Positions 1-64,000 of a DNA stretch of 64,000 bases are shown here, in pieces. The stretch comes from Streptomyces natalensis ATCC 27448 (GTDB lineage: Bacteria; Actinomycetota; Actinomycetes; Streptomycetales; Streptomycetaceae): NCBI RefSeq assembly GCF_000935125.1, contig NZ_JRKI01000010.1, positions 124,001 to 188,000 of the forward strand. The letters are read 5' to 3'. Each line of letters starts with the position of its first letter. Within the stretch, counting starts at the first letter, position 1. The notes below the pieces were generated by a model. That model had not been told where the DNA came from and did not search any database. It was given only the letters and a program-made list of their open reading frames with translations. The position numbers were made by a program, and so were the translations under genes.

Positions 1-339
1 GCCACCAAGCGGGTCTGCATGGGCCTCCAGCGCCGCGACAAGGACAAGGTGCTGCACGGCCGCGAGTCCGGCATCATCAAGCGCCTGCCGCACGGTGAGT
101 TCATCGAGGTCCACGAGCCGCTCGACCAGGAGAAGCTGCACATGCTCACCCAGCATGAGCAGCCCGAGCCCTACGAGCTGGGCCCGGAGGTCGACGAGAA
201 CGGCGTCCGCCGCAAGTTCACCCGCGGGCAGAAGCTGCGCGCGAAGCTCTCCAAGGGCTACTACGGCGAGGACAACGTCATCCCCAAGCCGACCGTCGAG
301 GAGTACAAGGAGATCACCAGCGGCCACGGCCACCACTGA
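1..339 (+). CDS. qcrB: Cytochrome bc1 complex cytochrome b subunit, C-terminal end
   Basis: This is the last 112 codons of a reading frame that enters from the left edge and stops at TGA 337-339. The hydrophilic tail ([19 protein letters not shown], later [20 protein letters not shown], ending in GHGHH) matches the long cytoplasmic C-terminus of actinobacterial QcrB, the membrane cytochrome b of the menaquinol:cytochrome c oxidoreductase that passes electrons to the aa3 oxidase. The catalytic transmembrane part lies outside the window. An earlier in-frame start at 19 is not the gene start. It should be the last gene of a qcrCAB operon, and a strong terminator follows. The identification rests on recognition of this tail. 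Confidence 0.9.
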
Positions 340-378
340 TCACCGCAGCGCCTTGAGGCGCAGGTAGTACGCCACCCA

Positions 379-449
379 GAGGGCCCCGTCCGTCCCCCAA
401 GCTCTCGACTTCGCTCGAGCAGGGGGGACCCCCACCGGACGGGGCCCTC
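379..449 (+). terminator. Terminator hairpin after qcrB
   Basis: The arms 379-392 and 436-449 are exact complements (GAGGGCCCCGTCCG and its reverse complement), a 14-bp stem. The loop holds a second hairpin-prone segment of the CCCCCAAGCTCTCGACTTCG type, which is frequent in Streptomyces intergenic DNA. There is no T-run, as is usual for streptomycete terminators. It separates the qcr operon from trpD. Confidence 0.8.
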
Positions 450-512
450 CGGCGTGCCCCGGGCTCGATAGGGTGAACGGCAGAGGCACCAGACAAACCA
501 GGAGCGTGGACC

Positions 513-1577
513 ATGAACGTTGTGACCCCGGTGGGCGGCGACAGCGTGGCGGCCCACACCTGGCCGGCCATCCTCAACGCCCTGCTGGACGGCCGTGACC
601 TCGCCGCCGACGACACCGCCTGGGTGATGGACAGGATCATGCGGGGCGAGGCCAGCGACGCCCAGATCGCCGGCTTCGCGGTGGCGCTGCGGGCCAAGGG
701 CGAGACCGTCGCCGAGATCTCCGGGCTCGTGCGCACCATGTACGCGCACGCCCGGCTGATCGAGGTGCCCGGCCCCAGCGTGGACATCGTCGGCACCGGC
801 GGCGACGGCGCCAAGACCGTCAACATCTCCACGATGTCCTCGATCGTGGTGGCCGGCACCGGCGCCAAGGTCGTCAAACACGGCAGCCGCGCCGCGTCCT
901 CGGCCAGCGGCGCCTCCGACGTCCTCGAAAAGCTCGGCGTCAATCTCGACCTCAGCCCCCGGCGGGTCACCGAGGTCGCCGAGGAGGCGGGCATCACCTT
1001 CTGCTTCGCGGTGAAGTTCCACCCCGCGCTGCGCCATGTCGCCAACGCCCGCGCCCAGCTCGGCATCCGCACCACCTTCAATGTGCTGGGCCCGCTGACC
1101 AACCCCGCCCGCGTACGGGCCCAGGCCACCGGCGTCGCCGACGCCCGGATGGCGCCGATCCTGGCCGGGGTGCTCGCCGAGCGCGGCTCCTCGGCGCTGG
1201 TCTTCCGCGGCGACGACGGGCTGGACGAGCTGACCACCACCGCCACCTCGCGGGTGTGGGTGGTCCGCGACGGCACGGTCCGCGAGGAGGGCTTCGACCC
1301 CCGCGACGTGGGCATCGGCCTCGTCCCGGTGGAGGCCCTGCGCGGCGCCGACGCCTCGTACAACGCGGACGTGGCCCGCCGTCTGCTGGACGGCGAGACC
1401 GGCCCGGTGCGCGAGGCGGTCCTGCTCAATGCGGCGGCGGCCCTGGTGGCGCTGCATCCGTCCGGGGCGCCGCTGACGGAGCAGATCCGGGCCGGCATCG
1501 AGAAGGCCGCCGCGGCCATCGACTCGGGCGCGGCCAAACGGGCCCTGGAGCGGTGGGTGGCGGCCAGCAACGCCTGA
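513..1577 (+). CDS. trpD: Anthranilate phosphoribosyltransferase
   Basis: TrpD transfers the phosphoribosyl group of PRPP to anthranilate, the second committed step of tryptophan synthesis in the cytoplasm. The 354-aa protein has the family hallmarks: [18 protein letters not shown] (PRPP/Mg site, about residue 90), [20 protein letters not shown], and [20 protein letters not shown]. Length is normal. The ATG is preceded by AGGAG at 500-504 with 8 nt spacing. A promoter -10 TAGGGT lies at 469-474, so it appears to be transcribed alone, well away from the trpEG gene at 26.4-28.4 kb. A terminator follows at 1639-1673. Confidence 0.97.
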
Positions 1578-1638
1578 GGCGCCGTGCGCCGGCCGTGACG
1601 CCCGAGCCGTGACGCACGGCCGTCACGCAGAGTGTGAC

Positions 1639-1673
1639 GCAAGCCCCTGTCCGGTATCCGGACCGGGGCTTGC
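1639..1673 (+). terminator. Terminator after trpD
   Basis: GCAAGCCCC (1639-1647) pairs with GGGGCTTGC (1665-1673), and inside it GTCCGG pairs with CCGGAC around a TAT loop (1649-1663). This makes a nearly continuous 15-bp stem between trpD and the riboswitch-controlled gene downstream. No T-tract follows. Confidence 0.7.
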
Positions 1674-1697
1674 GCGCGCATTGCCGTATGGCATGAT
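1670..1697 (+). promoter_or_regulatory. Candidate promoter for the SAM riboswitch transcript
   Basis: TTGCGC (1670-1675) and CATGAT (1692-1697) are spaced by 16 nt and would start transcription just before the riboswitch P1 strand at 1706. It overlaps the right arm of the trpD terminator. This is a motif-based inference only. Confidence 0.4.
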
Positions 1698-1703
1698 GCA
1701 GCT

Positions 1704-1860
1704 CAGGTCACGAGTGACAGCGATGTAGGCCCCGGCCCGCTGTCCGGCAACCCTCCGTCCGTGGCGGGGTGCCCCGGGTGATGACCAGGCCGCAGGCAGC
1801 GAGGTCTGCGGCAAGCGCGGATCCCTCGCCAGGGATCCTGGTCCTCGAGGGAGCCCTTCC
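1704..1860 (+). promoter_or_regulatory. SAM-IV riboswitch
   Basis: The 5' leader of the aminotransferase gene carries a SAM-binding core. GGTCA (1706-1710) pairs with TGACC (1782-1786) as P1, and GACAG (1716-1720) pairs with CTGTC (1740-1744) as P2. These are followed by the invariant GGCAACC (1746-1752), a P3 of CCCTCC against GGCGGGG, and then GTGCCCCGGGTGATGACC. This layout, with an extra stem-loop after P1 (GGATCCCTCGCCAGGGATCC), is that of the actinobacterial SAM-IV class, related to SAM-I. A further hairpin GGGGCC-TAC-GGCCCC (1881-1895), followed by pyrimidine-rich sequence, may be the expression platform. Family assignment comes from recognised motifs; control of the downstream gene is inferred from position. 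Confidence 0.85.
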
Positions 1861-2016
1861 GTGATGCAGCGAATGCGATAGGGGCCTACGGCCCCGCTTC
1901 TCCGCCTCTTCCTCTTCAACCGCTGCGGCCGTTCTGCGTGCGCCTCTGTGCACCTCCGCCGGCGCCTCCGCGTACCCGTCCGCAGCGAATTCGCTTACCT
2001 CTCACGGGAGTTCGCC

Positions 2017-3387
2017 ATGTCTGTCTCCGCCGTTGCCGCCGACCGTTCCGTTTGTGCCCCGCTGCCGGTTCTGGGCCGAGATGTCCTCGTCCCGCTGGTG
2101 ACCGGCGGCGAGGCCGTCTACGCCGCGCTCGACTACGCCGCCAGCGCCCCCGCCCTCCAGCGCGTCTGGGACGACGTCGCCGCCTACGCCCCGTACTACG
2201 GCAGCGTCCACCGCGGCGCCGGATACCTCTCGCAGCTGTCCACCGACCTCTTCGAGAACAGCCGCACGACCATCGCGGACTTCCTCGGCTGCCGCGCCGA
2301 CGACCAGGTGGTCTTCACCCGCTCCACCACCGACTCGCTCAACCTCCTCGCCGCCGTACTCCCGCAGGGCACCCGGGTGTTCGTCTTCGAGACCGAGCAC
2401 CACGCCTCCCTGCTGCCGTGGGAGCAGCGCGCCGGCGTCGAGGTCACCTACCTCAACGCACCGCGGACGCACGGCGAGGCCGTCGACACCCTGGAGAAGG
2501 CGCTGGCCGAGCGCGAGCCCTGCGGCCCGGCGCTGGTGTGCGTGACCGGCGCCTCCAACGTGACCGGCGAGCTGTGGCCCGTCCGGGAACTGGCCGCCGC
2601 GGCCCATGCGCACGGAGCCCGGATCGTCCTGGACGCCGCTCAGCTCGCCCCGCACCACCCCCTGGACATCGCCGAACTGGACGTCGACTGGGTCGCCTTC
2701 TCCGGCCACAAGCTCTACGCGCCGTTCGGCGCCGGGGTGCTGGCCGGGCGCGCCGACTGGCTGCGGTCGGCCGACCCGTACCTGGCGGGCGGCGGCGCCA
2801 GCCGCAAGGTCTCGCGGCGTACGGACGGCGGCGTGGACGTCGAATGGCACACCACCGCGGCCCGCCACGAGGCCGGTTCGCCGAACGTCATCGGCGCCTA
2901 TGCCATCGCCTCCGCCTGCCAGGCCCTGACCGAGGCCGGGTTCGACACCCTGGTCGCCCGCGAGCGGGAGCTGATCGCCAAGGTTCGTGCGGGGCTGGCC
3001 GAGGTCCCCGAGGTCAAGGTCCTCTCCCTCTTCGGCGACGACGCCCCGCGGGTGGGCGTGCTCTCCTTCGTCGTGGACGGCTGGAACAGCTCCCACTTCG
3101 CCGCCGCCCTCTCCGCCGAGTACGGCATCGGCGTCCGCGACGGCCTCTTCTGCGCCCACCCCCTCGTCCGCACGCTCCTCGGCAGCGAGCCCCAGGACCC
3201 GGGCGAATGCGGCGCCCCTGAGGCGGCCCCCGGCGAGCGCTCCCTCAACGCCATCCGCGTCAGTTTCGGCGCGGGCACGCCGGACGAACACGTCGACCGC
3301 TTCGTCCGGGCGGTGAAGGAACTGGTGACGGACGGCGCGCGGTGGAACTACCGGACGGAGGACGGGCGTTGCGTGCCCGCCGCGTAG
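2017..3387 (+). CDS. Class-V aminotransferase / cysteine-desulfurase-like PLP enzyme
   Basis: A 456-aa fold-type I PLP enzyme of the NifS/SufS-like class-V family. It shows the substrate-side segment YGSVHRGAGYLSQLST, the PLP phosphate region TRSTTDSLNLLA, the PLP-facing histidine in ETEHHASLLPW, the aspartate of VLDAAQLAPHHPLD and the Schiff-base lysine in AFSGHKLYAPFGAGVL. The start at 2017 has GGGAG six nt upstream; an in-frame ATG at 1948 lies in the leader. The gene stands alone behind a SAM-IV riboswitch, which suggests a role in sulfur amino-acid metabolism, such as desulfuration or lyase chemistry on a cysteine- or methionine-derived substrate. The substrate cannot be read from sequence. 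Confidence 0.85.
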   Translation: MSVSAVAADRSVCAPLPVLGRDVLVPLVTGGEAVYAALDYAASAPALQRVWDDVAAYAPYYGSVHRGAGYLSQLSTDLFENSRTTIADFLGCRADDQVVFTRSTTDSLNLLAAVLPQGTRVFVFETEHHASLLPWEQRAGVEVTYLNAPRTHGEAVDTLEKALAEREPCGPALVCVTGASNVTGELWPVRELAAAAHAHGARIVLDAAQLAPHHPLDIAELDVDWVAFSGHKLYAPFGAGVLAGRADWLRSADPYLAGGGASRKVSRRTDGGVDVEWHTTAARHEAGSPNVIGAYAIASACQALTEAGFDTLVARERELIAKVRAGLAEVPEVKVLSLFGDDAPRVGVLSFVVDGWNSSHFAAALSAEYGIGVRDGLFCAHPLVRTLLGSEPQDPGECGAPEAAPGERSLNAIRVSFGAGTPDEHVDRFVRAVKELVTDGARWNYRTEDGRCVPAA

Positions 3388-3395
3388 CGGGGTTT

Positions 3396-3799
3396 TCTCC
3401 CCACGTTTTCGGCCATCCCGCCGCGGTTTCTTCTCGCCGTTGCGCCTGCGGCGGGCGTGGGTTGTACGGGTGCGGTGCCACGCCTCCGGACTTCGTCCTG
3501 CGGCGCGGCCCCTCCCGTGGGTGGGGGGAAGGGGCCGGTGGGGGCGTGCGTCGTCTGTCCGTTTCCGTATGACTCGACGGACATGCGGCACCCGACCGCC
3601 CACGTGTACCCCCACTGTTTTTCTCCCACCCCCAACGGGGAGGGGCCGGGCCGCAGGACGAAGTTCGGAGGCCCGGTCCCGCAGCCGAACAGCCCCGCGC
3701 AAGCGGCAACGCCCGCCGCAGGCGCAACGGCGGGAAAGCCACAACGTCGGCCCAGGCAAAGCGCAGCGGACGGGCGGGACAGCCGAAGACGTGGGGAGA
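3396..3799. repeat. Long palindromic repeat, copy A
   Basis: A roughly 400-bp inverted repeat fills the gap between two convergent genes. The ends TCTCCCCACGTTTTCGGC (3396-3413) and GCCGAAGACGTGGGGAGA (3782-3799) are near-complementary, and the arms continue inward with GCCTGCGGCGGGCG and its complement. Both arms carry a CCTCCGRACTTCGTCCTGCGG block followed by GGCCCCTCCC. The left arm has the GGTGCGGTGCCACGCC cassette and the right arm the AGCCGAACAGCCCCGCGC cassette. Copies B and C are at 12.1 and 34.7 kb. The frames across it resemble translated repeat, not genes. Confidence 0.85.
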
Positions 3800-3804
3800 A
3801 GACG

Positions 3805-4086
3805 CTACGCGTCTAGGCCAATAGAGAACGCGGCCTCAAGGTCATGCTGCGAATACGTGCGGAACGCAATGTGCGTCTCCGTGGACGCGACCCCGGGAAT
3901 CTTGCTGATGCGGCCGGGGATGACGTCGGCCAGATCGTCGTGCTTCGCCACGCGAACCATCGCGATCAGGTCGTGCGCGCCGGTGACGGAGTAGACCTCG
4001 CTGACGCCTTCCAGCGCGGCGATCTTCTCGGCGATCTCCGGGATCTGGTCCACGCTGGTCTTGATGAGCACGATCGACGTGATCAC
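3805..4086 (-). CDS. Stand-alone Lrp/AsnC ligand-binding (RAM) domain protein
   Basis: A 93-aa protein equivalent to only the C-terminal regulation-of-amino-acid-metabolism domain of Lrp/AsnC regulators. The first strand MITSIVLIKTSV, the loop VYSVTGAHDLIAMVRV and the late segment IPGVASTETHIAFRTYS follow the betaalphabetabetaalphabeta pattern. No helix-turn-helix is present, so it cannot bind DNA by itself; related proteins oligomerise and bind small effectors. The start is GTG, overlapping the rhomboid stop (GTGA), so the two genes are probably translationally coupled. The 3' end abuts palindrome A. Confidence 0.85.
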   Translation of the reverse strand: MITSIVLIKTSVDQIPEIAEKIAALEGVSEVYSVTGAHDLIAMVRVAKHDDLADVIPGRISKIPGVASTETHIAFRTYSQHDLEAAFSIGLDA

Positions 4087-4880
4087 GGCTGGCTCTCTCC
4101 CTCGGTCGCCGGTTCGCTTCCCGGTTCGTTCCCCCTGGTGGACCCCACACTATCCCTCCCGTAGCGGGCCCATGCGTACAGGAAGCCGAGGGCGAAGCCG
4201 ACGACATGGGCGAGGTAGGCGACGCCGGGACCGCGCGGGTCGTCCTGGGCGGACTGCCACTGGAGGACGAACCAGAAGAGCAGCACGATCCAGGCGGGGA
4301 AGCGCAGGGGGAGGAAGAAGAGGAAGGGGAAGACGCTGGTGACGCGGGCCCTGGGGAAGAGGTAGAGGAAGGCGCCGAGGACGCCGGAGATCGAGCCGGA
4401 GGCGCCGACCAGGGTCTGCGGGGAGCCCGCGTGTGCGGCCGCGTAGCCGAACAGGGCCAGATAGCCGACGATGAGGTAGAAGGCGGTGAAGGCGAACCGC
4501 CCCATCCGCGTTTCCGTCATCCCGCCGAAGACATACAAGAACAGCAGGTTGCCGAGCAGATGCAGCCAGCCGCCGTGGATGAACAGCGCGGTCAGCGGGG
4601 TGAGCAGGGCGTGCGGTGAGCCGCTCCACAGGTCGAGCGGGATCACGCCCCAGCGCGCGAAATACGCGGTCTGCGCCTGGGCCAGCGCCTGGCCGTGACC
4701 GTACATCTGGTTCAGTCCGGAGGCCGGGCCGACCACGAAGATCACGCAGCACAGCGCGATCAGGACATTCGTCATCCGCGAGAAAACCGCCGCCAGGGAG
4801 CGGACGGGATGCGGTGGCCGGGGGATACCCGGGAACAGGGACGGCGCCGTCATGAAGTGATCATGGCTTAATGCGGGCAT
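4083..4880 (-). CDS. Rhomboid-family intramembrane serine protease
   Basis: A 265-aa polytopic membrane protein with about six to seven hydrophobic segments. The rhomboid signatures are present: HLLGNLLFLYVFGG (conserved His/Asn helix), the nucleophile motif GASGSISGVLGAF (GxSG) and the catalytic histidine in VAYLAHVVGFALGF. Such proteases cut transmembrane substrates within the bilayer. The first start (4880) gives a short polar N-terminus; a second ATG at 4853 is equally possible, and neither has a strong ribosome-binding site. It is the upstream partner of the RAM-domain gene, with a 4-nt overlap. The substrate is unknown. Confidence 0.9.
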   Translation of the reverse strand: MPALSHDHFMTAPSLFPGIPRPPHPVRSLAAVFSRMTNVLIALCCVIFVVGPASGLNQMYGHGQALAQAQTAYFARWGVIPLDLWSGSPHALLTPLTALFIHGGWLHLLGNLLFLYVFGGMTETRMGRFAFTAFYLIVGYLALFGYAAAHAGSPQTLVGASGSISGVLGAFLYLFPRARVTSVFPFLFFLPLRFPAWIVLLFWFVLQWQSAQDDPRGPGVAYLAHVVGFALGFLYAWARYGRDSVGSTRGNEPGSEPATEGESQP

Positions 4881-5010
4881 TCGGGACAGAGTGCCTCGCC
4901 GCGTCCCGCCTCCTGGGCGGGGCCCGCACCGGCCCCCCGTCAGGCCGTAGGGTTGCAGTCAGTACCTTGCGTAACCTTGCGCACTTTCGCAGCCCGAAAG
5001 AGAGGACGGC

Positions 5011-5253
5011 ATGATGGGTGTTCCCATGCCGACGGTCGAGACCCGGTGGCGCTGCACGCTCTGCGGCAATCTCACCAGGTTCGATGTCACCCGCCGGTCC
5101 AAGGTGGTGGAGTACGTGCACCTGGATCTGGCCGGGGAGCCGAAGGTGGAGGAGCGCGAGGTGCTCAGTGAGAGCATCGAGTCCGTGCGCTGCCGCTGGT
5201 GCAACGCGGTCGACCAGATCGAGCTGGTGGACCGGCCGGGCGCGAGCGCCTGA
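5011..5253 (+). CDS. Small zinc-ribbon protein
   Basis: An 80-aa protein with two CxxC knuckles, WRCTLCGNLTRFD near the N-terminus and VRCRWCNAVDQIE near the C-terminus, separated by a charged strand-rich stretch. This is a typical single Zn-ribbon fold. The ATG has GAGAGGA just upstream; the following in-frame ATG codon (codon 2) and the one at codon 6 are alternatives. A TAGGGT -10 box lies at about 4946. It sits 18 nt before the NYN-domain gene and is probably co-transcribed with it. The biochemical role is unknown; conserved actinobacterial hypothetical. Confidence 0.8.
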   Translation: MMGVPMPTVETRWRCTLCGNLTRFDVTRRSKVVEYVHLDLAGEPKVEEREVLSESIESVRCRWCNAVDQIELVDRPGASA

Positions 5254-5271
5254 GATCGGAGCGAGCAAGCC

Positions 5272-6645
5272 GTGGTGGAGCGTCCGGAAAGGGAGCAGGG
5301 AGCGGCGTACGCCGACGCATCCGAGGGTGCCGTCGACGACGTGCTCGACCGTCCGCTGCCCGAGGGCGTACGGCGCCGGGTCGTGGCGCTCACCGCGGAG
5401 TCCTTCGGCGCGCTGACCGTCACCGAACTGCCACCCCCCTTGCGGCAGTACGCCCGTTTCACCCCGACTCGTCGCGCCAAGTTCGCGGGGAATGCGATGG
5501 CCGCGGCGCTGGAGAGCGATGCGGTCTTCCGGCAGCGGATCGCGGGCAAGCTGCGCGAGGCCCAGCCGGAGCTGGCCGCGGCGCTGGAGGACGGCACCCC
5601 GCCCGCGGCCGCCGATCCGCTCGATGTCGCGGCGGCCGCTTATGTGCTGCGCCCCGAGGGCTGGGTCAAGCTCGTCGCGGCGGCCGGCGAGGAGGCGCAG
5701 CGGGCGCGTGCCGAGCGGGCCGGCGAGGAGGCCGAGCGGGAGCTGGCGCGGCTGCGCGAGGAGCTGGCTCAGGTACGCGGCGAGGCGCGCGGCGACGTCG
5801 AGCGGGTACGGGCGGATCTGGACGCGGCCCGTAAGGAGAACGAGTCGCTCCAGCGCAAACTGCGCAGTGCGCTCAGCGATGTCAAACGCGGCGAGGCGGC
5901 GGTGCGCAAGGCCGATGCCGCGCTGGAGGCGGTGCGTTCCCGGAGCGCGACCGAAAAAGCCCTTGCGGACAGCGAGCTGCGTCGGCTCAAGGCCCGTATC
6001 GCCGAGGCCGAATCGGCGCTGGAGGCCAGCCGGCGGGCCGCCCGCGAGGGCCGTAGCGTCGAGGACATGCGGGTGCGCCTGCTGCTGGACACGGTGCTGG
6101 ACGCCGCCCAGGGCCTGCGCCGCGAACTGGCCCTGCCGCCCGCCAGCATCCACCCCGCGGACACCGTCGAGGCGGTCGCCCCGGGCCGGATGACGCCCAA
6201 GGACATCGCGACCCGGGCGCTGTCGGAGATGGACCCGGCGCTGCTCGACCAGCTCCTGGCGCTGCCGCAGGCGCATTTGGTGGTGGACGGCTACAACGTG
6301 ACCAAAACCGGCTATCCGACCATGCCGCTGGACAAGCAGCGGCTGCGGCTGCTGGGCGGGCTCGCGGTGCTGGCCGCGCAGACCGGTGCCGAGATGACCT
6401 GTGTCTTCGACGGTGCGGAGCTGGCGGCGCCGGTGCTGCTCGCGCCGCCGCGCGGGGTGCGGGTGCTGTTCAGCAAACCGGGCGTGACGGCCGATGAATT
6501 GATCCGCCAGCTGGTACGGGCCGAGCCGCCCGGCCGCCCGGTCGTCGTGGTCTCCACCGACCGGGAGGTGGCCGACGGCGTCGCCAAGGCGGGCGCCCGT
6601 CCGGTGGCATCGGCCCTGCTGCTCAAGCGACTTGCCCGGACCTGA
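5272..6645 (+). CDS. NYN-domain (PIN-like) putative RNA-binding/nuclease protein with coiled coil
   Basis: A 457-aa protein. About residues 140-275 form a long Ala/Glu/Arg-rich coiled coil (ERAGEEAERELARLREEL onward). The C-terminal 130 residues are a YacP-like NYN domain: HLVVDGYNVTKTGYP (first catalytic Asp), MTCVFDGAEL, VTADELIRQLV and VVVVSTDREVADGVAKAGA (second acidic site). NYN domains share the PIN nuclease fold and act on RNA in many bacteria; in Bacillus the YacP/Rae1 relative cleaves mRNA in the ribosomal A site. The start is GTG with GGAGCGAG upstream. The coiled coil suggests oligomerisation or tethering. Target unknown. Confidence 0.85.
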   Translation: MVERPEREQGAAYADASEGAVDDVLDRPLPEGVRRRVVALTAESFGALTVTELPPPLRQYARFTPTRRAKFAGNAMAAALESDAVFRQRIAGKLREAQPELAAALEDGTPPAAADPLDVAAAAYVLRPEGWVKLVAAAGEEAQRARAERAGEEAERELARLREELAQVRGEARGDVERVRADLDAARKENESLQRKLRSALSDVKRGEAAVRKADAALEAVRSRSATEKALADSELRRLKARIAEAESALEASRRAAREGRSVEDMRVRLLLDTVLDAAQGLRRELALPPASIHPADTVEAVAPGRMTPKDIATRALSEMDPALLDQLLALPQAHLVVDGYNVTKTGYPTMPLDKQRLRLLGGLAVLAAQTGAEMTCVFDGAELAAPVLLAPPRGVRVLFSKPGVTADELIRQLVRAEPPGRPVVVVSTDREVADGVAKAGARPVASALLLKRLART

Positions 6646-6867
6646 CGGTTTTGCACCCTCCGGTGCCCATCCCGCCCGGAAAATCGCTTGCGTTCCTCCC
6701 ACCTTCCGTATCGCAGCGTCAAATGGCGCTTACTGCCTGTGTGATGTTGGTAAAGGATGGGGATGGTGGCGCAGTTTTTTCCCGTGGGGATTTGAAGCGA
6801 TCACAACTCGGTTACTAAGGTCGGGCACCGAACCTTCATATTGGTGATCATCCAACCGGGGTGGTCA

Positions 6868-6950
6868 GTGAAGGTACCGCCGAGTCCGCGGCGTTCGCGC
6901 GGAGCCGGGGCTTTGTCCCCCCACTTCCCGGTAGGCGGCTGGAGGAAGAA
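6868..6950 (+). promoter_or_regulatory. Possible shortened ydaO-type (c-di-AMP) riboswitch
   Basis: The 318-nt gap upstream of the first NlpC/P60 gene contains GGTACCGCCGAGTCC, a small GC hairpin, CGGAGCCGGGGC, and then CCCGGTAGGCGGC just before the ribosome-binding site. From memory, these match the 5' and 3' conserved blocks of streptomycete ydaO elements, which sit before cell-wall hydrolase genes, and CCGCC/GGCGG can close the outer helix. The central GGGGTGAATC block is not visible, so it may be degenerate or a chance resemblance. The rest of the gap, including an A/T-richer stretch at 6770-6850 likely to hold the promoter, shows nothing I can name. Confidence 0.35.
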
Positions 6951-6963
6951 GGAGCTCGCCCCC

Positions 6964-7989
6964 GTGGCGTCCCACCGTCGACCCAAGCAGCCGAGCCGTA
7001 CGCGCGTCACCGTGCTCACCGCGACCGCGGCAGCGGCCGTCGCCCTCTCCTCGCAGGCCGCCCAGGCCACGCCCAAGCAGGACAAGAAGGACGTCAAGGC
7101 CCAGGTCGACAAGCTCTACGCGCAGGCGGAGCAGGCCACCGAGAAGTACGACGGGGCCAAGGAAGACCAGAACAAGCTCCAAAAAGAGGTGGACCGCCTC
7201 CAGGACAAGGTCGCCCGCGGCCAGGAGGAGCTCAACACCCTCCGCAAGAGCGTGGGCGCCGTCGCCTCCGGCCAGTACCGCAGCGGCAGCATCGACCCCT
7301 CGGTCCAGCTCTTCCTCTCCGGAGACCCGGACACCTACCTGGACAAGGCCTCCACCCTCGACCAGCTCAGCGGCCACCAGGCCCAGGAGCTGAAGACCAT
7401 CGCGGACAAGATGCGTCAGCTCGCCCAGGAGCGCGCCGAGGCCGCGGCCAAGATCAAGGACCTCTCCGAGACCCGTAAGGCGCTCGGTGCGAAGAAGGAC
7501 GAGATCCAGGCCAAGCTCAACAAGGCGCAGCAGCTGCTGAACTCCATGACCGCCAAGGAGAAGGCGGCCATGGAGGCGGCGCAGCAGCGCGCCAACCGCG
7601 ACAACAGCCGGGCCGACCTCGGCAACGACGCGCCCGCCTCGCCGCGCGGTGCGGCCGCCCTGTCCGCCGCCCAGTCCAAGATCGGCTCGCCCTACGTCTG
7701 GGGCGCCACCGGCCCGTCCTCCTTCGACTGCTCGGGCCTGACCTCCTGGGCGTACCAGCAGGCCGGCCAGACGATTCCGCGCACTTCCCAGGAGCAGGCC
7801 AACGCCGGTACCCGGATCGGCTCGGAGAGCGCCCTCAAGCCCGGCGACCTGGTGCTCTTCTTCGGCGACCTGCACCACATCGGCCTCTACGCGGGCAACG
7901 GCATGGTGCTGCACGCCCCGCACACGGGCGCCTCGGTGCGCTACGAGTCGATCAACAACATGCCGTTCCAGTTCGGAGTGCGGGTCTGA
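6964..7989 (+). CDS. Secreted NlpC/P60 peptidoglycan endopeptidase (C40)
   Basis: A 341-aa exported cell-wall hydrolase that cuts peptide stems of peptidoglycan. The GTG at 6964 follows GGAAGAAGGAG and yields a clear signal peptide (basic start, TVLTATAAAAVALSSQAAQA, cleavage after AQA). Residues about 40-220 are a charged coiled coil (QVDKLYAQAEQATEKYD onward), as in RipA-like enzymes, which may keep the enzyme inhibited or tether it. The catalytic domain follows: SPYVWGATGPSSFDCSGLTS (nucleophile Cys), HHIGLYAG (His) and VLHAPHTG. A close paralogue lies immediately downstream. In-frame starts back to 6841 lie in the leader and are rejected. Confidence 0.92.
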   Translation: MASHRRPKQPSRTRVTVLTATAAAAVALSSQAAQATPKQDKKDVKAQVDKLYAQAEQATEKYDGAKEDQNKLQKEVDRLQDKVARGQEELNTLRKSVGAVASGQYRSGSIDPSVQLFLSGDPDTYLDKASTLDQLSGHQAQELKTIADKMRQLAQERAEAAAKIKDLSETRKALGAKKDEIQAKLNKAQQLLNSMTAKEKAAMEAAQQRANRDNSRADLGNDAPASPRGAAALSAAQSKIGSPYVWGATGPSSFDCSGLTSWAYQQAGQTIPRTSQEQANAGTRIGSESALKPGDLVLFFGDLHHIGLYAGNGMVLHAPHTGASVRYESINNMPFQFGVRV

Positions 7990-8064
7990 CGTACGGGCCC
8001 TGCCGTCCGAACGGGCCCAACCTCCCGCCCGAACGGGCGAATTGCGGCCCCCGCCGCTGACTTC

Positions 8065-8103
8065 CCGCCCCGCCGGTGACCTGCACAGTCACCGGCGGGG
8101 CGG
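8065..8103 (+). terminator. Terminator between the two NlpC/P60 genes
   Basis: CCGCCCCGCCGGTGAC (8065-8080) and its exact complement (8088-8103) form a 16-bp stem with a 7-nt loop, about 75 nt after the first hydrolase stop. It suggests the two paralogues are separate transcription units. Confidence 0.75.
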
Positions 8104-8250
8104 CGTTGTGGGGACGGCAACGGGTCTTTGGCCGCCGCCTACCGGCGCGGTTACTGTCCTGCCCTCGCGGCCGCGAGGCACCGTCCGCCCTCCCGGGCGG
8201 CAGCGGCCGCGAGCAGGGGGGAGACCCCCGCCGGAAGGAGTGCGCCACCC

Positions 8251-9324
8251 GTGGGCTCCCATCGCCGTACCTCCCAGGCAGGTCCCGCCACCCGCACCGG
8301 TGTCACCGTCGTCTCGGCGGCCCTGGCCACCGCTGCGGCCGCACTGTCGGGCACACCGGCCTCGGCCGACCCCGTCGAACGGCCCGCCACTGGCCGGGAC
8401 GCGGCCGCCGCCCGGCTCGGCACGCTCTTCGAACAGGCCGAGCGGGCCACCGAGAAGTTCAACGGCGTCGCCGAGGCCACCCGCGCACTGCGCGCGGAGG
8501 TGGCCCGCCTCCAGGACCGCACCGCCCGCGCCCAGCAACGCGTCAACCGGCTGCGCACCCGGCTCGGCGCCCTGGCCGCCGCCCAGTACCGCGGCGGCGG
8601 CATCGACCCCACGGTGCGGCTGCTGCTGTCCGAACGCCCCGACAGCTTCCTGGAGAAGGCCGCCGCGCTCGACCGGATCACCAGCAGCCAGGCCGGTGAG
8701 CTGCGCGAGCTGCGGGCCGCGCAGCGGGAGCTGGAGCAGCAGCGCCGGGTGACCGCGGCGAAGCTGGCGGACCTGGTGGCCGGGCGCCGCAACGTGGCCC
8801 GTCACAAGAAGGACGTCCGGCGCCGGCTGACCGCCGCCCGGAAGCTGTTCCATGCGCTGCCGCCGGGCGCCCGCGCGGCCTTCGACCGGACCTCGCGCGG
8901 CGACGGCCGTGACCCGATGCTGCCCGGGCTCGCCGACCTCTCCGGTCTGTCCGGCCTGCCCGACGCCGCCGCGGCCTCCGGACGGGCCGCGGCGGCCGTC
9001 GCCGCGGCCCGCGCCGCCGTCGGCTCCCCGTACGCCTGGGGCAGCAGCGGCCCCGGCTCCTTCGACTGCTCCGGACTCACCCAATGGGCCTACGGGCACG
9101 CCGGAGTCTTTCTGCCGCGCACCTCACAGGGCCAGCGCGGCGCCGGCCGGCAGGTGCCGGTGTCCCAGATGCAGCCCGGTGACCTGGTCATCTACCGCTC
9201 CGACGCCAGTCATGTCGGGATGTACGTGGGGGACGGAAAGGTCGTCCACGCGCCCTATCCCGGCGCCCGGGTGCGCTACGACCCGGTCGGCATGATGCCG
9301 GTCGCCGCCATCACCAGGCCGTGA
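8251..9324 (+). CDS. Second secreted NlpC/P60 endopeptidase (C40), paralogue
   Basis: A 357-aa exported protein with the same plan as its upstream neighbour. It has a signal peptide (VTVVSAALATAAAALSGTPASA), a coiled coil (LGTLFEQAERATEKFNGV onward), and a C-terminal NlpC/P60 domain with SPYAWGSSGPGSFDCSGLTQ (Cys), SHVGMYVGDG (His) and VVHAPYPG. The GTG at 8251 has AAGGAG at 8235-8240 with 10-nt spacing. The two genes are tandem duplicates that have diverged; this one is more Arg/Ala-rich and has a longer linker before the catalytic domain. The start is preceded by GC-rich leader sequence without a recognisable riboswitch. Confidence 0.92.
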   Translation: MGSHRRTSQAGPATRTGVTVVSAALATAAAALSGTPASADPVERPATGRDAAAARLGTLFEQAERATEKFNGVAEATRALRAEVARLQDRTARAQQRVNRLRTRLGALAAAQYRGGGIDPTVRLLLSERPDSFLEKAAALDRITSSQAGELRELRAAQRELEQQRRVTAAKLADLVAGRRNVARHKKDVRRRLTAARKLFHALPPGARAAFDRTSRGDGRDPMLPGLADLSGLSGLPDAAAASGRAAAAVAAARAAVGSPYAWGSSGPGSFDCSGLTQWAYGHAGVFLPRTSQGQRGAGRQVPVSQMQPGDLVIYRSDASHVGMYVGDGKVVHAPYPGARVRYDPVGMMPVAAITRP

Positions 9325-9400
9325 GAACCCGCCGGGGAACGGGCGGAGAACCCGCCGGGGAAGGTACGGGAAACCGGTGGGGAACGGGGCGCGAACCGGC
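9323..9400 (+). repeat. Degenerate 23-bp tandem repeat after the hydrolase genes
   Basis: The unit GAGAACCCGCCGGGGAACGGGCG at 9323 is repeated from 9346 with near identity, then in weaker form (GAAACCGGTGGGGAACGGG) and partially (GAACCGGCGG). It begins at the stop codon of the second NlpC/P60 gene. It is probably slippage-generated, with no evident function. Confidence 0.55.
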
Positions 9401-9475
9401 GGCGGCCCGGACGGCGGCCCGCGCGGATGCGGCCTGATCGGCCGCCCAGCGTTTTTGCGCCGCGCGGGCCGCACT

Positions 9476-9481
9476 TACGAT
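9476..9481 (+). promoter_or_regulatory. -10 box implying a leaderless transcript
   Basis: TACGAT ends 7 nt before the ATG at 9489 and no Shine-Dalgarno lies between, so transcription would begin at or next to the start codon. Confidence 0.5.
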
Positions 9482-9488
9482 CAGCGGC

Positions 9489-10874
9489 ATGTCACGTCAG
9501 CGGGCGGGACGGCGCCGGCCGTCGCGGACCGGGGCGGCAACCCGTGCCGTCCCGCTCCTCGCGCTGCTCGTCCCGCTGGGCGGCTGCGCGCCCCAGGCCC
9601 CGCCGGGCGACCGCTACCCCGGCATCCAGCAGATGCTCGACGCCCGCGCCCGCGCCGTCCGCCACGGCGACACCGCCGCCCTCCTGGCCACCGTCGACCC
9701 GTCCGCCACGGCCTTCCGCGCCCGCCAGCGCCGGCTGATCGCCAACCTCGCGGCGGTCCCCGTCACCGACTGGCGCTACGAGCTGCTCTCCACCGACGCC
9801 TTCGCCCTCCCGGGCGGCCCCCGCGGCCGGATGGCGGCCAAGGTGCGGCTGAGCTACCGCCTGCGGGGCTATGACACCGCACCGGTCACCTCCCTCCAGT
9901 ACCTCACCCTGACCGAACGTGCCGGCCGCTGGCGGATCTCCGGCGACACCGACGGCGCCGCCGTGGGCCGGCCCGGCACCCGTCAGCTGTGGGACCAGGG
10001 CCCGGTACGGGTGGTGCGCGGCCGGCACAGCCTGGTGCTGGGCGGCGCCGGGGACCCGGCGCGGCTGCGCGATCTGGCGAACCAGGTGGACGAGGCGGTA
10101 CCGGCCGTCTCCGACGCCTGGAAGGGCCGGTGGTCGGGCACGGTGGTGGTGGAGGCCCCGGACACCGTCGGCCAGATGGCACAGCTGCTGGGCAGCGGCG
10201 ACGGCGACGGGTACACGGGCATCGCGGCCGTCACCACCGGGGAGGCCGGCGCCTCCGCGACCGCGCCCGCGGACCGGGTGATCGTCAACCCCGAGGCGTA
10301 CCAGGAGCTCAACGCCCTCGGCCGGGAGGTCGTCCTCACCCACGAGACCACCCATGTCGCCACCCGTACGGTCACCACCGCGGCCACCCCGCTCTGGCTC
10401 TCCGAGGGCTTCGCCGACTGGGTCGCCTACCGCGACGTCCCCGACAAGGCGGCCACCACCGCCCCCGAGCTCTCGCACGCGGTCGCCGACGGCAAGACCC
10501 CCGACAGCCTGCCCACCGACGAGGACTTCGGCTTCCAGGCCGGCGCGGACCGGCTGGCGAAGGCGTACGAGGGCGGCTGGCTGGCGTGCCGGATGATCGC
10601 CGACAAGTGGGGCGAGGCCAGGCTGCTCGCCTTCTACCGGGCCGCGGGCCGCACCGGGACCGAGAGCGCCTCGGGACGCCTGGGGCCGCCCCTGGAGGCC
10701 CTCCAGGCCGCCCACCACCCCCGCCCGCACCGTTCGCCCGGCTCGGCCCCCGCCCACGACCGCCGCCCGGAGCGGGCCGAGCGGCTGGACCGGGCGATGC
10801 GGGACCAACTGGGCGTCGGGCTGGCGGAGTTCACGCGGGAGTGGCGGGAGTACGTCGAGGGGCAGCTGCGGTGA
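9489..10874 (+). CDS. Lipoprotein with HExxH metallopeptidase-like domain
   Basis: A 461-aa lipoprotein. A twin-basic N-terminus (SRQRAGRRRPSR) leads into VPLLALLVPLGGCAPQ, where LGGC is a lipobox, so the mature protein is probably anchored outside the membrane by its cysteine. Residues 60-170 look like an NTF2/SnoaL-like region. The second half has the zinc-binding motif LTHETTHVATR (HETTH) followed by WLSEGFADWVAYR, giving the third ligand Glu in a gluzincin (MA-clan) pattern. It is likely a surface peptidase. The start is the ATG directly downstream of a TACGAT -10 box. The substrate is unknown; inactive homologues are possible. Confidence 0.8.
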   Translation: MSRQRAGRRRPSRTGAATRAVPLLALLVPLGGCAPQAPPGDRYPGIQQMLDARARAVRHGDTAALLATVDPSATAFRARQRRLIANLAAVPVTDWRYELLSTDAFALPGGPRGRMAAKVRLSYRLRGYDTAPVTSLQYLTLTERAGRWRISGDTDGAAVGRPGTRQLWDQGPVRVVRGRHSLVLGGAGDPARLRDLANQVDEAVPAVSDAWKGRWSGTVVVEAPDTVGQMAQLLGSGDGDGYTGIAAVTTGEAGASATAPADRVIVNPEAYQELNALGREVVLTHETTHVATRTVTTAATPLWLSEGFADWVAYRDVPDKAATTAPELSHAVADGKTPDSLPTDEDFGFQAGADRLAKAYEGGWLACRMIADKWGEARLLAFYRAAGRTGTESASGRLGPPLEALQAAHHPRPHRSPGSAPAHDRRPERAERLDRAMRDQLGVGLAEFTREWREYVEGQLR

Positions 10875-10992
10875 GCGGCGGGCGGCCGCTCCCGGGGGCG
10901 GCGGTGGCGCTCGCCGCCGGGCGGCGAGGCGGTACTGTCGGCCGGAACCGGCCTGCCGTGGCCGCGCCCGCGACCCCGCCGAAAGACCCACC

Positions 10993-12135
10993 GTGCACAA
11001 GACCCTGATCGTCACCAACGACTTTCCGCCGAGGCCCGGCGGCATCCAGGCCTTCCTGCACAGCATGGCACTGCGCCTGGACCCCTCCCAGGTCGTCGTC
11101 TACGCCTCGACCTGGAAGCACACCGAGGAGGGCCGCGCGGCCACCGCCGCCTTCGACGCCGAGCAGCCGTTCACGGTGGTCCGCGACCGTACGACCATGC
11201 TCCTGCCGACGCCCCGGGTCACCCGCCGCGCCACCGCCCTGCTGCGCGAACACGGCTGTTCCTCCGTGTGGTTCGGCGCGGCCGCGCCGCTGGGCCTGAT
11301 GGCCCCGGCCCTGCGGGCCGCCGGCGCCCGCCGCATCGTGGCGACCACGCACGGCCACGAGGCGGGCTGGGCGCAGCTCCCCGCCGCCCGGCAGCTGCTG
11401 CGCCGTATCGGCGAGGGCACCGACACCCTGACGTACCTGGGCGAATACACCCGTTCCCGGATCGCCGCCGCGCTCACGCCCGCGGCCGCCGCCCGTATGG
11501 TCCAACTCCCGCCCGGGGTCGACGAGAAGACCTTCCACCCCGACTCGGGCGGTGCGGCGGTACGGGCCCGCCTCGGCCTCACCGACCGCCCGGTGATCGT
11601 CTGCGTCTCCCGGCTCGTCCCGCGCAAGGGCCAGGACACCCTCATCGAGGCGATGCCCGCGGTGCTCGCCGCGGTCCCGGACGCGGTCCTGCTGATCGTC
11701 GGCGGCGGCCCCTACGAGCCGGACCTACGCGCGTTGGCCCAGGCGAAGGGCGTCGCCGGCTCCGTACGCTTCACCGGCGCCGTCCCCTGGGAGGACCTGC
11801 CCGCCCACTTCGGCGCCGGCGACGTCTTCGCCATGCCCTGCCGCACGCGCCGCGGCGGCCTCGACGTGGAGGGCCTGGGCATCGTCTACCTGGAGGCGTC
11901 CGCCACGGGCCTGCCGGTCGTCGCGGGCGACTCAGGGGGCGCCCCCGACGCCGTTCTCGATGGCGAGACGGGATGGGTGGTCCCGGGGGGTTCCCCGACC
12001 CCCACGGCCGAGCGGCTCGTTGCCCTGCTTCAGGATCCCGCCCTGCGCCGGCGGATGGGTGCGCGGGGGCGCGCCTGGGTGGAGGAGCGGTGGCGCTGGG
12101 ACCTGCTCGCCGAGCGGCTGAAGCGGTTGCTTTAG
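10993..12135 (+). CDS. pimB: GDP-mannose:phosphatidylinositol monomannoside mannosyltransferase (GT4)
   Basis: A 380-aa GT-B glycosyltransferase of family 4. It opens with LIVTNDFPPRPGGIQAFLHS, and the nucleotide-sugar domain has VIVCVSRLVPRKGQDTLIEA, LLIVGGGPYEPDLRALA and the E-x7-E element DVEGLGIVYLEASATGLPV. This composition matches actinobacterial PimB', which adds the second mannose to phosphatidylinositol mannosides on the cytoplasmic membrane face. The start is GTG, with GAAAGACC upstream. A TACTGT box lies about 60 nt earlier. The gene is monocistronic, and its stop is two bases from palindrome B. Assignment is by overall family likeness; other mannosyl acceptors are possible. Confidence 0.82.
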   Translation: MHKTLIVTNDFPPRPGGIQAFLHSMALRLDPSQVVVYASTWKHTEEGRAATAAFDAEQPFTVVRDRTTMLLPTPRVTRRATALLREHGCSSVWFGAAAPLGLMAPALRAAGARRIVATTHGHEAGWAQLPAARQLLRRIGEGTDTLTYLGEYTRSRIAAALTPAAAARMVQLPPGVDEKTFHPDSGGAAVRARLGLTDRPVIVCVSRLVPRKGQDTLIEAMPAVLAAVPDAVLLIVGGGPYEPDLRALAQAKGVAGSVRFTGAVPWEDLPAHFGAGDVFAMPCRTRRGGLDVEGLGIVYLEASATGLPVVAGDSGGAPDAVLDGETGWVVPGGSPTPTAERLVALLQDPALRRRMGARGRAWVEERWRWDLLAERLKRLL

Positions 12136-12137
12136 CG

Positions 12138-12530
12138 CCCCACGTTTTCGGCTTCCCCGCCCGTCCGCTGCGCTTTGCCTTGGCCGACGGTTTGGCTTTC
12201 CCTCCGTAGCGCCTGCGGCGGGCGTTGCCGCTTGCGCGGGGCTGTTCGGCAGCGGGACCGGGCCTCCGAACTTCGTCCTGCGGCCCGGCCCCTCCCCGTT
12301 GGGGGTGGAGAAAAACCAGTGGGGGTGCACGTAGTCGATACGCGCACCCCCACCGGCCTTTTCACCCCCACTCACGGGAGGGGTCGCGCCGCAGGACGAA
12401 GTCCGGAGGCGTGGCACCGCACCCGTACAAACCCACGCCCGCCGCAGGCGCAACGGCGAGAGACTCCTACGGCGGGAAAGCCGAAAAAGTGGGGCCCAGG
12501 CAAAGCGCAGCGGACGGGTGGGGAGAAACC
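12138..12530. repeat. Long palindromic repeat, copy B
   Basis: It fills the 400-nt gap between the convergent pimB and acyl-CoA ligase genes. The ends CCCCACGTTTTCGGCTT (12138-12154) and AAGCCGAAAAAGTGGGG (12478-12494) pair, with an extra GCAAAGCGCAGCGGACGG block outside the right end. Its left half closely matches the reverse complement of the right half of copy A, and its right half matches the left half of A. The whole element is therefore in the opposite orientation. There is no credible gene inside. Confidence 0.85.
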
Positions 12531-12535
12531 CCGCG

Positions 12536-14332
12536 CTACGCGCGGTATAGCGACTCGATTTCCTCCGCGAAGTCCTTCGCCACGACGTTCCGCTTCAGCT
12601 TCAGGGACGGGGTCACATGCCCCGACTCCTCCGTGAACTGCGTCGGCAGGATGCGGAACTTTCGGACCGACTCGGCCTTCGAGACGGCCGCGTTGCCGTC
12701 GTCCACCGCGCGCTGGACGGCGGCCAGCAGCTCGGGGTCCTCGGCGATGTCGGCCGGGGCGACATCGCCCCGGTGGCCGTGTTCCTCGGCCCAGCGGGGG
12801 AGGAACTCCTCGTCGAGGGTGATCAGCGCGCCGATGAAGGGGCGGCCGTCGCCGACGACCATGCACTCGGCGATCAGGGCGTGGGCGCGGATACGGTCCT
12901 CGATGACCGCCGGGGCGACGTTCTTGCCGCCCGCGGTGACCAGGATTTCCTTCTTGCGGCCGGTGATGGCGAGGTAGCCGTCCTCGTCGAGGGTGCCGAT
13001 GTCGCCGGTGTGGAACCAGCCGTCGGAGAGGGCCTCTTTCGTGGCGGTGGGGTTGTTCCAGTACTCGGTGAAGAGGTGCTCGCCGTGCAGGAGGACCTCA
13101 CCGTCGTCGGCGATCCGGACGACGGAGCCGGGCAGCGGCTGGCCGACCGTGCCGATCTTCTGGCGGTCCCAGGGGTTGAAGGCGGTGGCCGCACAGGACT
13201 CCGTCAGGCCGTAGCCCTCCAGGGCGGTGAAGCCGATGCCGCGGTAGAAGTGGCCCAGGCGCTCGCCGAGCGGGGCGCCGCCCGAGATGGCGTGGGTGGC
13301 GCGGCCGCCGAGGACGCCGCGGAGCTTGCCGTAGACGACGCGGTCGAAGACCTTGTACTTGAGCTTGAGGCCGAGCGAGGGGCCGCCCGCGCTGTCCAGC
13401 GCCCGGCTGTACTCGATCGCGGTGTCGGCCGCCTTGTCGAAGATCTTGCCCTTGCCGTCGGCCTGCGCCTTGGCGCGCGCCGAGTTGTAGACCTTCTCGA
13501 AGACGCGGGGGACGCCGAGGATCATGGTCGGCTTGAAGGACGCCAGATCGTCGGTGAGGTTCTTGATGTCCGGGGCGTGGCCGAGGCGGATGGGGGCCAT
13601 CAGCGCGGCCACCTGCACCATGCGGCCGAAGACGTGCGCGATGGGCAGGAAGAGCAGGACGGACGCCTCGCCCGTACGGAACAGGGGGCGCAGGCGCTCG
13701 ACGATGTTGCCGCACTCGGCGAAGAAGCTGCGGTGGCTGAGCACACAGCCCTTGGGGCGGCCGGTGGTGCCGGAGGTGTAGACGATGGTGGCGGGCGAGT
13801 CCGCATCGGCCATCGCGCTGCGCTCGTCGACCTGTTCGTCGGTGATGTCCTCGCCCGCGGCCCGCAGCCGGGAGACCGCATCCCGTTCGATCTGCCAGAT
13901 GTTCTCCAGGTCCGGCAGCCGGTCGCGGACGGCCTCCACGGTGGCCTCATGCGCCGGGGACTCCACCAGACAGGCCACCGCGCCCGAGTCGCCGAGGATC
14001 CACTGGATCTGCTCGGCGGAGCTGGTCTCGTACACCGGGACGGTGATCGCGCCGGCGCTCCAGATCGCGAAGTCCAGCAGCGTCCACTCGTAGCGGGTGC
14101 GCGACATCAGGCCGACCCGGTCGCCGGGCTTGACGCCCGAGGCCATCAGGCCTTTGGCGACGGCGCGGACCTCGGCGAGGAAGGCGGTGGCGGTGACGTC
14201 CTGCCACCGGCCGTTCACCTTGCGTCCAATGACGGCAACATCCGGGTGCTGCGCGGCATTTCGGCGGATGAGATCCGTCAGATTGCCGTCGGCAGGGACC
14301 TCGTACAGGGCCGGAAGGCTGAACTCGCGCAA
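12536..14332 (-). CDS. Long-chain fatty acid-CoA ligase (AMP-dependent synthetase)
   Basis: A 598-aa adenylate-forming enzyme that activates fatty acids to acyl-CoA through an acyl-AMP. Motifs in order: the P-loop-like IVYTSGTTGRPKGCVLSH, LPIAHVFGRMVQ, the A5 motif ALEGYGLTESCAATAFN, DGWFHTGDIGTLDEDGYL and the A8/A10 region GRKKEILVTAGGKNVAP. This is the FAA1/FadD15 type common in actinobacteria. I place the start at TTG 14332 (REFSLPALYEVP), since AGGAG lies exactly 7 nt upstream; the ATG at 14347 contains that SD in its own coding sequence, and further in-frame starts extend to 14479. It is convergent with pimB across palindrome B. Confidence 0.93.
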   Translation of the reverse strand: MREFSLPALYEVPADGNLTDLIRRNAAQHPDVAVIGRKVNGRWQDVTATAFLAEVRAVAKGLMASGVKPGDRVGLMSRTRYEWTLLDFAIWSAGAITVPVYETSSAEQIQWILGDSGAVACLVESPAHEATVEAVRDRLPDLENIWQIERDAVSRLRAAGEDITDEQVDERSAMADADSPATIVYTSGTTGRPKGCVLSHRSFFAECGNIVERLRPLFRTGEASVLLFLPIAHVFGRMVQVAALMAPIRLGHAPDIKNLTDDLASFKPTMILGVPRVFEKVYNSARAKAQADGKGKIFDKAADTAIEYSRALDSAGGPSLGLKLKYKVFDRVVYGKLRGVLGGRATHAISGGAPLGERLGHFYRGIGFTALEGYGLTESCAATAFNPWDRQKIGTVGQPLPGSVVRIADDGEVLLHGEHLFTEYWNNPTATKEALSDGWFHTGDIGTLDEDGYLAITGRKKEILVTAGGKNVAPAVIEDRIRAHALIAECMVVGDGRPFIGALITLDEEFLPRWAEEHGHRGDVAPADIAEDPELLAAVQRAVDDGNAAVSKAESVRKFRILPTQFTEESGHVTPSLKLKRNVVAKDFAEEIESLYRA

Positions 14333-14495
14333 GGTGCTGCTCCTCATTGGCGCCGGTGCCACGACGCTGTGTGAACACCGGTTGCGGTCCATGATCTGCG
14401 GGGGAGTGGACTGCCCGGACGTTACCCACCGGTATCGCTTTTGGGATAGGGGGTTACGGCCAGATGTTTGATGCGTCACACGCTTTACAAGGGGA

Positions 14496-14519
14496 TTACG
14501 ACACGCCTTACGACACGCC
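14496..14519 (+). repeat. Perfect 12-bp direct repeat in a divergent promoter region
   Basis: TTACGACACGCC occurs twice head to tail (14496-14507, 14508-14519) in the 292-nt gap between the divergent ligase and phosphoesterase genes. It is a candidate operator for either gene. The gap also has an A/T-rich patch at 14435-14495 that could hold the ligase promoter. Confidence 0.5.
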
Positions 14520-14612
14520 TGGGGACTGCTCCGCGCAGACTAGTCCAGCACGATGCCGACCCGAAAGTAACCCCAGGTCGCGACCGCCCTCCCGGCATCT
14601 GCCCCGGGCATC

Positions 14613-14618
14613 TAGGGT
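14613..14618 (+). promoter_or_regulatory. -10 box implying a leaderless transcript
   Basis: TAGGGT is followed by GGCGCC and then the ATG at 14625, with no room for a Shine-Dalgarno sequence. Confidence 0.55.
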
Positions 14619-14624
14619 GGCGCC

Positions 14625-15401
14625 ATGCGTGTGCATGTGGTCAGTGACGTCCATGGCAACAGCAGCGGTCTGGCCGCCGCGGGAGAGGGTGCCGACGCCC
14701 TGGTCTGCCTCGGTGACCTGGTGCTCTTCCTCGATTACGCCGATTACTCGCGCGGCATCTTCCCCGACCTGTTCGGCGCCGACAACGCCCGCGCCCTGGT
14801 CGAGCTGCGCACCGCCCGCCGCTTCGAGGAGGCCCGTGACCTGGGGCGAAGGCTCTGGGGAGAGGTGACAGGGGCGGGCCGCAGCCGCGAGTCCGTCATC
14901 GAGGACGCGGTGCGAAAGCAGTACGCCGAGCTGTTCGCCGCCTTCCCCGCTCCTACGTACGCCACCTACGGGAATGTCGATATTCCGCGACTGTGGAAGG
15001 AGTACGCGGGGGAGGGCGTGACCGTCCTCGACGGGCAGCGGGTCGAGATCGGCGGCTGGGTCTTCGGGTTCGTCGGGGGCGGACTGGCCTCCCCCGCGCG
15101 CACCCCGTACGAGATCGGGGACGAGGAATACGCCGCCAAGATCGCCGCGGTGGGGGAGGTGGACGTGCTGTGCACCCACATTCCGCCCGAGGTGCCCGAG
15201 CTGTGCTACGACACCGTCGCGCGCCGCTTCGAGCGGGGAAGTACGGCCCTGCTGGAGGCGATTCGCGCCACCCGGCCCCGTTACTCCCTTTTCGGGCACG
15301 TCCATCAGCCGCTGGTCCGCCGGATGCGGATCGGCGCCACGGAGTGCGTCAACGTCGGGCACTTCAACGCGACGGGGACGCCGTATGTCCTTCAGTGGTG
15401 A
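14625..15401 (+). CDS. Metallophosphoesterase
   Basis: A 258-aa calcineurin-like phosphoesterase. The five metal-binding blocks are visible: VVSDVHGNSSGL (D-x-H), CLGDLVLFLDY (GD), YGNVDIPR (GN-D, in place of the more usual GNHD), VLCTHIPPE (H) and LFGHVHQPLV (GHxH). Such enzymes hydrolyse phosphomonoesters or diesters using two metal ions; the substrate cannot be told. The start is the ATG six nt after a -10 box. It is followed 168 nt later by the SRPBCC/ArsA-like pair, probably in a separate transcript. Confidence 0.9.
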   Translation: MRVHVVSDVHGNSSGLAAAGEGADALVCLGDLVLFLDYADYSRGIFPDLFGADNARALVELRTARRFEEARDLGRRLWGEVTGAGRSRESVIEDAVRKQYAELFAAFPAPTYATYGNVDIPRLWKEYAGEGVTVLDGQRVEIGGWVFGFVGGGLASPARTPYEIGDEEYAAKIAAVGEVDVLCTHIPPEVPELCYDTVARRFERGSTALLEAIRATRPRYSLFGHVHQPLVRRMRIGATECVNVGHFNATGTPYVLQW

Positions 15402-15569
15402 ATCCGGAGGCGGGGAGCGGATCCGGCCGCGCGTCCGCCGCTTCGCCCCCGCGCGGTAGCCTTCAGCAGCACAGACACGGAGTTGACGGGCTTTACGGGC
15501 TTGACGCGAGTCGGCGGACCCGGTCGGCGGACCGCGCATCGGCATGGAAGGCATGGAGGAGTCACGGCG

Positions 15570-16049
15570 ATGGCCGAACACACCAGCTCAAGCATCACGA
15601 TCGAGGCGGCGCCCGCCGAAGTGATGTCAGTGATCGCCGACTTTGACCGCTATCCGGAGTGGACCGGCGAGGTCAAGGAGGCGGAGGTGCTCGCCAAGGA
15701 CGACCGCGGCCGCGCCGAGCAGGTGCGCCTGGTGCTCGACGCCGGGGCCATCAAGGACGACCACACCCTGGCCTACACCTGGACCGGCGAGAACGAGGTC
15801 GCCTGGTCGCTGGTCAAATCGCAGATGCTGCGCGCGCTGGACGGCTCCTACCGGCTCGCGGCGGTGCGCGGCGGCGCCGCCACCGAGGTGACCTACCGGC
15901 TCACCGTCGATGTGAAGATCCCGATGCTCGGGATGATCAAGCGCAAGGCGGAGAAGGTCATCATCGACCGGGCGCTGGCCGGTCTCAAGAAGCGCGTGGA
16001 GAGCGGGTCCGCCGAGGGTTCCGCCGCCGACGAGGGCAAGAAGCTCTGA
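15570..16049 (+). CDS. SRPBCC (START-like) domain protein
   Basis: A 159-aa small-ligand-binding protein of the SRPBCC/polyketide-cyclase-like fold. It has the opening strand SSITIEAAPAEVMSVIADFDRYPEWTGE (given in parts: SSITIEAAPAEV, then DFDRYPEW), then VRLVLDAGAIKDDHTLAYTW, and the long C-terminal helix ending in KKRVESGSAE. The start at 15570 has GGAGGA at 15555-15560; the in-frame GTG/TTG starts back to 15483 are upstream. The stop is 2 nt before the ArsA-like ATPase, which makes a conserved two-gene unit of streptomycetes. The ligand is unknown. Confidence 0.85.
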   Translation: MAEHTSSSITIEAAPAEVMSVIADFDRYPEWTGEVKEAEVLAKDDRGRAEQVRLVLDAGAIKDDHTLAYTWTGENEVAWSLVKSQMLRALDGSYRLAAVRGGAATEVTYRLTVDVKIPMLGMIKRKAEKVIIDRALAGLKKRVESGSAEGSAADEGKKL

Positions 16050-16051
16050 GC

Positions 16052-17266
16052 GTGCAGACCCTCCTGTTCACCGGCCCCGGCGGCGCGGGCCGCACCACGC
16101 TCGCCGCCGCGACCGCCCTGGCCGGCGCCCGGCGGGGAGCGCGCGTCCTGCTGCTGACCACCGGCGGCGAGACGGCCGAGGCCGTACTGGGCACGGCGCC
16201 GGCCGCGGATGCCGCGACCCCGATAGCCCCCGGCCTGCACGCCCGCCGCATCGACTCCGGCGAGCGCTTCCGCCAGGAGTTCCTCGCCTTCCAGGAACGC
16301 GCCGGAGCCGCCCTCGATCTGCTCGGCGCCGCCCCCCTGGACGAGGACGAACTCACCGAACTCCCCGGCTCCGAGCCCTTCGCGCTGCTGCACGCCCTGC
16401 GCACCGAGCACGCCTCGGGCGCCTGGGACCTGCTCGTCCTCGATATGCCGCCGGCCGCCGAAACGATCCGGCTGCTCGCCCTGCCCGCCCAGGTCCGCCG
16501 CTATCTGCGCCGCCTCCTGCCGCCCGAACGCCAGGCCGCCCGCGCCCTGCGCCCGGTGCTCGCCCAGCTCGCCGGGGTCCCGATGCCGGCCCAGAAGCTG
16601 TACGAGGCCGCCGGCCGCTGGGAGCACGAACTCGCCGCCGTCCAGCGGGTGATCGAGGCGCCGGGCACCCGCGTCCGCCTGGTCACCGACCCCGGCCCCC
16701 TCGCGCTGGCCCAGCTGCGGGCGCTCCGCGCCGGGCTGGCCCTGCACGGCCGCCACACAGACGCCATCGTCGTCAACCGGCTGCTGCCCACCGGCTCCGC
16801 CGACCCGTTCCTCGCCGGCCTCTCCGGCAGTCAGCAGACCGCCCTGAAGGCGCTGCGCGAGGAATTCCCCGATGTGCCGGTGCACGAGGTGCCGCACCTG
16901 GGCCGCGACCCGCAGGGCGTCGACGAACTGGACGAGCTGATCGACGGGCCCGCCGGCGAGATCGGCGACACCGGGCCGGGCGGCGACTCCTGGACCATGG
17001 AGGACCGCCTCGCCACCGACGGCATCCTGCTGTGGCGGGTCCCGCTGCCCGGCGCCCGCCGCGAGGGCCTCGGCCTGGTGCGCCGCGGCGACGAAATCGT
17101 CGTCACCGTCGGCCCCTTCCGCCGCATCCGTACGCTGCCGTCCGCGCTGCGCCGCTGCTCGGTCTCCGGCGCCGGACTGCACGGCGGCGTCCTCGACATC
17201 CGCTTCACCCCCGACCCCGGACTGTGGCCCCAGAGCGGTGCGGCCGGCCCCGGGGAGAGTTCCTGA
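16052..17266 (+). CDS. ArsA/GET3-like ATPase with altered P-loop
   Basis: A 404-aa member of the anion-transporting ATPase family (ArsA/GET3). The N-terminal P-loop reads TGPGGAGRTTLAAATALAG. The family signature lysine is Pro and the Walker A lysine is Arg. The switch region DLLVLDMPPAAETIRLLALP (D-x-P-P-A/T) and the later VVNRLLP guanine-side motif are intact. The C-terminal 120 residues match the ArsA HSP20-like beta domain (VPLPGARREGLGLVRRGDEI). It is not obviously an arsenite pump, as no arsB-type gene is nearby. It is tightly coupled to the SRPBCC gene. The start is GTG at 16052. Confidence 0.82.
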   Translation: MQTLLFTGPGGAGRTTLAAATALAGARRGARVLLLTTGGETAEAVLGTAPAADAATPIAPGLHARRIDSGERFRQEFLAFQERAGAALDLLGAAPLDEDELTELPGSEPFALLHALRTEHASGAWDLLVLDMPPAAETIRLLALPAQVRRYLRRLLPPERQAARALRPVLAQLAGVPMPAQKLYEAAGRWEHELAAVQRVIEAPGTRVRLVTDPGPLALAQLRALRAGLALHGRHTDAIVVNRLLPTGSADPFLAGLSGSQQTALKALREEFPDVPVHEVPHLGRDPQGVDELDELIDGPAGEIGDTGPGGDSWTMEDRLATDGILLWRVPLPGARREGLGLVRRGDEIVVTVGPFRRIRTLPSALRRCSVSGAGLHGGVLDIRFTPDPGLWPQSGAAGPGESS

Positions 17267-17329
17267 ACGGCGTACCACCATTCGGGTAACGTCGGGAGTA
17301 GCCCGCCGCTGGAGTCCACGGAGACCACC

Positions 17330-17806
17330 ATGAGTGATGCCACCGAGCGCCCCGCCGACCGTACGGACGGCCACGACGCCGATGCCTGGGAGACCGCCTG
17401 CGCCGAGGACCTCGCGGCGGAGCAGGCCCGCCGCCGCGGCCAGTACGGCCCGCCGCCGGGCAGCGCCGCCGACGAGCTGCGCAAGCTCGCCGAGGCCGTC
17501 ACCGACAAGCTCGCCGGGATCCAGCTGCCCGGAGCCCTGGGCGGCATCGCCGCACAGAGCGCCGTCAGCCAGCTGTTCCGGCAGGCCAAGGCCGCCGTCG
17601 AGCCGGTCATCGAGCGCAACCCCGATGTCTTCGACCATCTCGCCGCGGCCGGATCCGAACTCCTCGCCGCCTACCGCTCCGCCGTCGAGCGCAGCGAACG
17701 CCGCTGGACCCGCGACGGGACGGACGGGCGCCCCGAGGGCCGCTCCACCGACCCGCGCGACGACGACGGCGGCCCCACCGGCACCGAGCGGATCGACCTC
17801 GACTGA
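17330..17806 (+). CDS. DUF5304 protein, gene upstream of glkA
   Basis: A 158-aa acidic soluble protein. The N-terminus is DAWETACAEDLAAEQARRR; the middle contains two amphipathic helices (ELRKLAEAVTDKLAGIQLPG, VSQLFRQAKAAVEPVIE); the C-terminus is charged and disordered. It corresponds in position and sequence to the S. coelicolor gene just upstream of glucokinase (SCO2127), which has been reported to influence glucose repression together with glkA. The biochemical function is unknown. The ATG has GGAGA in its upstream region (CACGGAGACCACC). A 98-nt gap precedes glkA. Confidence 0.8.
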   Translation: MSDATERPADRTDGHDADAWETACAEDLAAEQARRRGQYGPPPGSAADELRKLAEAVTDKLAGIQLPGALGGIAAQSAVSQLFRQAKAAVEPVIERNPDVFDHLAAAGSELLAAYRSAVERSERRWTRDGTDGRPEGRSTDPRDDDGGPTGTERIDLD

Positions 17807-17904
17807 CGTCCCGCCCCCGTCAGCGGCGACGAGGACACGGAAGGCGGTCCCTCCTCCGGTACGGTTGATCCCGGCGGGGAGCCGAGCGAAAAACTGAGGG
17901 ACAC

Positions 17905-18846
17905 ATGGGACTCACCATCGGCGTCGACATCGGCGGCACGAAGATCGCGGCCGGCGTGGTCGACGAAGAGGGCTCGATCCTTGAGACGTGCCAGGTACCG
18001 ACCCCGCAGGCCACCGACGCCCTGACCGAGGCGATCGCGGACGCGGTCCGCACGGTCGGCAGCGGCCACCAGATCGAGGCGGTCGGCATCGGCGCGGCCG
18101 GCTATGTCGACGAGAAGCGGGCCACGGTCCTCTTCGCGCCCAACATCGACTGGCGCCACGAGCCGCTCAAGGACAAGGTCGAACAGCGCGTCGGCCTCCC
18201 CGTGGTCGTCGAGAACGACGCCAACGCCGCGGCGTGGGGCGAGTACAAGTTCGGCGCCGGACAGGGCCACAGCGACGTCATCTGCATCACCCTGGGCACG
18301 GGCCTGGGCGGCGGCATCATCATCGGCAACAAGCTGCGCCGCGGCCGCTTCGGCGTCGCCGCGGAATTCGGCCACATCCGGGTGGTGCCCGACGGCCTGC
18401 TGTGCGGCTGCGGCAGCCAGGGCTGCTGGGAGCAGTACGCCTCCGGGCGCGCCCTGCTGCGCTACGCCAAGCAGCGCGCCTTCGCCACCCCCGAGAACGC
18501 CACGGTGCTGCTCTCGCTCGGCGACGGCACCCCCGAGGGCATCGAGGGCAAGCACATCAGCGCCGCCGCCCGCCAGGGCGACAAGGTCGCCATCGACTCC
18601 TTCCGTGAACTGGCCCGCTGGGCCGGTGCGGGCCTGGCCGACCTCGCCTCGCTCTTCGACCCGTCCGCCTTCATCGTCGGCGGCGGCGTCTCGGACGAGG
18701 GCGAGCTGGTCCTCGACCCGATCCGCAAGTCCTTCCGCCGCTGGCTGGTGGGCAACCAGTACCGCCCGCACGCCCAGGTCCTCGCCGCCCAGCTCGGCGG
18801 CAAGGCCGGTCTGGTGGGCGCGGCCGACCTGGCGCGCCAGGGCTGA
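17905..18846 (+). CDS. glkA: ROK-family glucokinase
   Basis: A 313-aa ROK kinase that phosphorylates glucose with ATP. In Streptomyces this enzyme also mediates carbon catabolite repression. Diagnostic parts are the ATP site TIGVDIGGTKIAAGV, the sugar site VENDANAAAWGEY, LGTGLGGGIIIG, the zinc-binding EFGHIRVVPDGLLCGCGSQGC (H plus CxCGxxGCxE, given here as EFGHIRV and CGCGSQGCWE) and IVGGGVSDEGELVL. Length matches GlkA. The ATG at 17905 has GAGGGA upstream. The neighbours (DUF5304 before, EEP nuclease after) are those found in S. coelicolor. Confidence 0.97.
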   Translation: MGLTIGVDIGGTKIAAGVVDEEGSILETCQVPTPQATDALTEAIADAVRTVGSGHQIEAVGIGAAGYVDEKRATVLFAPNIDWRHEPLKDKVEQRVGLPVVVENDANAAAWGEYKFGAGQGHSDVICITLGTGLGGGIIIGNKLRRGRFGVAAEFGHIRVVPDGLLCGCGSQGCWEQYASGRALLRYAKQRAFATPENATVLLSLGDGTPEGIEGKHISAAARQGDKVAIDSFRELARWAGAGLADLASLFDPSAFIVGGGVSDEGELVLDPIRKSFRRWLVGNQYRPHAQVLAAQLGGKAGLVGAADLARQG

Positions 18847-18854
18847 GAGGCGCG

Positions 18855-19640
18855 GTGGCTGAGCACCCCCGACTTCTCGCGAGCGCCACCGGCGAGGGCC
18901 CTGCGCCCGACACCGGTGACGTGAGCGGCTCGGCGGTCATCCGGGTGCTCAGCTACAACATCCGCTCGCTGCGCGACGACCGGGCGGCGCTGGCCCGGGT
19001 CCTCCGTGCCTGCGCCCCCGATCTCGTCCTGGTCCAGGAGGCGCCGCGGTTCTTCCGCTGGCGCAAGGCCGCCGAGCGGCTGGCCCGTTCCGCCGGGCTG
19101 GTCTACGTCACCGGCGGCGCCACGACCGCCGGCCCGATGATCCTCTCCACGCTGCGCGCCCATGTGGAGCGCACCGAGGACATCCTGCTGCCGCGCACCC
19201 GCGGCCTGCACCAACGCGGTTTCGCGACCGCAGTGGTGCGGATCGCCGGTGCCCGGCTGGGCGTGCTCAGCTGCCATCTCAGCCTCGCCGACGCGGAGCG
19301 CCACGCGCAGGCCGGGCTGCTGCTGGAGCGGCTGGTGCTGCTGGACGCGCCGTACGCGGTCGCGGGCGGGGACCTCAACGACCGTCCGGACGGCCGGAGT
19401 TTCCGGCGGCTGGCGGGCGCGCTGACGGACGCCTGGGCGGCCCGGCCGCGGGGCGGGGAGATGACCTCCACGCCCCGGGAGCCGTATCAGCGGATCGACG
19501 CGGTCTTCGTCAGCGAGGGCGTCGAGGTGCTCGGGTGCGGGGTCCCGCACGGGCTCCCCGGAGTGCGGCAGGCGGACCTGGAGGCCGCCTCCGACCATCT
19601 GCCGGTGCTGGCGACCCTGCGGGTACCGGCCGCGGCCTAG
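18855..19640 (+). CDS. Endonuclease/exonuclease/phosphatase-family protein
   Basis: A 261-aa EEP-fold protein. After a short disordered N-terminus comes IRVLSYNIRSLRDDRAALAR (metal Asn), LVLVQEAPRFFRW (metal Glu), VLSCHLSLADAERHAQ (catalytic His region), AVAGGDLNDRPDGRSFRRL (GDxN), and RIDAVFVSEG and ASDHLPVLATL (SDH) at the C-terminus, so the full catalytic set is present. It may act on nucleic acids, phospholipids or small phosphoesters. It starts GTG or ATG close after glkA (8-nt gap), so the two are likely co-transcribed. The 3' end is only 16 nt from a convergent gene. Confidence 0.85.
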   Translation: MAEHPRLLASATGEGPAPDTGDVSGSAVIRVLSYNIRSLRDDRAALARVLRACAPDLVLVQEAPRFFRWRKAAERLARSAGLVYVTGGATTAGPMILSTLRAHVERTEDILLPRTRGLHQRGFATAVVRIAGARLGVLSCHLSLADAERHAQAGLLLERLVLLDAPYAVAGGDLNDRPDGRSFRRLAGALTDAWAARPRGGEMTSTPREPYQRIDAVFVSEGVEVLGCGVPHGLPGVRQADLEAASDHLPVLATLRVPAAA

Positions 19641-19656
19641 GGGGCTCAGTGGCGGC

Positions 19657-20229
19657 TCACACCACCGCGCCCCCGCCCGGCAGGTCGTCGTCGTCCCCGC
19701 CGTCGTTCTTCATCCGGCCGACCAGCGTGGCGAAGCCGCCGAGGAAGCCGCCGATGCCGAGGACGGCGATCCACCACGTCACCGGCTGCTGGATGATCAC
19801 CATCGCCACCAGCAGCAGCGGCCCGCCCAGTACGGCGATCCAGGCGAACTTCGTGGTGACGTCCGCCTGGGGCAGCGGGGGCGGCTCGGGCGGGGTGAAG
19901 TGCCCCTCGTCCGTTGCGTCGAAGTCGTCGTCGGACGCCTCGGCGGCGGACCAGTCGCGCGGGCCCACACCGGGCGCGAAGACGATGAACGAGCCCGGAC
20001 GCGCGCCCGCGGCGCCCTTGCCGGTCTTGGTGTCCGTACCGGCCGGGCCCTCGTCCATGGCGTCGTCCCCCGCTTCGTCCCCCGCGTCGCCCTTGTCCGG
20101 GCCCGTCCTCGCCGGGCGCTCGTCCGCCGTCGGGAACTCCGGCTGCTCGCCGTAGCCCGCGACGATCTCGGCCCAGGCGGCCTCCTCGTCCAGCGGATCC
20201 CGGGGGTCGCGGGGGCTACGCTCCGCCAC
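19657..20229 (-). CDS. Small two-helix membrane protein with acidic N-terminal region
   Basis: A 190-aa protein. The first 125 residues are acidic, Pro/Ala/Asp-rich and probably disordered (DPLDEEAAWAEIVAGYG onward). Two C-terminal transmembrane helices follow (FAWIAVLGGPLLLVAMVII and WWIAVLGIGGFLGGFATLV), then a short acidic tail. I do not recognise a functional domain. The start is GTG 20229, with GGAGGAGG 9 nt upstream, inside the end of the esterase gene (14-nt overlap), which indicates translational coupling. A longer in-frame extension to 20430 lies wholly within the esterase and is rejected. Confidence 0.75.
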   Translation of the reverse strand: MAERSPRDPRDPLDEEAAWAEIVAGYGEQPEFPTADERPARTGPDKGDAGDEAGDDAMDEGPAGTDTKTGKGAAGARPGSFIVFAPGVGPRDWSAAEASDDDFDATDEGHFTPPEPPPLPQADVTTKFAWIAVLGGPLLLVAMVIIQQPVTWWIAVLGIGGFLGGFATLVGRMKNDGGDDDDLPGGGAVV

Positions 20230-21013
20230 GGGCCGCCGCCTCCTCCGCGGCGCCGCCCGGCGCCGCCTCGGCCGCGAGCCGGGTGATGAAGGCGACCGTC
20301 TCCGCGCCGATCTTCTCCGCGTCGTGGTCGAGCGTGGCGACGTGGTAGCTGCGCTCCAGCAGCAGATGCCGCACGTCCGTGGAGGACACCCGGGCCAGGA
20401 TCCGCTCGGAGTCCGCGGGCGGTACGACATGGTCCTGGGGGCTGGTCATCACCAGCAACGGCTGGGTGACGCCGGGCAGTTCGGAGTCCACCTGCTGGAA
20501 GAAGCGGCGCAGCGAGTAGGCGGCGTGCAGCGGCACCCGGTCGTAGCCGACCTCCTCGGCGCCCGGCTTGGCGATATCGCTGGCGATGCCCTTCGTGGTC
20601 CGTACGAGATGCCGCAGCACCGGAAGCAGCCCGGCCGCGGCATCATGGACCTTGTTGGCAGGGTTGACCAGGGCCACGCCGCTGATCGCGGTGCCGTGCC
20701 GGGCGGCCAGGCGCAGCGCCAGTGCGCCGCCCATCGACAGGCCGCAGACGAAGACCTTGGTGCAGCGCTCGGTGAGCGCGCGCAGCTCGCGGTCGACCTC
20801 GGCGTACCAGTCCTGCCAGGTGGTGATCTGAAGGTCCTGCCAGCGGGTGCCGTGCCCGGGCAGCAGGGGCAGGGCGACGCTGAGCCCCTGGTCGGCCAGA
20901 TGCTCGGCCCAGGGGCGTACGGACTGCGGGGAGCCGGTGAAGCCGTGACAGACGAGCACGCCGACCTCTCCGCCGTCACGGCGGAACGGCTCGGCTCCGG
21001 GAAGGAGCGGCAC
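20216..21013 (-). CDS. Alpha/beta-hydrolase, carboxylesterase/monoacylglycerol-lipase type
   Basis: A 265-aa serine hydrolase. It has the oxyanion strand VLVCHGFTGSPQSVRPW, the nucleophile elbow FVCGLSMGGALAL (GLSMGG), the acid in LLVMTSPQDHVVPPADSE and the catalytic histidine in ERSYHVATLDHDAE, the full Ser-Asp-His triad of Est30/MGL-like esterases. It is cytoplasmic, with no signal peptide. It is first in a two-gene operon with the small membrane protein, transcribed divergently from the acyltransferase gene. The substrate is unknown, presumably a short- to medium-chain ester or acylglycerol. Confidence 0.9.
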   Translation of the reverse strand: MPLLPGAEPFRRDGGEVGVLVCHGFTGSPQSVRPWAEHLADQGLSVALPLLPGHGTRWQDLQITTWQDWYAEVDRELRALTERCTKVFVCGLSMGGALALRLAARHGTAISGVALVNPANKVHDAAAGLLPVLRHLVRTTKGIASDIAKPGAEEVGYDRVPLHAAYSLRRFFQQVDSELPGVTQPLLVMTSPQDHVVPPADSERILARVSSTDVRHLLLERSYHVATLDHDAEKIGAETVAFITRLAAEAAPGGAAEEAAARGGA

Positions 21014-21241
21014 CGGGGAACTCCGATCGATAAAGGGGCCTGGTGGGTTACCTCAGCGTACGCGGAGCGACGCGGAGCGGATAGATCCGGCGGCCACCGC
21101 GCGGCTCGGGTGTGCCCCACCCGGCCCGGCCGTTGGGCCCGCGCCCCATTCCGCACCGGATCGGGCCGTCGCAGCCCCGCCGCGGCAAGCGGGGGGCCGG
21201 GGCAGGTTAAGGTCTTTGCGTCACACACAGGAGGCAGTCGG

Positions 21242-22024
21242 TTGATCTACGGCGCAATGAAGTTTTCCATCGGCGGGTCGCTCAAGCTTGCGTTCCGCCC
21301 CTGGGTGGAAGGCATCGAGAACGTTCCCGCCGAGGGTCCGGCGATCCTCGCGAGCAACCATCTGTCCTTCTCGGACTCCTTCTTCCTGCCCGCGGTGCTC
21401 GACCGCAAGGTCACCTTCATCGCGAAGTCCGAGTACTTCACCTCCCCGGGGATCAAGGGCAAGCTGACCGCCGCGTTCTTCAAGGGCGTGGGCCAGCTGC
21501 CCGTTGACCGCTCGGGTGCCCGCGGCGCGGGCGAGGCGGCCATCAAGAGCGGCATCGAGGTGCTGGAGCGCGGTGAGCTGTTCGGCATCTACCCGGAGGG
21601 CACCCGCTCCCCGGACGGCCGGCTCTACCGCGGCAAGCCGGGCGGTCTGGCACGGGTCGCGCTGGCCACCGGGGCGCCGGTCATCCCCGTGGCGATGATC
21701 GACACCGAGAAGGTGCAGCCCCCCGGCAAGATCGTGCCGAAGATGATCCGGCCGGGCATCCGTATCGGCAAGCCGCTGGACTTCACCCGTTACCAGGGCA
21801 TGGAGGGCGACCGCTTCATCCTGCGGTCGGTCACCGACGAGGTCATGTACGAGATCATGAAGCTGTCCGGCCAGGAGTACGTCGACATCTACGCGACAGC
21901 GGCCAAGCGGCAGATCGCCGACGCGGCGAAGGCGGCGGAGGCGCACAAGAAGGCGGAGGCGGACGCCAACAAGGCGGCCGGCAAGCCCGCCGAGACGGGG
22001 AAGGCCGAGGCGGCCGGGGCCTAG
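21242..22024 (+). CDS. 1-acyl-sn-glycerol-3-phosphate acyltransferase (PlsC family)
   Basis: A 260-aa membrane-associated acyltransferase that makes phosphatidic acid from lysophosphatidic acid. The NHx4D catalytic motif is N39-H40...D45 (ASNHLSFSDSF). The glycerol-phosphate-binding block is LFGIYPEGTRSPDGRLYRGK, and VIPVAMIDT follows. The C-terminal 45 residues form a Lys/Ala/Glu-rich tail. The start is TTG 21242, seven nt after AGGAGG; no ATG start has such support. A long in-frame extension upstream overlaps the divergent esterase gene and is rejected. It lies 29 nt before the sensor-kinase gene. Confidence 0.92.
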   Translation: MIYGAMKFSIGGSLKLAFRPWVEGIENVPAEGPAILASNHLSFSDSFFLPAVLDRKVTFIAKSEYFTSPGIKGKLTAAFFKGVGQLPVDRSGARGAGEAAIKSGIEVLERGELFGIYPEGTRSPDGRLYRGKPGGLARVALATGAPVIPVAMIDTEKVQPPGKIVPKMIRPGIRIGKPLDFTRYQGMEGDRFILRSVTDEVMYEIMKLSGQEYVDIYATAAKRQIADAAKAAEAHKKAEADANKAAGKPAETGKAEAAGA

Positions 22025-22053
22025 CGGCGCCCGGCGAGGGGTGGGGGGCCGGC

Positions 22054-23328
22054 ATGACGGATGCCGATATAGGGACGGTGAGCGGCGCCGCCAGGCGCCA
22101 CGGCAAGCGCCCGCCAAGGGTGTTGCGGATGTCCGTCGAGCTGCCGCTGTGGCGGGCGCTCACCGGCTACCGCATCCTCACCCTCGGCTACGTCCTGTGC
22201 CTGTTCGCGCTCTCCTACCAGCAGTACGCCCATCCGCTGGGCGCCGCCGCGTACATGGCGGCGCTCACCGTCTGGATGGGCTTCACCTGGCGGTGCACCA
22301 CCTCCGCGGAGCGCTGCACCCGGCACTTCCTGCTGGCCGACCTCGGCTTCGCGGTCGGCGGGATCCTGCTGACGCCCCTGGTGGACACCCACGCCCGCAT
22401 CATGGACGGCGGGCCCACGCTGCCCTCCATCTGGACGGCGGGCGCGGTCCTGGGCTTCGCGATCAAGCGCGGCTGGCGCTGGGCCGCGGTGGCCTCCGCC
22501 CTGGTGGCGGTCACCAACCTCGCCGAGCGCCAGGACCTGGCACGCGACACCATCCACAACGTCGTCCTGGTGTGGGTGGCGAGCGTCGCCATCGGCTATG
22601 TCGTCGAGGTCGCCCGCGCCAGTGAGCGCACCCTGGCCCGCGCCCTCCAGATAGAGGCCGCCACCCGCGAACGTGAGCGGCTGGCCCGCGACATCCACGA
22701 CAGCGTGCTCCAGGTGCTGGCGATGGTGCAGCGGCGCGGCGCCGCGATCGGCGGCGAGGCGGCCGAACTGGGCCGGATGGCCGGCGAACAGGAGGTCGCG
22801 CTGCGCACGCTGGTCTCCGGCGGGCTGATGCCGCAGCGCACCGCGCAGCCGCCGGTGCAGCCCGCCGCGGCCCCGGTCACCGCCGCGCCGCGCACGCCGG
22901 ACGGCGGCCCGTGCGACGTCCGCGCCCTGCTCGCCCCGTACGCGGGCGCCGGCGTCACCTTCTCCGAACCCGGCGCCCCGGTGGAGCTGCCGGGTGCCGC
23001 CGCGGCGGAGCTGGCGGCCGCTGTCGGTGCCGCGCTGGACAATGTACGGGTCCACGCCGGGGCCGGTGCCCAGGCGTGGATCCTGGTCGAGGACGAACCG
23101 CAGGCGGTGATCGTCACGGTCCGCGACGACGGCCCCGGCATCCCCGAGGGCCGCCTCGCCGACGCCGAGCGCGAGGGCCGCCTCGGGGTGGCCCTGTCGA
23201 TCCGCGGCCGGCTGCGGGAGCTGGGCGGCCGCGCCGAGTGGATCTCGGTCCCCGGCCAGGGCACGGAAGTGGAGTTGACGGTTCCCAAGGGCACGCAGCC
23301 CAAGGGCAGGGGGAAGGCGAGAGCGTGA
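22054..23328 (+). CDS. macS: Sensor histidine kinase of a two-component system (MacS-like)
   Basis: A 424-aa membrane histidine kinase. The N-terminal sensor (DUF5931-like) has about five transmembrane segments (residues 25-190). It is followed by the dimerisation helix ERERLARDIHDSVLQVLAMV (phosphoacceptor His of the HisKA_3/NarL class) and a HATPase domain with VGAALDNVRVHAGAGAQAW and VRDDGPGIPEGRLADAEREG. The gene order and the sensor type match MacRS of Streptomyces (SCO2120-2121), a system reported to affect morphology and antibiotic production. The stop overlaps the regulator start (GTGA). The signal is unknown. Confidence 0.85.
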   Translation: MTDADIGTVSGAARRHGKRPPRVLRMSVELPLWRALTGYRILTLGYVLCLFALSYQQYAHPLGAAAYMAALTVWMGFTWRCTTSAERCTRHFLLADLGFAVGGILLTPLVDTHARIMDGGPTLPSIWTAGAVLGFAIKRGWRWAAVASALVAVTNLAERQDLARDTIHNVVLVWVASVAIGYVVEVARASERTLARALQIEAATRERERLARDIHDSVLQVLAMVQRRGAAIGGEAAELGRMAGEQEVALRTLVSGGLMPQRTAQPPVQPAAAPVTAAPRTPDGGPCDVRALLAPYAGAGVTFSEPGAPVELPGAAAAELAAAVGAALDNVRVHAGAGAQAWILVEDEPQAVIVTVRDDGPGIPEGRLADAEREGRLGVALSIRGRLRELGGRAEWISVPGQGTEVELTVPKGTQPKGRGKARA

Positions 23329-24005
23329 ACGACCGGACGGGCCCCACGGGCCTGAAGGTGATGGTGGTCGACGACCACCCGATGTGGCGGGACGCGGTCG
23401 CGCGGGATCTGGCCGAGGCCGGGTTCGAGGTGGTGGCGACGGCCGGCGACGGCCTCCAGGCGGTGCGCCGGGCCCGTGCCGCCGCACCCGATGTGCTGGT
23501 CCTCGACCTCAATCTGCCGGAGCTGCCCGGCGTCCAGGTGTGCAAGGAACTGGTCGGCTCCCTGCCGGGGCTGCGGGTGCTGGTGCTCTCCGCCAGCGGT
23601 GAGCACGCCGACGTCCTGGAGGCCGTCAAATCCGGTGCGACCGGCTATCTGCTGAAGTCTGCGAGCACCGGGGAACTGCTCGACGCGGTGCGCCGTACGG
23701 CCGTCGGCGACCCGGTCTTCACCCCCGGCCTGGCCGGTCTGGTCCTGGGCGAATACCGCCGCCTGGCCACCGAACCGGCCCCCGCCACACCGGACGAACC
23801 GGGCGCCCCGCAGCTGACGGAGCGGGAGACCGAGGTGCTGCGCCTGGTGGCCAAGGGCCTCTCGTACAAGCAGATCGCCGAACGCCTGGTCATCTCGCAC
23901 CGCACGGTGCAGAACCACGTCCAGAACACCCTCGGCAAGCTCCAGTTGCACAACCGCGTGGAGCTGGTGCGCTACGCCATCGAGCGCGGCCTGGACGACG
24001 CGTAG
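23325..24005 (+). CDS. macR: NarL/LuxR-family response regulator (MacR-like)
   Basis: A 226-aa response regulator. The receiver domain has the acidic pair D16-D17 (VMVVDDHPMWRD), the phosphorylated aspartate D61 (VLVLDLNLPELPG), the Thr/Ser position at VLVLSASGEHAD and the conserved lysine in GYLLKSAS. The C-terminal LuxR helix-turn-helix reads LTERETEVLRLVAKGLSYKQ and SHRTVQNHVQNTLGKLQ. GTG 23325 overlaps the kinase stop by four bases, so the pair is translationally coupled. It is expected to bind DNA as a phosphorylated dimer. Confidence 0.9.
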   Translation: MNDRTGPTGLKVMVVDDHPMWRDAVARDLAEAGFEVVATAGDGLQAVRRARAAAPDVLVLDLNLPELPGVQVCKELVGSLPGLRVLVLSASGEHADVLEAVKSGATGYLLKSASTGELLDAVRRTAVGDPVFTPGLAGLVLGEYRRLATEPAPATPDEPGAPQLTERETEVLRLVAKGLSYKQIAERLVISHRTVQNHVQNTLGKLQLHNRVELVRYAIERGLDDA

Positions 24006-24215
24006 GGCCGGTCGAGGGCCTGCCCGATGGCGCGTGCACCGCCAGGGGTTCCCCTCGTACGAGTGAATGCCGTGCCGTCAACTCACCTGTACCGCCACGA
24101 AATCGACAGGTGCCCCATCCCGGAGTGACCTGGATCACCATTAGCGTGACCGCGTCTGCTCATACACGTCATGCACGGCCGTGCGCGGCCGTCGACACGG
24201 GATGTAGGTGAAGCG

Positions 24216-25244
24216 ATGCGGGTCGGAGTACTCACCGGCGGCGGCGACTGCCCTGGTCTGAACGCGGTGATCCGGGGCGCCGTCCGTAAGGGCACCCAGG
24301 AATACGGATATGACTTCGTCGGCTTCCGGGACGGCTGGCGCGGCCCGTTGGAGGGCAACACCGTGCCGCTGGACATCACGGCGGTCCGCGGGATCCTGCC
24401 GCGCGGCGGCACCATCCTCGGCTCCTCGCGGACCAATCCGTTCACGGAGGAGGACGGCGTCCGCCGGATCAAGGACAATCTCGCCAAGTACGAGGTCGAG
24501 GCGCTGATCGCGATCGGCGGCGAGGACACCCTGGGGGTCGCCACCCGGCTGTCGGGCGAACACGACGTGCCGTGCGTCGGCGTCCCCAAGACCATCGACA
24601 ACGACCTGTCGGCCACCGACTACACCTTCGGGTTCGACACCGCCGTAGGCGTCGCCACCGAGGCCATCGACCGGCTGCACACCACCGCCGAATCCCATAT
24701 GCGGGTCCTGGTCGTCGAGGTGATGGGCCGGCACGCCGGCTGGATCGCCCTGCACTCCGGCCTGGCCGGCGGCGCCAATGTCATCCTCATCCCCGAGCAG
24801 CGCTTCGACATCGGCGAGGTCTGCGGCTGGATCGAATCCCGCTTCAAGGTCCGCTACGCGCCGATCGTGGTCGTCGCCGAGGGCGCGATGCCCAAGGACG
24901 GCCAGATGGTCCTCAAGGACGACTCCACCGACTCCTTCGGCCATGTCCGGCTCTCGGGCGTGGGCGAATGGCTGGCCAAGGAGATCGAGTCCCGCACGGG
25001 CAAGGAGGCCCGGACGACGGTCCTCGGGCACACCCAGCGCGGCGGTACGCCCAGTGCCTTCGACCGCTGGCTGGCCACCCGCTTCGGGCTGCACGCCATC
25101 GACGCGGTCCATGACGGCGACTTCGGGAAGATGGTCGCGCTGCGCGGCACCGACATCGTCCGCGTCCCGATTGCCGAGGCCACCGCCAAGCTGAAGACCG
25201 TCGATCCGGCGCTGTACGCGGAGGCGGGGGTCTTCTTCGGCTGA
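24216..25244 (+). CDS. pfkA: 6-phosphofructokinase (group III, PFKA fold)
   Basis: A 342-aa phosphofructokinase that makes fructose 1,6-bisphosphate. It has the phosphoryl-donor loop VGVLTGGGDCPGLNAVIRG, the active-site block AIGGEDTLGVATRL, the fructose-6-phosphate/catalytic motif VPKTIDNDLSATDYTFGFDT, VEVMGRHAGWIALHSGLAGG and LGHTQRGGTPSAFDR. It belongs to the actinobacterial group in which ATP- and PPi-dependent enzymes are closely related. The Asp in GGGDCPG and the Glu-Asp in GGEDT are the residues to compare; characterised S. coelicolor enzymes use ATP. The ATG at 24216 has AGGTGA upstream. A terminator follows. Confidence 0.93.
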   Translation: MRVGVLTGGGDCPGLNAVIRGAVRKGTQEYGYDFVGFRDGWRGPLEGNTVPLDITAVRGILPRGGTILGSSRTNPFTEEDGVRRIKDNLAKYEVEALIAIGGEDTLGVATRLSGEHDVPCVGVPKTIDNDLSATDYTFGFDTAVGVATEAIDRLHTTAESHMRVLVVEVMGRHAGWIALHSGLAGGANVILIPEQRFDIGEVCGWIESRFKVRYAPIVVVAEGAMPKDGQMVLKDDSTDSFGHVRLSGVGEWLAKEIESRTGKEARTTVLGHTQRGGTPSAFDRWLATRFGLHAIDAVHDGDFGKMVALRGTDIVRVPIAEATAKLKTVDPALYAEAGVFFG

Positions 25245-25247
25245 GGT

Positions 25248-25276
25248 CCGTCGGCCGGGGATTCTCCGGCCGACGG
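25248..25276 (+). terminator. Terminator after pfkA
   Basis: CCGTCGGCCGG (25248-25258) and CCGGCCGACGG (25266-25276) form an 11-bp stem with a 7-nt loop, starting three bases after the stop codon. Confidence 0.75.
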
Positions 25277-25318
25277 GGAGGGGCCGCAGGCCGGTGTTCC
25301 ACCCGGCGCCGCGCGCCC

Positions 25319-25358
25319 ATGGGCCGTATATTCGCCGTACGCGACATATACGGCCCAT
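25319..25358. promoter_or_regulatory. Perfect 13-bp inverted repeat upstream of the dehydrogenase
   Basis: ATGGGCCGTATAT (25319-25331) and ATATACGGCCCAT (25346-25358) are exact complements separated by 14 bp, and a further CGCGTATACG lies at 25361-25370. It ends 39 nt before the GTG start. The A/T-rich inner ends and the promoter-proximal position favour an operator over a terminator; the spacer-plus-stem would place the centres of the half-sites about 27 bp apart. It differs clearly from the Rex consensus. Confidence 0.6.
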
Positions 25359-26379
25359 TGCGCGTATACGGGGCAAACCGTACCGGCGGGAGAGAACGTG
25401 GAGATCGTCGCCTTCGGGGTGCAGGCGGATGAGCGGGCGCCGCTGGAGAAGGCTTTTGAGGGCCGTCACCAGGTGCGCAGCCTGGGCGTCGTCATCAACC
25501 GCGACACCGCCCCGATCGCGCACGGCTACGAAATCGTCAGCTCCAGCGTCAACGGCGACCTCGGCGCCGACGTGCTCCAGACCCTCGCCGCCGGCGGCAC
25601 CAAGATGATCACCCAGCGCTCCACCGGCTTCAACAACATCGACCTGGAGGCCGCGGCCGACCTCGGCATGACCATCGGCCGGGTCGCGGACTACTCCCCG
25701 TACGCGGTCGCGGAGTTCGCCTGGGGCCTCGCGCTGGCCGTCAACCGCCGGATCGTCCTCGCCGCCCACCGCACCCGGAACTTCGACTTCCGGCTGGACG
25801 GGCTGATGGGCCGCGATCTGCGCGGCCGTACCGTGGGCGTGCTCGGCACCGGAAGGATCGGCGAGGCGTTCACCCGGATCGCCCACGGCTTCGGCATGCA
25901 CCTCCTGGGCTGGGACATCGCCGAGAACCCCAACTGCCTCGCGCTGGGCATGACGTACGCGGACAAGGAGCGGCTGTTCGCCGAGGCCGACCTGATCAGC
26001 CTGCACGTCCCGCTGGTGACGGCGACCCGTCACCTCGTCGACCGGGCCGCGCTGGCCGCGATGCGCAACGAGGCGATCCTGATCAACACCAGCCGCGGCG
26101 GCCTGGTCGACACCGCGGCCCTGGTCGGCACCCTCAAGACCGGCAAACTCGCCGGCGTCGGACTGGACGTCTACGAGGAGGAGTCCGGGATCTTCACCTT
26201 CGACAAGTCCCTCGACGTCATGGACGACGACATCCTCGCCCGCCTGATGACCTTCCCGAACGTGCTGGTCACCTCGCACCAGGCGTATTTCACCCGGGAC
26301 GCGGTCGGCCAGATCATCGACGCCACGGTCGGCAACGTCGAGGACTACCTGGCCCACCGCACCAACGAGAACATGCTGG

Positions 26380-30020
<3,641 letters not shown>

Positions 30021-30031
30021 GGCCCGGCCGT

Positions 30032-30079
30032 ATACGCCGATGGGGCGCGGATCCTGTGATCCGCGCCCCATCGGCGTAT
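30032..30079 (+). terminator. Strong terminator after the DAHP synthase gene
   Basis: A perfect 22-bp stem (30032-30053 against 30058-30079) with a CTGT loop, starting 12 nt after the stop codon. It lacks a T-tract. It insulates the iron-regulated gene downstream. Confidence 0.85.
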
Positions 30080-30109
30080 CCGCGCATTGTCGCCGTCCCG
30101 CGGGCCAGG

Positions 30110-30128
30110 TAAGGTAAGGGTTACCTCA
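30110..30128 (+). promoter_or_regulatory. Iron box (DtxR/DmdR-type operator)
   Basis: TAAGGTAAGGGTTACCTCA is a 19-bp imperfect palindrome very close to the iron-regulator consensus TTAGGTTAGGCTAACCTAA, and lies 64 nt upstream of the ferredoxin gene. In Streptomyces such boxes are bound by iron-loaded DmdR1, so the gene should be expressed under iron limitation. The match is seen; binding is inferred. Confidence 0.75.
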
Positions 30129-30191
30129 CTCAAGATCGCGGGCCCGACGGGACCGCCGTGAGCCGGGGCATCCCTACGGAGGTGAAACCGC

Positions 30192-30473
30192 GTGTACGTC
30201 TGCTCATGCTTCGGGATCACCGAGCAGCAGGTCCGCGAACACGCGGGCACGGGCGCCTGCACGCCCCGCCAGATCGCCTCCGCCTGCAAGGCCGGCACCG
30301 ACTGCGGCAACTGTGTACGCCGTATCCAGCAGCTGCTCGGCCGTGGCGCATGCCCGCGCCGTGAGCTCATCGACAGCGGCAGCCCCGAGCCCCTGGGCAC
30401 CACGGCCGCGCCTGCGCCGCCGGTCGCGGAGGTGGCCGCAGTGGTGCCCGTGGCGCTCCAGGAGGCCGCGTAG
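30192..30473 (+). CDS. Bacterioferritin-associated ferredoxin-like [2Fe-2S] protein
   Basis: A 93-aa protein. Residues 1-45 are a BFD-type [2Fe-2S] domain: Cys4 and Cys6 in MYVCSCFGIT and Cys38/Cys41 in GTDCGNCVRRIQQLLG, the family's C-x-C...C-x2-C pattern; two extra cysteines (23, 32) are present. The C-terminal 40 residues are Pro/Ala-rich. Bfd proteins reduce the haem of bacterioferritin to release stored iron. The bacterioferritin gene is the convergent neighbour, and an iron box precedes this gene. Together they imply release of stored iron when iron is scarce. The start is GTG with ACGGAGGTG upstream. Confidence 0.88.
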   Translation: MYVCSCFGITEQQVREHAGTGACTPRQIASACKAGTDCGNCVRRIQQLLGRGACPRRELIDSGSPEPLGTTAAPAPPVAEVAAVVPVALQEAA

Positions 30474-30518
30474 CCCCGCCGGTGAGCCCGGCCCGTACGG
30501 CCGGCCCGGACCGTACGG

Positions 30519-30995
30519 TCAGCTCGGCTGCTCGATCAGCTGGGCGATGTAGAGCGCCTCGCCGAGTTTCTCCACCAGCTCCAGCTGGGTGTCGAGATAG
30601 TCGATGTGGTGCTCCTCGTCCGCGAGGATGTCCTCGAAGATATTCGCCGAGGTGATGTCGCCCTTGGTGCGCATGATCTCGATTCCGCGCTTGAGCCGGT
30701 CGATCGCCTCGACCTCGATCTGCCGGTCCGCCTCGAACATCTCGGTCACGGTCTGGCCCACGCGCACATGGAACAGCCGCTGATAGTTCGGCAGCCCTTC
30801 GAGGAAGAGAATGCGGTCCGTCAGGACCTCCGCATGCTTCATTTCGTCGAAGGACTCGCTGCGCGTGTACTTCGCAAGCTTCGGCCAGCCGAAGTTCTCC
30901 TGCATCTTGGCGTGCAGGAAGTACTGATTGATCGCGGTCAGTTCGGCAGTCAGCTGCTCGTTGAGGAATTCGATGACCTCGGGGTCGCCCTGCAT
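30519..30995 (-). CDS. bfr: Bacterioferritin
   Basis: A 158-aa four-helix ferritin-like protein that forms a 24-subunit iron-storage shell. The ferroxidase ligands are visible: Glu in LNEQLTAELTAINQYFLHAK, EMKHAEVLTDRILFLEG (Glu, the haem-ligand Met and His), EVEAIDRL and DEEHHIDYLDTQLEL. The ATG at 30995 has GGAAGGAG 9 nt upstream; in-frame starts to 31124 lack support. It is convergent with the ferredoxin gene across 45 nt that contain GC-rich hairpins. I see no iron box directly upstream of it. Confidence 0.95.
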   Translation of the reverse strand: MQGDPEVIEFLNEQLTAELTAINQYFLHAKMQENFGWPKLAKYTRSESFDEMKHAEVLTDRILFLEGLPNYQRLFHVRVGQTVTEMFEADRQIEVEAIDRLKRGIEIMRTKGDITSANIFEDILADEEHHIDYLDTQLELVEKLGEALYIAQLIEQPS

Positions 30996-31150
30996 GGCTG
31001 CGGGCTCCTTCCGCGCGGGAACTGGGCAGGTGCCGCGCATCCTCGCACCGCGCGGAGCGCACAGTCCAGTAAGTTCACGCTTAGTACGAGTTGCCCGAAT
31101 CCTTCCCTCCCTGGTCATCGGCACCCCTCACGGTCTGACACCATGGAGGC

Positions 31151-31774
31151 ATGGGTCAGCCGCACAGCCGCGAAGAGGGGCATCCACAGCTGCCTCCGGG
31201 GCAGCGTCTGCAGCGGGGCTGGCCGGTGACGCATTACGGTCCGGTCCCCAAGTTCCGCCCCGAACGCTGGGAGTTCCGCGCCTTCGGCGCCACCAAGGAC
31301 GGCGGAAAGCACTGCTGGACGCATGAGGAATTCACGGCCCTGCCGTATGCCACGGTCGTCGCGGATATGCACTGTGTCACGAAATTCAGCATGCTGGGCG
31401 CCGAATGGGGCGGGGTCCGCACCCAAACGATCCTGGACCTCGCGCCGCCCGCGCCGGACGTCACGCATGTGATGGTGTGGGCCGAGTACGGGTTCAGTTC
31501 GAATCTGCGGCTGGACGATTTCGCCGCCGAGAACTGCATCTTCGCCACCCACCGCTCCGGCGAACTGCTCACCGCCGAACACGGTTTTCCGGTCCGGCTG
31601 ATCGTGCCCCAGCTCTATGCCTGGAAGGGCCCCAAATGGGTCCGTGGCATCGAATACATGACGGCCGACCGCCGCGGATTCTGGGAAGAACGCGGCTATC
31701 ACAATCTCGGCGACCCCTGGCGCGAACAGCGCTACTCGTACCAGGAGGAACCGGGGGAGGGCCCGGAGCTCTGA
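31151..31774 (+). CDS. Sulfite oxidase-like molybdopterin oxidoreductase
   Basis: A 207-aa protein that matches the cytoplasmic sulfite-oxidase-like family (oxidoreductase molybdopterin-binding domain). The molybdenum-ligating cysteine is in VVADMHCVTKFSMLGAEW; the other family blocks are AEYGFSSNLRLDDF, FPVRLIVPQLYAWKGPKWVR and the tail DRRGFWEERGYHNLGDPW. No signal peptide or membrane anchor is present, so it differs from the exported MsrP-type enzymes. The substrate is unknown. The start is ATG; upstream signals are weak. It is convergent with the endonuclease gene (14-nt gap). Confidence 0.85.
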   Translation: MGQPHSREEGHPQLPPGQRLQRGWPVTHYGPVPKFRPERWEFRAFGATKDGGKHCWTHEEFTALPYATVVADMHCVTKFSMLGAEWGGVRTQTILDLAPPAPDVTHVMVWAEYGFSSNLRLDDFAAENCIFATHRSGELLTAEHGFPVRLIVPQLYAWKGPKWVRGIEYMTADRRGFWEERGYHNLGDPWREQRYSYQEEPGEGPEL

Positions 31775-31788
31775 GCCCCGGGCACCCC

Positions 31789-32688
31789 TCACGCGGCGCC
31801 CGGCGCCCGCAGCTCCTTCAGGCGCGCCACATCCGCCGCATGCCCCTCCTTGCCGCCCGGCGTCTCGATGACCAGCGGCACGCCGTCCGTCGCCGGATGG
31901 CGGAACAGCTCGGCGAACGGGTCCGCGCCGATGTGACCGGCGCCGATGTTGGCGTGGCGGTCCTTGTGCGCGCCCACCACGTCCTTGGAGTCGTTGGCGT
32001 GGATCAGCTTCAGCCGCCCCTCGCCGGTGACCTCCACCAGCTCGTCCAGCAGCGCCTTCATCCCGCCCGGCGCCGCCATGTCGTGACCGGCCGCGAAGGC
32101 GTGGCAGGTGTCCAGACAGACCCCGAGCCGGGCGTGGCGGTCAAGGACGTCGAAGTACGGGCCCAGATCCTCGGCCAGCGAGCACAGCGAGGCGCCCTGC
32201 CCGGCCGTGGGCTCCAGCAGCAGCCACGGGTCGTCGTCGTGCGTCAGCTCGTCCAGCAGCGGCCGCATCCGCTCCCGTACCTGCGCCAGCGCCTCGGCGC
32301 GCGGCCGTCCGCCGGTCGCCGAGCCGGTGTGCACCACCACCCCGAGCGCACCGATCTCCCGCCCGCGCCGCAGCGAGTGCCGCAGCGACGCCACCGACTT
32401 CTCGACGGTCGCCTCGTTGTGCGACCCGAAGTTGATCAGATACGGGGCATGGACGTAGACCGGGATGTCCTCCTGCGCACAGGCCGCCCGGAAGACCTCG
32501 TCCTGGGCCGGGGTGCCGGGCGGGGTCGCCCAGCCGCGCGGATTGGCCACGAAGACCTGCACGGTCTCGGCGCCCATCTCACGGGCGTAGGGAAGGCCGG
32601 TCCTCGCCAGGCCGCCGGCCACCGGCACATGGCCGCCGACCGGATTACGTGCGCGGGCGCGCTGCCCGTCGTGCTCGGCTGTACTCAC
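31789..32688 (-). CDS. nfo: Endonuclease IV (AP endonuclease)
   Basis: A 299-aa TIM-barrel AP endonuclease for base-excision repair. The tri-zinc ligands fall in the expected motifs: GGHVPVAGGLAR, YVHAPYLINFGSHNE, GVVVHTGSATG, LLLEPTAGQG, GVCLDTCHAFAAGHD, LKLIHANDSKD, DRHANIGAGHIG and LVIETPGGKEGH. I chose GTG 32688 (STAEHDGQRARARN); upstream GGGAG is close to it. The long Arg-rich extension to 32751 lacks support. It is transcribed toward the molybdopterin oxidoreductase gene. The kinase gene ends 69 nt upstream of it on the same strand, so they could share a transcript. Confidence 0.92.
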   Translation of the reverse strand: MSTAEHDGQRARARNPVGGHVPVAGGLARTGLPYAREMGAETVQVFVANPRGWATPPGTPAQDEVFRAACAQEDIPVYVHAPYLINFGSHNEATVEKSVASLRHSLRRGREIGALGVVVHTGSATGGRPRAEALAQVRERMRPLLDELTHDDDPWLLLEPTAGQGASLCSLAEDLGPYFDVLDRHARLGVCLDTCHAFAAGHDMAAPGGMKALLDELVEVTGEGRLKLIHANDSKDVVGAHKDRHANIGAGHIGADPFAELFRHPATDGVPLVIETPGGKEGHAADVARLKELRAPGAA

Positions 32689-32756
32689 GCTCCCAGGGTG
32701 CCAGGTGCGCCGCGGCGGCCGTCCCCCGGGACGGCCGCCGGACACCTGCACGGCAC

Positions 32757-34700
32757 CTACAGGGCGCCCTTGAGCCTGATGGTGATCGTGCTGCCCTTGG
32801 GAGCCTGCTGATCACCCTCGACGGACTGGCTTTCGACCACGTCCTGCGGGAAGAGCCACGGCTTCTTCACCTCGACCTGGAACCCGGCATCCGTCAGCGC
32901 CTTCTTGGCGTCCGCCGTGTTCTGGCCGGTGACGTCCGGGACGGTGACCATCTGCGGGCCCTTGGAGAGCGTGAGGGTGACCGTGTCGCCCTTGCCGAGC
33001 GGGGTGGCCGCGCCCGGTGACTGCTGGGCGACGGTGCCCTTGTCCTCCTCGGAGAACACCGGCTGGTCGGCGAACTCGACCTTGAAGCCCTCCCCGCGCA
33101 GCGAATCCACCGCATCGGCGCGGTCGTCGCCGACCACATCCGGTACGGAGATCTCCGAACCCCGGCTGACGGTCAGCGCCACCGCCGTGTCCGGATGCCG
33201 CTTGGTGCCCCCGGCCGGGTCCGTACGGATCACCGACCCCTTGGCGACGTCATCGTTGAACTCGCGCCGCACGGTGGACGGTTTCAGCCCCAGATCGCGC
33301 AGCCGGCGCTTGGCGTCGGCCACCGGGGTGCCCGACAGATCCGGAACGGTCACGATGTCCGGGCCGCGCGAGACGGTGATCGTGACCGTGCCCGTACCGC
33401 GGATCCGCTTGCCCGGTCCCGGATCGGTCTTCATCACATGGCCGCGCGCCACATTCGCGCTGAAACCGCGCTCCACCTTCACGCCCAGACCGTCGTCGCG
33501 CAGCGTCTTGACGGCCTTGGCCTGCGGCATGTCCAGGACGGCGGGGACGGTGGTGAACTGGCCGGCGCTGACGTACCACACGCCGGTGCCCACGCCGAGG
33601 ACCAGCAGGACCGCCGCGACGACGGCGAGGAGCTTGTGCCGCTGCACCAGCCCGCCGCGCGGCGCCGCCGCGGCGGGCGCCGGGCGCAGCCGGGTGGTCT
33701 GCTCCGCGGGCGGGACCTCCAGGAGGCTGGTGCGGTTCAGCTCCGCCTCGTCCGGCAGCGGCGCGGCGCCGATCCGCGGCAGGACGTCCGTGCGCTCGGT
33801 GTCGCCGGCGGGCACCGCGTGGGCCTGCGGCGGCACCACGTCCAGCTGCTCGTCGGTCAGCGCGCTGCGGACCGCGCGGGCCTGCGACAGCAGCGCCACC
33901 GCGTCGTACGGGCGCCGCTGCGGGTCGCGGGCGGTGGCGCCCACGACGAGATCGTCCAGCTCCGGCGCCAGCCCCGGTACGAAGGCGGACGGCGGCGGAA
34001 CGTCCTCGTGCAGATGCTGGTAGAGGATCTGCGCCGCGGTGCCGCCGGTGTGCGGTTTGCCGCCGGTGAGCATCTCGTAGAGCACCACACCGCAGGCGTA
34101 GACATCGACCCGGGCGTCGGCGGTGCCGTGCTCCATCTGCTCGGGCGCGAGATAGGAGACGGTGCCCAGAACGGAGCCGGTCGAGGCGGTGGTGTTGGTG
34201 TCCACCGCGCGCACCAGCCCGAAGTCGGCGACCTTGACCCGGCCGTCGTCGCCTATCAGGACGTTCTCCGGCTTCATGTCCCGGTGGACCAGCCCGGCGC
34301 GGTGCGCGGCCCCCAGGGCGGCGAGCATCGGCTCGAGGATGTCCAGGGCGGCCCGCGGCTGGAGGGCGCCCCGCTCGCGCAGCACATCGCGCAGGGTGCA
34401 CCCGGCGACGTACTCCATCGCCAGATAGACGTACGTACCGTCGGTGCCCTGGTCGAAGACGCCCACCACATTGGGGTGCGACAGCCGCGCGACCGACTTC
34501 GCCTCCCGGATGAAGCGGTCCACGAACGCCGCGTCGGTGGCGAGGCTCGGGTGCATCACCTTCAGCGCGAGCACGCGGTCGAGCCGGGTGTCCAAGGCCC
34601 GGTAGACCGTCGCCATGCCGCCTGCGGCGATGCGCGCCTGGATGCGGTAGCGGCCGTCGAGCAGCTGGCCCTCTAGCGGGTCCTGAAGGGTCGTATCCAC
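32757..34700 (-). CDS. Ser/Thr protein kinase with four PASTA domains (PknB type)
   Basis: A 647-aa membrane kinase. The cytoplasmic kinase domain occupies residues 1-270: glycine loop IAAGGMATVYRALD, VAIK-like LALKVMHPSL, VHRDMKPENVLI, KVADFGLVRA and SYLAPEQMEHG. A juxtamembrane Pro-rich linker follows, then one transmembrane helix (LLAVVAAVLLVLGVGTGVWY), then four extracellular PASTA repeats (TVPAVLDMPQAKAVKTL; TVPDLSGTPVADAKRRL; SVPDVVGDDRADAVDSL; TVPDVTGQNTADAKKAL). PASTA domains bind peptidoglycan stems or lipid II, so it should sense wall synthesis. The start is GTG 34700, 7 nt downstream of a TAAACT box, with no Shine-Dalgarno. Confidence 0.95.
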   Translation of the reverse strand: MDTTLQDPLEGQLLDGRYRIQARIAAGGMATVYRALDTRLDRVLALKVMHPSLATDAAFVDRFIREAKSVARLSHPNVVGVFDQGTDGTYVYLAMEYVAGCTLRDVLRERGALQPRAALDILEPMLAALGAAHRAGLVHRDMKPENVLIGDDGRVKVADFGLVRAVDTNTTASTGSVLGTVSYLAPEQMEHGTADARVDVYACGVVLYEMLTGGKPHTGGTAAQILYQHLHEDVPPPSAFVPGLAPELDDLVVGATARDPQRRPYDAVALLSQARAVRSALTDEQLDVVPPQAHAVPAGDTERTDVLPRIGAAPLPDEAELNRTSLLEVPPAEQTTRLRPAPAAAAPRGGLVQRHKLLAVVAAVLLVLGVGTGVWYVSAGQFTTVPAVLDMPQAKAVKTLRDDGLGVKVERGFSANVARGHVMKTDPGPGKRIRGTGTVTITVSRGPDIVTVPDLSGTPVADAKRRLRDLGLKPSTVRREFNDDVAKGSVIRTDPAGGTKRHPDTAVALTVSRGSEISVPDVVGDDRADAVDSLRGEGFKVEFADQPVFSEEDKGTVAQQSPGAATPLGKGDTVTLTLSKGPQMVTVPDVTGQNTADAKKALTDAGFQVEVKKPWLFPQDVVESQSVEGDQQAPKGSTITIRLKGAL

Positions 34701-34709
34701 CCGCCCGAG

Positions 34710-36005
<1,296 letters not shown>

Positions 36006-36230
36006 TCAGCCTCCCTGGACCGCGGTGAGCACCTCGACGCGGTCGCCGTCGCCGAGCGGGGTGGCGGACCACCGGGTGCGCGGCACCACGGTCTCGTTGA
36101 CCGCGGCGGCCACGCCGGAGGGCGCCCGGGTGAGGGTGGCGACGAGACGGTCCAGGGTCAGGTCGCCGGGGATCTGCCGGGCCTCGCCGTTGACGGACAC
36201 CGAGACGGTCGGGCCACTGGGGGCGCTCAT
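36006..36230 (-). CDS. thiS: Thiamine sulfur carrier protein
   Basis: A 74-aa ubiquitin-fold sulfur carrier. It ends in the required Gly-Gly (VLTAVQGG), whose thiocarboxylate donates sulfur to ThiG. The fold is readable in SVSVNGEARQIPGDLTLDRLV and VAAAVNETVVPRTRW. The start at ATG 36230 overlaps the stop of a 23-codon micro-ORF (ATGA), and the only upstream SD-like sequence (GCGAGG) is inside that micro-ORF. A longer frame to 36275 merely reads the micro-ORF DNA in another frame. Confidence 0.93.
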   Translation of the reverse strand: MSAPSGPTVSVSVNGEARQIPGDLTLDRLVATLTRAPSGVAAAVNETVVPRTRWSATPLGDGDRVEVLTAVQGG

Positions 36231-36298
36231 GCCGAAACCTCGCTTCGCTCGGCCCCGCATTCGCGAGGCGCGCACCTCCTGATGGCTCGCTCGCTCAT
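36227..36298 (-). CDS. Translationally coupled micro-ORF between thiO and thiS
   Basis: A 23-codon ORF reads MSERAIRRCAPRECGAERSEVSA. Its ATG overlaps the thiO stop codon (ATGA) and its stop overlaps the thiS start (ATGA), so it exactly bridges the two genes. It uses codons that are rare in streptomycetes (tandem AGG AGG, repeated CGA, GTT). Related ORFs occur at 37776-37933 and 54196-54320. It may be a coupling or pausing device or an untranslated repeat; expression is untested. Confidence 0.5.
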   Translation of the reverse strand: MSERAIRRCAPRECGAERSEVSA

Positions 36299-37512
36299 AC
36301 GGGCTGCTCCTCTGGGACGCGGGCGCGCTCGGCCCGTGGGGCGGGGAAGCGCGCGGGGGAGAACGGGCGGGCCTCTTCGGGCAGGCTCCCGGTGGCCAGC
36401 AGCTCGGCCATCGCCTCGCCGGTGACCGGGGTCAGCAGGACGCCGTTGCGGAAGTGCCCGGTGGCCAGGTGGAGGCCGGGTAGCGCGGTCGGGCCGAGCA
36501 GCGGCGCATTGTCGGGCGAGGTGGGCCGCAGCCCGGCGCAGGTCTCCACGAGCGGCAGCTCGGTCAGGCCCGGGACCAGCTCGTGCGCGTCCCGCAGCAG
36601 CTCGTAGACGCCGCCCGCGGTGACGGTGGTGTCGAAGCCCAGTTCCTCGCTGGTGGCGCCCAGCACCAGCTCGCCGCTCTCGCGGGGCACCAGGTAGAGC
36701 GGATTGCCGCGGACGACGGCCCGTACGGTGCGCGAGAGGAACGGGGGGCTCCCGGCCGGCGGCACCGGCAGCCGCAGCCGCAGCACCTGGCCCTTGACGG
36801 GCCGCACCGGCGGCAGCACCTCCGGGGGGACCCCGGCCAGCCGTCCGCTCCAGCTGCCCGCGGCCAGCACGGTCTGACCGGCCGCCAGGCGGGCGCCGCC
36901 GGCGAGTTCGGCGCCGGTGGCCCGTCCGCCCTCGACCGTCAGCCGCACCGCCTGCTCCCGGTGGAAGACCACCCCGGCCCGCTCACAGGCGATCAGCAAC
37001 GCGCTCGCCAGGAGGCGCGGATCGACCTGATGGTCGCCGTCGACCCGGAGCCCGCCGCGTACCCCGGGGGCCAGCATCGGCTCCAGCCGGCGGCACTCGC
37101 GCCCCGTCAGCCACTGCGAGTCCAGCCCGGAGCGGGTCTGGAGGGCATGCAGGTCGCGCAGAAAAGCGCGGTCGTCGGCGTCCAGTGCCACGGCCAGGGT
37201 GCCGCAGGGCCGGTAGCCGATCCGCTGCCCGCTGGCCTCCTCCAGTTCGGCGGCGAACTGCGGATAGCGCCGCGCGGAGGCGAGATTGAGGCCGAGCAGG
37301 GTTTGCTCGCCGTAGTGCAGCTCGGTCACGGCGGCCAGCATTCCGGCCGCCACCCGGGCGGCCCCGCCACCGGGCGCCGGATCGGCCACCACGGTGTGCA
37401 GCCCCCGGCCGGCCGCCCGCCAGGCGGTGACCAGCCCGATGATGCCGCCTCCGATGACGAGCACATCGGGGTGCCCGGCTGCTGGTCGCGATGATGTCGC
37501 GGATGGATGCAT
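36295..37512 (-). CDS. thiO: Glycine oxidase
   Basis: A 405-aa FAD-dependent D-amino-acid-oxidase-fold enzyme that oxidises glycine to dehydroglycine for ThiG. FAD-binding N-terminus: VLVIGGGIIGLVTAWRAAGRG; then ADPAPGGGAARVAAGMLAAV, ALLIACERAGVVFHRE, GQTVLAAGSWSGRLAG and the C-terminal GLRPTSPDNAPLLGPTALPG and GHFRNGVLLTPVTGEA. It is first in the operon, directly under a TPP riboswitch. The stop codon overlaps the ATG of a micro-ORF leading to thiS. The start is ATG 37512. Confidence 0.94.
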   Translation of the reverse strand: MHPSATSSRPAAGHPDVLVIGGGIIGLVTAWRAAGRGLHTVVADPAPGGGAARVAAGMLAAVTELHYGEQTLLGLNLASARRYPQFAAELEEASGQRIGYRPCGTLAVALDADDRAFLRDLHALQTRSGLDSQWLTGRECRRLEPMLAPGVRGGLRVDGDHQVDPRLLASALLIACERAGVVFHREQAVRLTVEGGRATGAELAGGARLAAGQTVLAAGSWSGRLAGVPPEVLPPVRPVKGQVLRLRLPVPPAGSPPFLSRTVRAVVRGNPLYLVPRESGELVLGATSEELGFDTTVTAGGVYELLRDAHELVPGLTELPLVETCAGLRPTSPDNAPLLGPTALPGLHLATGHFRNGVLLTPVTGEAMAELLATGSLPEEARPFSPARFPAPRAERARVPEEQPV

Positions 37513-37524
37513 GGGCGTCCAGCC

Positions 37525-37615
37525 CCTCCCTTCGCCGGCATGACCCGGATCAGGTTCGTACGGTCGGAGGCCGGCCAGCCTCCCTCTCAGCCCGGTGCGT
37601 CCGGGCTCCCGCGAG
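37525..37615 (-). promoter_or_regulatory. TPP riboswitch (THI element)
   Basis: On the minus strand the leader of thiO contains GGGAGCCCGG, the invariant CTGAGA (complement of 37585-37590), a GGAGGCTGGCCGGCCTCC stem, then ACCTGATCCGGGTCATGCCG (complement of 37536-37555) and GCGAAGGGAGG. This is the full conserved core of thiamine-pyrophosphate riboswitches. It ends 13 nt before the thiO start, so it most likely sequesters the start region when TPP is plentiful. Confidence 0.95.
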
Positions 37616-37763
37616 TGCGTGTACCCGTCACCCTAGTACGGGCCCGCAACACGCCGTAAGGGAGCGCCCCGGGGCCGCCCGCCCGCGTCACCGTCCGTGA
37701 CGCTGTGTCAGAGATCTCGCTGCGGGCTGCTCCCGGCTGCCTTCCCGTCGTCCCCCGCCGTCC

Positions 37764-37769
37764 TAGAGT
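37764..37769 (+). promoter_or_regulatory. -10 box before the tandem micro-ORFs
   Basis: TAGAGT is followed by GAGTGG and then the GTG at 37776, so transcription would begin at the first micro-ORF's start codon. Confidence 0.45.
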
Positions 37770-37775
37770 GAGTGG

Positions 37776-37856
37776 GTGAACGAGCGAAGCGAGCGAGCCA
37801 TCAGGAGGTGCGCGCCTCGCGAATGCGGGGCCGAGCGGAGCGAGGTTTCGCCATGA
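37776..37856 (+). CDS. Micro-ORF, first of a tandem pair upstream of the ferredoxin reductase
   Basis: A 26-codon ORF from GTG reads MNERSERAIRRCAPRECG, then AERSEVSP. Its stop overlaps the ATG of the second copy (ATGA). It is the first 77-bp unit of a tandem duplication and has the same rare Arg codons (AGG AGG, CGA) as the thiO/thiS copy. A -10 box six nt upstream would make it the leaderless 5' end of the transcript. Confidence 0.5.
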   Translation: MNERSERAIRRCAPRECGAERSEVSP

Positions 37857-37933
37857 ACGAGCGAAGCGAGCGAACCATCAGGAGGTGCGCGCCTCGCGAA
37901 TGCGGGGCCGAGCGGAGCGAGGTTTCGGCATGA
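37853..37933 (+). CDS. Micro-ORF, second tandem copy, overlapping the ferredoxin reductase start
   Basis: A 26-codon ORF reads MNERSERTIRRCAPRECG, then AERSEVSA. It starts within the stop of the first copy and ends with TGA overlapping the ATG of the reductase at 37930. The two 77-bp units differ at only a few bases, pointing to a recent duplication. 77 is not a multiple of three; the frame is kept only through the ATGA overlaps. Confidence 0.5.
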   Translation: MNERSERTIRRCAPRECGAERSEVSA

Positions 37934-39171
37934 GCGAGCAGCGGACGTCCTTGCAGGCCCCTGACCACACACGCCGCGTGCTGATCGCCGGCGCGGGCAT
38001 CGCCGGGGTGCAGACCGCGGTCGCCCTGCGCGAACAGGGCTGGCGCGGCGCGATCACCCTGCTCGGCGACGAGCCCCACCAGCCCTACGACCGCCCCCCG
38101 CTGTCCAAGGCCCTGCTGCTCGGCAAGGCCGACGGCGCTGCCTTCGACGTCGACTTCGCGGGCCTGGGCATCGATCTGCACCTCAGCCGCCCGGTATCCG
38201 CGCTGCGCCCCGGCGACCACGAGGCCGACACCGCAGAGGGCCCGGTCCCGTACGACTACGCGGTGATCGCCACCGGGGCCGAACCGGTGCTGCTGCCCGG
38301 CAGCGAGGGCATGCCCGGCGTCCATCTGCTGCGCACCCTGGACGACGCCGAGCGGCTGCGTCCGGTGCTCGCCGCGCAGCGCCGCATCGTGGTGGTCGGG
38401 GCGGGCTGGATCGGCGCGGAGTTCGCCACCGCGGCGCGCGAGGCGGGCTGCGCGGTCACCGTGGTCGAGGCCGCCGAGCGCCCGCTGGCCGGGGCGCTGC
38501 CCGCCGAGGTCGCCGCCCATATGACCTCCTGGTACGCGGATGCCGGCGCCGAACTGCGCACCGGCACCGGCGTCGCCGCCGTGGAACCGGGCGCGGTCGT
38601 CCTCGCCGACGGCACCGTCCTGCCCGCCGACGCCGTGGTCGTCGGCATCGGCGCCCGCCCCGCGACCGGCTGGCTGGCCGGCTCCGGCGTCGCCCTCTCG
38701 CATGAGAACGGCTCCGTACTGGCCGACGAGCAGCTGCGCGCCTCCGTCCCCGACGTCTACGCGGTCGGCGACTGCGCCTCCTTCCCCTCCGCCCGTTACG
38801 GCCGCCGGCTGCTGATCCACCACTGGGACAACGCCCTCCAGGGGCCCCGTACGGTCGGTGAGAACATCGCCCGTGGGGCGGCGGAGGGCGTGGTCTACGA
38901 CCCGGTCCCGTATTTCTGGTCCGAGCAGTTCGGGCGGTTCGTCCAGTACGCGGGCCATCACCAGGCCGCCGACGAGATGATCTGGCGCGGCGACCCGGCG
39001 GGCGCCTCCTGGTCGGTGCTGTGGCTGCACGAGGGACGGATGGTCGCGCTGCTGGCCGTCGGCCGGCCCAGGGATCTGGCCCAGGGCCGCAAGCTCATCG
39101 AGAAGGGCGCCGCCCTCGACCGCGACCGGGCCGCGGACGCCGCGCTGCCCCTGAAGTCCGCGGTCCTCTAG
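37930..39171 (+). CDS. FAD/NAD(P)-dependent ferredoxin (rubredoxin/rhodocoxin-type) reductase
   Basis: A 413-aa two-dinucleotide-fold flavoenzyme. FAD loop: VLIAGAGIAGVQTAVALREQG. Active region: DEPHQPYDRPPLSKALLLGK. NAD(P)H loop: RIVVVGAGWIGAEFATAAREAG. The second FAD motif is DVYAVGDCASF, and the C-terminal reductase domain begins at YFWSEQFGRFVQYAG. It belongs to the group that reduces ferredoxins feeding oxygenases. No ferredoxin or P450 gene is adjacent, so the partner is unknown. ATG 37930 overlaps a micro-ORF stop; an in-frame start at 37885 would simply translate the repeat. Confidence 0.88.
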   Translation: MSEQRTSLQAPDHTRRVLIAGAGIAGVQTAVALREQGWRGAITLLGDEPHQPYDRPPLSKALLLGKADGAAFDVDFAGLGIDLHLSRPVSALRPGDHEADTAEGPVPYDYAVIATGAEPVLLPGSEGMPGVHLLRTLDDAERLRPVLAAQRRIVVVGAGWIGAEFATAAREAGCAVTVVEAAERPLAGALPAEVAAHMTSWYADAGAELRTGTGVAAVEPGAVVLADGTVLPADAVVVGIGARPATGWLAGSGVALSHENGSVLADEQLRASVPDVYAVGDCASFPSARYGRRLLIHHWDNALQGPRTVGENIARGAAEGVVYDPVPYFWSEQFGRFVQYAGHHQAADEMIWRGDPAGASWSVLWLHEGRMVALLAVGRPRDLAQGRKLIEKGAALDRDRAADAALPLKSAVL

Positions 39172-39285
39172 GGCGCGGTCCTCCAGCCAGGACGCGCCAA
39201 CGGATGTCACCCTCCGGTGTGCCCCGCAGACCCTGATGGCGAGGCCCGGCTACCGACTGTCAGTGCGAGGTGGCAGGCTTGTCCT

Positions 39286-39651
39286 GTGACCGAGATTGAC
39301 GCAAACATCGATGGACTCGTCCCCGCCTGGCTCACCCTCCCCGACATCGCCGAAAACATCGGCGTCGAGGTGACGCGCGTGCGGCAGCTGGTCAAGGAGG
39401 GCCAGCTGATCGCGGTGCGCCGCGGCGAGAACCGGGTGCTCCAGGTGCCCGCCGACTTCATCAAGGACGGCAAGGTCGTCAAGGGACTCGTCGGCACCCT
39501 GACCCTGCTGCGCGACGACGGCTTCGCCGACGACGAAATGCTTGAGTGGCTCTTCACCCCCGATGAGACCCTGCCCGGGACCCCGGCGCAGGCGCTGCGC
39601 GAGAATCGCGGCACGGAGGTCAAGCGCCGCGCCCAGGCGCTCGCCGTCTGA
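39286..39651 (+). CDS. Rv2175c-like DNA-binding protein
   Basis: A 121-aa protein similar to mycobacterial Rv2175c, a winged-helix DNA-binding protein that is a target of a Ser/Thr kinase there. The helix-turn-helix is LTLPDIAENIGVEVTRVRQL followed by the wing QLIAVRRGENRVLQVPADFI; the C-terminal half (LLRDDGFADDEMLEWLFTPD) is the Rv2175c C-terminal domain. The start is GTG with no convincing SD, and a CAGGCT box 6 nt before it suggests a leaderless message. A PASTA kinase lies 4.6 kb away, but a link is speculative. Confidence 0.85.
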   Translation: MTEIDANIDGLVPAWLTLPDIAENIGVEVTRVRQLVKEGQLIAVRRGENRVLQVPADFIKDGKVVKGLVGTLTLLRDDGFADDEMLEWLFTPDETLPGTPAQALRENRGTEVKRRAQALAV

Positions 39652-39734
39652 CGCCGCACCCTGATCCGTAACCGCACCGGGGCGTGCGGACCGAGCCCGG
39701 TCCGTACGCCCCCGACCTGGGGGGAAGACGCCCG

Positions 39735-40385
39735 ATGACCACCGCACGACAGGCCCTCGCCGACGCCCGGCTCTATCTGTGCACGGACGCCCGCACCCGC
39801 CAGGGCGATCTGCCGCAGTTCCTGGACGCGGTGCTCTCCTCGGGCGTGGACATCGTCCAGCTGCGCGACAAGGGCATGGAGGCCGGCGAGGAGCTGCGCC
39901 ATCTGGAGGTCTTCGCGGACGCCTGCCGGCGGCACGGCAAGCTCCTGTCCGTGAACGACCGCGCGGATGTCGCCCACGCCATCGGCAGCGAGGTGCTCCA
40001 CCTGGGACAGGGCGATCTCCCCGTCCCGGCCGCCCGCGCGCTCCTCGGCCCCGACGTCCTCATAGGCCGCTCCACCCACGCCGAGGCCGAGGTGGACGCG
40101 GCGCTGACCGAGCCGGGGGTGGACTACTTCTGCACCGGCCCCTGCTGGCCGACCCCCACCAAGCCCGGCCGTCACGCTCCCGGCCTCGGCCTGGTCCGTT
40201 ACGCCGCCGCCCGCGCCCCCGAGCGCCCCTGGTTCGCCATCGGCGGTATCGACGCCGGCAATCTCGACGAGGTCCTGGAGGCCGGCGCCCGCCGGGTCGT
40301 GGTCGTCCGGGCCCTGACCGAGGCCGACGACCCCGCCGCGGCCGCCGCGGATCTGGCGAAGCGGATCCGCTCCCGGGACGTCTAG
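39735..40385 (+). CDS. thiE: Thiamine-phosphate synthase
   Basis: A 216-aa TIM-barrel enzyme joining the pyrimidine (HMP-PP) and thiazole (THZ-P) halves to give thiamine phosphate. Family blocks: [83 protein letters not shown] and [20 protein letters not shown]. The ATG at 39735 has GGGGAAG at -14. It lies near the thiO-S-G operon but on the opposite strand and without its own visible TPP riboswitch. Confidence 0.95.
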
Positions 40386-40498
40386 CCGGGGAGCCCGGTG
40401 TGCCGTCCGGCGAAAGGCGGATGCGCCGCCGCAGTGACGGTTTCCGGACGTTCCGTGGCCGGGAAAATGTCCAGCCCGTGGACAAAAAGCGCCACTGG

Positions 40499-40527
40499 TT
40501 GGTATGTGCCGAGGCTCTGGTTAACCT
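40499..40527 (+). promoter_or_regulatory. Promoter of metF, leaderless
   Basis: TTGGTA and TAACCT are separated by 17 bp, and the -10 box is followed by six nt and the ATG at 40534. No Shine-Dalgarno is present. Confidence 0.6.
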
Positions 40528-40533
40528 GCCGGT

Positions 40534-41451
40534 ATGGCCCTAGGTACAGCTTCCACCAGGACTGATCGGGCGCACACCGTGCGCGAACTGCTCGCTTCCG
40601 GCAAGCAGTCCTATTCGTTCGAGTTCGCCGCCCCGAAGACCGAGAAGGGCGAGCGGACCCTGTGGAACGCCATTCGCCGGATCGAGGCCGTCTCCCCGAC
40701 CTTTGTCTCCGTGACGTACGGCGCCGGCGGCACCTCCCGTGAGGGCACGGTCCGCGCCACCGAACGCATCGCCACCGACACCACCCTGACCCCGGTCGCC
40801 CACCTCACCGCCGTCAACCACTCCCTGGCCGACCTGCGCAACATCATCGGCCAGTACGCCGACGCCGGTATCCGCAACATGCTCGCGCTGCGCGGCGATC
40901 CGCCCGGCGACCCGATGGGCGAGTGGATCAAGCACCCGGAGGGCGTCGGATACGCCGCCGAGCTCGTCCAGCTGATCAAGGAGTCCGGCGACTTCTGCGT
41001 GGGCGTCGCCGCCTTCCCCGAGATGCACCCCCGCTCGACGGACTGGGACGCCGACGTCCGGCACTTCGTCGACAAATGCCGGGCCGGCGCCGACTTCGCC
41101 ATCACCCAGATGTTCTTCTACGCCGAGGACTACTTCCGGCTGCGCGACCGGGTCGCCGCGGCGGGTTGCAGCACGCCGATCATCCCCGAGATCATGCCGG
41201 TGACCAACGTCCGCCAGATCGAGCGTTTCGCCCAGCTCAGCAACGCCGCTTTCCCGCCCGAGCTCGCGGACCGCATCATGGCGGTCAAGGACGATCCGGC
41301 GGCGGTACGCTCCATTGGAATCGAGTACGCCACGGAATTGTGTGCGAGCTTGATGGCCGAGGACATTCCGGGGCTGCACTTCATTACCCTGAACCACTCC
41401 ACGGCGACCCTGGAGATCTACGAGAATCTGGGGCTGCACCAGCGGTCCTGA
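40534..41451 (+). CDS. metF: 5,10-methylenetetrahydrofolate reductase
   Basis: A 305-aa FAD-dependent TIM barrel that reduces methylene-THF to methyl-THF for methionine synthesis. Family blocks: [19 protein letters not shown] (catalytic Glu), [94 protein letters not shown] and the C-terminal [16 protein letters not shown]. Length is normal. The start codon coincides with a predicted transcription start. No SAM or cobalamin riboswitch is visible before it. Confidence 0.97.
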
Positions 41452-41488
41452 GCAACGGTGGCCGGACAGCGGCGGAAGAGGGGCGTAT

Positions 41489-42697
41489 ATGGGATGGACG
41501 ATCCTCTACATCGCGTTCGGCCTGGTCGCCGTCTGGCTCCTGGCCGAGGTCCTGCTCCAGAACAAGGCGCGGCTGCGCTGGCGGCTGCTGGCTTTCGTGG
41601 GATTTCTCGGTGTGGTCGTCGGCGTCCTGCTGCCCCAGGTGATCGTCATCGGAGTGGGCGTGGCCGCCTTCGCCGTCGGTCAGACCAATGTCACGCTCTC
41701 CTTCCGGCGCGGTTTCACCACCGGCTGGGCGCTGCGAACCAAACCGGCCGAGAAGGGGCGCCGCCGGGCCCGCTCCGGCGGCGCGCCCGCCGTCGAACCG
41801 GCCCTCCAGGTCTCCGATCTGGAGGCGGGGCCGGTCACCGACGACCCGGCCCGCGACGAGGACGACGAGAATGTCTTCGCGGGTGCGCATGCCTTCCAGG
41901 GCCAGGACGGCTACGCCGCTCAGAGCGGGTACGCGGGCCAGGACGCGGTCTACGGCGCGCAGGGCTCCTACGGCGAGAGCCCCTACGACCCGTCCGGGTC
42001 CTATGAGGCGGCGGGGTCGTACGGGGGCCAGGAGGCGTACGCGTACGGAGGCCAGGGGCCGTACGGGAACGAGAGCGGCTATGGCGCCTCCGCCGAGGGC
42101 ACGTACGCCGGCCAGAACTCCGCCTCCGACGCGACGGTGTACGCCCCCCAGCCGATGCCCGACGAGACCGGGCAGTACGGCATATACAGCCCGGACGCCC
42201 GCGCCGGGCAGCCGCAGCCCGGCTACTCCGACTACCCCGGCTACGACCCGTACGGCACCGCCCCGGGCGCGGCCCCGGGCGCCGTGGACGGCGACGCCAA
42301 CGGCTATGGCTACGGCGGCGGTTACGGCCAGGGCGCGCCGGGTCAGAACGCCTACGCGGACGCCTACGCCGACCCGTACGCGGGGTACGGCGACGGCACG
42401 GACCAGGGGCCGGTGGCCGCCTACTCCGACCCGTACATCGGCGCCCAGCAGTACGGCGCGCCCTACGACCCGTACGCACAGCCCGACCCGTACGCGCAGC
42501 CCGATCCCTACGGCCAGGCGCCCTACACCGCCGGGCAGTACGACGGCGTGGGCCAGAACCCGGGCGAGGGCTACTCCCAGACACCGCCGGGCGGGTCCTG
42601 GGTGCCGCAGCAGCGCGACGGTGAACTCCCGCCCGAGCAGCAGCCGTACCCGCCCTATCAGCAGCAGGGCTACGACGAGCAGCACTACCGCTACTGA
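41489..42697 (+). CDS. Membrane-anchored protein with long Tyr/Gly/Ala low-complexity tail
   Basis: A 402-aa protein. Residues 1-65 form two or three hydrophobic helices (WTILYIAFGLVAVWLLAEVLL, LLAFVGFLGVVVGVLLPQVI). About residue 125 to the end is a low-complexity tail rich in Tyr, Gly, Ala, Pro, Gln and Asp with irregular YG/SYG/YDPYG repeats (GSYGESPYDPSGSYEAAGSY; YDPYAQPDPYAQPDPYGQ) and almost no Lys or Arg. Such composition resembles prion-like or phase-separating tails. I know no function; conserved in streptomycetes by position. The ATG at 41489 has AGAGGGGCG upstream. It is 37 nt after metF, so it may be co-transcribed. Confidence 0.8.
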   Translation: MGWTILYIAFGLVAVWLLAEVLLQNKARLRWRLLAFVGFLGVVVGVLLPQVIVIGVGVAAFAVGQTNVTLSFRRGFTTGWALRTKPAEKGRRRARSGGAPAVEPALQVSDLEAGPVTDDPARDEDDENVFAGAHAFQGQDGYAAQSGYAGQDAVYGAQGSYGESPYDPSGSYEAAGSYGGQEAYAYGGQGPYGNESGYGASAEGTYAGQNSASDATVYAPQPMPDETGQYGIYSPDARAGQPQPGYSDYPGYDPYGTAPGAAPGAVDGDANGYGYGGGYGQGAPGQNAYADAYADPYAGYGDGTDQGPVAAYSDPYIGAQQYGAPYDPYAQPDPYAQPDPYGQAPYTAGQYDGVGQNPGEGYSQTPPGGSWVPQQRDGELPPEQQPYPPYQQQGYDEQHYRY

Positions 42698-42750
42698 CGC
42701 GCCATCCGGGACGGGCCCCGGCCGCGGGCCGCGCTCTCAGGCGGAGCCGC

Positions 42751-44256
42751 TCAGGTGGAGCCGCTCCAGTCGTCCCCGTTGACGATCAGACCCGCCACGA
42801 TCGCGCCGGACATCCCGGCGTGTGCCGGACCGCCGCCCGGATGCGCGCGGCCACCGACCGCGTACAGGCCCGGTATCCGGGTGCGGTTGCCGGGCCGCAG
42901 ACAGCGGCCGCCTTGGCCCGCGAGCGCCGGCGCGGGCAGCCACTCGTCGTCCGCGGGCGGCAGGACCTCCCGCCATCGCACCCGCTCGCGCAGGCCCGGG
43001 ACGGCGGCCTCGGCAGCCTCGGTCATCCGGTCCGCGGCCGCCTCGACGGCCGCGGCGTCCGCGCCGCAGGGGACCGGCACCGCCGCCGACAGCGTCACCG
43101 CCTCGTGTCCGTCGTCGGGCCGGGACGTGGGGTCGTCGGGGCGCAGCACCGTGACCGTCGGCCGCTCGGGAAGCCCCCGCACGCCGCCGTCCCCGAACAC
43201 GGCGGCCAGCTCCGCGGCACGGTCGGCCGGATGCACGACCGTCCGGTGCACCGCCTGCGCGGGCCGCGCCCCGCGCAGCGCCAGGCAGACCGTCAGCCGC
43301 CCCGCGGCACGCCCCCCGGACAGGGCCTGGGGCCGTACGTCGTCCGCTCCGTAGGGATCGCTCCCCTTCAGCAACGCCGGGAGCCGCGCCGGGTCGATGC
43401 CCGCGACCACGGACTCCGCCTCCGCCACCCGGCCGTCAGCCAGCTCGACGCCCGACGCCCGGCCCTCGCGCGCCACGATGCCGGTCACTTCCGCACCGAA
43501 GGCGAACTCCACCCTGCGCTCCCGGCAGCGCTCGTACACCGCCTCGGCCAGCGCCCGCATCCCGCCGCGCGGATACCAGCTGCCGAAGGTCTGCTCCATG
43601 TACGGCAGCACCGCCGCGCTCGCCGGGGCGGTGCGCGGGTCGAGGCCGTAGGCCAGCGCATGGCTCTCCAGCAGGGCGATCAGCCGGGGGTCGGCCAGCT
43701 CGCGGCGGGCGATCCCGTCGAGGGTGGCGGTCGTGGGGCCCTTGCCGCGCCCGAACAGCCCCCGCCTGCGCACCGCCGGATACGGATCGCGGCCCAGCAC
43801 CCGCCGGTCCCGCCACAGCGGCTCCTCCAGGAGCGGGCGGCGGGTGGCGTCCCAGGCGTCCCGGGCGCGGTTGATCAAGGCGCTCCAGCGCTCGCCGGCG
43901 CCCTCGCCCAGCGCCTCGTCCAGGGCCGCGAGCACCCCGGCGCGCGAGGCGTTCGGCAGCGAGACGGCGGTGCCGTCGGCGAAGACATGGCGGCTCGCCG
44001 GATCGACCTGGGCCAGCGCGATACGGCTCTCCAGCGGCTCCTTGCCGGTCTTGAGGAACAGATCGCGGTAGACGGCCGGCAGATGCAGCAGACCGGGCCC
44101 GGTGTCGAAGCCGAAGCCGTCCCGCTCGAAGCGCCCGAGCGCGCCGCCGTACGTCGCCCCGCGCTCGTACACCGCCACCTGGTGACCCGCAACGGCCAGC
44201 CGGGCAGCGGCCGCCATCGCGCCCATCCCGGCGCCGATCACCGCAATCCGTGCCAT
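42751..44256 (-). CDS. CrtI/phytoene-desaturase-like FAD oxidoreductase
   Basis: A 501-aa flavoprotein of the amine-oxidase/CrtI superfamily. It has the N-terminal dinucleotide loop IAVIGAGMGAMAAAARLAVAG, YERGATYGGALGRFERDGFG, the middle LPYMEQTFGSWYPRGGMRAL and the C-terminal FAD contact GLYAVGGRAHPGGGPAHAGM (the carotenoid-desaturase VGGxxHPGGG pattern). No other carotenoid genes are in the window, so the substrate is unknown. The ATG at 44256 follows the DUF4126 stop by 10 nt with AAGGTCACGG between, so the two form an operon. It is convergent with the Tyr/Gly-rich protein gene. Confidence 0.85.
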   Translation of the reverse strand: MARIAVIGAGMGAMAAAARLAVAGHQVAVYERGATYGGALGRFERDGFGFDTGPGLLHLPAVYRDLFLKTGKEPLESRIALAQVDPASRHVFADGTAVSLPNASRAGVLAALDEALGEGAGERWSALINRARDAWDATRRPLLEEPLWRDRRVLGRDPYPAVRRRGLFGRGKGPTTATLDGIARRELADPRLIALLESHALAYGLDPRTAPASAAVLPYMEQTFGSWYPRGGMRALAEAVYERCRERRVEFAFGAEVTGIVAREGRASGVELADGRVAEAESVVAGIDPARLPALLKGSDPYGADDVRPQALSGGRAAGRLTVCLALRGARPAQAVHRTVVHPADRAAELAAVFGDGGVRGLPERPTVTVLRPDDPTSRPDDGHEAVTLSAAVPVPCGADAAAVEAAADRMTEAAEAAVPGLRERVRWREVLPPADDEWLPAPALAGQGGRCLRPGNRTRIPGLYAVGGRAHPGGGPAHAGMSGAIVAGLIVNGDDWSGST

Positions 44257-44266
44257 GTCCGTGACC

Positions 44267-44884
44267 TTATCCGGCGCCACTGACAACGCCCGCGGCCAGG
44301 CGTTTCTTCTCCTCCCGCCGCTCGCGGCGGCGGCGCAGGAAGCGGCGGATCCGCGACCACAGGAAGATCACCGTCGCGATGCCGCCGATCAGCAGCACCG
44401 CCGCGATCCCCGCCGCGATCACCGGGTGGAAGAGGGCGAAGGCGATGAGGCCGGCGACGCCGAGGTCCTCGGCCAGGCTCAGCAGGATGTTGCTCGCGGG
44501 CTCCGGCGAGGTGTTGACCGCGATCCGCATGCCCGCCTTGACCAGATGGCTCAGCAGCGCCGTGGAGCCGCCCACCGCGCCCGCCGCCAGCTGGGGCAGC
44601 GATCCGTCGTGCCCGGCCAGCAGCGCCGCCACGACGCCGCCCGCGACGGGCCGGATCACCGTGTGGACGGCGTCCCAGACCGAGTCCACGTAGGGGACCT
44701 TGTCGGCGACCGCCTCGCACACGAAGAGGACCGCGGCGATGATCAGGACGTCGGGGCGCTCCAGCGCGGCGGGCACCTCGTGGGTGACGCCGGTGGCGCC
44801 CAGCAGACCGAGCAGCAGGACCACGGCATAGGCGTTGATCCCGCTCGCCCAGCCGCTGGTGAAGACCAGAGGGAGTACGGACAC
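44267..44884 (-). CDS. DUF4126 integral membrane protein
   Basis: A 205-aa protein with five or six hydrophobic segments (FTSGWASGINAYAVVLLLGLL, VLIIAAVLFVCEAVADKVPY, GVVAALLAGH, LIAFALFHPVIAAGIAAVLL) and a Lys/Arg-rich cytoplasmic tail (RIRRFLRRRRERREEKKR). The GLLGATG and ADKVPYVDSVWDAVHTVIRP blocks are those of DUF4126. Function unknown. GTG 44884 lies 7 nt after TACGAT with no Shine-Dalgarno, indicating a leaderless message. It is the first gene of an operon with the CrtI-like enzyme. Confidence 0.82.
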   Translation of the reverse strand: MSVLPLVFTSGWASGINAYAVVLLLGLLGATGVTHEVPAALERPDVLIIAAVLFVCEAVADKVPYVDSVWDAVHTVIRPVAGGVVAALLAGHDGSLPQLAAGAVGGSTALLSHLVKAGMRIAVNTSPEPASNILLSLAEDLGVAGLIAFALFHPVIAAGIAAVLLIGGIATVIFLWSRIRRFLRRRRERREEKKRLAAGVVSGAG

Positions 44885-45252
44885 GCAGGAGATCGTAGAC
44901 GGGCGGCGCGCCGTACCGGGCGGCCAGGGGGGGCGCAGGGCACGGGTGCTCACGGGTGAGTATCCGTACTCAGGCGGCGAGATGAGTAGGTACGCGGATG
45001 GGCCGGGGGCCGCCGGGAAGGAAGAGTGGGCACCACGGAAGGGACGCGGCGCCGCACCGCCGACACGGGGCGGCGGAACGGCGCGGCTCCCGGCCGTGAC
45101 GGGGGAGCACGGGGGAAGTACGGGGGAAGTACGGGGGAGCACGGGGGAAGCGCTGTCCTGGTCGGATCGATGGGGGAACGATCCGCGCCAGGGCAGCGCG
45201 TTTTTTGTGTGCGGGGCCTTGGCCACCGGGGGGGGCGGCCCGGCCCCCGGAC
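44885..45252. other. Intergenic region with 10-11-bp tandem repeats
   Basis: A 368-nt gap between the DUF4126 start and the TetR gene end. It holds the TACGAT promoter element near 44892-44897 (minus strand) and, at 45099-45151, five head-to-tail units of ACGGGGGAAGT/ACGGGGGAGC type. Frames across the gap have repeat-derived composition and no ribosome-binding site. I see no gene. Confidence 0.6.
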
Positions 45253-45867
45253 CTATTCCTGGCGGCCGGTCACCCTCCCTTGCAGCAGCCGCGACAGCGC
45301 CGCGTGCACCTCGTCCAGCGACCGGTCCGGCTGGTAGGACTGCCAGTCCAGGGCGGCCACCAGGACCATCCCGAACAGCGCCGAGGCGGTCAGCGGGACG
45401 TCGATCTCCTCGCTCAGCTCACCGGCCAACACCGCCTCGCGCAGCACACCCTCCACCACGGTGATGGCCCGCCCCCGCACCACCATCAAGGTGGACTGCC
45501 AGGCGCGGTTGGTACGCCACAGTTCGGCGACGTAGAGCTGGGTGAGCGCCGGGTAGGCGGCGATGAACTCCAGTCCGGCCCGGATCATCGCGTCCAGCGC
45601 GTCGATCCGGGTGCCGCCGCGGCCGGTCACCTCGTCGGCCGCGTCCTGCAAGGAGGCCGCCAGCAGCTCGATGCCGTGCCGCAGCAGCTCCTCGAAGAGG
45701 ACGTTCTTGCTCGCGAAGTTGTAGTAGACCGTGCCCTTCGCGACGCCGGCCCGTTCGGCGATCTCGTCCACCGTGGTGGAGGAGAAGCCCTGTTCGGCGA
45801 TGAGGGTGACCGCGGCCTCGAAGAGCTTGCGCCTGGTGGCGTCGCGGCGAGAAGTGGAGCTGTCCAT
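45253..45867 (-). CDS. TetR-family transcriptional regulator
   Basis: A 204-aa TetR/AcrR-like repressor. The helix-turn-helix lies at about residues 10-55: DATRRKLFEAAVTLIAEQG, then TTVDEIAERAGVAKGTVYYN and FASKNVLFEELL. The C-terminal ligand domain is helical, with Trp/Tyr-rich helix 8 (LYVAELWRTNRAWQS). It is the last gene of the ABC-YhgE-TetR operon, and a perfect 22-bp palindrome lies in that operon's promoter, so it very probably represses its own operon. The start is ATG 45867, a few tens of bases after the permease gene. The inducer is unknown. Confidence 0.92.
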   Translation of the reverse strand: MDSSTSRRDATRRKLFEAAVTLIAEQGFSSTTVDEIAERAGVAKGTVYYNFASKNVLFEELLRHGIELLAASLQDAADEVTGRGGTRIDALDAMIRAGLEFIAAYPALTQLYVAELWRTNRAWQSTLMVVRGRAITVVEGVLREAVLAGELSEEIDVPLTASALFGMVLVAALDWQSYQPDRSLDEVHAALSRLLQGRVTGRQE

Positions 45868-45902
45868 GGGGGCGATTGTGCCGCTCCGCGCGGCCCGCCC
45901 GC

Positions 45903-48110
45903 TCACAGGCTCAGCTCCGGGTGGAGGTCCTTCATCCGCACCACCTGGCGGCCGCGGGCCGCCAGAGTGGTCAGCGCGAGCGCGCCCACGGTGAAGGCGG
46001 CCAGCACCGCACTGCCCTGCCATACGGGCGCGAGGTCGCCCCCGGTGATCAGCCGGCGCAGCCCCGCGACGATGTAACTCATCGGCAGATAGGGGTGGAT
46101 GGCGCCGAAGAAGCCGGGGCTGGTCTGCACCGGGTACGTACCGCCCGCCGACGTCAGCTGGAGCATCAGCAGCGCCAGCACCAGGATCCGGCCGGCCGGA
46201 CCGAACTTGGCGTTCAGCCACTGCACGATCGCCGAGAAACACGCCGTGACCAGGACGAGGAAGCCGAGCGTACCGGCCGCCCTGGCCATCTGGAGGCCGA
46301 GCGCGAAGTGCAGTACGGACATCAGGGCCGCGGTCTGGAGCACCCCGATCCCGGCCACCGGCAGCCACCCGGACACCGCCACCCGCCAGGAGGAGGCGCC
46401 CATCGCCAATGCCCTCCGGTTGAGCGGCTGGATCAGCATGTACGCCACCATGGCGCCGACCCACAGGGACAGCGGGATGAAGTACGGGGCGAAGCCGGTG
46501 CCGTAGTTCGGCGCCTTGTGGGCGGCGTCGGAGGCCAGCTGCACCGGGTCGGACATCACCTTGGTGCGGGCGTCGCGGGCCTTCTTGCCGTAGTCGGGGA
46601 TCTGCCGGGCACCGTCGTGCAGCCCGCCGGCCAGCTTCTGCGAGCCGTCGGAGAGCTTGAACAGGCCGCCGTCGAGCGTCTGCGCGCCGTCCTTGAGCTT
46701 GCCCACACCGGAGTCGAGGTCGCCCATCCCGTTGGCGGCCTGGCCGGTGCCGTCGTGCAACTGGTGCGTGCCGTCGTCCAGCTGCCGTGCCCCGGAGGCC
46801 AGCTGGGCGTTGCCCGCGGCCAGTTTGCGGGCGCCCGCGGACACCTTGTGCGCACCGTCGTTGAGAGCGTTGATCTTCTTGACGGCGGCGTCCATGTCCC
46901 GGCCCATGGTGGGCCCGTGCTTGGCCAGTTCGCTCGCCAGGGAGTGCAGCGTGTCCAGGTCCCGGCCGAGCTGGTCGAGGTTCTTCTGGTCGTGGACGTA
47001 GCCGCTGACCCGCTCGGCGGCGTCCGCCGCGGTCGCCGCGTCGTCGTTGATCTTCTTCAGTTCGCCGCAGGTGGGATCGAGGCTGATCCCCGTCTCGCAG
47101 TGCAGCCGGTAGTACGTGGCCAGGTGGTCGGAGACGCCGCGCGAGAGCTGCGCCCCGGTGGCGGCCGCGCCGGGCAGCCTGTCCAGGTTGTCGCGCAGAG
47201 CCTGCGAACCGTCGGCGACCAGCTGGGCCGCCTCGCCGATCTCCCTGCCGTGCGCCCGCACGAAGGGGCCCACCTTGGCGTCGAGGTCGTTGACGGTGTC
47301 GGCGAGCTGCTGGGTGCCCTGCGCCACCTGGCCGGAGCCGTCGGCCAGTTGGCGCGCTCCGCCCGCGGCCGTACCGGCGCCGTTGGCCAGATCCGTACTG
47401 CCCCGGCTGAGCCGTCCGGCGCCCGCGTCCAGGTCGCCCAGTCCCTTGACCAGGCGACCGCTGCCGTCCTTGGCGGTGCCCAGCCCGTCGGCCAGCTTGC
47501 CGCTGCCGTCCTTGGCCTTCCCGAGGCCGTTCTTGAGCTTGTCGGCGCCCTCGGCGGCTTCCTCGGTCTTCCCGTGCAGCGTCGAGAACGAGACAAAGAT
47601 CTTGTCGAAGAAGGTGCGCGCGGACTTCTCCGAGGCCGCCGAGCGCACTTCGGAGAACACCGTCCGGGAGATCTGCCCGACGATGTAGTTGTTCGCGTCG
47701 TTCGTGCGCACCTTGAGGGCGCCGGTCTCCGGGTGGTCACCGGAGCTGGAGGCGATCCGCTTGCTGAAGTCCGCGGGGATGGACAGCGAGAGGTAGTACG
47801 TGCCGTCCTCGACGCCCCTGGCGGCCTCCTTGGCGTCGACGGGGCGCCAGTCGAAGGTGTGGCTCTCGCCCAGTCCGTCGACGATGTTCTCGCCCGCCGA
47901 GATCCGCTTCCCGTCGACGTTCGCGCCCTTGTCCTGGTTGACCAGCGCGACGGGTATCTTGTCGAGCCGCCCGTAGGGATCCCAGAAGGACCACAGGTAC
48001 AGCGCGCCGTACAGCAGCGGCAACAGCAGCAGCGCGGCCAGTGCGGCGCGCGGCAGCTTCCCCCTCCCGAACCGCTTCAGCTCAAGCGCGGCCAGCTTCG
48101 GCGAGCGCAT
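45903..48110 (-). CDS. YhgE/Pip-domain membrane protein (ABC-2-type permease-like)
   Basis: A 735-aa protein. One N-terminal transmembrane helix (ALAALLLLPLLYGALYLWSF) leads into an extracytoplasmic region with the YhgE/Pip start (PVALVNQDKGANVDGKRISA). Residues about 200-520 are dominated by irregular 7- and 14-residue repeats (LADGLGTAKDGSGRLVKGLG, LADGSGQVAQGTQQLAD) predicted to form a long helical rod. Five or six C-terminal transmembrane helices follow. Relatives include ABC-2-like exporters and the phage-infection protein of lactococci. It partners with the upstream ATPase-like gene (29-nt overlap). The cargo is unknown. Confidence 0.87.
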   Translation of the reverse strand: MRSPKLAALELKRFGRGKLPRAALAALLLLPLLYGALYLWSFWDPYGRLDKIPVALVNQDKGANVDGKRISAGENIVDGLGESHTFDWRPVDAKEAARGVEDGTYYLSLSIPADFSKRIASSSGDHPETGALKVRTNDANNYIVGQISRTVFSEVRSAASEKSARTFFDKIFVSFSTLHGKTEEAAEGADKLKNGLGKAKDGSGKLADGLGTAKDGSGRLVKGLGDLDAGAGRLSRGSTDLANGAGTAAGGARQLADGSGQVAQGTQQLADTVNDLDAKVGPFVRAHGREIGEAAQLVADGSQALRDNLDRLPGAAATGAQLSRGVSDHLATYYRLHCETGISLDPTCGELKKINDDAATAADAAERVSGYVHDQKNLDQLGRDLDTLHSLASELAKHGPTMGRDMDAAVKKINALNDGAHKVSAGARKLAAGNAQLASGARQLDDGTHQLHDGTGQAANGMGDLDSGVGKLKDGAQTLDGGLFKLSDGSQKLAGGLHDGARQIPDYGKKARDARTKVMSDPVQLASDAAHKAPNYGTGFAPYFIPLSLWVGAMVAYMLIQPLNRRALAMGASSWRVAVSGWLPVAGIGVLQTAALMSVLHFALGLQMARAAGTLGFLVLVTACFSAIVQWLNAKFGPAGRILVLALLMLQLTSAGGTYPVQTSPGFFGAIHPYLPMSYIVAGLRRLITGGDLAPVWQGSAVLAAFTVGALALTTLAARGRQVVRMKDLHPELSL

Positions 48111-48981
48111 CGGCCGCCCCCTCCTCGTTGTCGTCCCTGTCGTCCGCGTCGTTCTGCGGGGCGGCCTGCTCCGGGGCGTCCGTCTCCGGTGCGGCCCCGC
48201 CCGTTACGGCATCCGCATCGCCCACCACGGTCTTCGGCCCGTCCGGTACGGCCTCGGGCGGGCCGGTGCGCACCAGGACCACTTCCCCACCCGCGGCCCC
48301 GTCCGTGCCGTCCGCCGGCGGCTCGCTGCACACCGCGAGCACGGTCGTGCCCGCCGCCGCAAGGCCGCGCAGCATCGCCCAGGCCCGGCGCCGTTCGTCG
48401 TCCGACAGCTTGAGATCGGTGTCGTCCACGGCCAGCAGCCGCGGGCCGCCGATCAGCGCCAGCGCCACGGACAGCCGCAGCGCCTCCAGCCGCTCCAGAT
48501 CGCGGACCGAGGTGCGGATCCCCTTGGGCAGCGTCTCCAGGTCGAGCCCGGCGGCCTCCAGCGCGCCGTCCACCAGGGCGCGGGCCTCGGCCCGACGCTC
48601 CTGCCGGGGCCGCAGCAGCGCCCGCAGCGAACCGCCGAACCGGCCCTGGAGCAGGGCGCGTTCGCGCAGATGCTCGCCCACCGTCAGCGCCGGGTCGAGC
48701 TCGGCGACCCCGGGTACGTGGGCGAGCGCGGTGACCGAGCGGACCGCGGCCATCTTCCTGGGCAGCGGCAGACCGCCGATCTCGGCGGTACCCTCGGCGG
48801 ACGTCATCCGCCCGGTGAGCGCGAGCAGCAGACACGTCCGCCCGGAACCCGACGGTCCCTGGACGGCGATCAGCGAACCGGGCGCCGCCGTGATGCCGAT
48901 GTTCCGGAACGCCCAGCCGCGGGGGCCCTTGACGCCGAATCCCGTGGCCGTGACCGCCGCCCCGCGCGGGGTGCTGTCCAC
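48082..48981 (-). CDS. Degenerate ABC-transporter ATP-binding subunit
   Basis: A 299-aa ABC-type nucleotide-binding domain with unusual key positions. Walker A reads AVQGPSGSGRTCLLLALTGR, with Arg in place of the essential Lys. No LSGGQ is present (the region reads DLERLEALRLSVALALIGG), and Walker B ends LLAVDDTDLKL, with Asp in place of the catalytic Glu. The C-terminal 70 residues are acidic and disordered. It may bind but hydrolyse ATP poorly, or act structurally. I chose GTG 48981, preceded by GGAGGGGAAGGA; the longer frame to 49059 would start inside the operator. It overlaps the YhgE gene by 29 nt. Confidence 0.82.
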   Translation of the reverse strand: MDSTPRGAAVTATGFGVKGPRGWAFRNIGITAAPGSLIAVQGPSGSGRTCLLLALTGRMTSAEGTAEIGGLPLPRKMAAVRSVTALAHVPGVAELDPALTVGEHLRERALLQGRFGGSLRALLRPRQERRAEARALVDGALEAAGLDLETLPKGIRTSVRDLERLEALRLSVALALIGGPRLLAVDDTDLKLSDDERRRAWAMLRGLAAAGTTVLAVCSEPPADGTDGAAGGEVVLVRTGPPEAVPDGPKTVVGDADAVTGGAAPETDAPEQAAPQNDADDRDDNEEGAADALAEAGRA

Positions 48982-49006
48982 GATCCTTCCCCTCCTCGGA
49001 CTGTGC

Positions 49007-49028
49007 TTGAACTGACCGGTCAGTTCAA
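49007..49028. promoter_or_regulatory. Perfect 22-bp palindrome, likely TetR operator
   Basis: TTGAACTGACCGGTCAGTTC plus AA is fully self-complementary. It sits 26 nt before the ABC gene start. Its left half (minus strand TTGAAC) could serve as the -35 of a promoter with CACAGT 17 bp downstream, so a bound repressor would block RNA polymerase. The TetR gene closing the operon is the obvious candidate ligand. Confidence 0.8.
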
Positions 49029-49241
49029 AAGTATCGGGTGCCGTACCGCCGGTACGCAAGGGGGTGGGGAAAACAGCCGCCGAATTCGTGCGCGTCCGCC
49101 GCGCCTACGCCGCCGCATCGTCCGCTTTTCGGGGAAAGTGCAGGTCAGCGCCGATTGTCAGTGGTGCCCCTCACGATGGGGTCATACGGTCCCGAATCGC
49201 CATTCGGTCCCGAACCGGCAGGCGACGACAGGAGGTTCGTC

Positions 49242-49772
49242 ATGGCAGCTCGTCCCCGCGTGGGCAGCTCCGCTGCGTACGGTCCCCCGAACGATGTCCA
49301 CCCCGTCCTGCGGCGGGCGGCAGCCCCGCCCGCGGCCCTCGATCTGCTCACCCAGGCCCGCCAGGGCCTCGACGAAGCACAGACCCTCGAGACGCCCAAC
49401 GAACGGTTCGCCACTGCCCATCTGGCCGCCCTGCGCACCGCGGCCGCCGTGCTCGCGGTGCGCGGCCGGCCCGAGACCACCGTCCGCCGCCGGCAGCGGA
49501 TACGCAGCGCCTGGGAGGTGCTGCCCGAGGTCGCGCCCGAACTGTCCGAATGGAGCGCCCTGTTCGCCGCCGGAGCCGAACGCCGCGCCAGGGCCGAGGC
49601 GGGCATAGCCGGCGCGGCCGGCCGCCGCGAAGCCGACGACCTGCTGCGGGACGTGGCGATGTTCCTGCGCCTGGTGGAGCGGATGCTGCTGCTCCAGCCC
49701 GCGCTGCCGCCGCAGCGGGCGGGCGGTCCGGCGGCGGGGGAGGAGGGAGCCGCCCGGCGCCGGGCGGGCTGA
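49242..49772 (+). CDS. SAV_6107-family HEPN-like helical protein
   Basis: A 176-aa all-helical protein resembling the streptomycete SAV_6107 HEPN-like family: DLLTQARQGLDEAQTLETPN, RFATAHLAALRTAAAVLAVR and a second helical pair ending DLLRDVAMFLRLVERMLLLQ. I do not see the R-x4-6-H motif of HEPN ribonucleases, so a toxin role is unlikely. The start at 49242 has GGAGG 6 nt upstream; the in-frame start at 49188 lacks this. Function unknown. It is divergent from the ABC/YhgE operon. Confidence 0.75.
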   Translation: MAARPRVGSSAAYGPPNDVHPVLRRAAAPPAALDLLTQARQGLDEAQTLETPNERFATAHLAALRTAAAVLAVRGRPETTVRRRQRIRSAWEVLPEVAPELSEWSALFAAGAERRARAEAGIAGAAGRREADDLLRDVAMFLRLVERMLLLQPALPPQRAGGPAAGEEGAARRRAG

Positions 49773-50032
49773 TCCGGGGCGGCCCCGGGGCCCGGGCGGG
49801 CCGATGCGGCCCGTGCCGGGCTTCCGGCGGGCCGCCGGGGGCTTGTCCGGGCTTCGGGCGGCGGGCCCCGGCGGGCTTGTGCCGGGCCTCGGGCGGGCGC
49901 GCGCGGGTGCCGCGGCGGCGCGGGCGGCACGCGGGCGGCAGGCGGCACGGCTCCGCAGGCCACGCACCCCGCGGGACGGAATAGGGTGGTGGACGACTGG
50001 ACGTTCATGCCCCCGCCGAGGAGCCATCCGCC
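49773..50032. other. Extremely G/C-rich spacer with short degenerate repeats
   Basis: A 260-nt gap that is almost purely G and C, with repeated GCCGGGCTTCGGGCGG/GGCGGGCTTGTGCCGG-like words (49815-49905) and many potential hairpins such as GGGGCGGCCCCGGGGC. A TAGGGT box at 49982-49987 with a start near 49994 probably drives the methyltransferase gene. There is no gene inside. Confidence 0.55.
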
Positions 50033-50788
50033 GTGTCTGACCCGCTGCGCCCCCGCGCCTCCCTCCGTACCGCCGTGGTCTGGGAGGTCCTCAAGGACGC
50101 CCTGGAGCGCCGGGTCAAAGCCGCCGGCCGCGACGCCCTGGACGTCCTGGACACCGGCGGCGGCACCGGCAACTTCGCCGTCCCGGTCGCCCGCCTCGGC
50201 CATCGCGTCACGGTCGTCGACCCCAGCCCCAACGCCCTCTTCGCCCTGGAGCGGCGGGCCGCCGAGGCAGGGGTGGAGGACCGCGTGCGCGCCGTCCAGG
50301 GCGACGCCCACGGCCTGTTCGACGTCGTCGAGCGCTCCGGCTATGACGCCGTGCTGTGCCACGGCGTCCTGGAGTACGTCGACGACCCGGCCGAGGGCGT
50401 GCGGCACGCCGTCGACGCGCTGCGCCCGGCCGGCACCCTCAGCCTGCTCGCCGCGGGCCTGGGCGGCGCCGTCCTCGCCCGCGCCCTGGCCGGTCACTTC
50501 ACCGAGGCCCGGCACGCCCTCACCGACCCCGCCGGAAGCTGGGGCGAGGGCGACCCCGTGCCGCGCCGCTTCACCGCCGCACAGCTGACCGACCTGGTCG
50601 CCGCCACCGGCCTCACGGTCGGCGCGGTGCACGGCGTGCGGGTCTTCGCCGACCTGGTCCCCGGTGTGCTGGTCGACACCGAGCCGGGCGCCGTGGACGC
50701 CCTGCTCAAGCTGGAGGCGGCCGCCGCGGAGCAGCCCGCCTTCCATGCCGTGGCCACCCAGCTGCACGTCCTGGCCGAGCGCGACTGA
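50033..50788 (+). CDS. Class I SAM-dependent methyltransferase
   Basis: A 251-aa Rossmann-fold methyltransferase. Motif I: LDVLDTGGGTGNFAVPVARLG (SAM glycine loop); acidic residue of motif II in VTVVDPSPNALFALE; motif III-like VRAVQGDAHGLFDVV; motif IV/V region AVLCHGVLEYVDDPAEG and LRPAGTLSLLA. It resembles small-molecule methyltransferases of the UbiE/CmoA-like group more than DNA or protein methylases. The substrate is unknown. GTG 50033 has GAGGAG 9 nt upstream. It follows a TAGGGT promoter. Confidence 0.88.
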   Translation: MSDPLRPRASLRTAVVWEVLKDALERRVKAAGRDALDVLDTGGGTGNFAVPVARLGHRVTVVDPSPNALFALERRAAEAGVEDRVRAVQGDAHGLFDVVERSGYDAVLCHGVLEYVDDPAEGVRHAVDALRPAGTLSLLAAGLGGAVLARALAGHFTEARHALTDPAGSWGEGDPVPRRFTAAQLTDLVAATGLTVGAVHGVRVFADLVPGVLVDTEPGAVDALLKLEAAAAEQPAFHAVATQLHVLAERD

Positions 50789-51096
50789 GCCGCCCCCCCG
50801 GGTCGGCACCCGGCGGCCGCCGACGGCCCGTCGCTGACCCGTGCGAGCTGCACGATTACCGCGTGCTGTCGGTCACGGACCACCCGATCGGCCCCTTCTC
50901 CCCGTATGATCGGGGTACGACGTTCCGGCATGACGGAAGGGCGGGTGGGGAATGCAGGCAGCATCACACCGGCCGCCGTGGCGGCCCGGAGCGGTGAACT
51001 GGCGTTGAGGGGCGGGTTTCACGGGGGCGAATCCCTGCCTATCCTGAAAGGGTCGCACCCCGGTCGCCCCCCGCGACCGACGAGTAGGAGGACTCC
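50789..51096 (+). other. Leader region of the DUF3040 gene
   Basis: A 308-nt gap. TATGAT (50905-50910) lies inside the palindrome CCCCG-TATGAT-CGGGG (50900-50915) and is a likely -10 box whose access could be regulated. A GGTCGC/GCGACC hairpin (51051-51078) precedes the AGGAGG at about 51085. Frames here show no gene-like features. Confidence 0.5.
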
Positions 51097-51489
51097 GTGC
51101 CGCTCTCGGAGCACGAGCAGCGCATGCTCGAGCAGATGGAGCGAGCGCTGTACGCCGAAGATCCCAAGTTCGCGACAGCGCTTGAGGGAAGCGGGCTGCG
51201 TACGTACACCCGGCGACGGGTCTACCAAGCGGTCGCGGGCTTCCTGATCGGTATCGGCCTGCTCATGGCCGGCATGGTCGTCCCGCTGATCTGGGTCAGC
51301 GTGGTGGGCTTCCTCGTCATGCTCGGCTGCGCGGTGCTGGCCGTCACCGGATGGCGCAAAGCCCCCAAGCCGGGTGAACAGCAGTCCTCCTCGGGCGGAC
51401 CCGCCCGCCGTCAGACCCGGCAGCGCCGCTCGATGATGAACCGCATCGAGGACCGCTGGCAGCGCCGCCGCGACGAACAGGGCCACTGA
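51097..51489 (+). CDS. DUF3040 membrane protein
   Basis: A 130-aa protein of the actinobacterial DUF3040 family. Amphipathic N-terminal helix PLSEHEQRMLEQMERALYAEDPKFA (seen as SEHEQRMLEQMERALYAEDP), two transmembrane helices (AVAGFLIGIGLLMAGMVVPL, WVSVVGFLVMLGCAVLAVTG) and a strongly basic cytoplasmic tail (RRQTRQRRSMMNRIEDRWQR). The N-terminal SEHEQRxLxxxE motif defines the family. The function is unknown; family members lie near division and cell-wall genes in streptomycetes. GTG 51097 has AGGAGG 7 nt upstream. Confidence 0.88.
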   Translation: MPLSEHEQRMLEQMERALYAEDPKFATALEGSGLRTYTRRRVYQAVAGFLIGIGLLMAGMVVPLIWVSVVGFLVMLGCAVLAVTGWRKAPKPGEQQSSSGGPARRQTRQRRSMMNRIEDRWQRRRDEQGH

Positions 51490-51681
51490 GCCCCACCGCC
51501 CCCCGCTCGCCGGACACTTCACCGGACTCCGCGCGGCCACCCGACAGGATCGGGCGGCCGCGCCGCAGTGTGTACGGGGCCGGACGACGGGCCGGGAGCC
51601 GGGCTCCGCGTACGCCGGGCAGGGCGCGAGGACCCGAACGGCCGCCCACGGCCCCCGCCCGCGCCGGCGTTCGTCCGTGGC

Positions 51682-51732
51682 CCTCGTCCGTCCGTAGCCC
51701 TCGTCCGTCCAGGGTCCTCGTCCGTCCGGAGA
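51682..51732. repeat. 17-bp tandem repeat, three units
   Basis: CCTCGTCCGTCCGTAGC, CCTCGTCCGTCCAGGGT and CCTCGTCCGTCCGGAGA follow head to tail, with partial copies on both sides. They lie in the 298-nt gap between the convergent DUF3040 and transglutaminase genes, where nothing else is recognisable. Confidence 0.7.
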
Positions 51733-51787
51733 CCTCGCCTGCGTCGGCGTCCGCCCCGCGGCACACGCCGGCCCTGCCCCCTGCCCC

Positions 51788-54199
51788 CTACGCGCGCTGC
51801 CGTCCCGGCCGCAGGGCCGATGCCGCGCGGCGGGCCGCGGTGACCGGGGCGCTGGTGCGGCAGCGGGTGGCGAAGGCCGTCCAGCGGGCCGAGCAGGCCT
51901 GGACGAGACGGGCCGCGGAGCGCGGCGCGAGCCGGGCGCGCAGCCGCAGGGCGCGGGTGGCCGCCGTGTGCAGTCCGGCGTGGACCCGCTGGACGTCGGT
52001 GGTGAGACCGGACACCGGGTGCGGCTGCGGGGCGTACAGCGTCTGCTCGACCGCCGCGGCCATGCGGCGGGCGGCCTCGGCGGCTTCCCCTTGCAGTTCC
52101 CCGATGCGAATGATCCGGGCGGCCGCCCTGCGCGGCGTCAGCGATTCGTCCGGCAGGATCCCGAAGTCCCAGGCCGTGTCCAGCAGCTCCTGCCAGGCGG
52201 GCAGGGGGTCCGTTGCCGCGTCACCGCCCGCCAGCCATCGGGAGCGTATCCGCAGCCGCCACAGCAGGGGCACGCAGAGCAACAACGCGACGAGCAGCGC
52301 GGCCAGGCCGATGGCCAGGACCGGCCAGAGGGCGGGGCCACCGGCCGTGGGTCCGGCGCCGGGTCGGGCGGGAGCCGCCGCACAGGACGTCCCTGAGCCC
52401 TGCCGCCCCTCACCGGGGGCGCAGCTCGGGGCCGTGGACGGGGCGTGCGGCGCTTCGGCGGACGGTGCGGGCCGGGGAGCGGGGTCAGTGGGATCGGCTC
52501 CGGCCGATCCGTGGTCGCGGTAGGTGTAGTCGGGGACGCTGCCGCGGCTCGGGGTCGGTTCGAAGCGGGTCCAGCCGATGCCCTGGAAGTACAGCTCGGG
52601 CCAGGCGTGCGCGTCCTTGAGGCTGACGGAGGTGGTGCCGTCGGACTGCGGGGTGCCCGGCGTGAAGCCGACCGCTACCCGGGCGGGGATCCCCAGCGTC
52701 CGCGCCATCGCCGCCATCGAGAAGGAGAAGTGGACGCAGAAGCCCTCCCGGTCCTTCAGGAAGCGGGCGATGGCCTCGCTGCCGCTGCCCGCGTTGACCT
52801 GAGTGTTGTAGGTGAAACCACCGTTGAGCGAGAACCAGTCCTGGAGGTCGACCGCCTTGTCGTACGCGGTGTGCGCGCCGCGGGTGACCGCGAGCGCGGT
52901 CCGGTGCACCACCGAGGGCAGCGAGGCGGGGACCTTGGTGTACTCGCGGACCAGCCGGGCGGGCGGCCGCGGGGCCGCGGCCAGCTGTTTCGCGGTCGGC
53001 CGCACCTGAAGGCTCTCGACCTGGTACTGCACCCCGCGGGTGGTCTGCCCCCGGTCGCCGACCAGGGTGCGTCCGGCGGGCTCGAAGCGCCAGCGCCCGG
53101 CGATGTCCACCCGGGAGGCGGGGTAGGGGAGCGGCAGCCAGTTCTGGGCGTACCAGTCGGCGGTCGAGACGGAGGTGTTGACCGTGGTGGTGGGCACCTC
53201 GGCGGACAGGCCGGGCGGTCCCGGCAGCCGGTCGGGGACATCGGTGACGGTGCGTTCGGACGGCCTCCAGGCCGCGCCGTCGAACCGGTCCAGGGCCACT
53301 ATCCGAAGATACAGATCGCTGGTGTCCCCGGTGGTCGTGCGGTAGTTGAGGACTTCCTTGTCCTCCGGCTGGTTGAGGCTGTTCTGCAACGAGACCAGCG
53401 GATTGACCGCGGAGATCGTGCCGCCCCCGCCGCCGGGGCCTCTGCCGTCGCCGGGCGGGCCGATCAGCCCGCCGCCCAGCGAGGGCAGCGCGGCGGGCAC
53501 CACCAGCGCGATCCCCAGGGCCAGCGCGCCGATCCGGCGGCCGGTACGCACCGGGGGCGGGGCGCCGCCCGCGGAGCCGAAGCCGCCCGGCCGGGCCGGG
53601 CCCGTCCCGCCGAAGACCCGGCCCCACTGGGAGAGCCGGTCGCGGCCCTCGGCGAGCAGCAGCATCAGATAGCCGGCCGCCGCCACCAGGAACCACAGCC
53701 AGCCCGCGCCGCCCTGGGACAGCCCGGCCGCCACCGAGTACAGCGCGAGCAGCGGCAGCCCGGCGGGGGCAGCGCTGCGGTAGGTGGCCGCCAGCGCGTC
53801 CACCACCAGGCCGATCAGCAGCACCCCGGCCACCAGCAGCAGCCGGATGCCGGGGGTGGCCGGCGCCGGGGTGGCGTAGCGGCCGGCGTCCCGTACGCCC
53901 TCGTGGACCAGCCGGGCGAACTCGGTAACGGCGTCCGGTCCGGGCAACAGCCCGAGGACCGCCCGGTCGTGGACGAAGCACACGGTCAGCAGCAGGACGG
54001 CGAGCAGCGCCTGCGCCGCGATGGTCAGCGGTCTGGCCAGCGGCACCCGCCGCATCAGCGCGCCCGCACCGCTGACGACTGCCAGCAGGATCGCGGCCGG
54101 CACCAGCCAGTCGAAGGGCTGCACCAGCGGCAGCAGTGCGCAGGCCGCGCACAGCGTCGCCATCGCCGCGCACAGCGCCAGTCGACCCCGACCGCTCAT
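51788..54199 (-). CDS. TgpA-type transglutaminase-domain membrane protein
   Basis: An 803-aa protein with six to seven N-terminal transmembrane helices (residues 5-235). A large extracytoplasmic domain contains a transglutaminase-like fold, with the catalytic Cys in LKDREGFCVHFSFSMAAMAR, His in SLKDAHAWPELYFQG and the acidic residue in GWTRFEPTPSRG. One more transmembrane helix (VLAIGLAALLVALLLCVPLL) and a cytoplasmic DUF4129 tail (PLPAWQELLDTAWDFG) follow. It is the third gene of the MoxR-DUF58-TgpA set found in many bacteria, thought to remodel surface proteins or wall. ATG 54199 overlaps a micro-ORF stop (ATGA). Confidence 0.92.
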   Translation of the reverse strand: MSGRGRLALCAAMATLCAACALLPLVQPFDWLVPAAILLAVVSGAGALMRRVPLARPLTIAAQALLAVLLLTVCFVHDRAVLGLLPGPDAVTEFARLVHEGVRDAGRYATPAPATPGIRLLLVAGVLLIGLVVDALAATYRSAAPAGLPLLALYSVAAGLSQGGAGWLWFLVAAAGYLMLLLAEGRDRLSQWGRVFGGTGPARPGGFGSAGGAPPPVRTGRRIGALALGIALVVPAALPSLGGGLIGPPGDGRGPGGGGGTISAVNPLVSLQNSLNQPEDKEVLNYRTTTGDTSDLYLRIVALDRFDGAAWRPSERTVTDVPDRLPGPPGLSAEVPTTTVNTSVSTADWYAQNWLPLPYPASRVDIAGRWRFEPAGRTLVGDRGQTTRGVQYQVESLQVRPTAKQLAAAPRPPARLVREYTKVPASLPSVVHRTALAVTRGAHTAYDKAVDLQDWFSLNGGFTYNTQVNAGSGSEAIARFLKDREGFCVHFSFSMAAMARTLGIPARVAVGFTPGTPQSDGTTSVSLKDAHAWPELYFQGIGWTRFEPTPSRGSVPDYTYRDHGSAGADPTDPAPRPAPSAEAPHAPSTAPSCAPGEGRQGSGTSCAAAPARPGAGPTAGGPALWPVLAIGLAALLVALLLCVPLLWRLRIRSRWLAGGDAATDPLPAWQELLDTAWDFGILPDESLTPRRAAARIIRIGELQGEAAEAARRMAAAVEQTLYAPQPHPVSGLTTDVQRVHAGLHTAATRALRLRARLAPRSAARLVQACSARWTAFATRCRTSAPVTAARRAASALRPGRQRA

Positions 54200-54276
54200 G
54201 CCGACACCTCGCTTCGCTCGGCTCCGCATTCGCGGAGCGCGCACCCCCTTCTGATGAGCTCCCTGTGCTCGCTCAT
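54196..54276 (-). CDS. Micro-ORF overlapping the transglutaminase start
   Basis: A 26-codon ORF reads MSEHRELIRRGCALRECG, then AERSEVSA. Its stop overlaps the transglutaminase ATG and its ATG overlaps the stop of the shorter micro-ORF before it. It is a diverged member of the family at 36.2 and 37.8 kb: the C-terminal AERSEVSA and the RRxCAxRECG core are kept, with AGA AGG in place of AGG AGG. Confidence 0.5.
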   Translation of the reverse strand: MSEHRELIRRGCALRECGAERSEVSA

Positions 54277-54320
54277 GCCGACACCTCGCTTCGCTCGGCT
54301 CCGCCCGTCCGTGCCCTCAT
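54273..54320 (-). CDS. Short micro-ORF overlapping the DUF58 stop
   Basis: A 15-codon ORF reads MRARTGGAERSEVSA. Its ATG overlaps the DUF58 stop (ATGA) and its TGA overlaps the next micro-ORF's ATG. Only the 3' half of the repeat (GAGCCGAGCGAAGCGAGGTG) is present, so it looks like a partial copy that still preserves coupling. Confidence 0.45.
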   Translation of the reverse strand: MRARTGGAERSEVSA

Positions 54321-55692
54321 GCCCCGCCTCCCGCCGTGGCGCCGTCCGGTGCGGGCCGCTCCGGGCCCGCCCCGGCGTGGTCGGCGGCGCACCGCCACAG
54401 ATCGGCGAGTGAGCTGTCGGCGGTCACCGGCAGCGCCGTCCAGCCCGCCTTGCGCAGCATCAGCACCCGCTCCGCCACCGGCAGCTGGTCCGACGCGAAC
54501 CGGATCCCGCCGGGGCCGGTCAGCCACGCATCCCCGTCCAGGACGAACGCCACCGCCGCGCCGCAGCGCTGCCGTATCCGCCCCGCGACCGCCGCCTGCT
54601 CCTCGTCCAGATCGCCGAAGAAGCCGACCAGCAGGCCCTCCTTGCCGCCGCGCAGGGCGTCGTATGCGGCCGAGAGCCCGCTCTCCTCGGAGGGCTCCAG
54701 CACCGCGAGGGTGTCCAGCAGCAGGCCCGCCGTGTCAGCGGACGCGGCGGCGCCGGTGCCGTCCAGGCCGGGCACCGGGCTGCCGGTGTCGGTCAGCAGC
54801 CGCACCGAGAAGCCCCGCTCCAGCAGATGGACGCCCACCGATGCGGCGGCGGTGACGGCCCATTCGAAGGCCGCTTCGGGACCGGCTCCCTCGTGCGCCT
54901 GTACCCGGGTGTCCAAAAGGACCGTGCAGCGCGCCTTTTGGGGCTGTTCCTCCCGGCGCACCATCAGCTCGCCGTGGCGTGCGGTCGACCGCCAGTGGAC
55001 CCGGCGCAGATCGTCGCCGTGGCGGTAGCCGCGGGGGATGATGTCGTCCTCACCGGCCAGCGCCAGGGAGCGCTGCCGACCGTCGCCGTAGCCGGGGGTC
55101 TCGCCCGGTGGGCGGACGGGCGGCAGCGGCTCGGTGCGCGGCACCACCATCAGGGTGTCGGCGGTGCTGAAGGAACGGGCCAGCTCGCACATGCCGAACG
55201 GATCGGACAGCCGCAGCTGGAGCGGCCCCAGCGGATAGCGGCCGCGCAGATCGGACCGGACGCGGTAGGACACCTCCCGCCGGCCGCCGGCCTCCACCCG
55301 GTCCAGCACGAAACGCGGCCGCGGCCCCAGGACGTAGGGCACCCGGTCCTGGAGCATCAGCACCCCGGTGGGCAGCCGGGAGACGTTCTCGATCCGCAGC
55401 CGGACCCGGGACTCGCCGCCCGCCGGCACCCGGCCGGGCGTCAGCGTACGGCTGCCCGTGACGCGGTGCCGGGTGCGGTGCAGTACCAGGACGCACACCA
55501 GCGGCAGCGCCGCCAGCAGCAGCCCGACCCGCAGCAGATCCGCCTGCCCGAGCAGGAACGAACACACCGCCGCGGCCACCCCGGCCGCCAGGAACGATCT
55601 GCCGCGCGTGGTCAGCCCCCCGAGCGCCGCCCGCAGCCCCGCCCGCTGCGGCGTCCCCTCGTGCCCCGCCCCGAAGCTCCCCCCGTCGGACA

Positions 55693-55693
<1 letters not shown>
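54317..55693 (-). CDS. DUF58 protein
   Basis: A 458-aa protein with two N-terminal hydrophobic helices (SFLAAGVAAAVCSFLLG, RVGLLLAALPLVCVLVL), a beta-rich middle, and the DUF58 core: GDDLRRVHWRSTARHGELMVRREEQ and VLLDTRVQ, the start of a von Willebrand A-like fold with an altered MIDAS (DTR instead of DxSxS). DUF58 proteins work with MoxR ATPases in assembling or activating surface complexes. ATG 55693 overlaps the MoxR stop by one base (TGATG). The stop overlaps a micro-ORF leading to the transglutaminase gene. Confidence 0.9.
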
Positions 55694-56715
<1,022 letters not shown>

Positions 56716-56869
56716 TCGGCCCTCCCCGGCCCTTCCCCAAGCACTGGTCACCCACGCATTCTTGCTGTCCGCGCGGCTTCGCGTCATGGCCTGTGGATAA
56801 CTGGGGGTGATATGTCCGGTGCGTCCGGGGCGTTCGGGGCCGGGGGTGTCAGTCGGCTTGGCCGGATCC

Positions 56870-57469
56870 TTACGGCCGGGGATCGATCTCCCGCAGCAGG
56901 CCCGTCGTCACATCGAAGACGAAGCCCCGGACATCGTCCCGGTGCGGCAGGAAGGGCGAGGTACGCACCCGCTGCATGGACTGCCGTACGTCGTCGTCGA
57001 GGTCCTTGAACGCCTCGACCGCCCAGGTGGGCCGCTGTCCGACCTCGGCCTCCAGCTCATGGCGGAAGTCCTCGGTCAGGCTGAGCAGACCGCAGCCGGT
57101 GTGGTGGATCAGGACGACCGAGCGGGTGCCCAGCGCGCGCTGGCTGATCGTCAGCGAGCGGATGATGTCGTCGGTGACCACGCCGCCCGCGTTGCGGATG
57201 GTGTGGCAGTCGCCGAGCTCTAGGCCCAGCGCGGCGTGCAGGTCGATACGGGCGTCCATACAGGACACCACCGCGACCTTGAGGACCGGCCGGGCGTCCA
57301 TCCCGGGGTCGGTGAAGTCGGTGGCATAGTGGCGGTTCGCCTCGACGAGGCGATCGGTGACCGTCCCCGGGCTCTCGGCCTTCGCCGAGTGGGGAGGACC
57401 GCTCTCACCGGCGCGGGCGGCGGCGCGGTCGGCGGACGGGGGCAGCGGCTGCGACGCAGGTATGGGCAT
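56870..57469 (-). CDS. Beta-class carbonic anhydrase
   Basis: A 199-aa zinc enzyme interconverting CO2 and bicarbonate. Zinc ligands and catalytic dyad: VAVVSCMDARIDLHAALGLE (Cys, Asp-Arg) and VLIHHTGCGLLSL (His, Cys); also TIRNAGGVVTDDIIRSL. The first 35 residues are Pro/Ser-rich and non-conserved. The ATG at 57469 follows TACCGT by 6 nt (leaderless possible) and has GAAGG close by. It is monocistronic, divergent from the dcw promoter and 150 nt upstream of the MoxR operon on the same strand. Confidence 0.93.
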   Translation of the reverse strand: MPIPASQPLPPSADRAAARAGESGPPHSAKAESPGTVTDRLVEANRHYATDFTDPGMDARPVLKVAVVSCMDARIDLHAALGLELGDCHTIRNAGGVVTDDIIRSLTISQRALGTRSVVLIHHTGCGLLSLTEDFRHELEAEVGQRPTWAVEAFKDLDDDVRQSMQRVRTSPFLPHRDDVRGFVFDVTTGLLREIDPRP

Positions 57470-57632
57470 GCCTTCACGGTAATGGGCAACACCCGTTCCG
57501 GTCGCGTGTGAGGACGGGCATAGGGGTCAACATCACTCCGTGTGAGGTAACCCACAGTGATGACGGACATGCCTCTGTACGGGTGAACGACCGGTCCGCC
57601 AAACCCGTCGCGGGACGCGCGGAACCGGTTGA

Positions 57633-57660
57633 TTGACCGGGGCAGCCGGTGGACTAAAGT
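57633..57660 (+). promoter_or_regulatory. Main promoter upstream of the dcw cluster
   Basis: TTGACC (57633-57638) and TAAAGT (57655-57660) with 16-bp spacing form the best vegetative promoter match in the window. It would start transcription near 57668, giving a leader of about 220 nt before rsmH. The rest of the 418-nt gap between carbonic anhydrase and rsmH shows nothing I recognise; no mraZ gene is present. Confidence 0.75.
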
Positions 57661-57887
57661 GGCGCGAAGTGGGAGGCGTGACGCTCTCCTTGGATCCCGA
57701 ATCCCTCGCGTGCGATGCGTCGCACGTACGGCTCGGCCTCCTCCCGCTCCACCGGTACTTCCGACGCCACTTCCCCGTCGCCGGAGGACCACTTCCCCTT
57801 CAGAGCGGGCGGGGACCAAGCGGTACGTACGGCACCCCCCAGCCAACGGCCGGGGACCCACCTGCCGCCCACCCCATCGGAAGAGGC

Positions 57888-58853
57888 ATGAGTAACTCCC
57901 GGCACGTACCCGTCATGCTCCAGCGGTGTCTGGACATGCTCGCCCCCGCGCTCGCCGAGCCCGGAGCGGTCGTCGTCGACTGCACCCTCGGCCTCGGTGG
58001 GCACAGCGAGGCGCTGCTCGCCACCTTCCCCGAGGCCCGGCTGATCGCCCTGGACCGCGACCCGTCCGCCCTGAAGCTCGCCGGCGAGCGGCTGGCCCCG
58101 TACGGCGAGCGCGCCACCCTGGTACACGCCGTCTACGACGAGCTGCCCGAGGTCCTGGACCGGCTCGGGACCCCGCGCGTCCAGGGCGTCCTCTTCGACC
58201 TCGGCGTCTCCTCCATGCAGCTGGACGAGGCCGAGCGCGGGTTCGCCTACGCCCAGGACGCCCCGCTGGACATGAGGATGGACCAGTCGACCGGCATCAG
58301 CGCCGCGGACGTCCTCAACACCTACGCCCCCGGTGAGCTGGTGCGGATCCTGCGCGCCTACGGGGAGGAGAAGCAGGCCAAGCGGATCGTCTCGGCGATC
58401 GTGCGCGAGCGTGCCAAGGAGCCGTTCACGAACAGCGCGCGGCTGGTCGAGCTGATCCGCGACGCGCTGCCGCAGGCCGCCAAGCGCACCGGCGGCAACC
58501 CCGCCAAGCGCACCTTCCAGGCGCTGCGCATCGAGGTCAACGGCGAGCTGGCCTGTGTGGAGCGGGCCATTCCGGCCGCGGTCGAGGCGCTGGCGGTCGG
58601 CGGCCGGATCGCCGTGCTCGCGTACCACTCGCTGGAGGACCGCCTGGTCAAGCAGGTCTTCGCGGCCGGCGCGGCCACCACCGCGCCGCCCGGACTCCCG
58701 GTGGTCCCCGAGCGCTACCAGCCGCGCCTGAAGCTGCTGACCCGCGGCGCGGAACTGCCGACGGACGAGGAGATCGCCGAGAACCGCCGCGCGGCCCCCG
58801 CCCGGCTGCGCGGCGCCGAGCGCATCCGCGAGAACGTCGAGGACCGCGCATGA
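57888..58853 (+). CDS. rsmH: 16S rRNA (cytosine1402-N4)-methyltransferase
   Basis: A 321-aa SAM-dependent methyltransferase (MraW) that modifies the ribosomal P-site base C1402. It opens [17 protein letters not shown]; the SAM loop is [16 protein letters not shown]; then [74 protein letters not shown] and [17 protein letters not shown]. The ATG at 57888 follows GGAAGAGG. An in-frame GTG at 57669, just after the promoter, would add 73 residues; its wobble positions look non-coding in the second half. It overlaps ftsL by ATGA and opens the division/cell-wall cluster. Confidence 0.96.
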
Positions 58854-59392
58854 AGGCCCGGGGGCGGCCGCCCCGGAGACCCGGACGGCTGGCCGCGCTG
58901 CTTCCCGCAGGCGCCGGCACCGCGGCCCGCACCCCCTTCGTCCTGCTGATCGTCGTGCTGCTCGGCTCCGGGCTGATCACCCTCCTGCTGCTCAACTCCG
59001 CCCTGAACCAAGGGTCGTTCGAGCTGAGCAGGCTGGAGAAGAAGACCGACGACCTGACGGACGAACAGCAGGCGCTGCAACAGGAGGTGGACGGCTACTC
59101 CGCGCCGGACGCCCTGGAGAAGCGCGCCCGGAAGCTGGGGATGGTGCCCGGCGGCAATCCGGCGTTCCTGATGCCCGACGGGACGGTACGCGGCAAGCCG
59201 AGCGTGGCCACGGGCGAGGAGACGGCGCTGAGCGCGCCTGCCGAGCCGTCCCGGCCGGGCCTGACGCCCTTCGCGGACCCGTCCGCCACCCCGTCCCCCG
59301 CGGCCCCGGCCGCACCCGGCACCTCCGCCCGGCCCACGCCTCCCGGGCGCGCCGCCGCGGACGCTCCCGCCCCGACGACCCACGGCAGGTGA
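58850..59392 (+). CDS. ftsL: Cell-division protein FtsL
   Basis: A 180-aa bitopic protein with a short basic cytoplasmic N-terminus, one transmembrane helix ([20 protein letters not shown]) and a coiled coil ([38 protein letters not shown]) that pairs with the FtsB-like subunit in the divisome. The C-terminal 70 residues are Pro/Ala-rich and disordered. Position between rsmH and ftsI, and ATGA/GTGA overlaps at both ends, support the assignment, as sequence conservation of FtsL is low. In Streptomyces it acts in sporulation septation. Confidence 0.88.
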
Positions 59393-61440
59393 CCGGCGGC
59401 ATGACCGAGCCCAGGCAACCCCGCCGCCGCGTCCCGCGCCCCGCCCGGCCCGGACCCGCGGCGGGCCGTGGCGGCGCGCCGCGCCCGGCGGCCGGCAGGA
59501 CCACGGCCCGGGCCGCGAAGTCCGCAGCCCCCTCCGCCGCGAAAACCGCCGCCAGGCCCGCCGCCCCACGCACCGCCCCCCGGCAGTCCGCCCCCCGGCC
59601 CGCCGCCGCGCTCCGCCTGGGCAGCCCGCGCCCCCGGCTGCGCCTGGTCTCGCTGGGGCTGACGGTGGTACTGCTCTCCTTCGTCGTACGGCTCTTCCAG
59701 GTGCAGGCCGTGGACGCGAGCGCGTTCGCCGCCAAGGCCAACGAGAACCGCTATGTCCCCGTCAAGCTGGCCGCCGAGCGCGGTGCGATCACCGACCGGG
59801 ACGGCGTGGCGCTGGCGGCCACCGTCGACGCGTACGACATCACCGCCGACCCCAGCCTGCTGACGTCCGAGCGGACCGGCATCGACGACGCCCCGCAGCG
59901 CGCCGCGAAGCTGCTCGCGCCCCTCCTCCACGAGGACCGTGCGACCCTCGCCGCCAAGCTGGCCCAGCGCAAAACGCGCTATGTGCTGCTCGCCCGTCAG
60001 CAGACCCCGCAGGTCTGGAAGCGGATCAAGGACCTCCGTAAGACGCTGGACGCTGCGGCCGCCGTCGCACCCAAGCGCGCGCCCCGCCCCGACGTCCTGG
60101 TCGGGATCTTCGCCGACAAGCACAGCAAGCGGGTCTACCCCAACAAGGACCTGGCCTCCGGCGTCCTCGGCTTCGTCAACAGCGCAGGCAAGGGCAGCGG
60201 CGGAATAGAGGCCCTGCTCGACAGGAAACTCGCCGGCAAGGACGGCAAGCTCGTCTACGCCCAGTCCGGCGGCCGCCGGGTGCCCACCGCGGACGTCCAG
60301 GAGCACCCCGCCGTGCCCGGGACCGACGTCCGGCTGACCCTTGACCGCGACATCCAGTGGGCGGCGCAGCAGGCCATCACCGAGCAGGTCAGAAAATCCG
60401 GGGCCGACCGCGGCTACGTCGTCGTCCAGGACACCCGCACCGGCGAGATCCTGGCGCTGGCCAATGCGCCCGGCTTCGACCCCAATGACGTGGCCAGGGC
60501 CGACCCCGAGGCGCTGGGCAACGCCGCGCTCACCGATGCGTACGAGCCCGGCTCCACCAGCAAGCTGATGTCGATGGCCGCCGTCCTACAGGAGGGCGTC
60601 GCCACCCCGGCCACCCGGGTGACCGTGCCCAACCGGCTGCACCGCGGCGACCGGCTGTTCGCCGACGACGTCGATCACCGCACCTGGTATCTGACCCTCA
60701 ACGGGGTGCTCGCCAAGTCCAGCAACATCGGCACGATCCTGGCCGCCGGCCAGTTGGGGAAGACCCAGGCCGAGGCCAACCGGGTGCTCTACTCCTACCT
60801 GCACGCATTCGGCATCGGCAGGCCGACCGGACTCGGCTTCCCCGGGGAGACCGACGGCATCCTGGCCAGGCCGCAGGACTGGAACACCTCGCAGCAGTAC
60901 ACCATCCCCTTCGGCCAGGGGCTGTCCCTCAACGCCGTCCAGGCCGCCTCCGTCTACTCCACCATCGCCAACGGCGGCGAGCGGATCGTCCCCTCGCTGA
61001 TCAGCGGCACCACCGGCCCCGACGGCCGCTTCGCCCCCGCCGCGCGGCCCGAGCGGACCCGCGTGGTCAGCCCGAAGACCGCCGCCACGCTGGCCGCCAT
61101 GCTCGAATCGGTGGTCGACGACAAGGAGGGCACCGGCCCCCGTGCGAAGATCGACGGCTACCGGGTCGGCGGCAAGACCGGCACGTCCAACCGGGTGGAC
61201 CCCAAAACCGGCCGCTACCGTGGCTACACCGCCTCCTTCGCCGGTTTCGCCCCCGCCGACAAGCCCCGCATCACGGTCTACTGCGCCGTCCAGAACCCCA
61301 CCGTGGGGAGCTACTACGGTGGCCGGGTCTGCGGCCCGATCTACAAGCAGGTCATGGCGTTCGCGCTGAAAACCCTCCAGGTTCCGCCGACCGGCGCCCG
61401 GCCCCCGCGCCTGCCGGTCACCTTCAAGCCAGGCGAATGA
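59389..61440 (+). CDS. ftsI: Penicillin-binding protein FtsI (septal transpeptidase)
   Basis: A 683-aa class B PBP that cross-links septal peptidoglycan. The cytoplasmic tail (about residues 1-80) is unusually Pro/Ala/Arg-rich. One transmembrane helix follows (LRLVSLGLTVVLLSFVVRLF), then the PBP dimer domain (residues about 100-280) and the transpeptidase domain, with the serine nucleophile in SxxK (S389-K392, YEPGSTSKLMSM), SxN (S444-N446, AKSSNIG) and KTGT (K596, GGKTGTSNRV). The GTG at 59389 overlaps the ftsL stop; ATG 59401 is an alternative. It is transcribed with ftsL and murE. Confidence 0.96.
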   Translation: MTGGMTEPRQPRRRVPRPARPGPAAGRGGAPRPAAGRTTARAAKSAAPSAAKTAARPAAPRTAPRQSAPRPAAALRLGSPRPRLRLVSLGLTVVLLSFVVRLFQVQAVDASAFAAKANENRYVPVKLAAERGAITDRDGVALAATVDAYDITADPSLLTSERTGIDDAPQRAAKLLAPLLHEDRATLAAKLAQRKTRYVLLARQQTPQVWKRIKDLRKTLDAAAAVAPKRAPRPDVLVGIFADKHSKRVYPNKDLASGVLGFVNSAGKGSGGIEALLDRKLAGKDGKLVYAQSGGRRVPTADVQEHPAVPGTDVRLTLDRDIQWAAQQAITEQVRKSGADRGYVVVQDTRTGEILALANAPGFDPNDVARADPEALGNAALTDAYEPGSTSKLMSMAAVLQEGVATPATRVTVPNRLHRGDRLFADDVDHRTWYLTLNGVLAKSSNIGTILAAGQLGKTQAEANRVLYSYLHAFGIGRPTGLGFPGETDGILARPQDWNTSQQYTIPFGQGLSLNAVQAASVYSTIANGGERIVPSLISGTTGPDGRFAPAARPERTRVVSPKTAATLAAMLESVVDDKEGTGPRAKIDGYRVGGKTGTSNRVDPKTGRYRGYTASFAGFAPADKPRITVYCAVQNPTVGSYYGGRVCGPIYKQVMAFALKTLQVPPTGARPPRLPVTFKPGE

Positions 61441-61458
61441 AATCGAGGCACCACCGCC

Positions 61459-63288
61459 GTGACGACCCTCACCACCAACGGCACCCCCGACCCGGAAAAC
61501 GGCTCCCGCACGCGGCCCTCACTTCGCCCCGGGCCCGGCGGGCCCGGTACGCTCACCGCCGTGTCACAAGCTGATCAGTCCCCGAAACCCCCGACGACGG
61601 AGGAGGGCGGCCCCGGCAGATATCCGGGTGCGCCCCGTCCCGAGCAGGTCCGCCCCACACCCCTGGCGGACCTGGCCGGACAGCTGGGTATTCCAGCACC
61701 GGACCATGCCTCCTCCGGTGCGGGCACCGGCTCCACCGGAGCGGCTGACGCCGCGCAGCCTGTCATGGTCACCGGCATCACCCACGACTCCCGTGCGGTA
61801 CGCCCCGGTGATCTCTACGCCGCGCTGCCCGGCGCCCGTCTGCACGGCGCCGACTTCGTCGCCCAGGCCGCCGACCTCGGCGCCGCCGCGATCCTGACCG
61901 ACCCGACCGGCGCCGCCCGCGCCGCGGAGACCGGCCTGCCGGTCCTGGCCGTGGCGGACCCGCGCGCCCGGATGGGCTCCCTGGCCGTCTCGATCTACGA
62001 CGCCCCGGGCGAGGACCTCCTCCAGATCGGCATCACCGGCACCTCGGGGAAGACCACCACCGCGTACCTCATCGAGGGCGGCCTGCGGGCCGCGGCCGCG
62101 AAGGAGAGCGACGAGGGGGGCCTGCGCGAAGCGCAGTCGGACAAGGGCGGTGGCGGGCGACCGGTGGGCGGGCTGACCGGCCTCATCGGCACGGTGGAGA
62201 CCCGGATCGGCGACGAGCGCCTCAAGTCCGAGCGCACCACCCCCGAGGCCACCGACCTCCAGGCGCTGTTCGCGGTGATGCGCGAGCGCGGCGTCACGGC
62301 GGTCGCCATGGAGGTCTCCAGCCATGCGCTGGTCCTGGGCCGGGTCGACGGCTGCGTCTTCGACGTCGCGATCTTCAACAACCTCAGCCCGGAGCACATG
62401 GAGTTCCACTCCGGCATGGAGGACTACTTCCAGGCCAAGGCCCGGCTCTTCACCAAGGCCCGCAGCCGTGCCGGCGTCGTCAACCTCGACGACGAGTACG
62501 GCAAGCGGCTGGCCGGGGGCGAGTCCGAGGTCCCGGTGACCACCTTCTCCGCCGAGGGCCACCCGGACGCGGACTGGCGCGCCGCCGACGTCGAGGTCGG
62601 CACCCTCGGCTCGACGTTCACCGTGCACGGCCCCCAGGGGCAGACGCTGCGCGCCGCCTCCCCGATCCCCGGCCCGTTCAACGTCGCCAATGCGCTCGCC
62701 GCGATCGTCTCGCTGATCGCCGCCGGGATCGACCCGCAGACCGCCGCCGACGGCGTCGCCGCGGTCCCCGGCGTCCCCGGCCGCCTGGAGCGCGTCGACG
62801 CCGGCCAGCCGTATCTCGCGGTCGTGGACTACGCCCACAAGACCGACGCCGTCGAATCGGTCCTCCGCGCGCTGCGCAAGGTCACCGACGGCAAGCTGCA
62901 CGCCGTCCTCGGCTGCGGCGGCGACCGCGACCCGCACAAGCGCGCCCCCATGGGCGCCGCGGTCGCCCGCCTCGCCGACACGGCCATCCTGACCTCCGAC
63001 AACCCGCGCACCGAAGATCCGCTCGCGATCCTGGCGACCATGCTCCAGGGCGCCGCGGAGGTGCCGGTGCACGAACGCGGCACGGTGCTCCTGGAGGAGG
63101 AGCGGGCCGCCGCCATCGCCGCGGCCGTCGCCCGCGCCGAGCCCGGCGACACCGTCATCGTCGCGGGCAAGGGCCATGAGCAGGGCCAGGACATCGCCGG
63201 AGTGGTCCGTCCCTTCGACGACCGCCAGGTGCTCCGCGAGGCCATCGAGGCTTCCATGAAGTCACAGCAGCCGAACCACCAGGGATGA
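61459..63288 (+). CDS. murE: UDP-N-acetylmuramoyl-L-alanyl-D-glutamate:diaminopimelate ligase
   Basis: A 609-aa Mur ligase adding diaminopimelate to the UDP-MurNAc dipeptide. ATP loop ITGTSGKTTTAYLIEGGLRA (G194-K198); MEVSSHALVLGRVDG; NLSPEHMEFHSGMEDYF; GPFNVANALAAI; VVDYAHKTDAVESVLRAL; the DAP-recognising DNPRTEDP. Streptomycetes use the LL isomer. Residues about 216-238 are an extra linker (ESDEGGLREAQSDKGGGGR) absent from the core fold. The N-terminal 60 residues are disordered; GTG 61561, placed 7 nt after TACGCT, could be a second start from an internal leaderless promoter. Confidence 0.94.
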   Translation: MTTLTTNGTPDPENGSRTRPSLRPGPGGPGTLTAVSQADQSPKPPTTEEGGPGRYPGAPRPEQVRPTPLADLAGQLGIPAPDHASSGAGTGSTGAADAAQPVMVTGITHDSRAVRPGDLYAALPGARLHGADFVAQAADLGAAAILTDPTGAARAAETGLPVLAVADPRARMGSLAVSIYDAPGEDLLQIGITGTSGKTTTAYLIEGGLRAAAAKESDEGGLREAQSDKGGGGRPVGGLTGLIGTVETRIGDERLKSERTTPEATDLQALFAVMRERGVTAVAMEVSSHALVLGRVDGCVFDVAIFNNLSPEHMEFHSGMEDYFQAKARLFTKARSRAGVVNLDDEYGKRLAGGESEVPVTTFSAEGHPDADWRAADVEVGTLGSTFTVHGPQGQTLRAASPIPGPFNVANALAAIVSLIAAGIDPQTAADGVAAVPGVPGRLERVDAGQPYLAVVDYAHKTDAVESVLRALRKVTDGKLHAVLGCGGDRDPHKRAPMGAAVARLADTAILTSDNPRTEDPLAILATMLQGAAEVPVHERGTVLLEEERAAAIAAAVARAEPGDTVIVAGKGHEQGQDIAGVVRPFDDRQVLREAIEASMKSQQPNHQG

Positions 63289-63297
63289 CACACCGCC

Positions 63298-63354
63298 ATG
63301 CGCGCACAACCCTTTGACTGGCACCCTCTGCCCGACGCCGGGGGTGACCTGTGA
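63298..63354 (+). CDS. 18-codon ORF bridging murE and murF
   Basis: An ORF reading [18 protein letters not shown] begins 9 nt after the murE stop. Its TGA overlaps the murF GTG (GTGA). It lacks a clear Shine-Dalgarno. It might couple murF translation to murE, or the segment may be an ordinary spacer. Not of the AERSEVSA family. Confidence 0.35.
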
Positions 63355-64000
63355 TCTCCCTGTCCCTCGCCGAGATCGCCGGCATCGTCGGCGGAGCGAT
63401 GCACGACATACCGGATCCCGGCGTCGCGGTCACCGGTCCCGTCGTGATGGATTCCCGCCAGGTACGGCCCGGCGGGCTGTTCGTCGCGTTCGCCGGTGAG
63501 CGCGTCGACGGCCACGACTTCGCCGCCCAGGTGATCGAGGCGGGCGCGGTCGCCGTCCTGGCCGCCCGCCCGGTCGGCGTGCCCGCGATCGTCGTCCCCG
63601 ACCAGGTCGCCGCCCTCGGCGCGCTCGCCCGCGCCGTCGTCGCGCGGCTGGGCACCAAGGTCGTCGCCCTGACCGGCTCGGCCGGCAAGACGAGCACCAA
63701 GGACCTCATCGCCCAGCTGCTGCAACGGCACGGGCCGACAGTTTGGCCGGAAGGCAACCTCAACAACGAGATCGGGCTGCCGCTGACCGCGCTGCGCGCC
63801 GAGGCGACGACCCGCCATCTCGTCCTGGAAATGGGCGCCCGCGGCGTCGGCCACATCCGTTATCTGACCGAGCTGACCCCGCCGGAGATCGGTGTGGTGC
63901 TCAACGTCGGCACCGCCCACATCGGCGAGTTCGGCGGCCGGGAGCGGATCGCCGAGGCCAAGGGCGAACTGGTCGAGGCGCTGCCCGCGCACGGCATCGC
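63351..64000 (+). CDS. murF: UDP-N-acetylmuramoyl-tripeptide:D-alanyl-D-alanine ligase, 5' part
   Basis: The first 216 codons of a Mur ligase that runs off the right edge. MurF adds D-Ala-D-Ala to the UDP-MurNAc tripeptide in the cytoplasm. N-terminal [20 protein letters not shown], then [23 protein letters not shown] loop [53 protein letters not shown] and [20 protein letters not shown] are all as expected. GTG 63351 overlaps the stop of a short ORF. It continues the murE transcript. Confidence 0.95.

Follow-up and report, generated by a model that had tools for sequence, protein, structure and literature searches.

Within the window analyzed here, a stretch of 64,000 nucleotides from Streptomyces natalensis ATCC 27448, a gene for a thiO-type FAD-dependent oxidoreductase is followed by thiS, and the two are joined by a micro-ORF that overlaps each neighbor by four bases (Table 1). 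Its predicted product is MSERAIRRCAPRECGAERSEVSA*. The thiO-thiS element probably sits within a riboswitch-controlled operon, since a TPP riboswitch lies directly upstream of thiO.

Micro-ORFs of the same type precede a flavoreductase gene, as a tandem pair, and lie between a DUF58 gene and a transglutaminase gene. The initial annotation had placed five such copies in the window, and all five are confirmed from the sequence. The double overlap that it attributed to every copy fails for flavoreductase copy 1: no upstream coding ORF overlaps its left GTGA, and its right ATGA opens copy 2. The lengths of all five are 2 mod 3. At the flavoreductase site, three relatives (G137, G064, and G090) carry an empty GTGA start, with only the gene's own GTG start present. 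A TAGAGT box stands six nt ahead of the GTGA at 37776 (+), and some starts, of which this is one, look leaderless from the sequence.

Table 1. Features of the window referred to in the text (positions are those of the window).
Feature	Position	Strand	Remarks
thiS, downstream neighbor	36006..36230	-	Pfam ThiS, E 3e-16
thiO-thiS micro-ORF element	36227..36298	-	23 codons, 68 nt from ATGA to ATGA
Right ATGA of thiO-thiS element	36227-36230	-	holds micro-ORF stop and thiS start
GAGG, Shine-Dalgarno-like, element-borne	36238..36241	-	seven nt before thiS start
Hairpin GCCTCGC-GAAT-GCGGGGC within thiO-thiS copy	36252..36269	-	A1 columns 39-45 with 50-56
Left ATGA of thiO-thiS element	36295-36298	-	holds thiO stop and micro-ORF start
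thiO-type FAD-dependent oxidoreductase gene, upstream neighbor	36295..37512	-	Pfam DAO, E 8e-72
TPP riboswitch	37510-37622	-	
Flavoreductase element copy 1	37776..37856	+	77 nt; the gene formerly started at the left GTGA
Flavoreductase element copy 2, tandem	37853..37933	+	77 nt; right ATGA is the flavoreductase start
NAD(P)/FAD reductase gene (flavoreductase)	37930..39171	+	Pfam Pyr_redox_2, Reductase_C
TgpA_N/transglutaminase gene	51788..54199	-	Pfam
77-nt element copy	54196..54276	-	right ATGA is the transglutaminase gene start; empty site in G018
Shortened element copy	54273..54320	-	44 nt, 15 codons; left ATGA holds the DUF58 gene stop; by eye
DUF58 gene	54317..55741	-	Pfam
SAM-IV riboswitch	1706-1823	+	

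The window also holds a second family of dispersed repeats, some of whose copies are long and inverted (3445-3796, 12138-12446, and 34793-35133); among these, 3597-3796 and 12138-12337 are 92% complementary over 200 nt, and 34793-34940 and 34986-35133 are 88% complementary.

Copies, lengths, and reading frame

A BLAST search of the S. natalensis genome with the element gave 41 matches at E ≤ 1, and 30 of these reached E ≤ 5e-9, a recurrence far beyond chance. An alignment (A1) was assembled from 29 unique copies of the 68- and 77-nt types that align without gaps, within which openness of the frame is biased by length, and a covariance model (R1) was built from it. At a threshold of E ≤ 0.01, R1 matched 36 places in the S. 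natalensis genome (G000), 22 in G064, 42 in G090, 14 in G137, and one in G035, and the description of a dispersed element is thus borne out by 115 matches across five genomes. The shortened 44-nt copy of the window lies outside these 115. All 115 were read in their loci, and both ends are defined for 110 matches, the remaining five having been dropped for an undefined end; the left end was placed manually for G137:2576845, where it reads GTGC, and for G000:C10:90023. These 110 copies, which include all lengths, group into 97 arrays, of which 86 are single, nine double, and two triple, such that 11 of the 97 contain two or three model matches. Copy number varies even at a single site: ahead of an M20-peptidase gene there is one copy in G064, one in G137, two in G090, and three in S. 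natalensis.

Measured from RTGA to RTGA (R = A or G), the 110 copies span 56-143 nt, or 44-143 nt if the short copy of the window is included, and 50 of them are exactly 77 nt long. Ninety-five lengths are 2 mod 3, ten are 0 mod 3, and five are 1 mod 3, counts that overstate the number of independent events because the copies share ancestry; by the safer measure of distinct lengths, 16 of 22 are 2 mod 3 (binomial 2e-4). The claim that the frame is kept was checked against the frequency of frame-breaking lengths, and these proved rare (5/110). In the 95 copies of the main class, the frame stays open as far as the TGA within the right RTGA, which overlaps the next start at -4 spacing, the geometry of translational coupling. 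The ten copies of 0 mod 3 are instead fused in frame to the next ORF, which is sometimes the next tandem copy, and the five of 1 mod 3 are broken, two by premature stops and three by running on in another frame; four of these broken copies measure 103 nt, one base below a common 104-nt form. Since these five copies have lost coupling, coupling is not absolutely required.

Part of the length variation is due to a stretch around GGGGGTCCCCCCGGCCGGAGGCTGGGGGAG, which lengthens the 77-nt form by 27 nt without a change of frame and is found at two places within the element. A pattern related to it occurs 14 times in the S. natalensis genome and five times in G004; four of the former places and the five in G004 show no element when read by eye, and an R1 search of G004 returned no match. 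The stretch is probably a separate repeat that has nested in the element without breaking its frame. The hairpin repeat of the genus, GGGGGTCCCCC...GGGGGAG, which lies at G000:C5:34395, at G000:C61:293876, and in G004 (loci L310, L322, L311, L313, L315, L317, and L319), also occurs nested in frame in the element.

Three micro-ORF peptides compared with Pfam and NCBIfam matched no family, and an Rfam search of the five window copies found no family above the gathering score. Carriage by a plasmid or phage was considered and rejected, as one 81-nt copy queried against plasmid and phage collections had no match at E ≤ 1e-3 in either.

Placement at start codons and empty alleles

The arrays are concentrated at the starts of coding ORFs. 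When a start-like site is defined as an RTGA with coding sequence downstream and non-coding sequence in the same frame upstream, 92 of the 97 arrays lie over one; among the 1863 RTGA sites that served as controls in these loci, 238 qualify. Under a looser test, requiring an in-frame coding ORF on the same strand, the figures are 95 of 100 terminal copies and 861 of 2799 control sites; in both tests, start calls are based on codon-position GC content save where relatives or Pfam support them. Most copies therefore overlap a flanking start codon, as had been proposed. The further proposal that the element bridges consecutive genes holds for 48 of the 97 arrays, in which an upstream coding ORF ends at the left TGA, and does not hold for the rest, which occupy starts that no upstream coding ORF overlaps. 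The element is better described as inserting at start codons than as bridging junctions.

Five arrays failed the start-like test. One (G090:7233040) is borderline by base composition, and two (G090:3493206 and G090:5977222) are away from any coding start. At the other two (G137:6660435 and G090:6439652), the right ATGA opens a further short ORF, of 16 or 30 codons (loci L034 and L259, respectively), that ends in an RTGA overlap with the start of a coding ORF and is perhaps a worn older copy; despite this chaining, the count was kept at 92/97. The right end reads ATGA in 96 of the 97 arrays and the left end GTGA in 32. Because the right end is ATGA even where the left end or the relatives have GTGA, its A is evidently supplied by the element. 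To judge from these ends, the bases duplicated at insertion would be TGA, or there would be no duplication if the element enters 3' of the RTGA.

Comparison with related genomes agrees with insertion at these positions. For thiO-thiS, 24 relatives of the same genus were searched and 21 loci obtained, with L069, L072, and L081 giving no call; a single RTGA, read by eye, joins both genes in 18 of the 21. The junction appears to be occupied in G064 and G090 also, judging from flanking letters and ORF lengths. For 14 further sites, the joined flanks were searched in 12 relatives, and 51 regions were hand-picked from nine of these genomes. When the alignments were read by eye, 35 regions were empty, 14 were occupied or had an insertion or remnant, and two were unusable (L170 and L171). 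A clean empty allele was found at 13 of the 14 sites, the exception being that of L028. Empty alleles in relatives thus bear out the suggestion that the element was inserted. The site ahead of a dehydroquinase gene (L126, G090:C1:7844552) holds a long composite insertion, with several hairpin repeats inside the element.

Constraint on the frame, the hairpin, and the Shine-Dalgarno-like stretch

Among the 50 distinct copies of 77 nt, there is no premature stop, compared with a mean of 12.6 when substitutions were relocated at random (p 0.001), and 192 of 567 changes are synonymous versus 153.7 expected (p 0.08). Since premature stops are lacking while the synonymous excess is weak, it is the openness of the frame that is kept rather than the peptide; peptide function as the main constraint was rejected, the synonymous excess having reached p 0.08 in two tests. 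Together with the 95/110 overlaps and the 92/97 arrays at start-like sites, the absence of premature stops upholds the view that frame and start overlap are retained beyond neutral expectation.

A hairpin formed by columns 39-45 and 50-56 of A1, picked after viewing the alignment and then tested, shows 14 both-side changes compared with 3.9 in shuffled alignments (none of 500 as high), and versions slid along the alignment score worse than the actual columns. Further pair types show no excess over shuffles (172/500), and the automatic RNAalifold consensus of A1 is a weak structure without this hairpin, containing one pair with a both-side change.

The four bases GAGG are invariant across the 29 copies of A1, and GAGG, GGAG, or AGGA is present 5-16 nt before the right start in 94 of the 97 arrays. 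Predicted pairing with the 16S anti-Shine-Dalgarno sequence reaches -4 kcal/mol or lower ahead of the right start in 97/97 arrays (median -10.1), versus a median of -3.4 for random stretches, 44% of which reach the same limit. Ahead of the left start, the inherited site reaches -4 kcal/mol in 89/97 arrays (median -9.3). Tandem rare Arg codons, initially put forward as a feature of the family and as an AGGAGG-like stretch that could pause ribosomes, did not stand up on either count; tandem AGG/AGA codons are present in 13 of 110 copies, the stretch is variable, and the conserved Shine-Dalgarno-like stretch is the GAGG located elsewhere in the element. Terminal inverted repeats, a feature of MITEs, are absent from A1 when read by eye, and its ends share GAGCGNAGCGAG in direct orientation.

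Likeness to known repeats, mode of spread, and distribution

The elements that the Streptomyces family most resembles are the MIRUs of mycobacteria, which insert at DTGA sites and point the same way as the gene behind them. The family is likened to them by architecture. MIRUs were reportedly described by Supply et al. in 1997. In PMC12548453, the MIRU is a short interspersed unit that inserts at start codons and whose small ORF is coupled to the following gene at -4 spacing; PMC2453075 gives MIRU04 as a 77-bp unit with a 53-bp form, and units of 77 and 53 bp make up variable-number arrays at senX3-regX3 (PMC2453075; PMC4213456). The Streptomyces element also has a 77-bp unit with shortened forms at tens of loci, a small ORF whose end overlaps the following start at -4 spacing (95/110 copies), insertion at start codons (92/97 arrays, with empty RTGA alleles), the direction of the downstream gene (95/100 terminal copies), and tandem arrays of varying number (1, 1, 2, and 3 copies at one site); the 77- and 53-bp MIRU lengths are both 2 mod 3, as are most lengths here. 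It differs in being found in Streptomyces and other actinobacterial families. On the range of MIRUs the sources contradict each other, one giving "many mycobacteria" (PMC12548453) and the other confining them to M. leprae and the M. tuberculosis complex (PMC4213456), and both speak of mycobacteria only. A scan of genome contigs with the MIRU04 primers found 12 stretches, none titled mycobacterium, and matched 0/396 in genus g8. A literature search, to which most subscription papers were outside scope, found no report of the element family or its peptide in Streptomyces.

We consider it probable, at roughly 0.8, that the element is a mobile repeat of the MIRU type, non-autonomous and about 77 bp long, that survives through translational coupling. 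It would enter at an RTGA start codon, so that the old gene start now opens a micro-ORF of 15-48 codons, and its right end would bring a new ATGA in which the micro-ORF stop overlaps the host-gene start by four bases. Ribosomes bound for the gene would first translate the micro-ORF, terminate at the TGA, and restart on the overlapping ATG, aided by the element-borne GAGG just ahead of it. Movement would depend on an enzyme supplied in trans. Insertion into a start codon is most likely made harmless by rebuilding a coupled start, and the preservation of expression after insertion is a simpler reading than the setting of a downstream expression ratio.

The principal alternative is a passive repeat that enters any RTGA, the other copies being lost by selection or decay, such that coupling is a survival filter only. 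This would fit the RTGA being the sole shared target feature seen, a frame that is kept while the peptide is not, and the toleration of in-frame fusions (10/110). The examined loci hold 323 RTGA sites in noncoding stretches (on a rough gene map), compared with 238 start-like controls, yet only two of the 97 arrays are off coding starts; because so many noncoding sites are available, a "harmless site" alone fails to explain the preference for starts. Moreover, 18 arrays have a terminal copy among the top 20 by score and are probably recent, and none of these failed the start-like test, leaving the passive repeat a possible but somewhat unlikely explanation. At the opposite extreme, the machinery itself may recognize translated starts, for example via initiating ribosomes, nascent transcripts, or R-loops, so that the pattern would not be a product of later selection, in which case there could be a wide actinobacterial superfamily of "start-codon seekers" with MIRUs as one branch; we regard this as rather doubtful.

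A regulatory cassette of the kind initially suggested, in which the micro-ORF, its codons, or the hairpin set the downstream ratio and copies are kept because they are useful, seems unlikely. It would be in keeping with the covariation of the hairpin and with shared sites such as thiO-thiS (in S. natalensis and, by inference, G064 and G090) and the M20-peptidase gene (four genomes), and it is opposed by the unrelated families of the host genes (ten proteins were examined out of 31 S. natalensis arrays, and all match Pfam families), the lack of the element from 35/51 orthologous regions and 18/21 thiO-thiS loci, the rare-Arg pair being limited to 13/110 copies, and the weak constraint on the peptide. 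Rickettsia palindromic elements are short repeats inside host ORFs that tolerate translation and keep frame, as the Streptomyces element does; the latter differs in that it makes a separate ORF upstream of the host start and is fused in just 10/110 copies. To our knowledge, neither location at start codons nor frame retention is a feature of REP elements, and it is highly improbable that the element is a palindromic repeat of REP/REPIN type mobilized by a Y1 (RAYT) transposase. Such repeats are GTAG/CGTC-tagged palindromes (PMC3733652; PMC3116915), and the likeness is confined to short, dispersed repeats with a conserved hairpin; Y1_Tnp (PF01797) was found in one of ten carrier genomes searched and was absent from nine including S. 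natalensis, where this origin is largely excluded unless the enzyme has been lost. Bicistronic leader designs, mentioned in PMC12548453, similarly use a short ORF to deliver ribosomes to the following gene, and are engineered and non-mobile, unlike the putatively mobile Streptomyces element.

If the element is a MIRU-type repeat surviving through coupling, pairs of presence and absence at one start codon in related species would serve as natural experiments on termination-reinitiation coupling, and the mobilizing enzyme becomes a searchable question. Such elements can also mislead the annotation of gene starts, and in-frame fusion can add N-terminal extensions, as in the 10/110 copies that run into the next ORF.

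Within the genus Streptomyces, at least 28 of 392 genomes, S. natalensis included, match R1 at E ≤ 1e-6, a lower bound given that 11 candidates were scored per genome under strict filters. An earlier BLAST of 150 genomes of the genus, with six candidates scored in each, gave five with a match, and the R1 census is the better measure. In a sample of 396 genomes from the phylum, two matched besides S. natalensis (G604 and G635). Six copies from G635 were aligned (A2) and used to build a second model, R2, which matched 20 of 251 genomes in the family of G635, that genome included (18 of genus g9, one of g251, and one of g254), and gave weak matches in 3 of 248 genomes of genus g8. As read from sequence, related elements occur in other actinobacterial families, and the range of MIRU-like elements is probably wider than mycobacteria; the presence of such translationally insulated elements in Streptomyces-type genomes and several actinobacterial genera suggests that they are not confined to mycobacteria and could be studied in harmless laboratory hosts. 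In 21 of the 22 loci read from other genera, a coding ORF starts in overlap with the stop of a micro-ORF, the exception being L285, and the micro-ORFs of most begin MSERSER.... The host genes at these loci include some that, from the letters of their proteins, we take to be metG, sepF, ilvN, and pstA. In genus g9, elements are found at one start, that of the gene read as sepF, in several species (L287, L288, L290, L291, L293, and L296), and in two of these loci (L288 and L290) neighboring copies share a single continuous frame and lack the four-base overlap.
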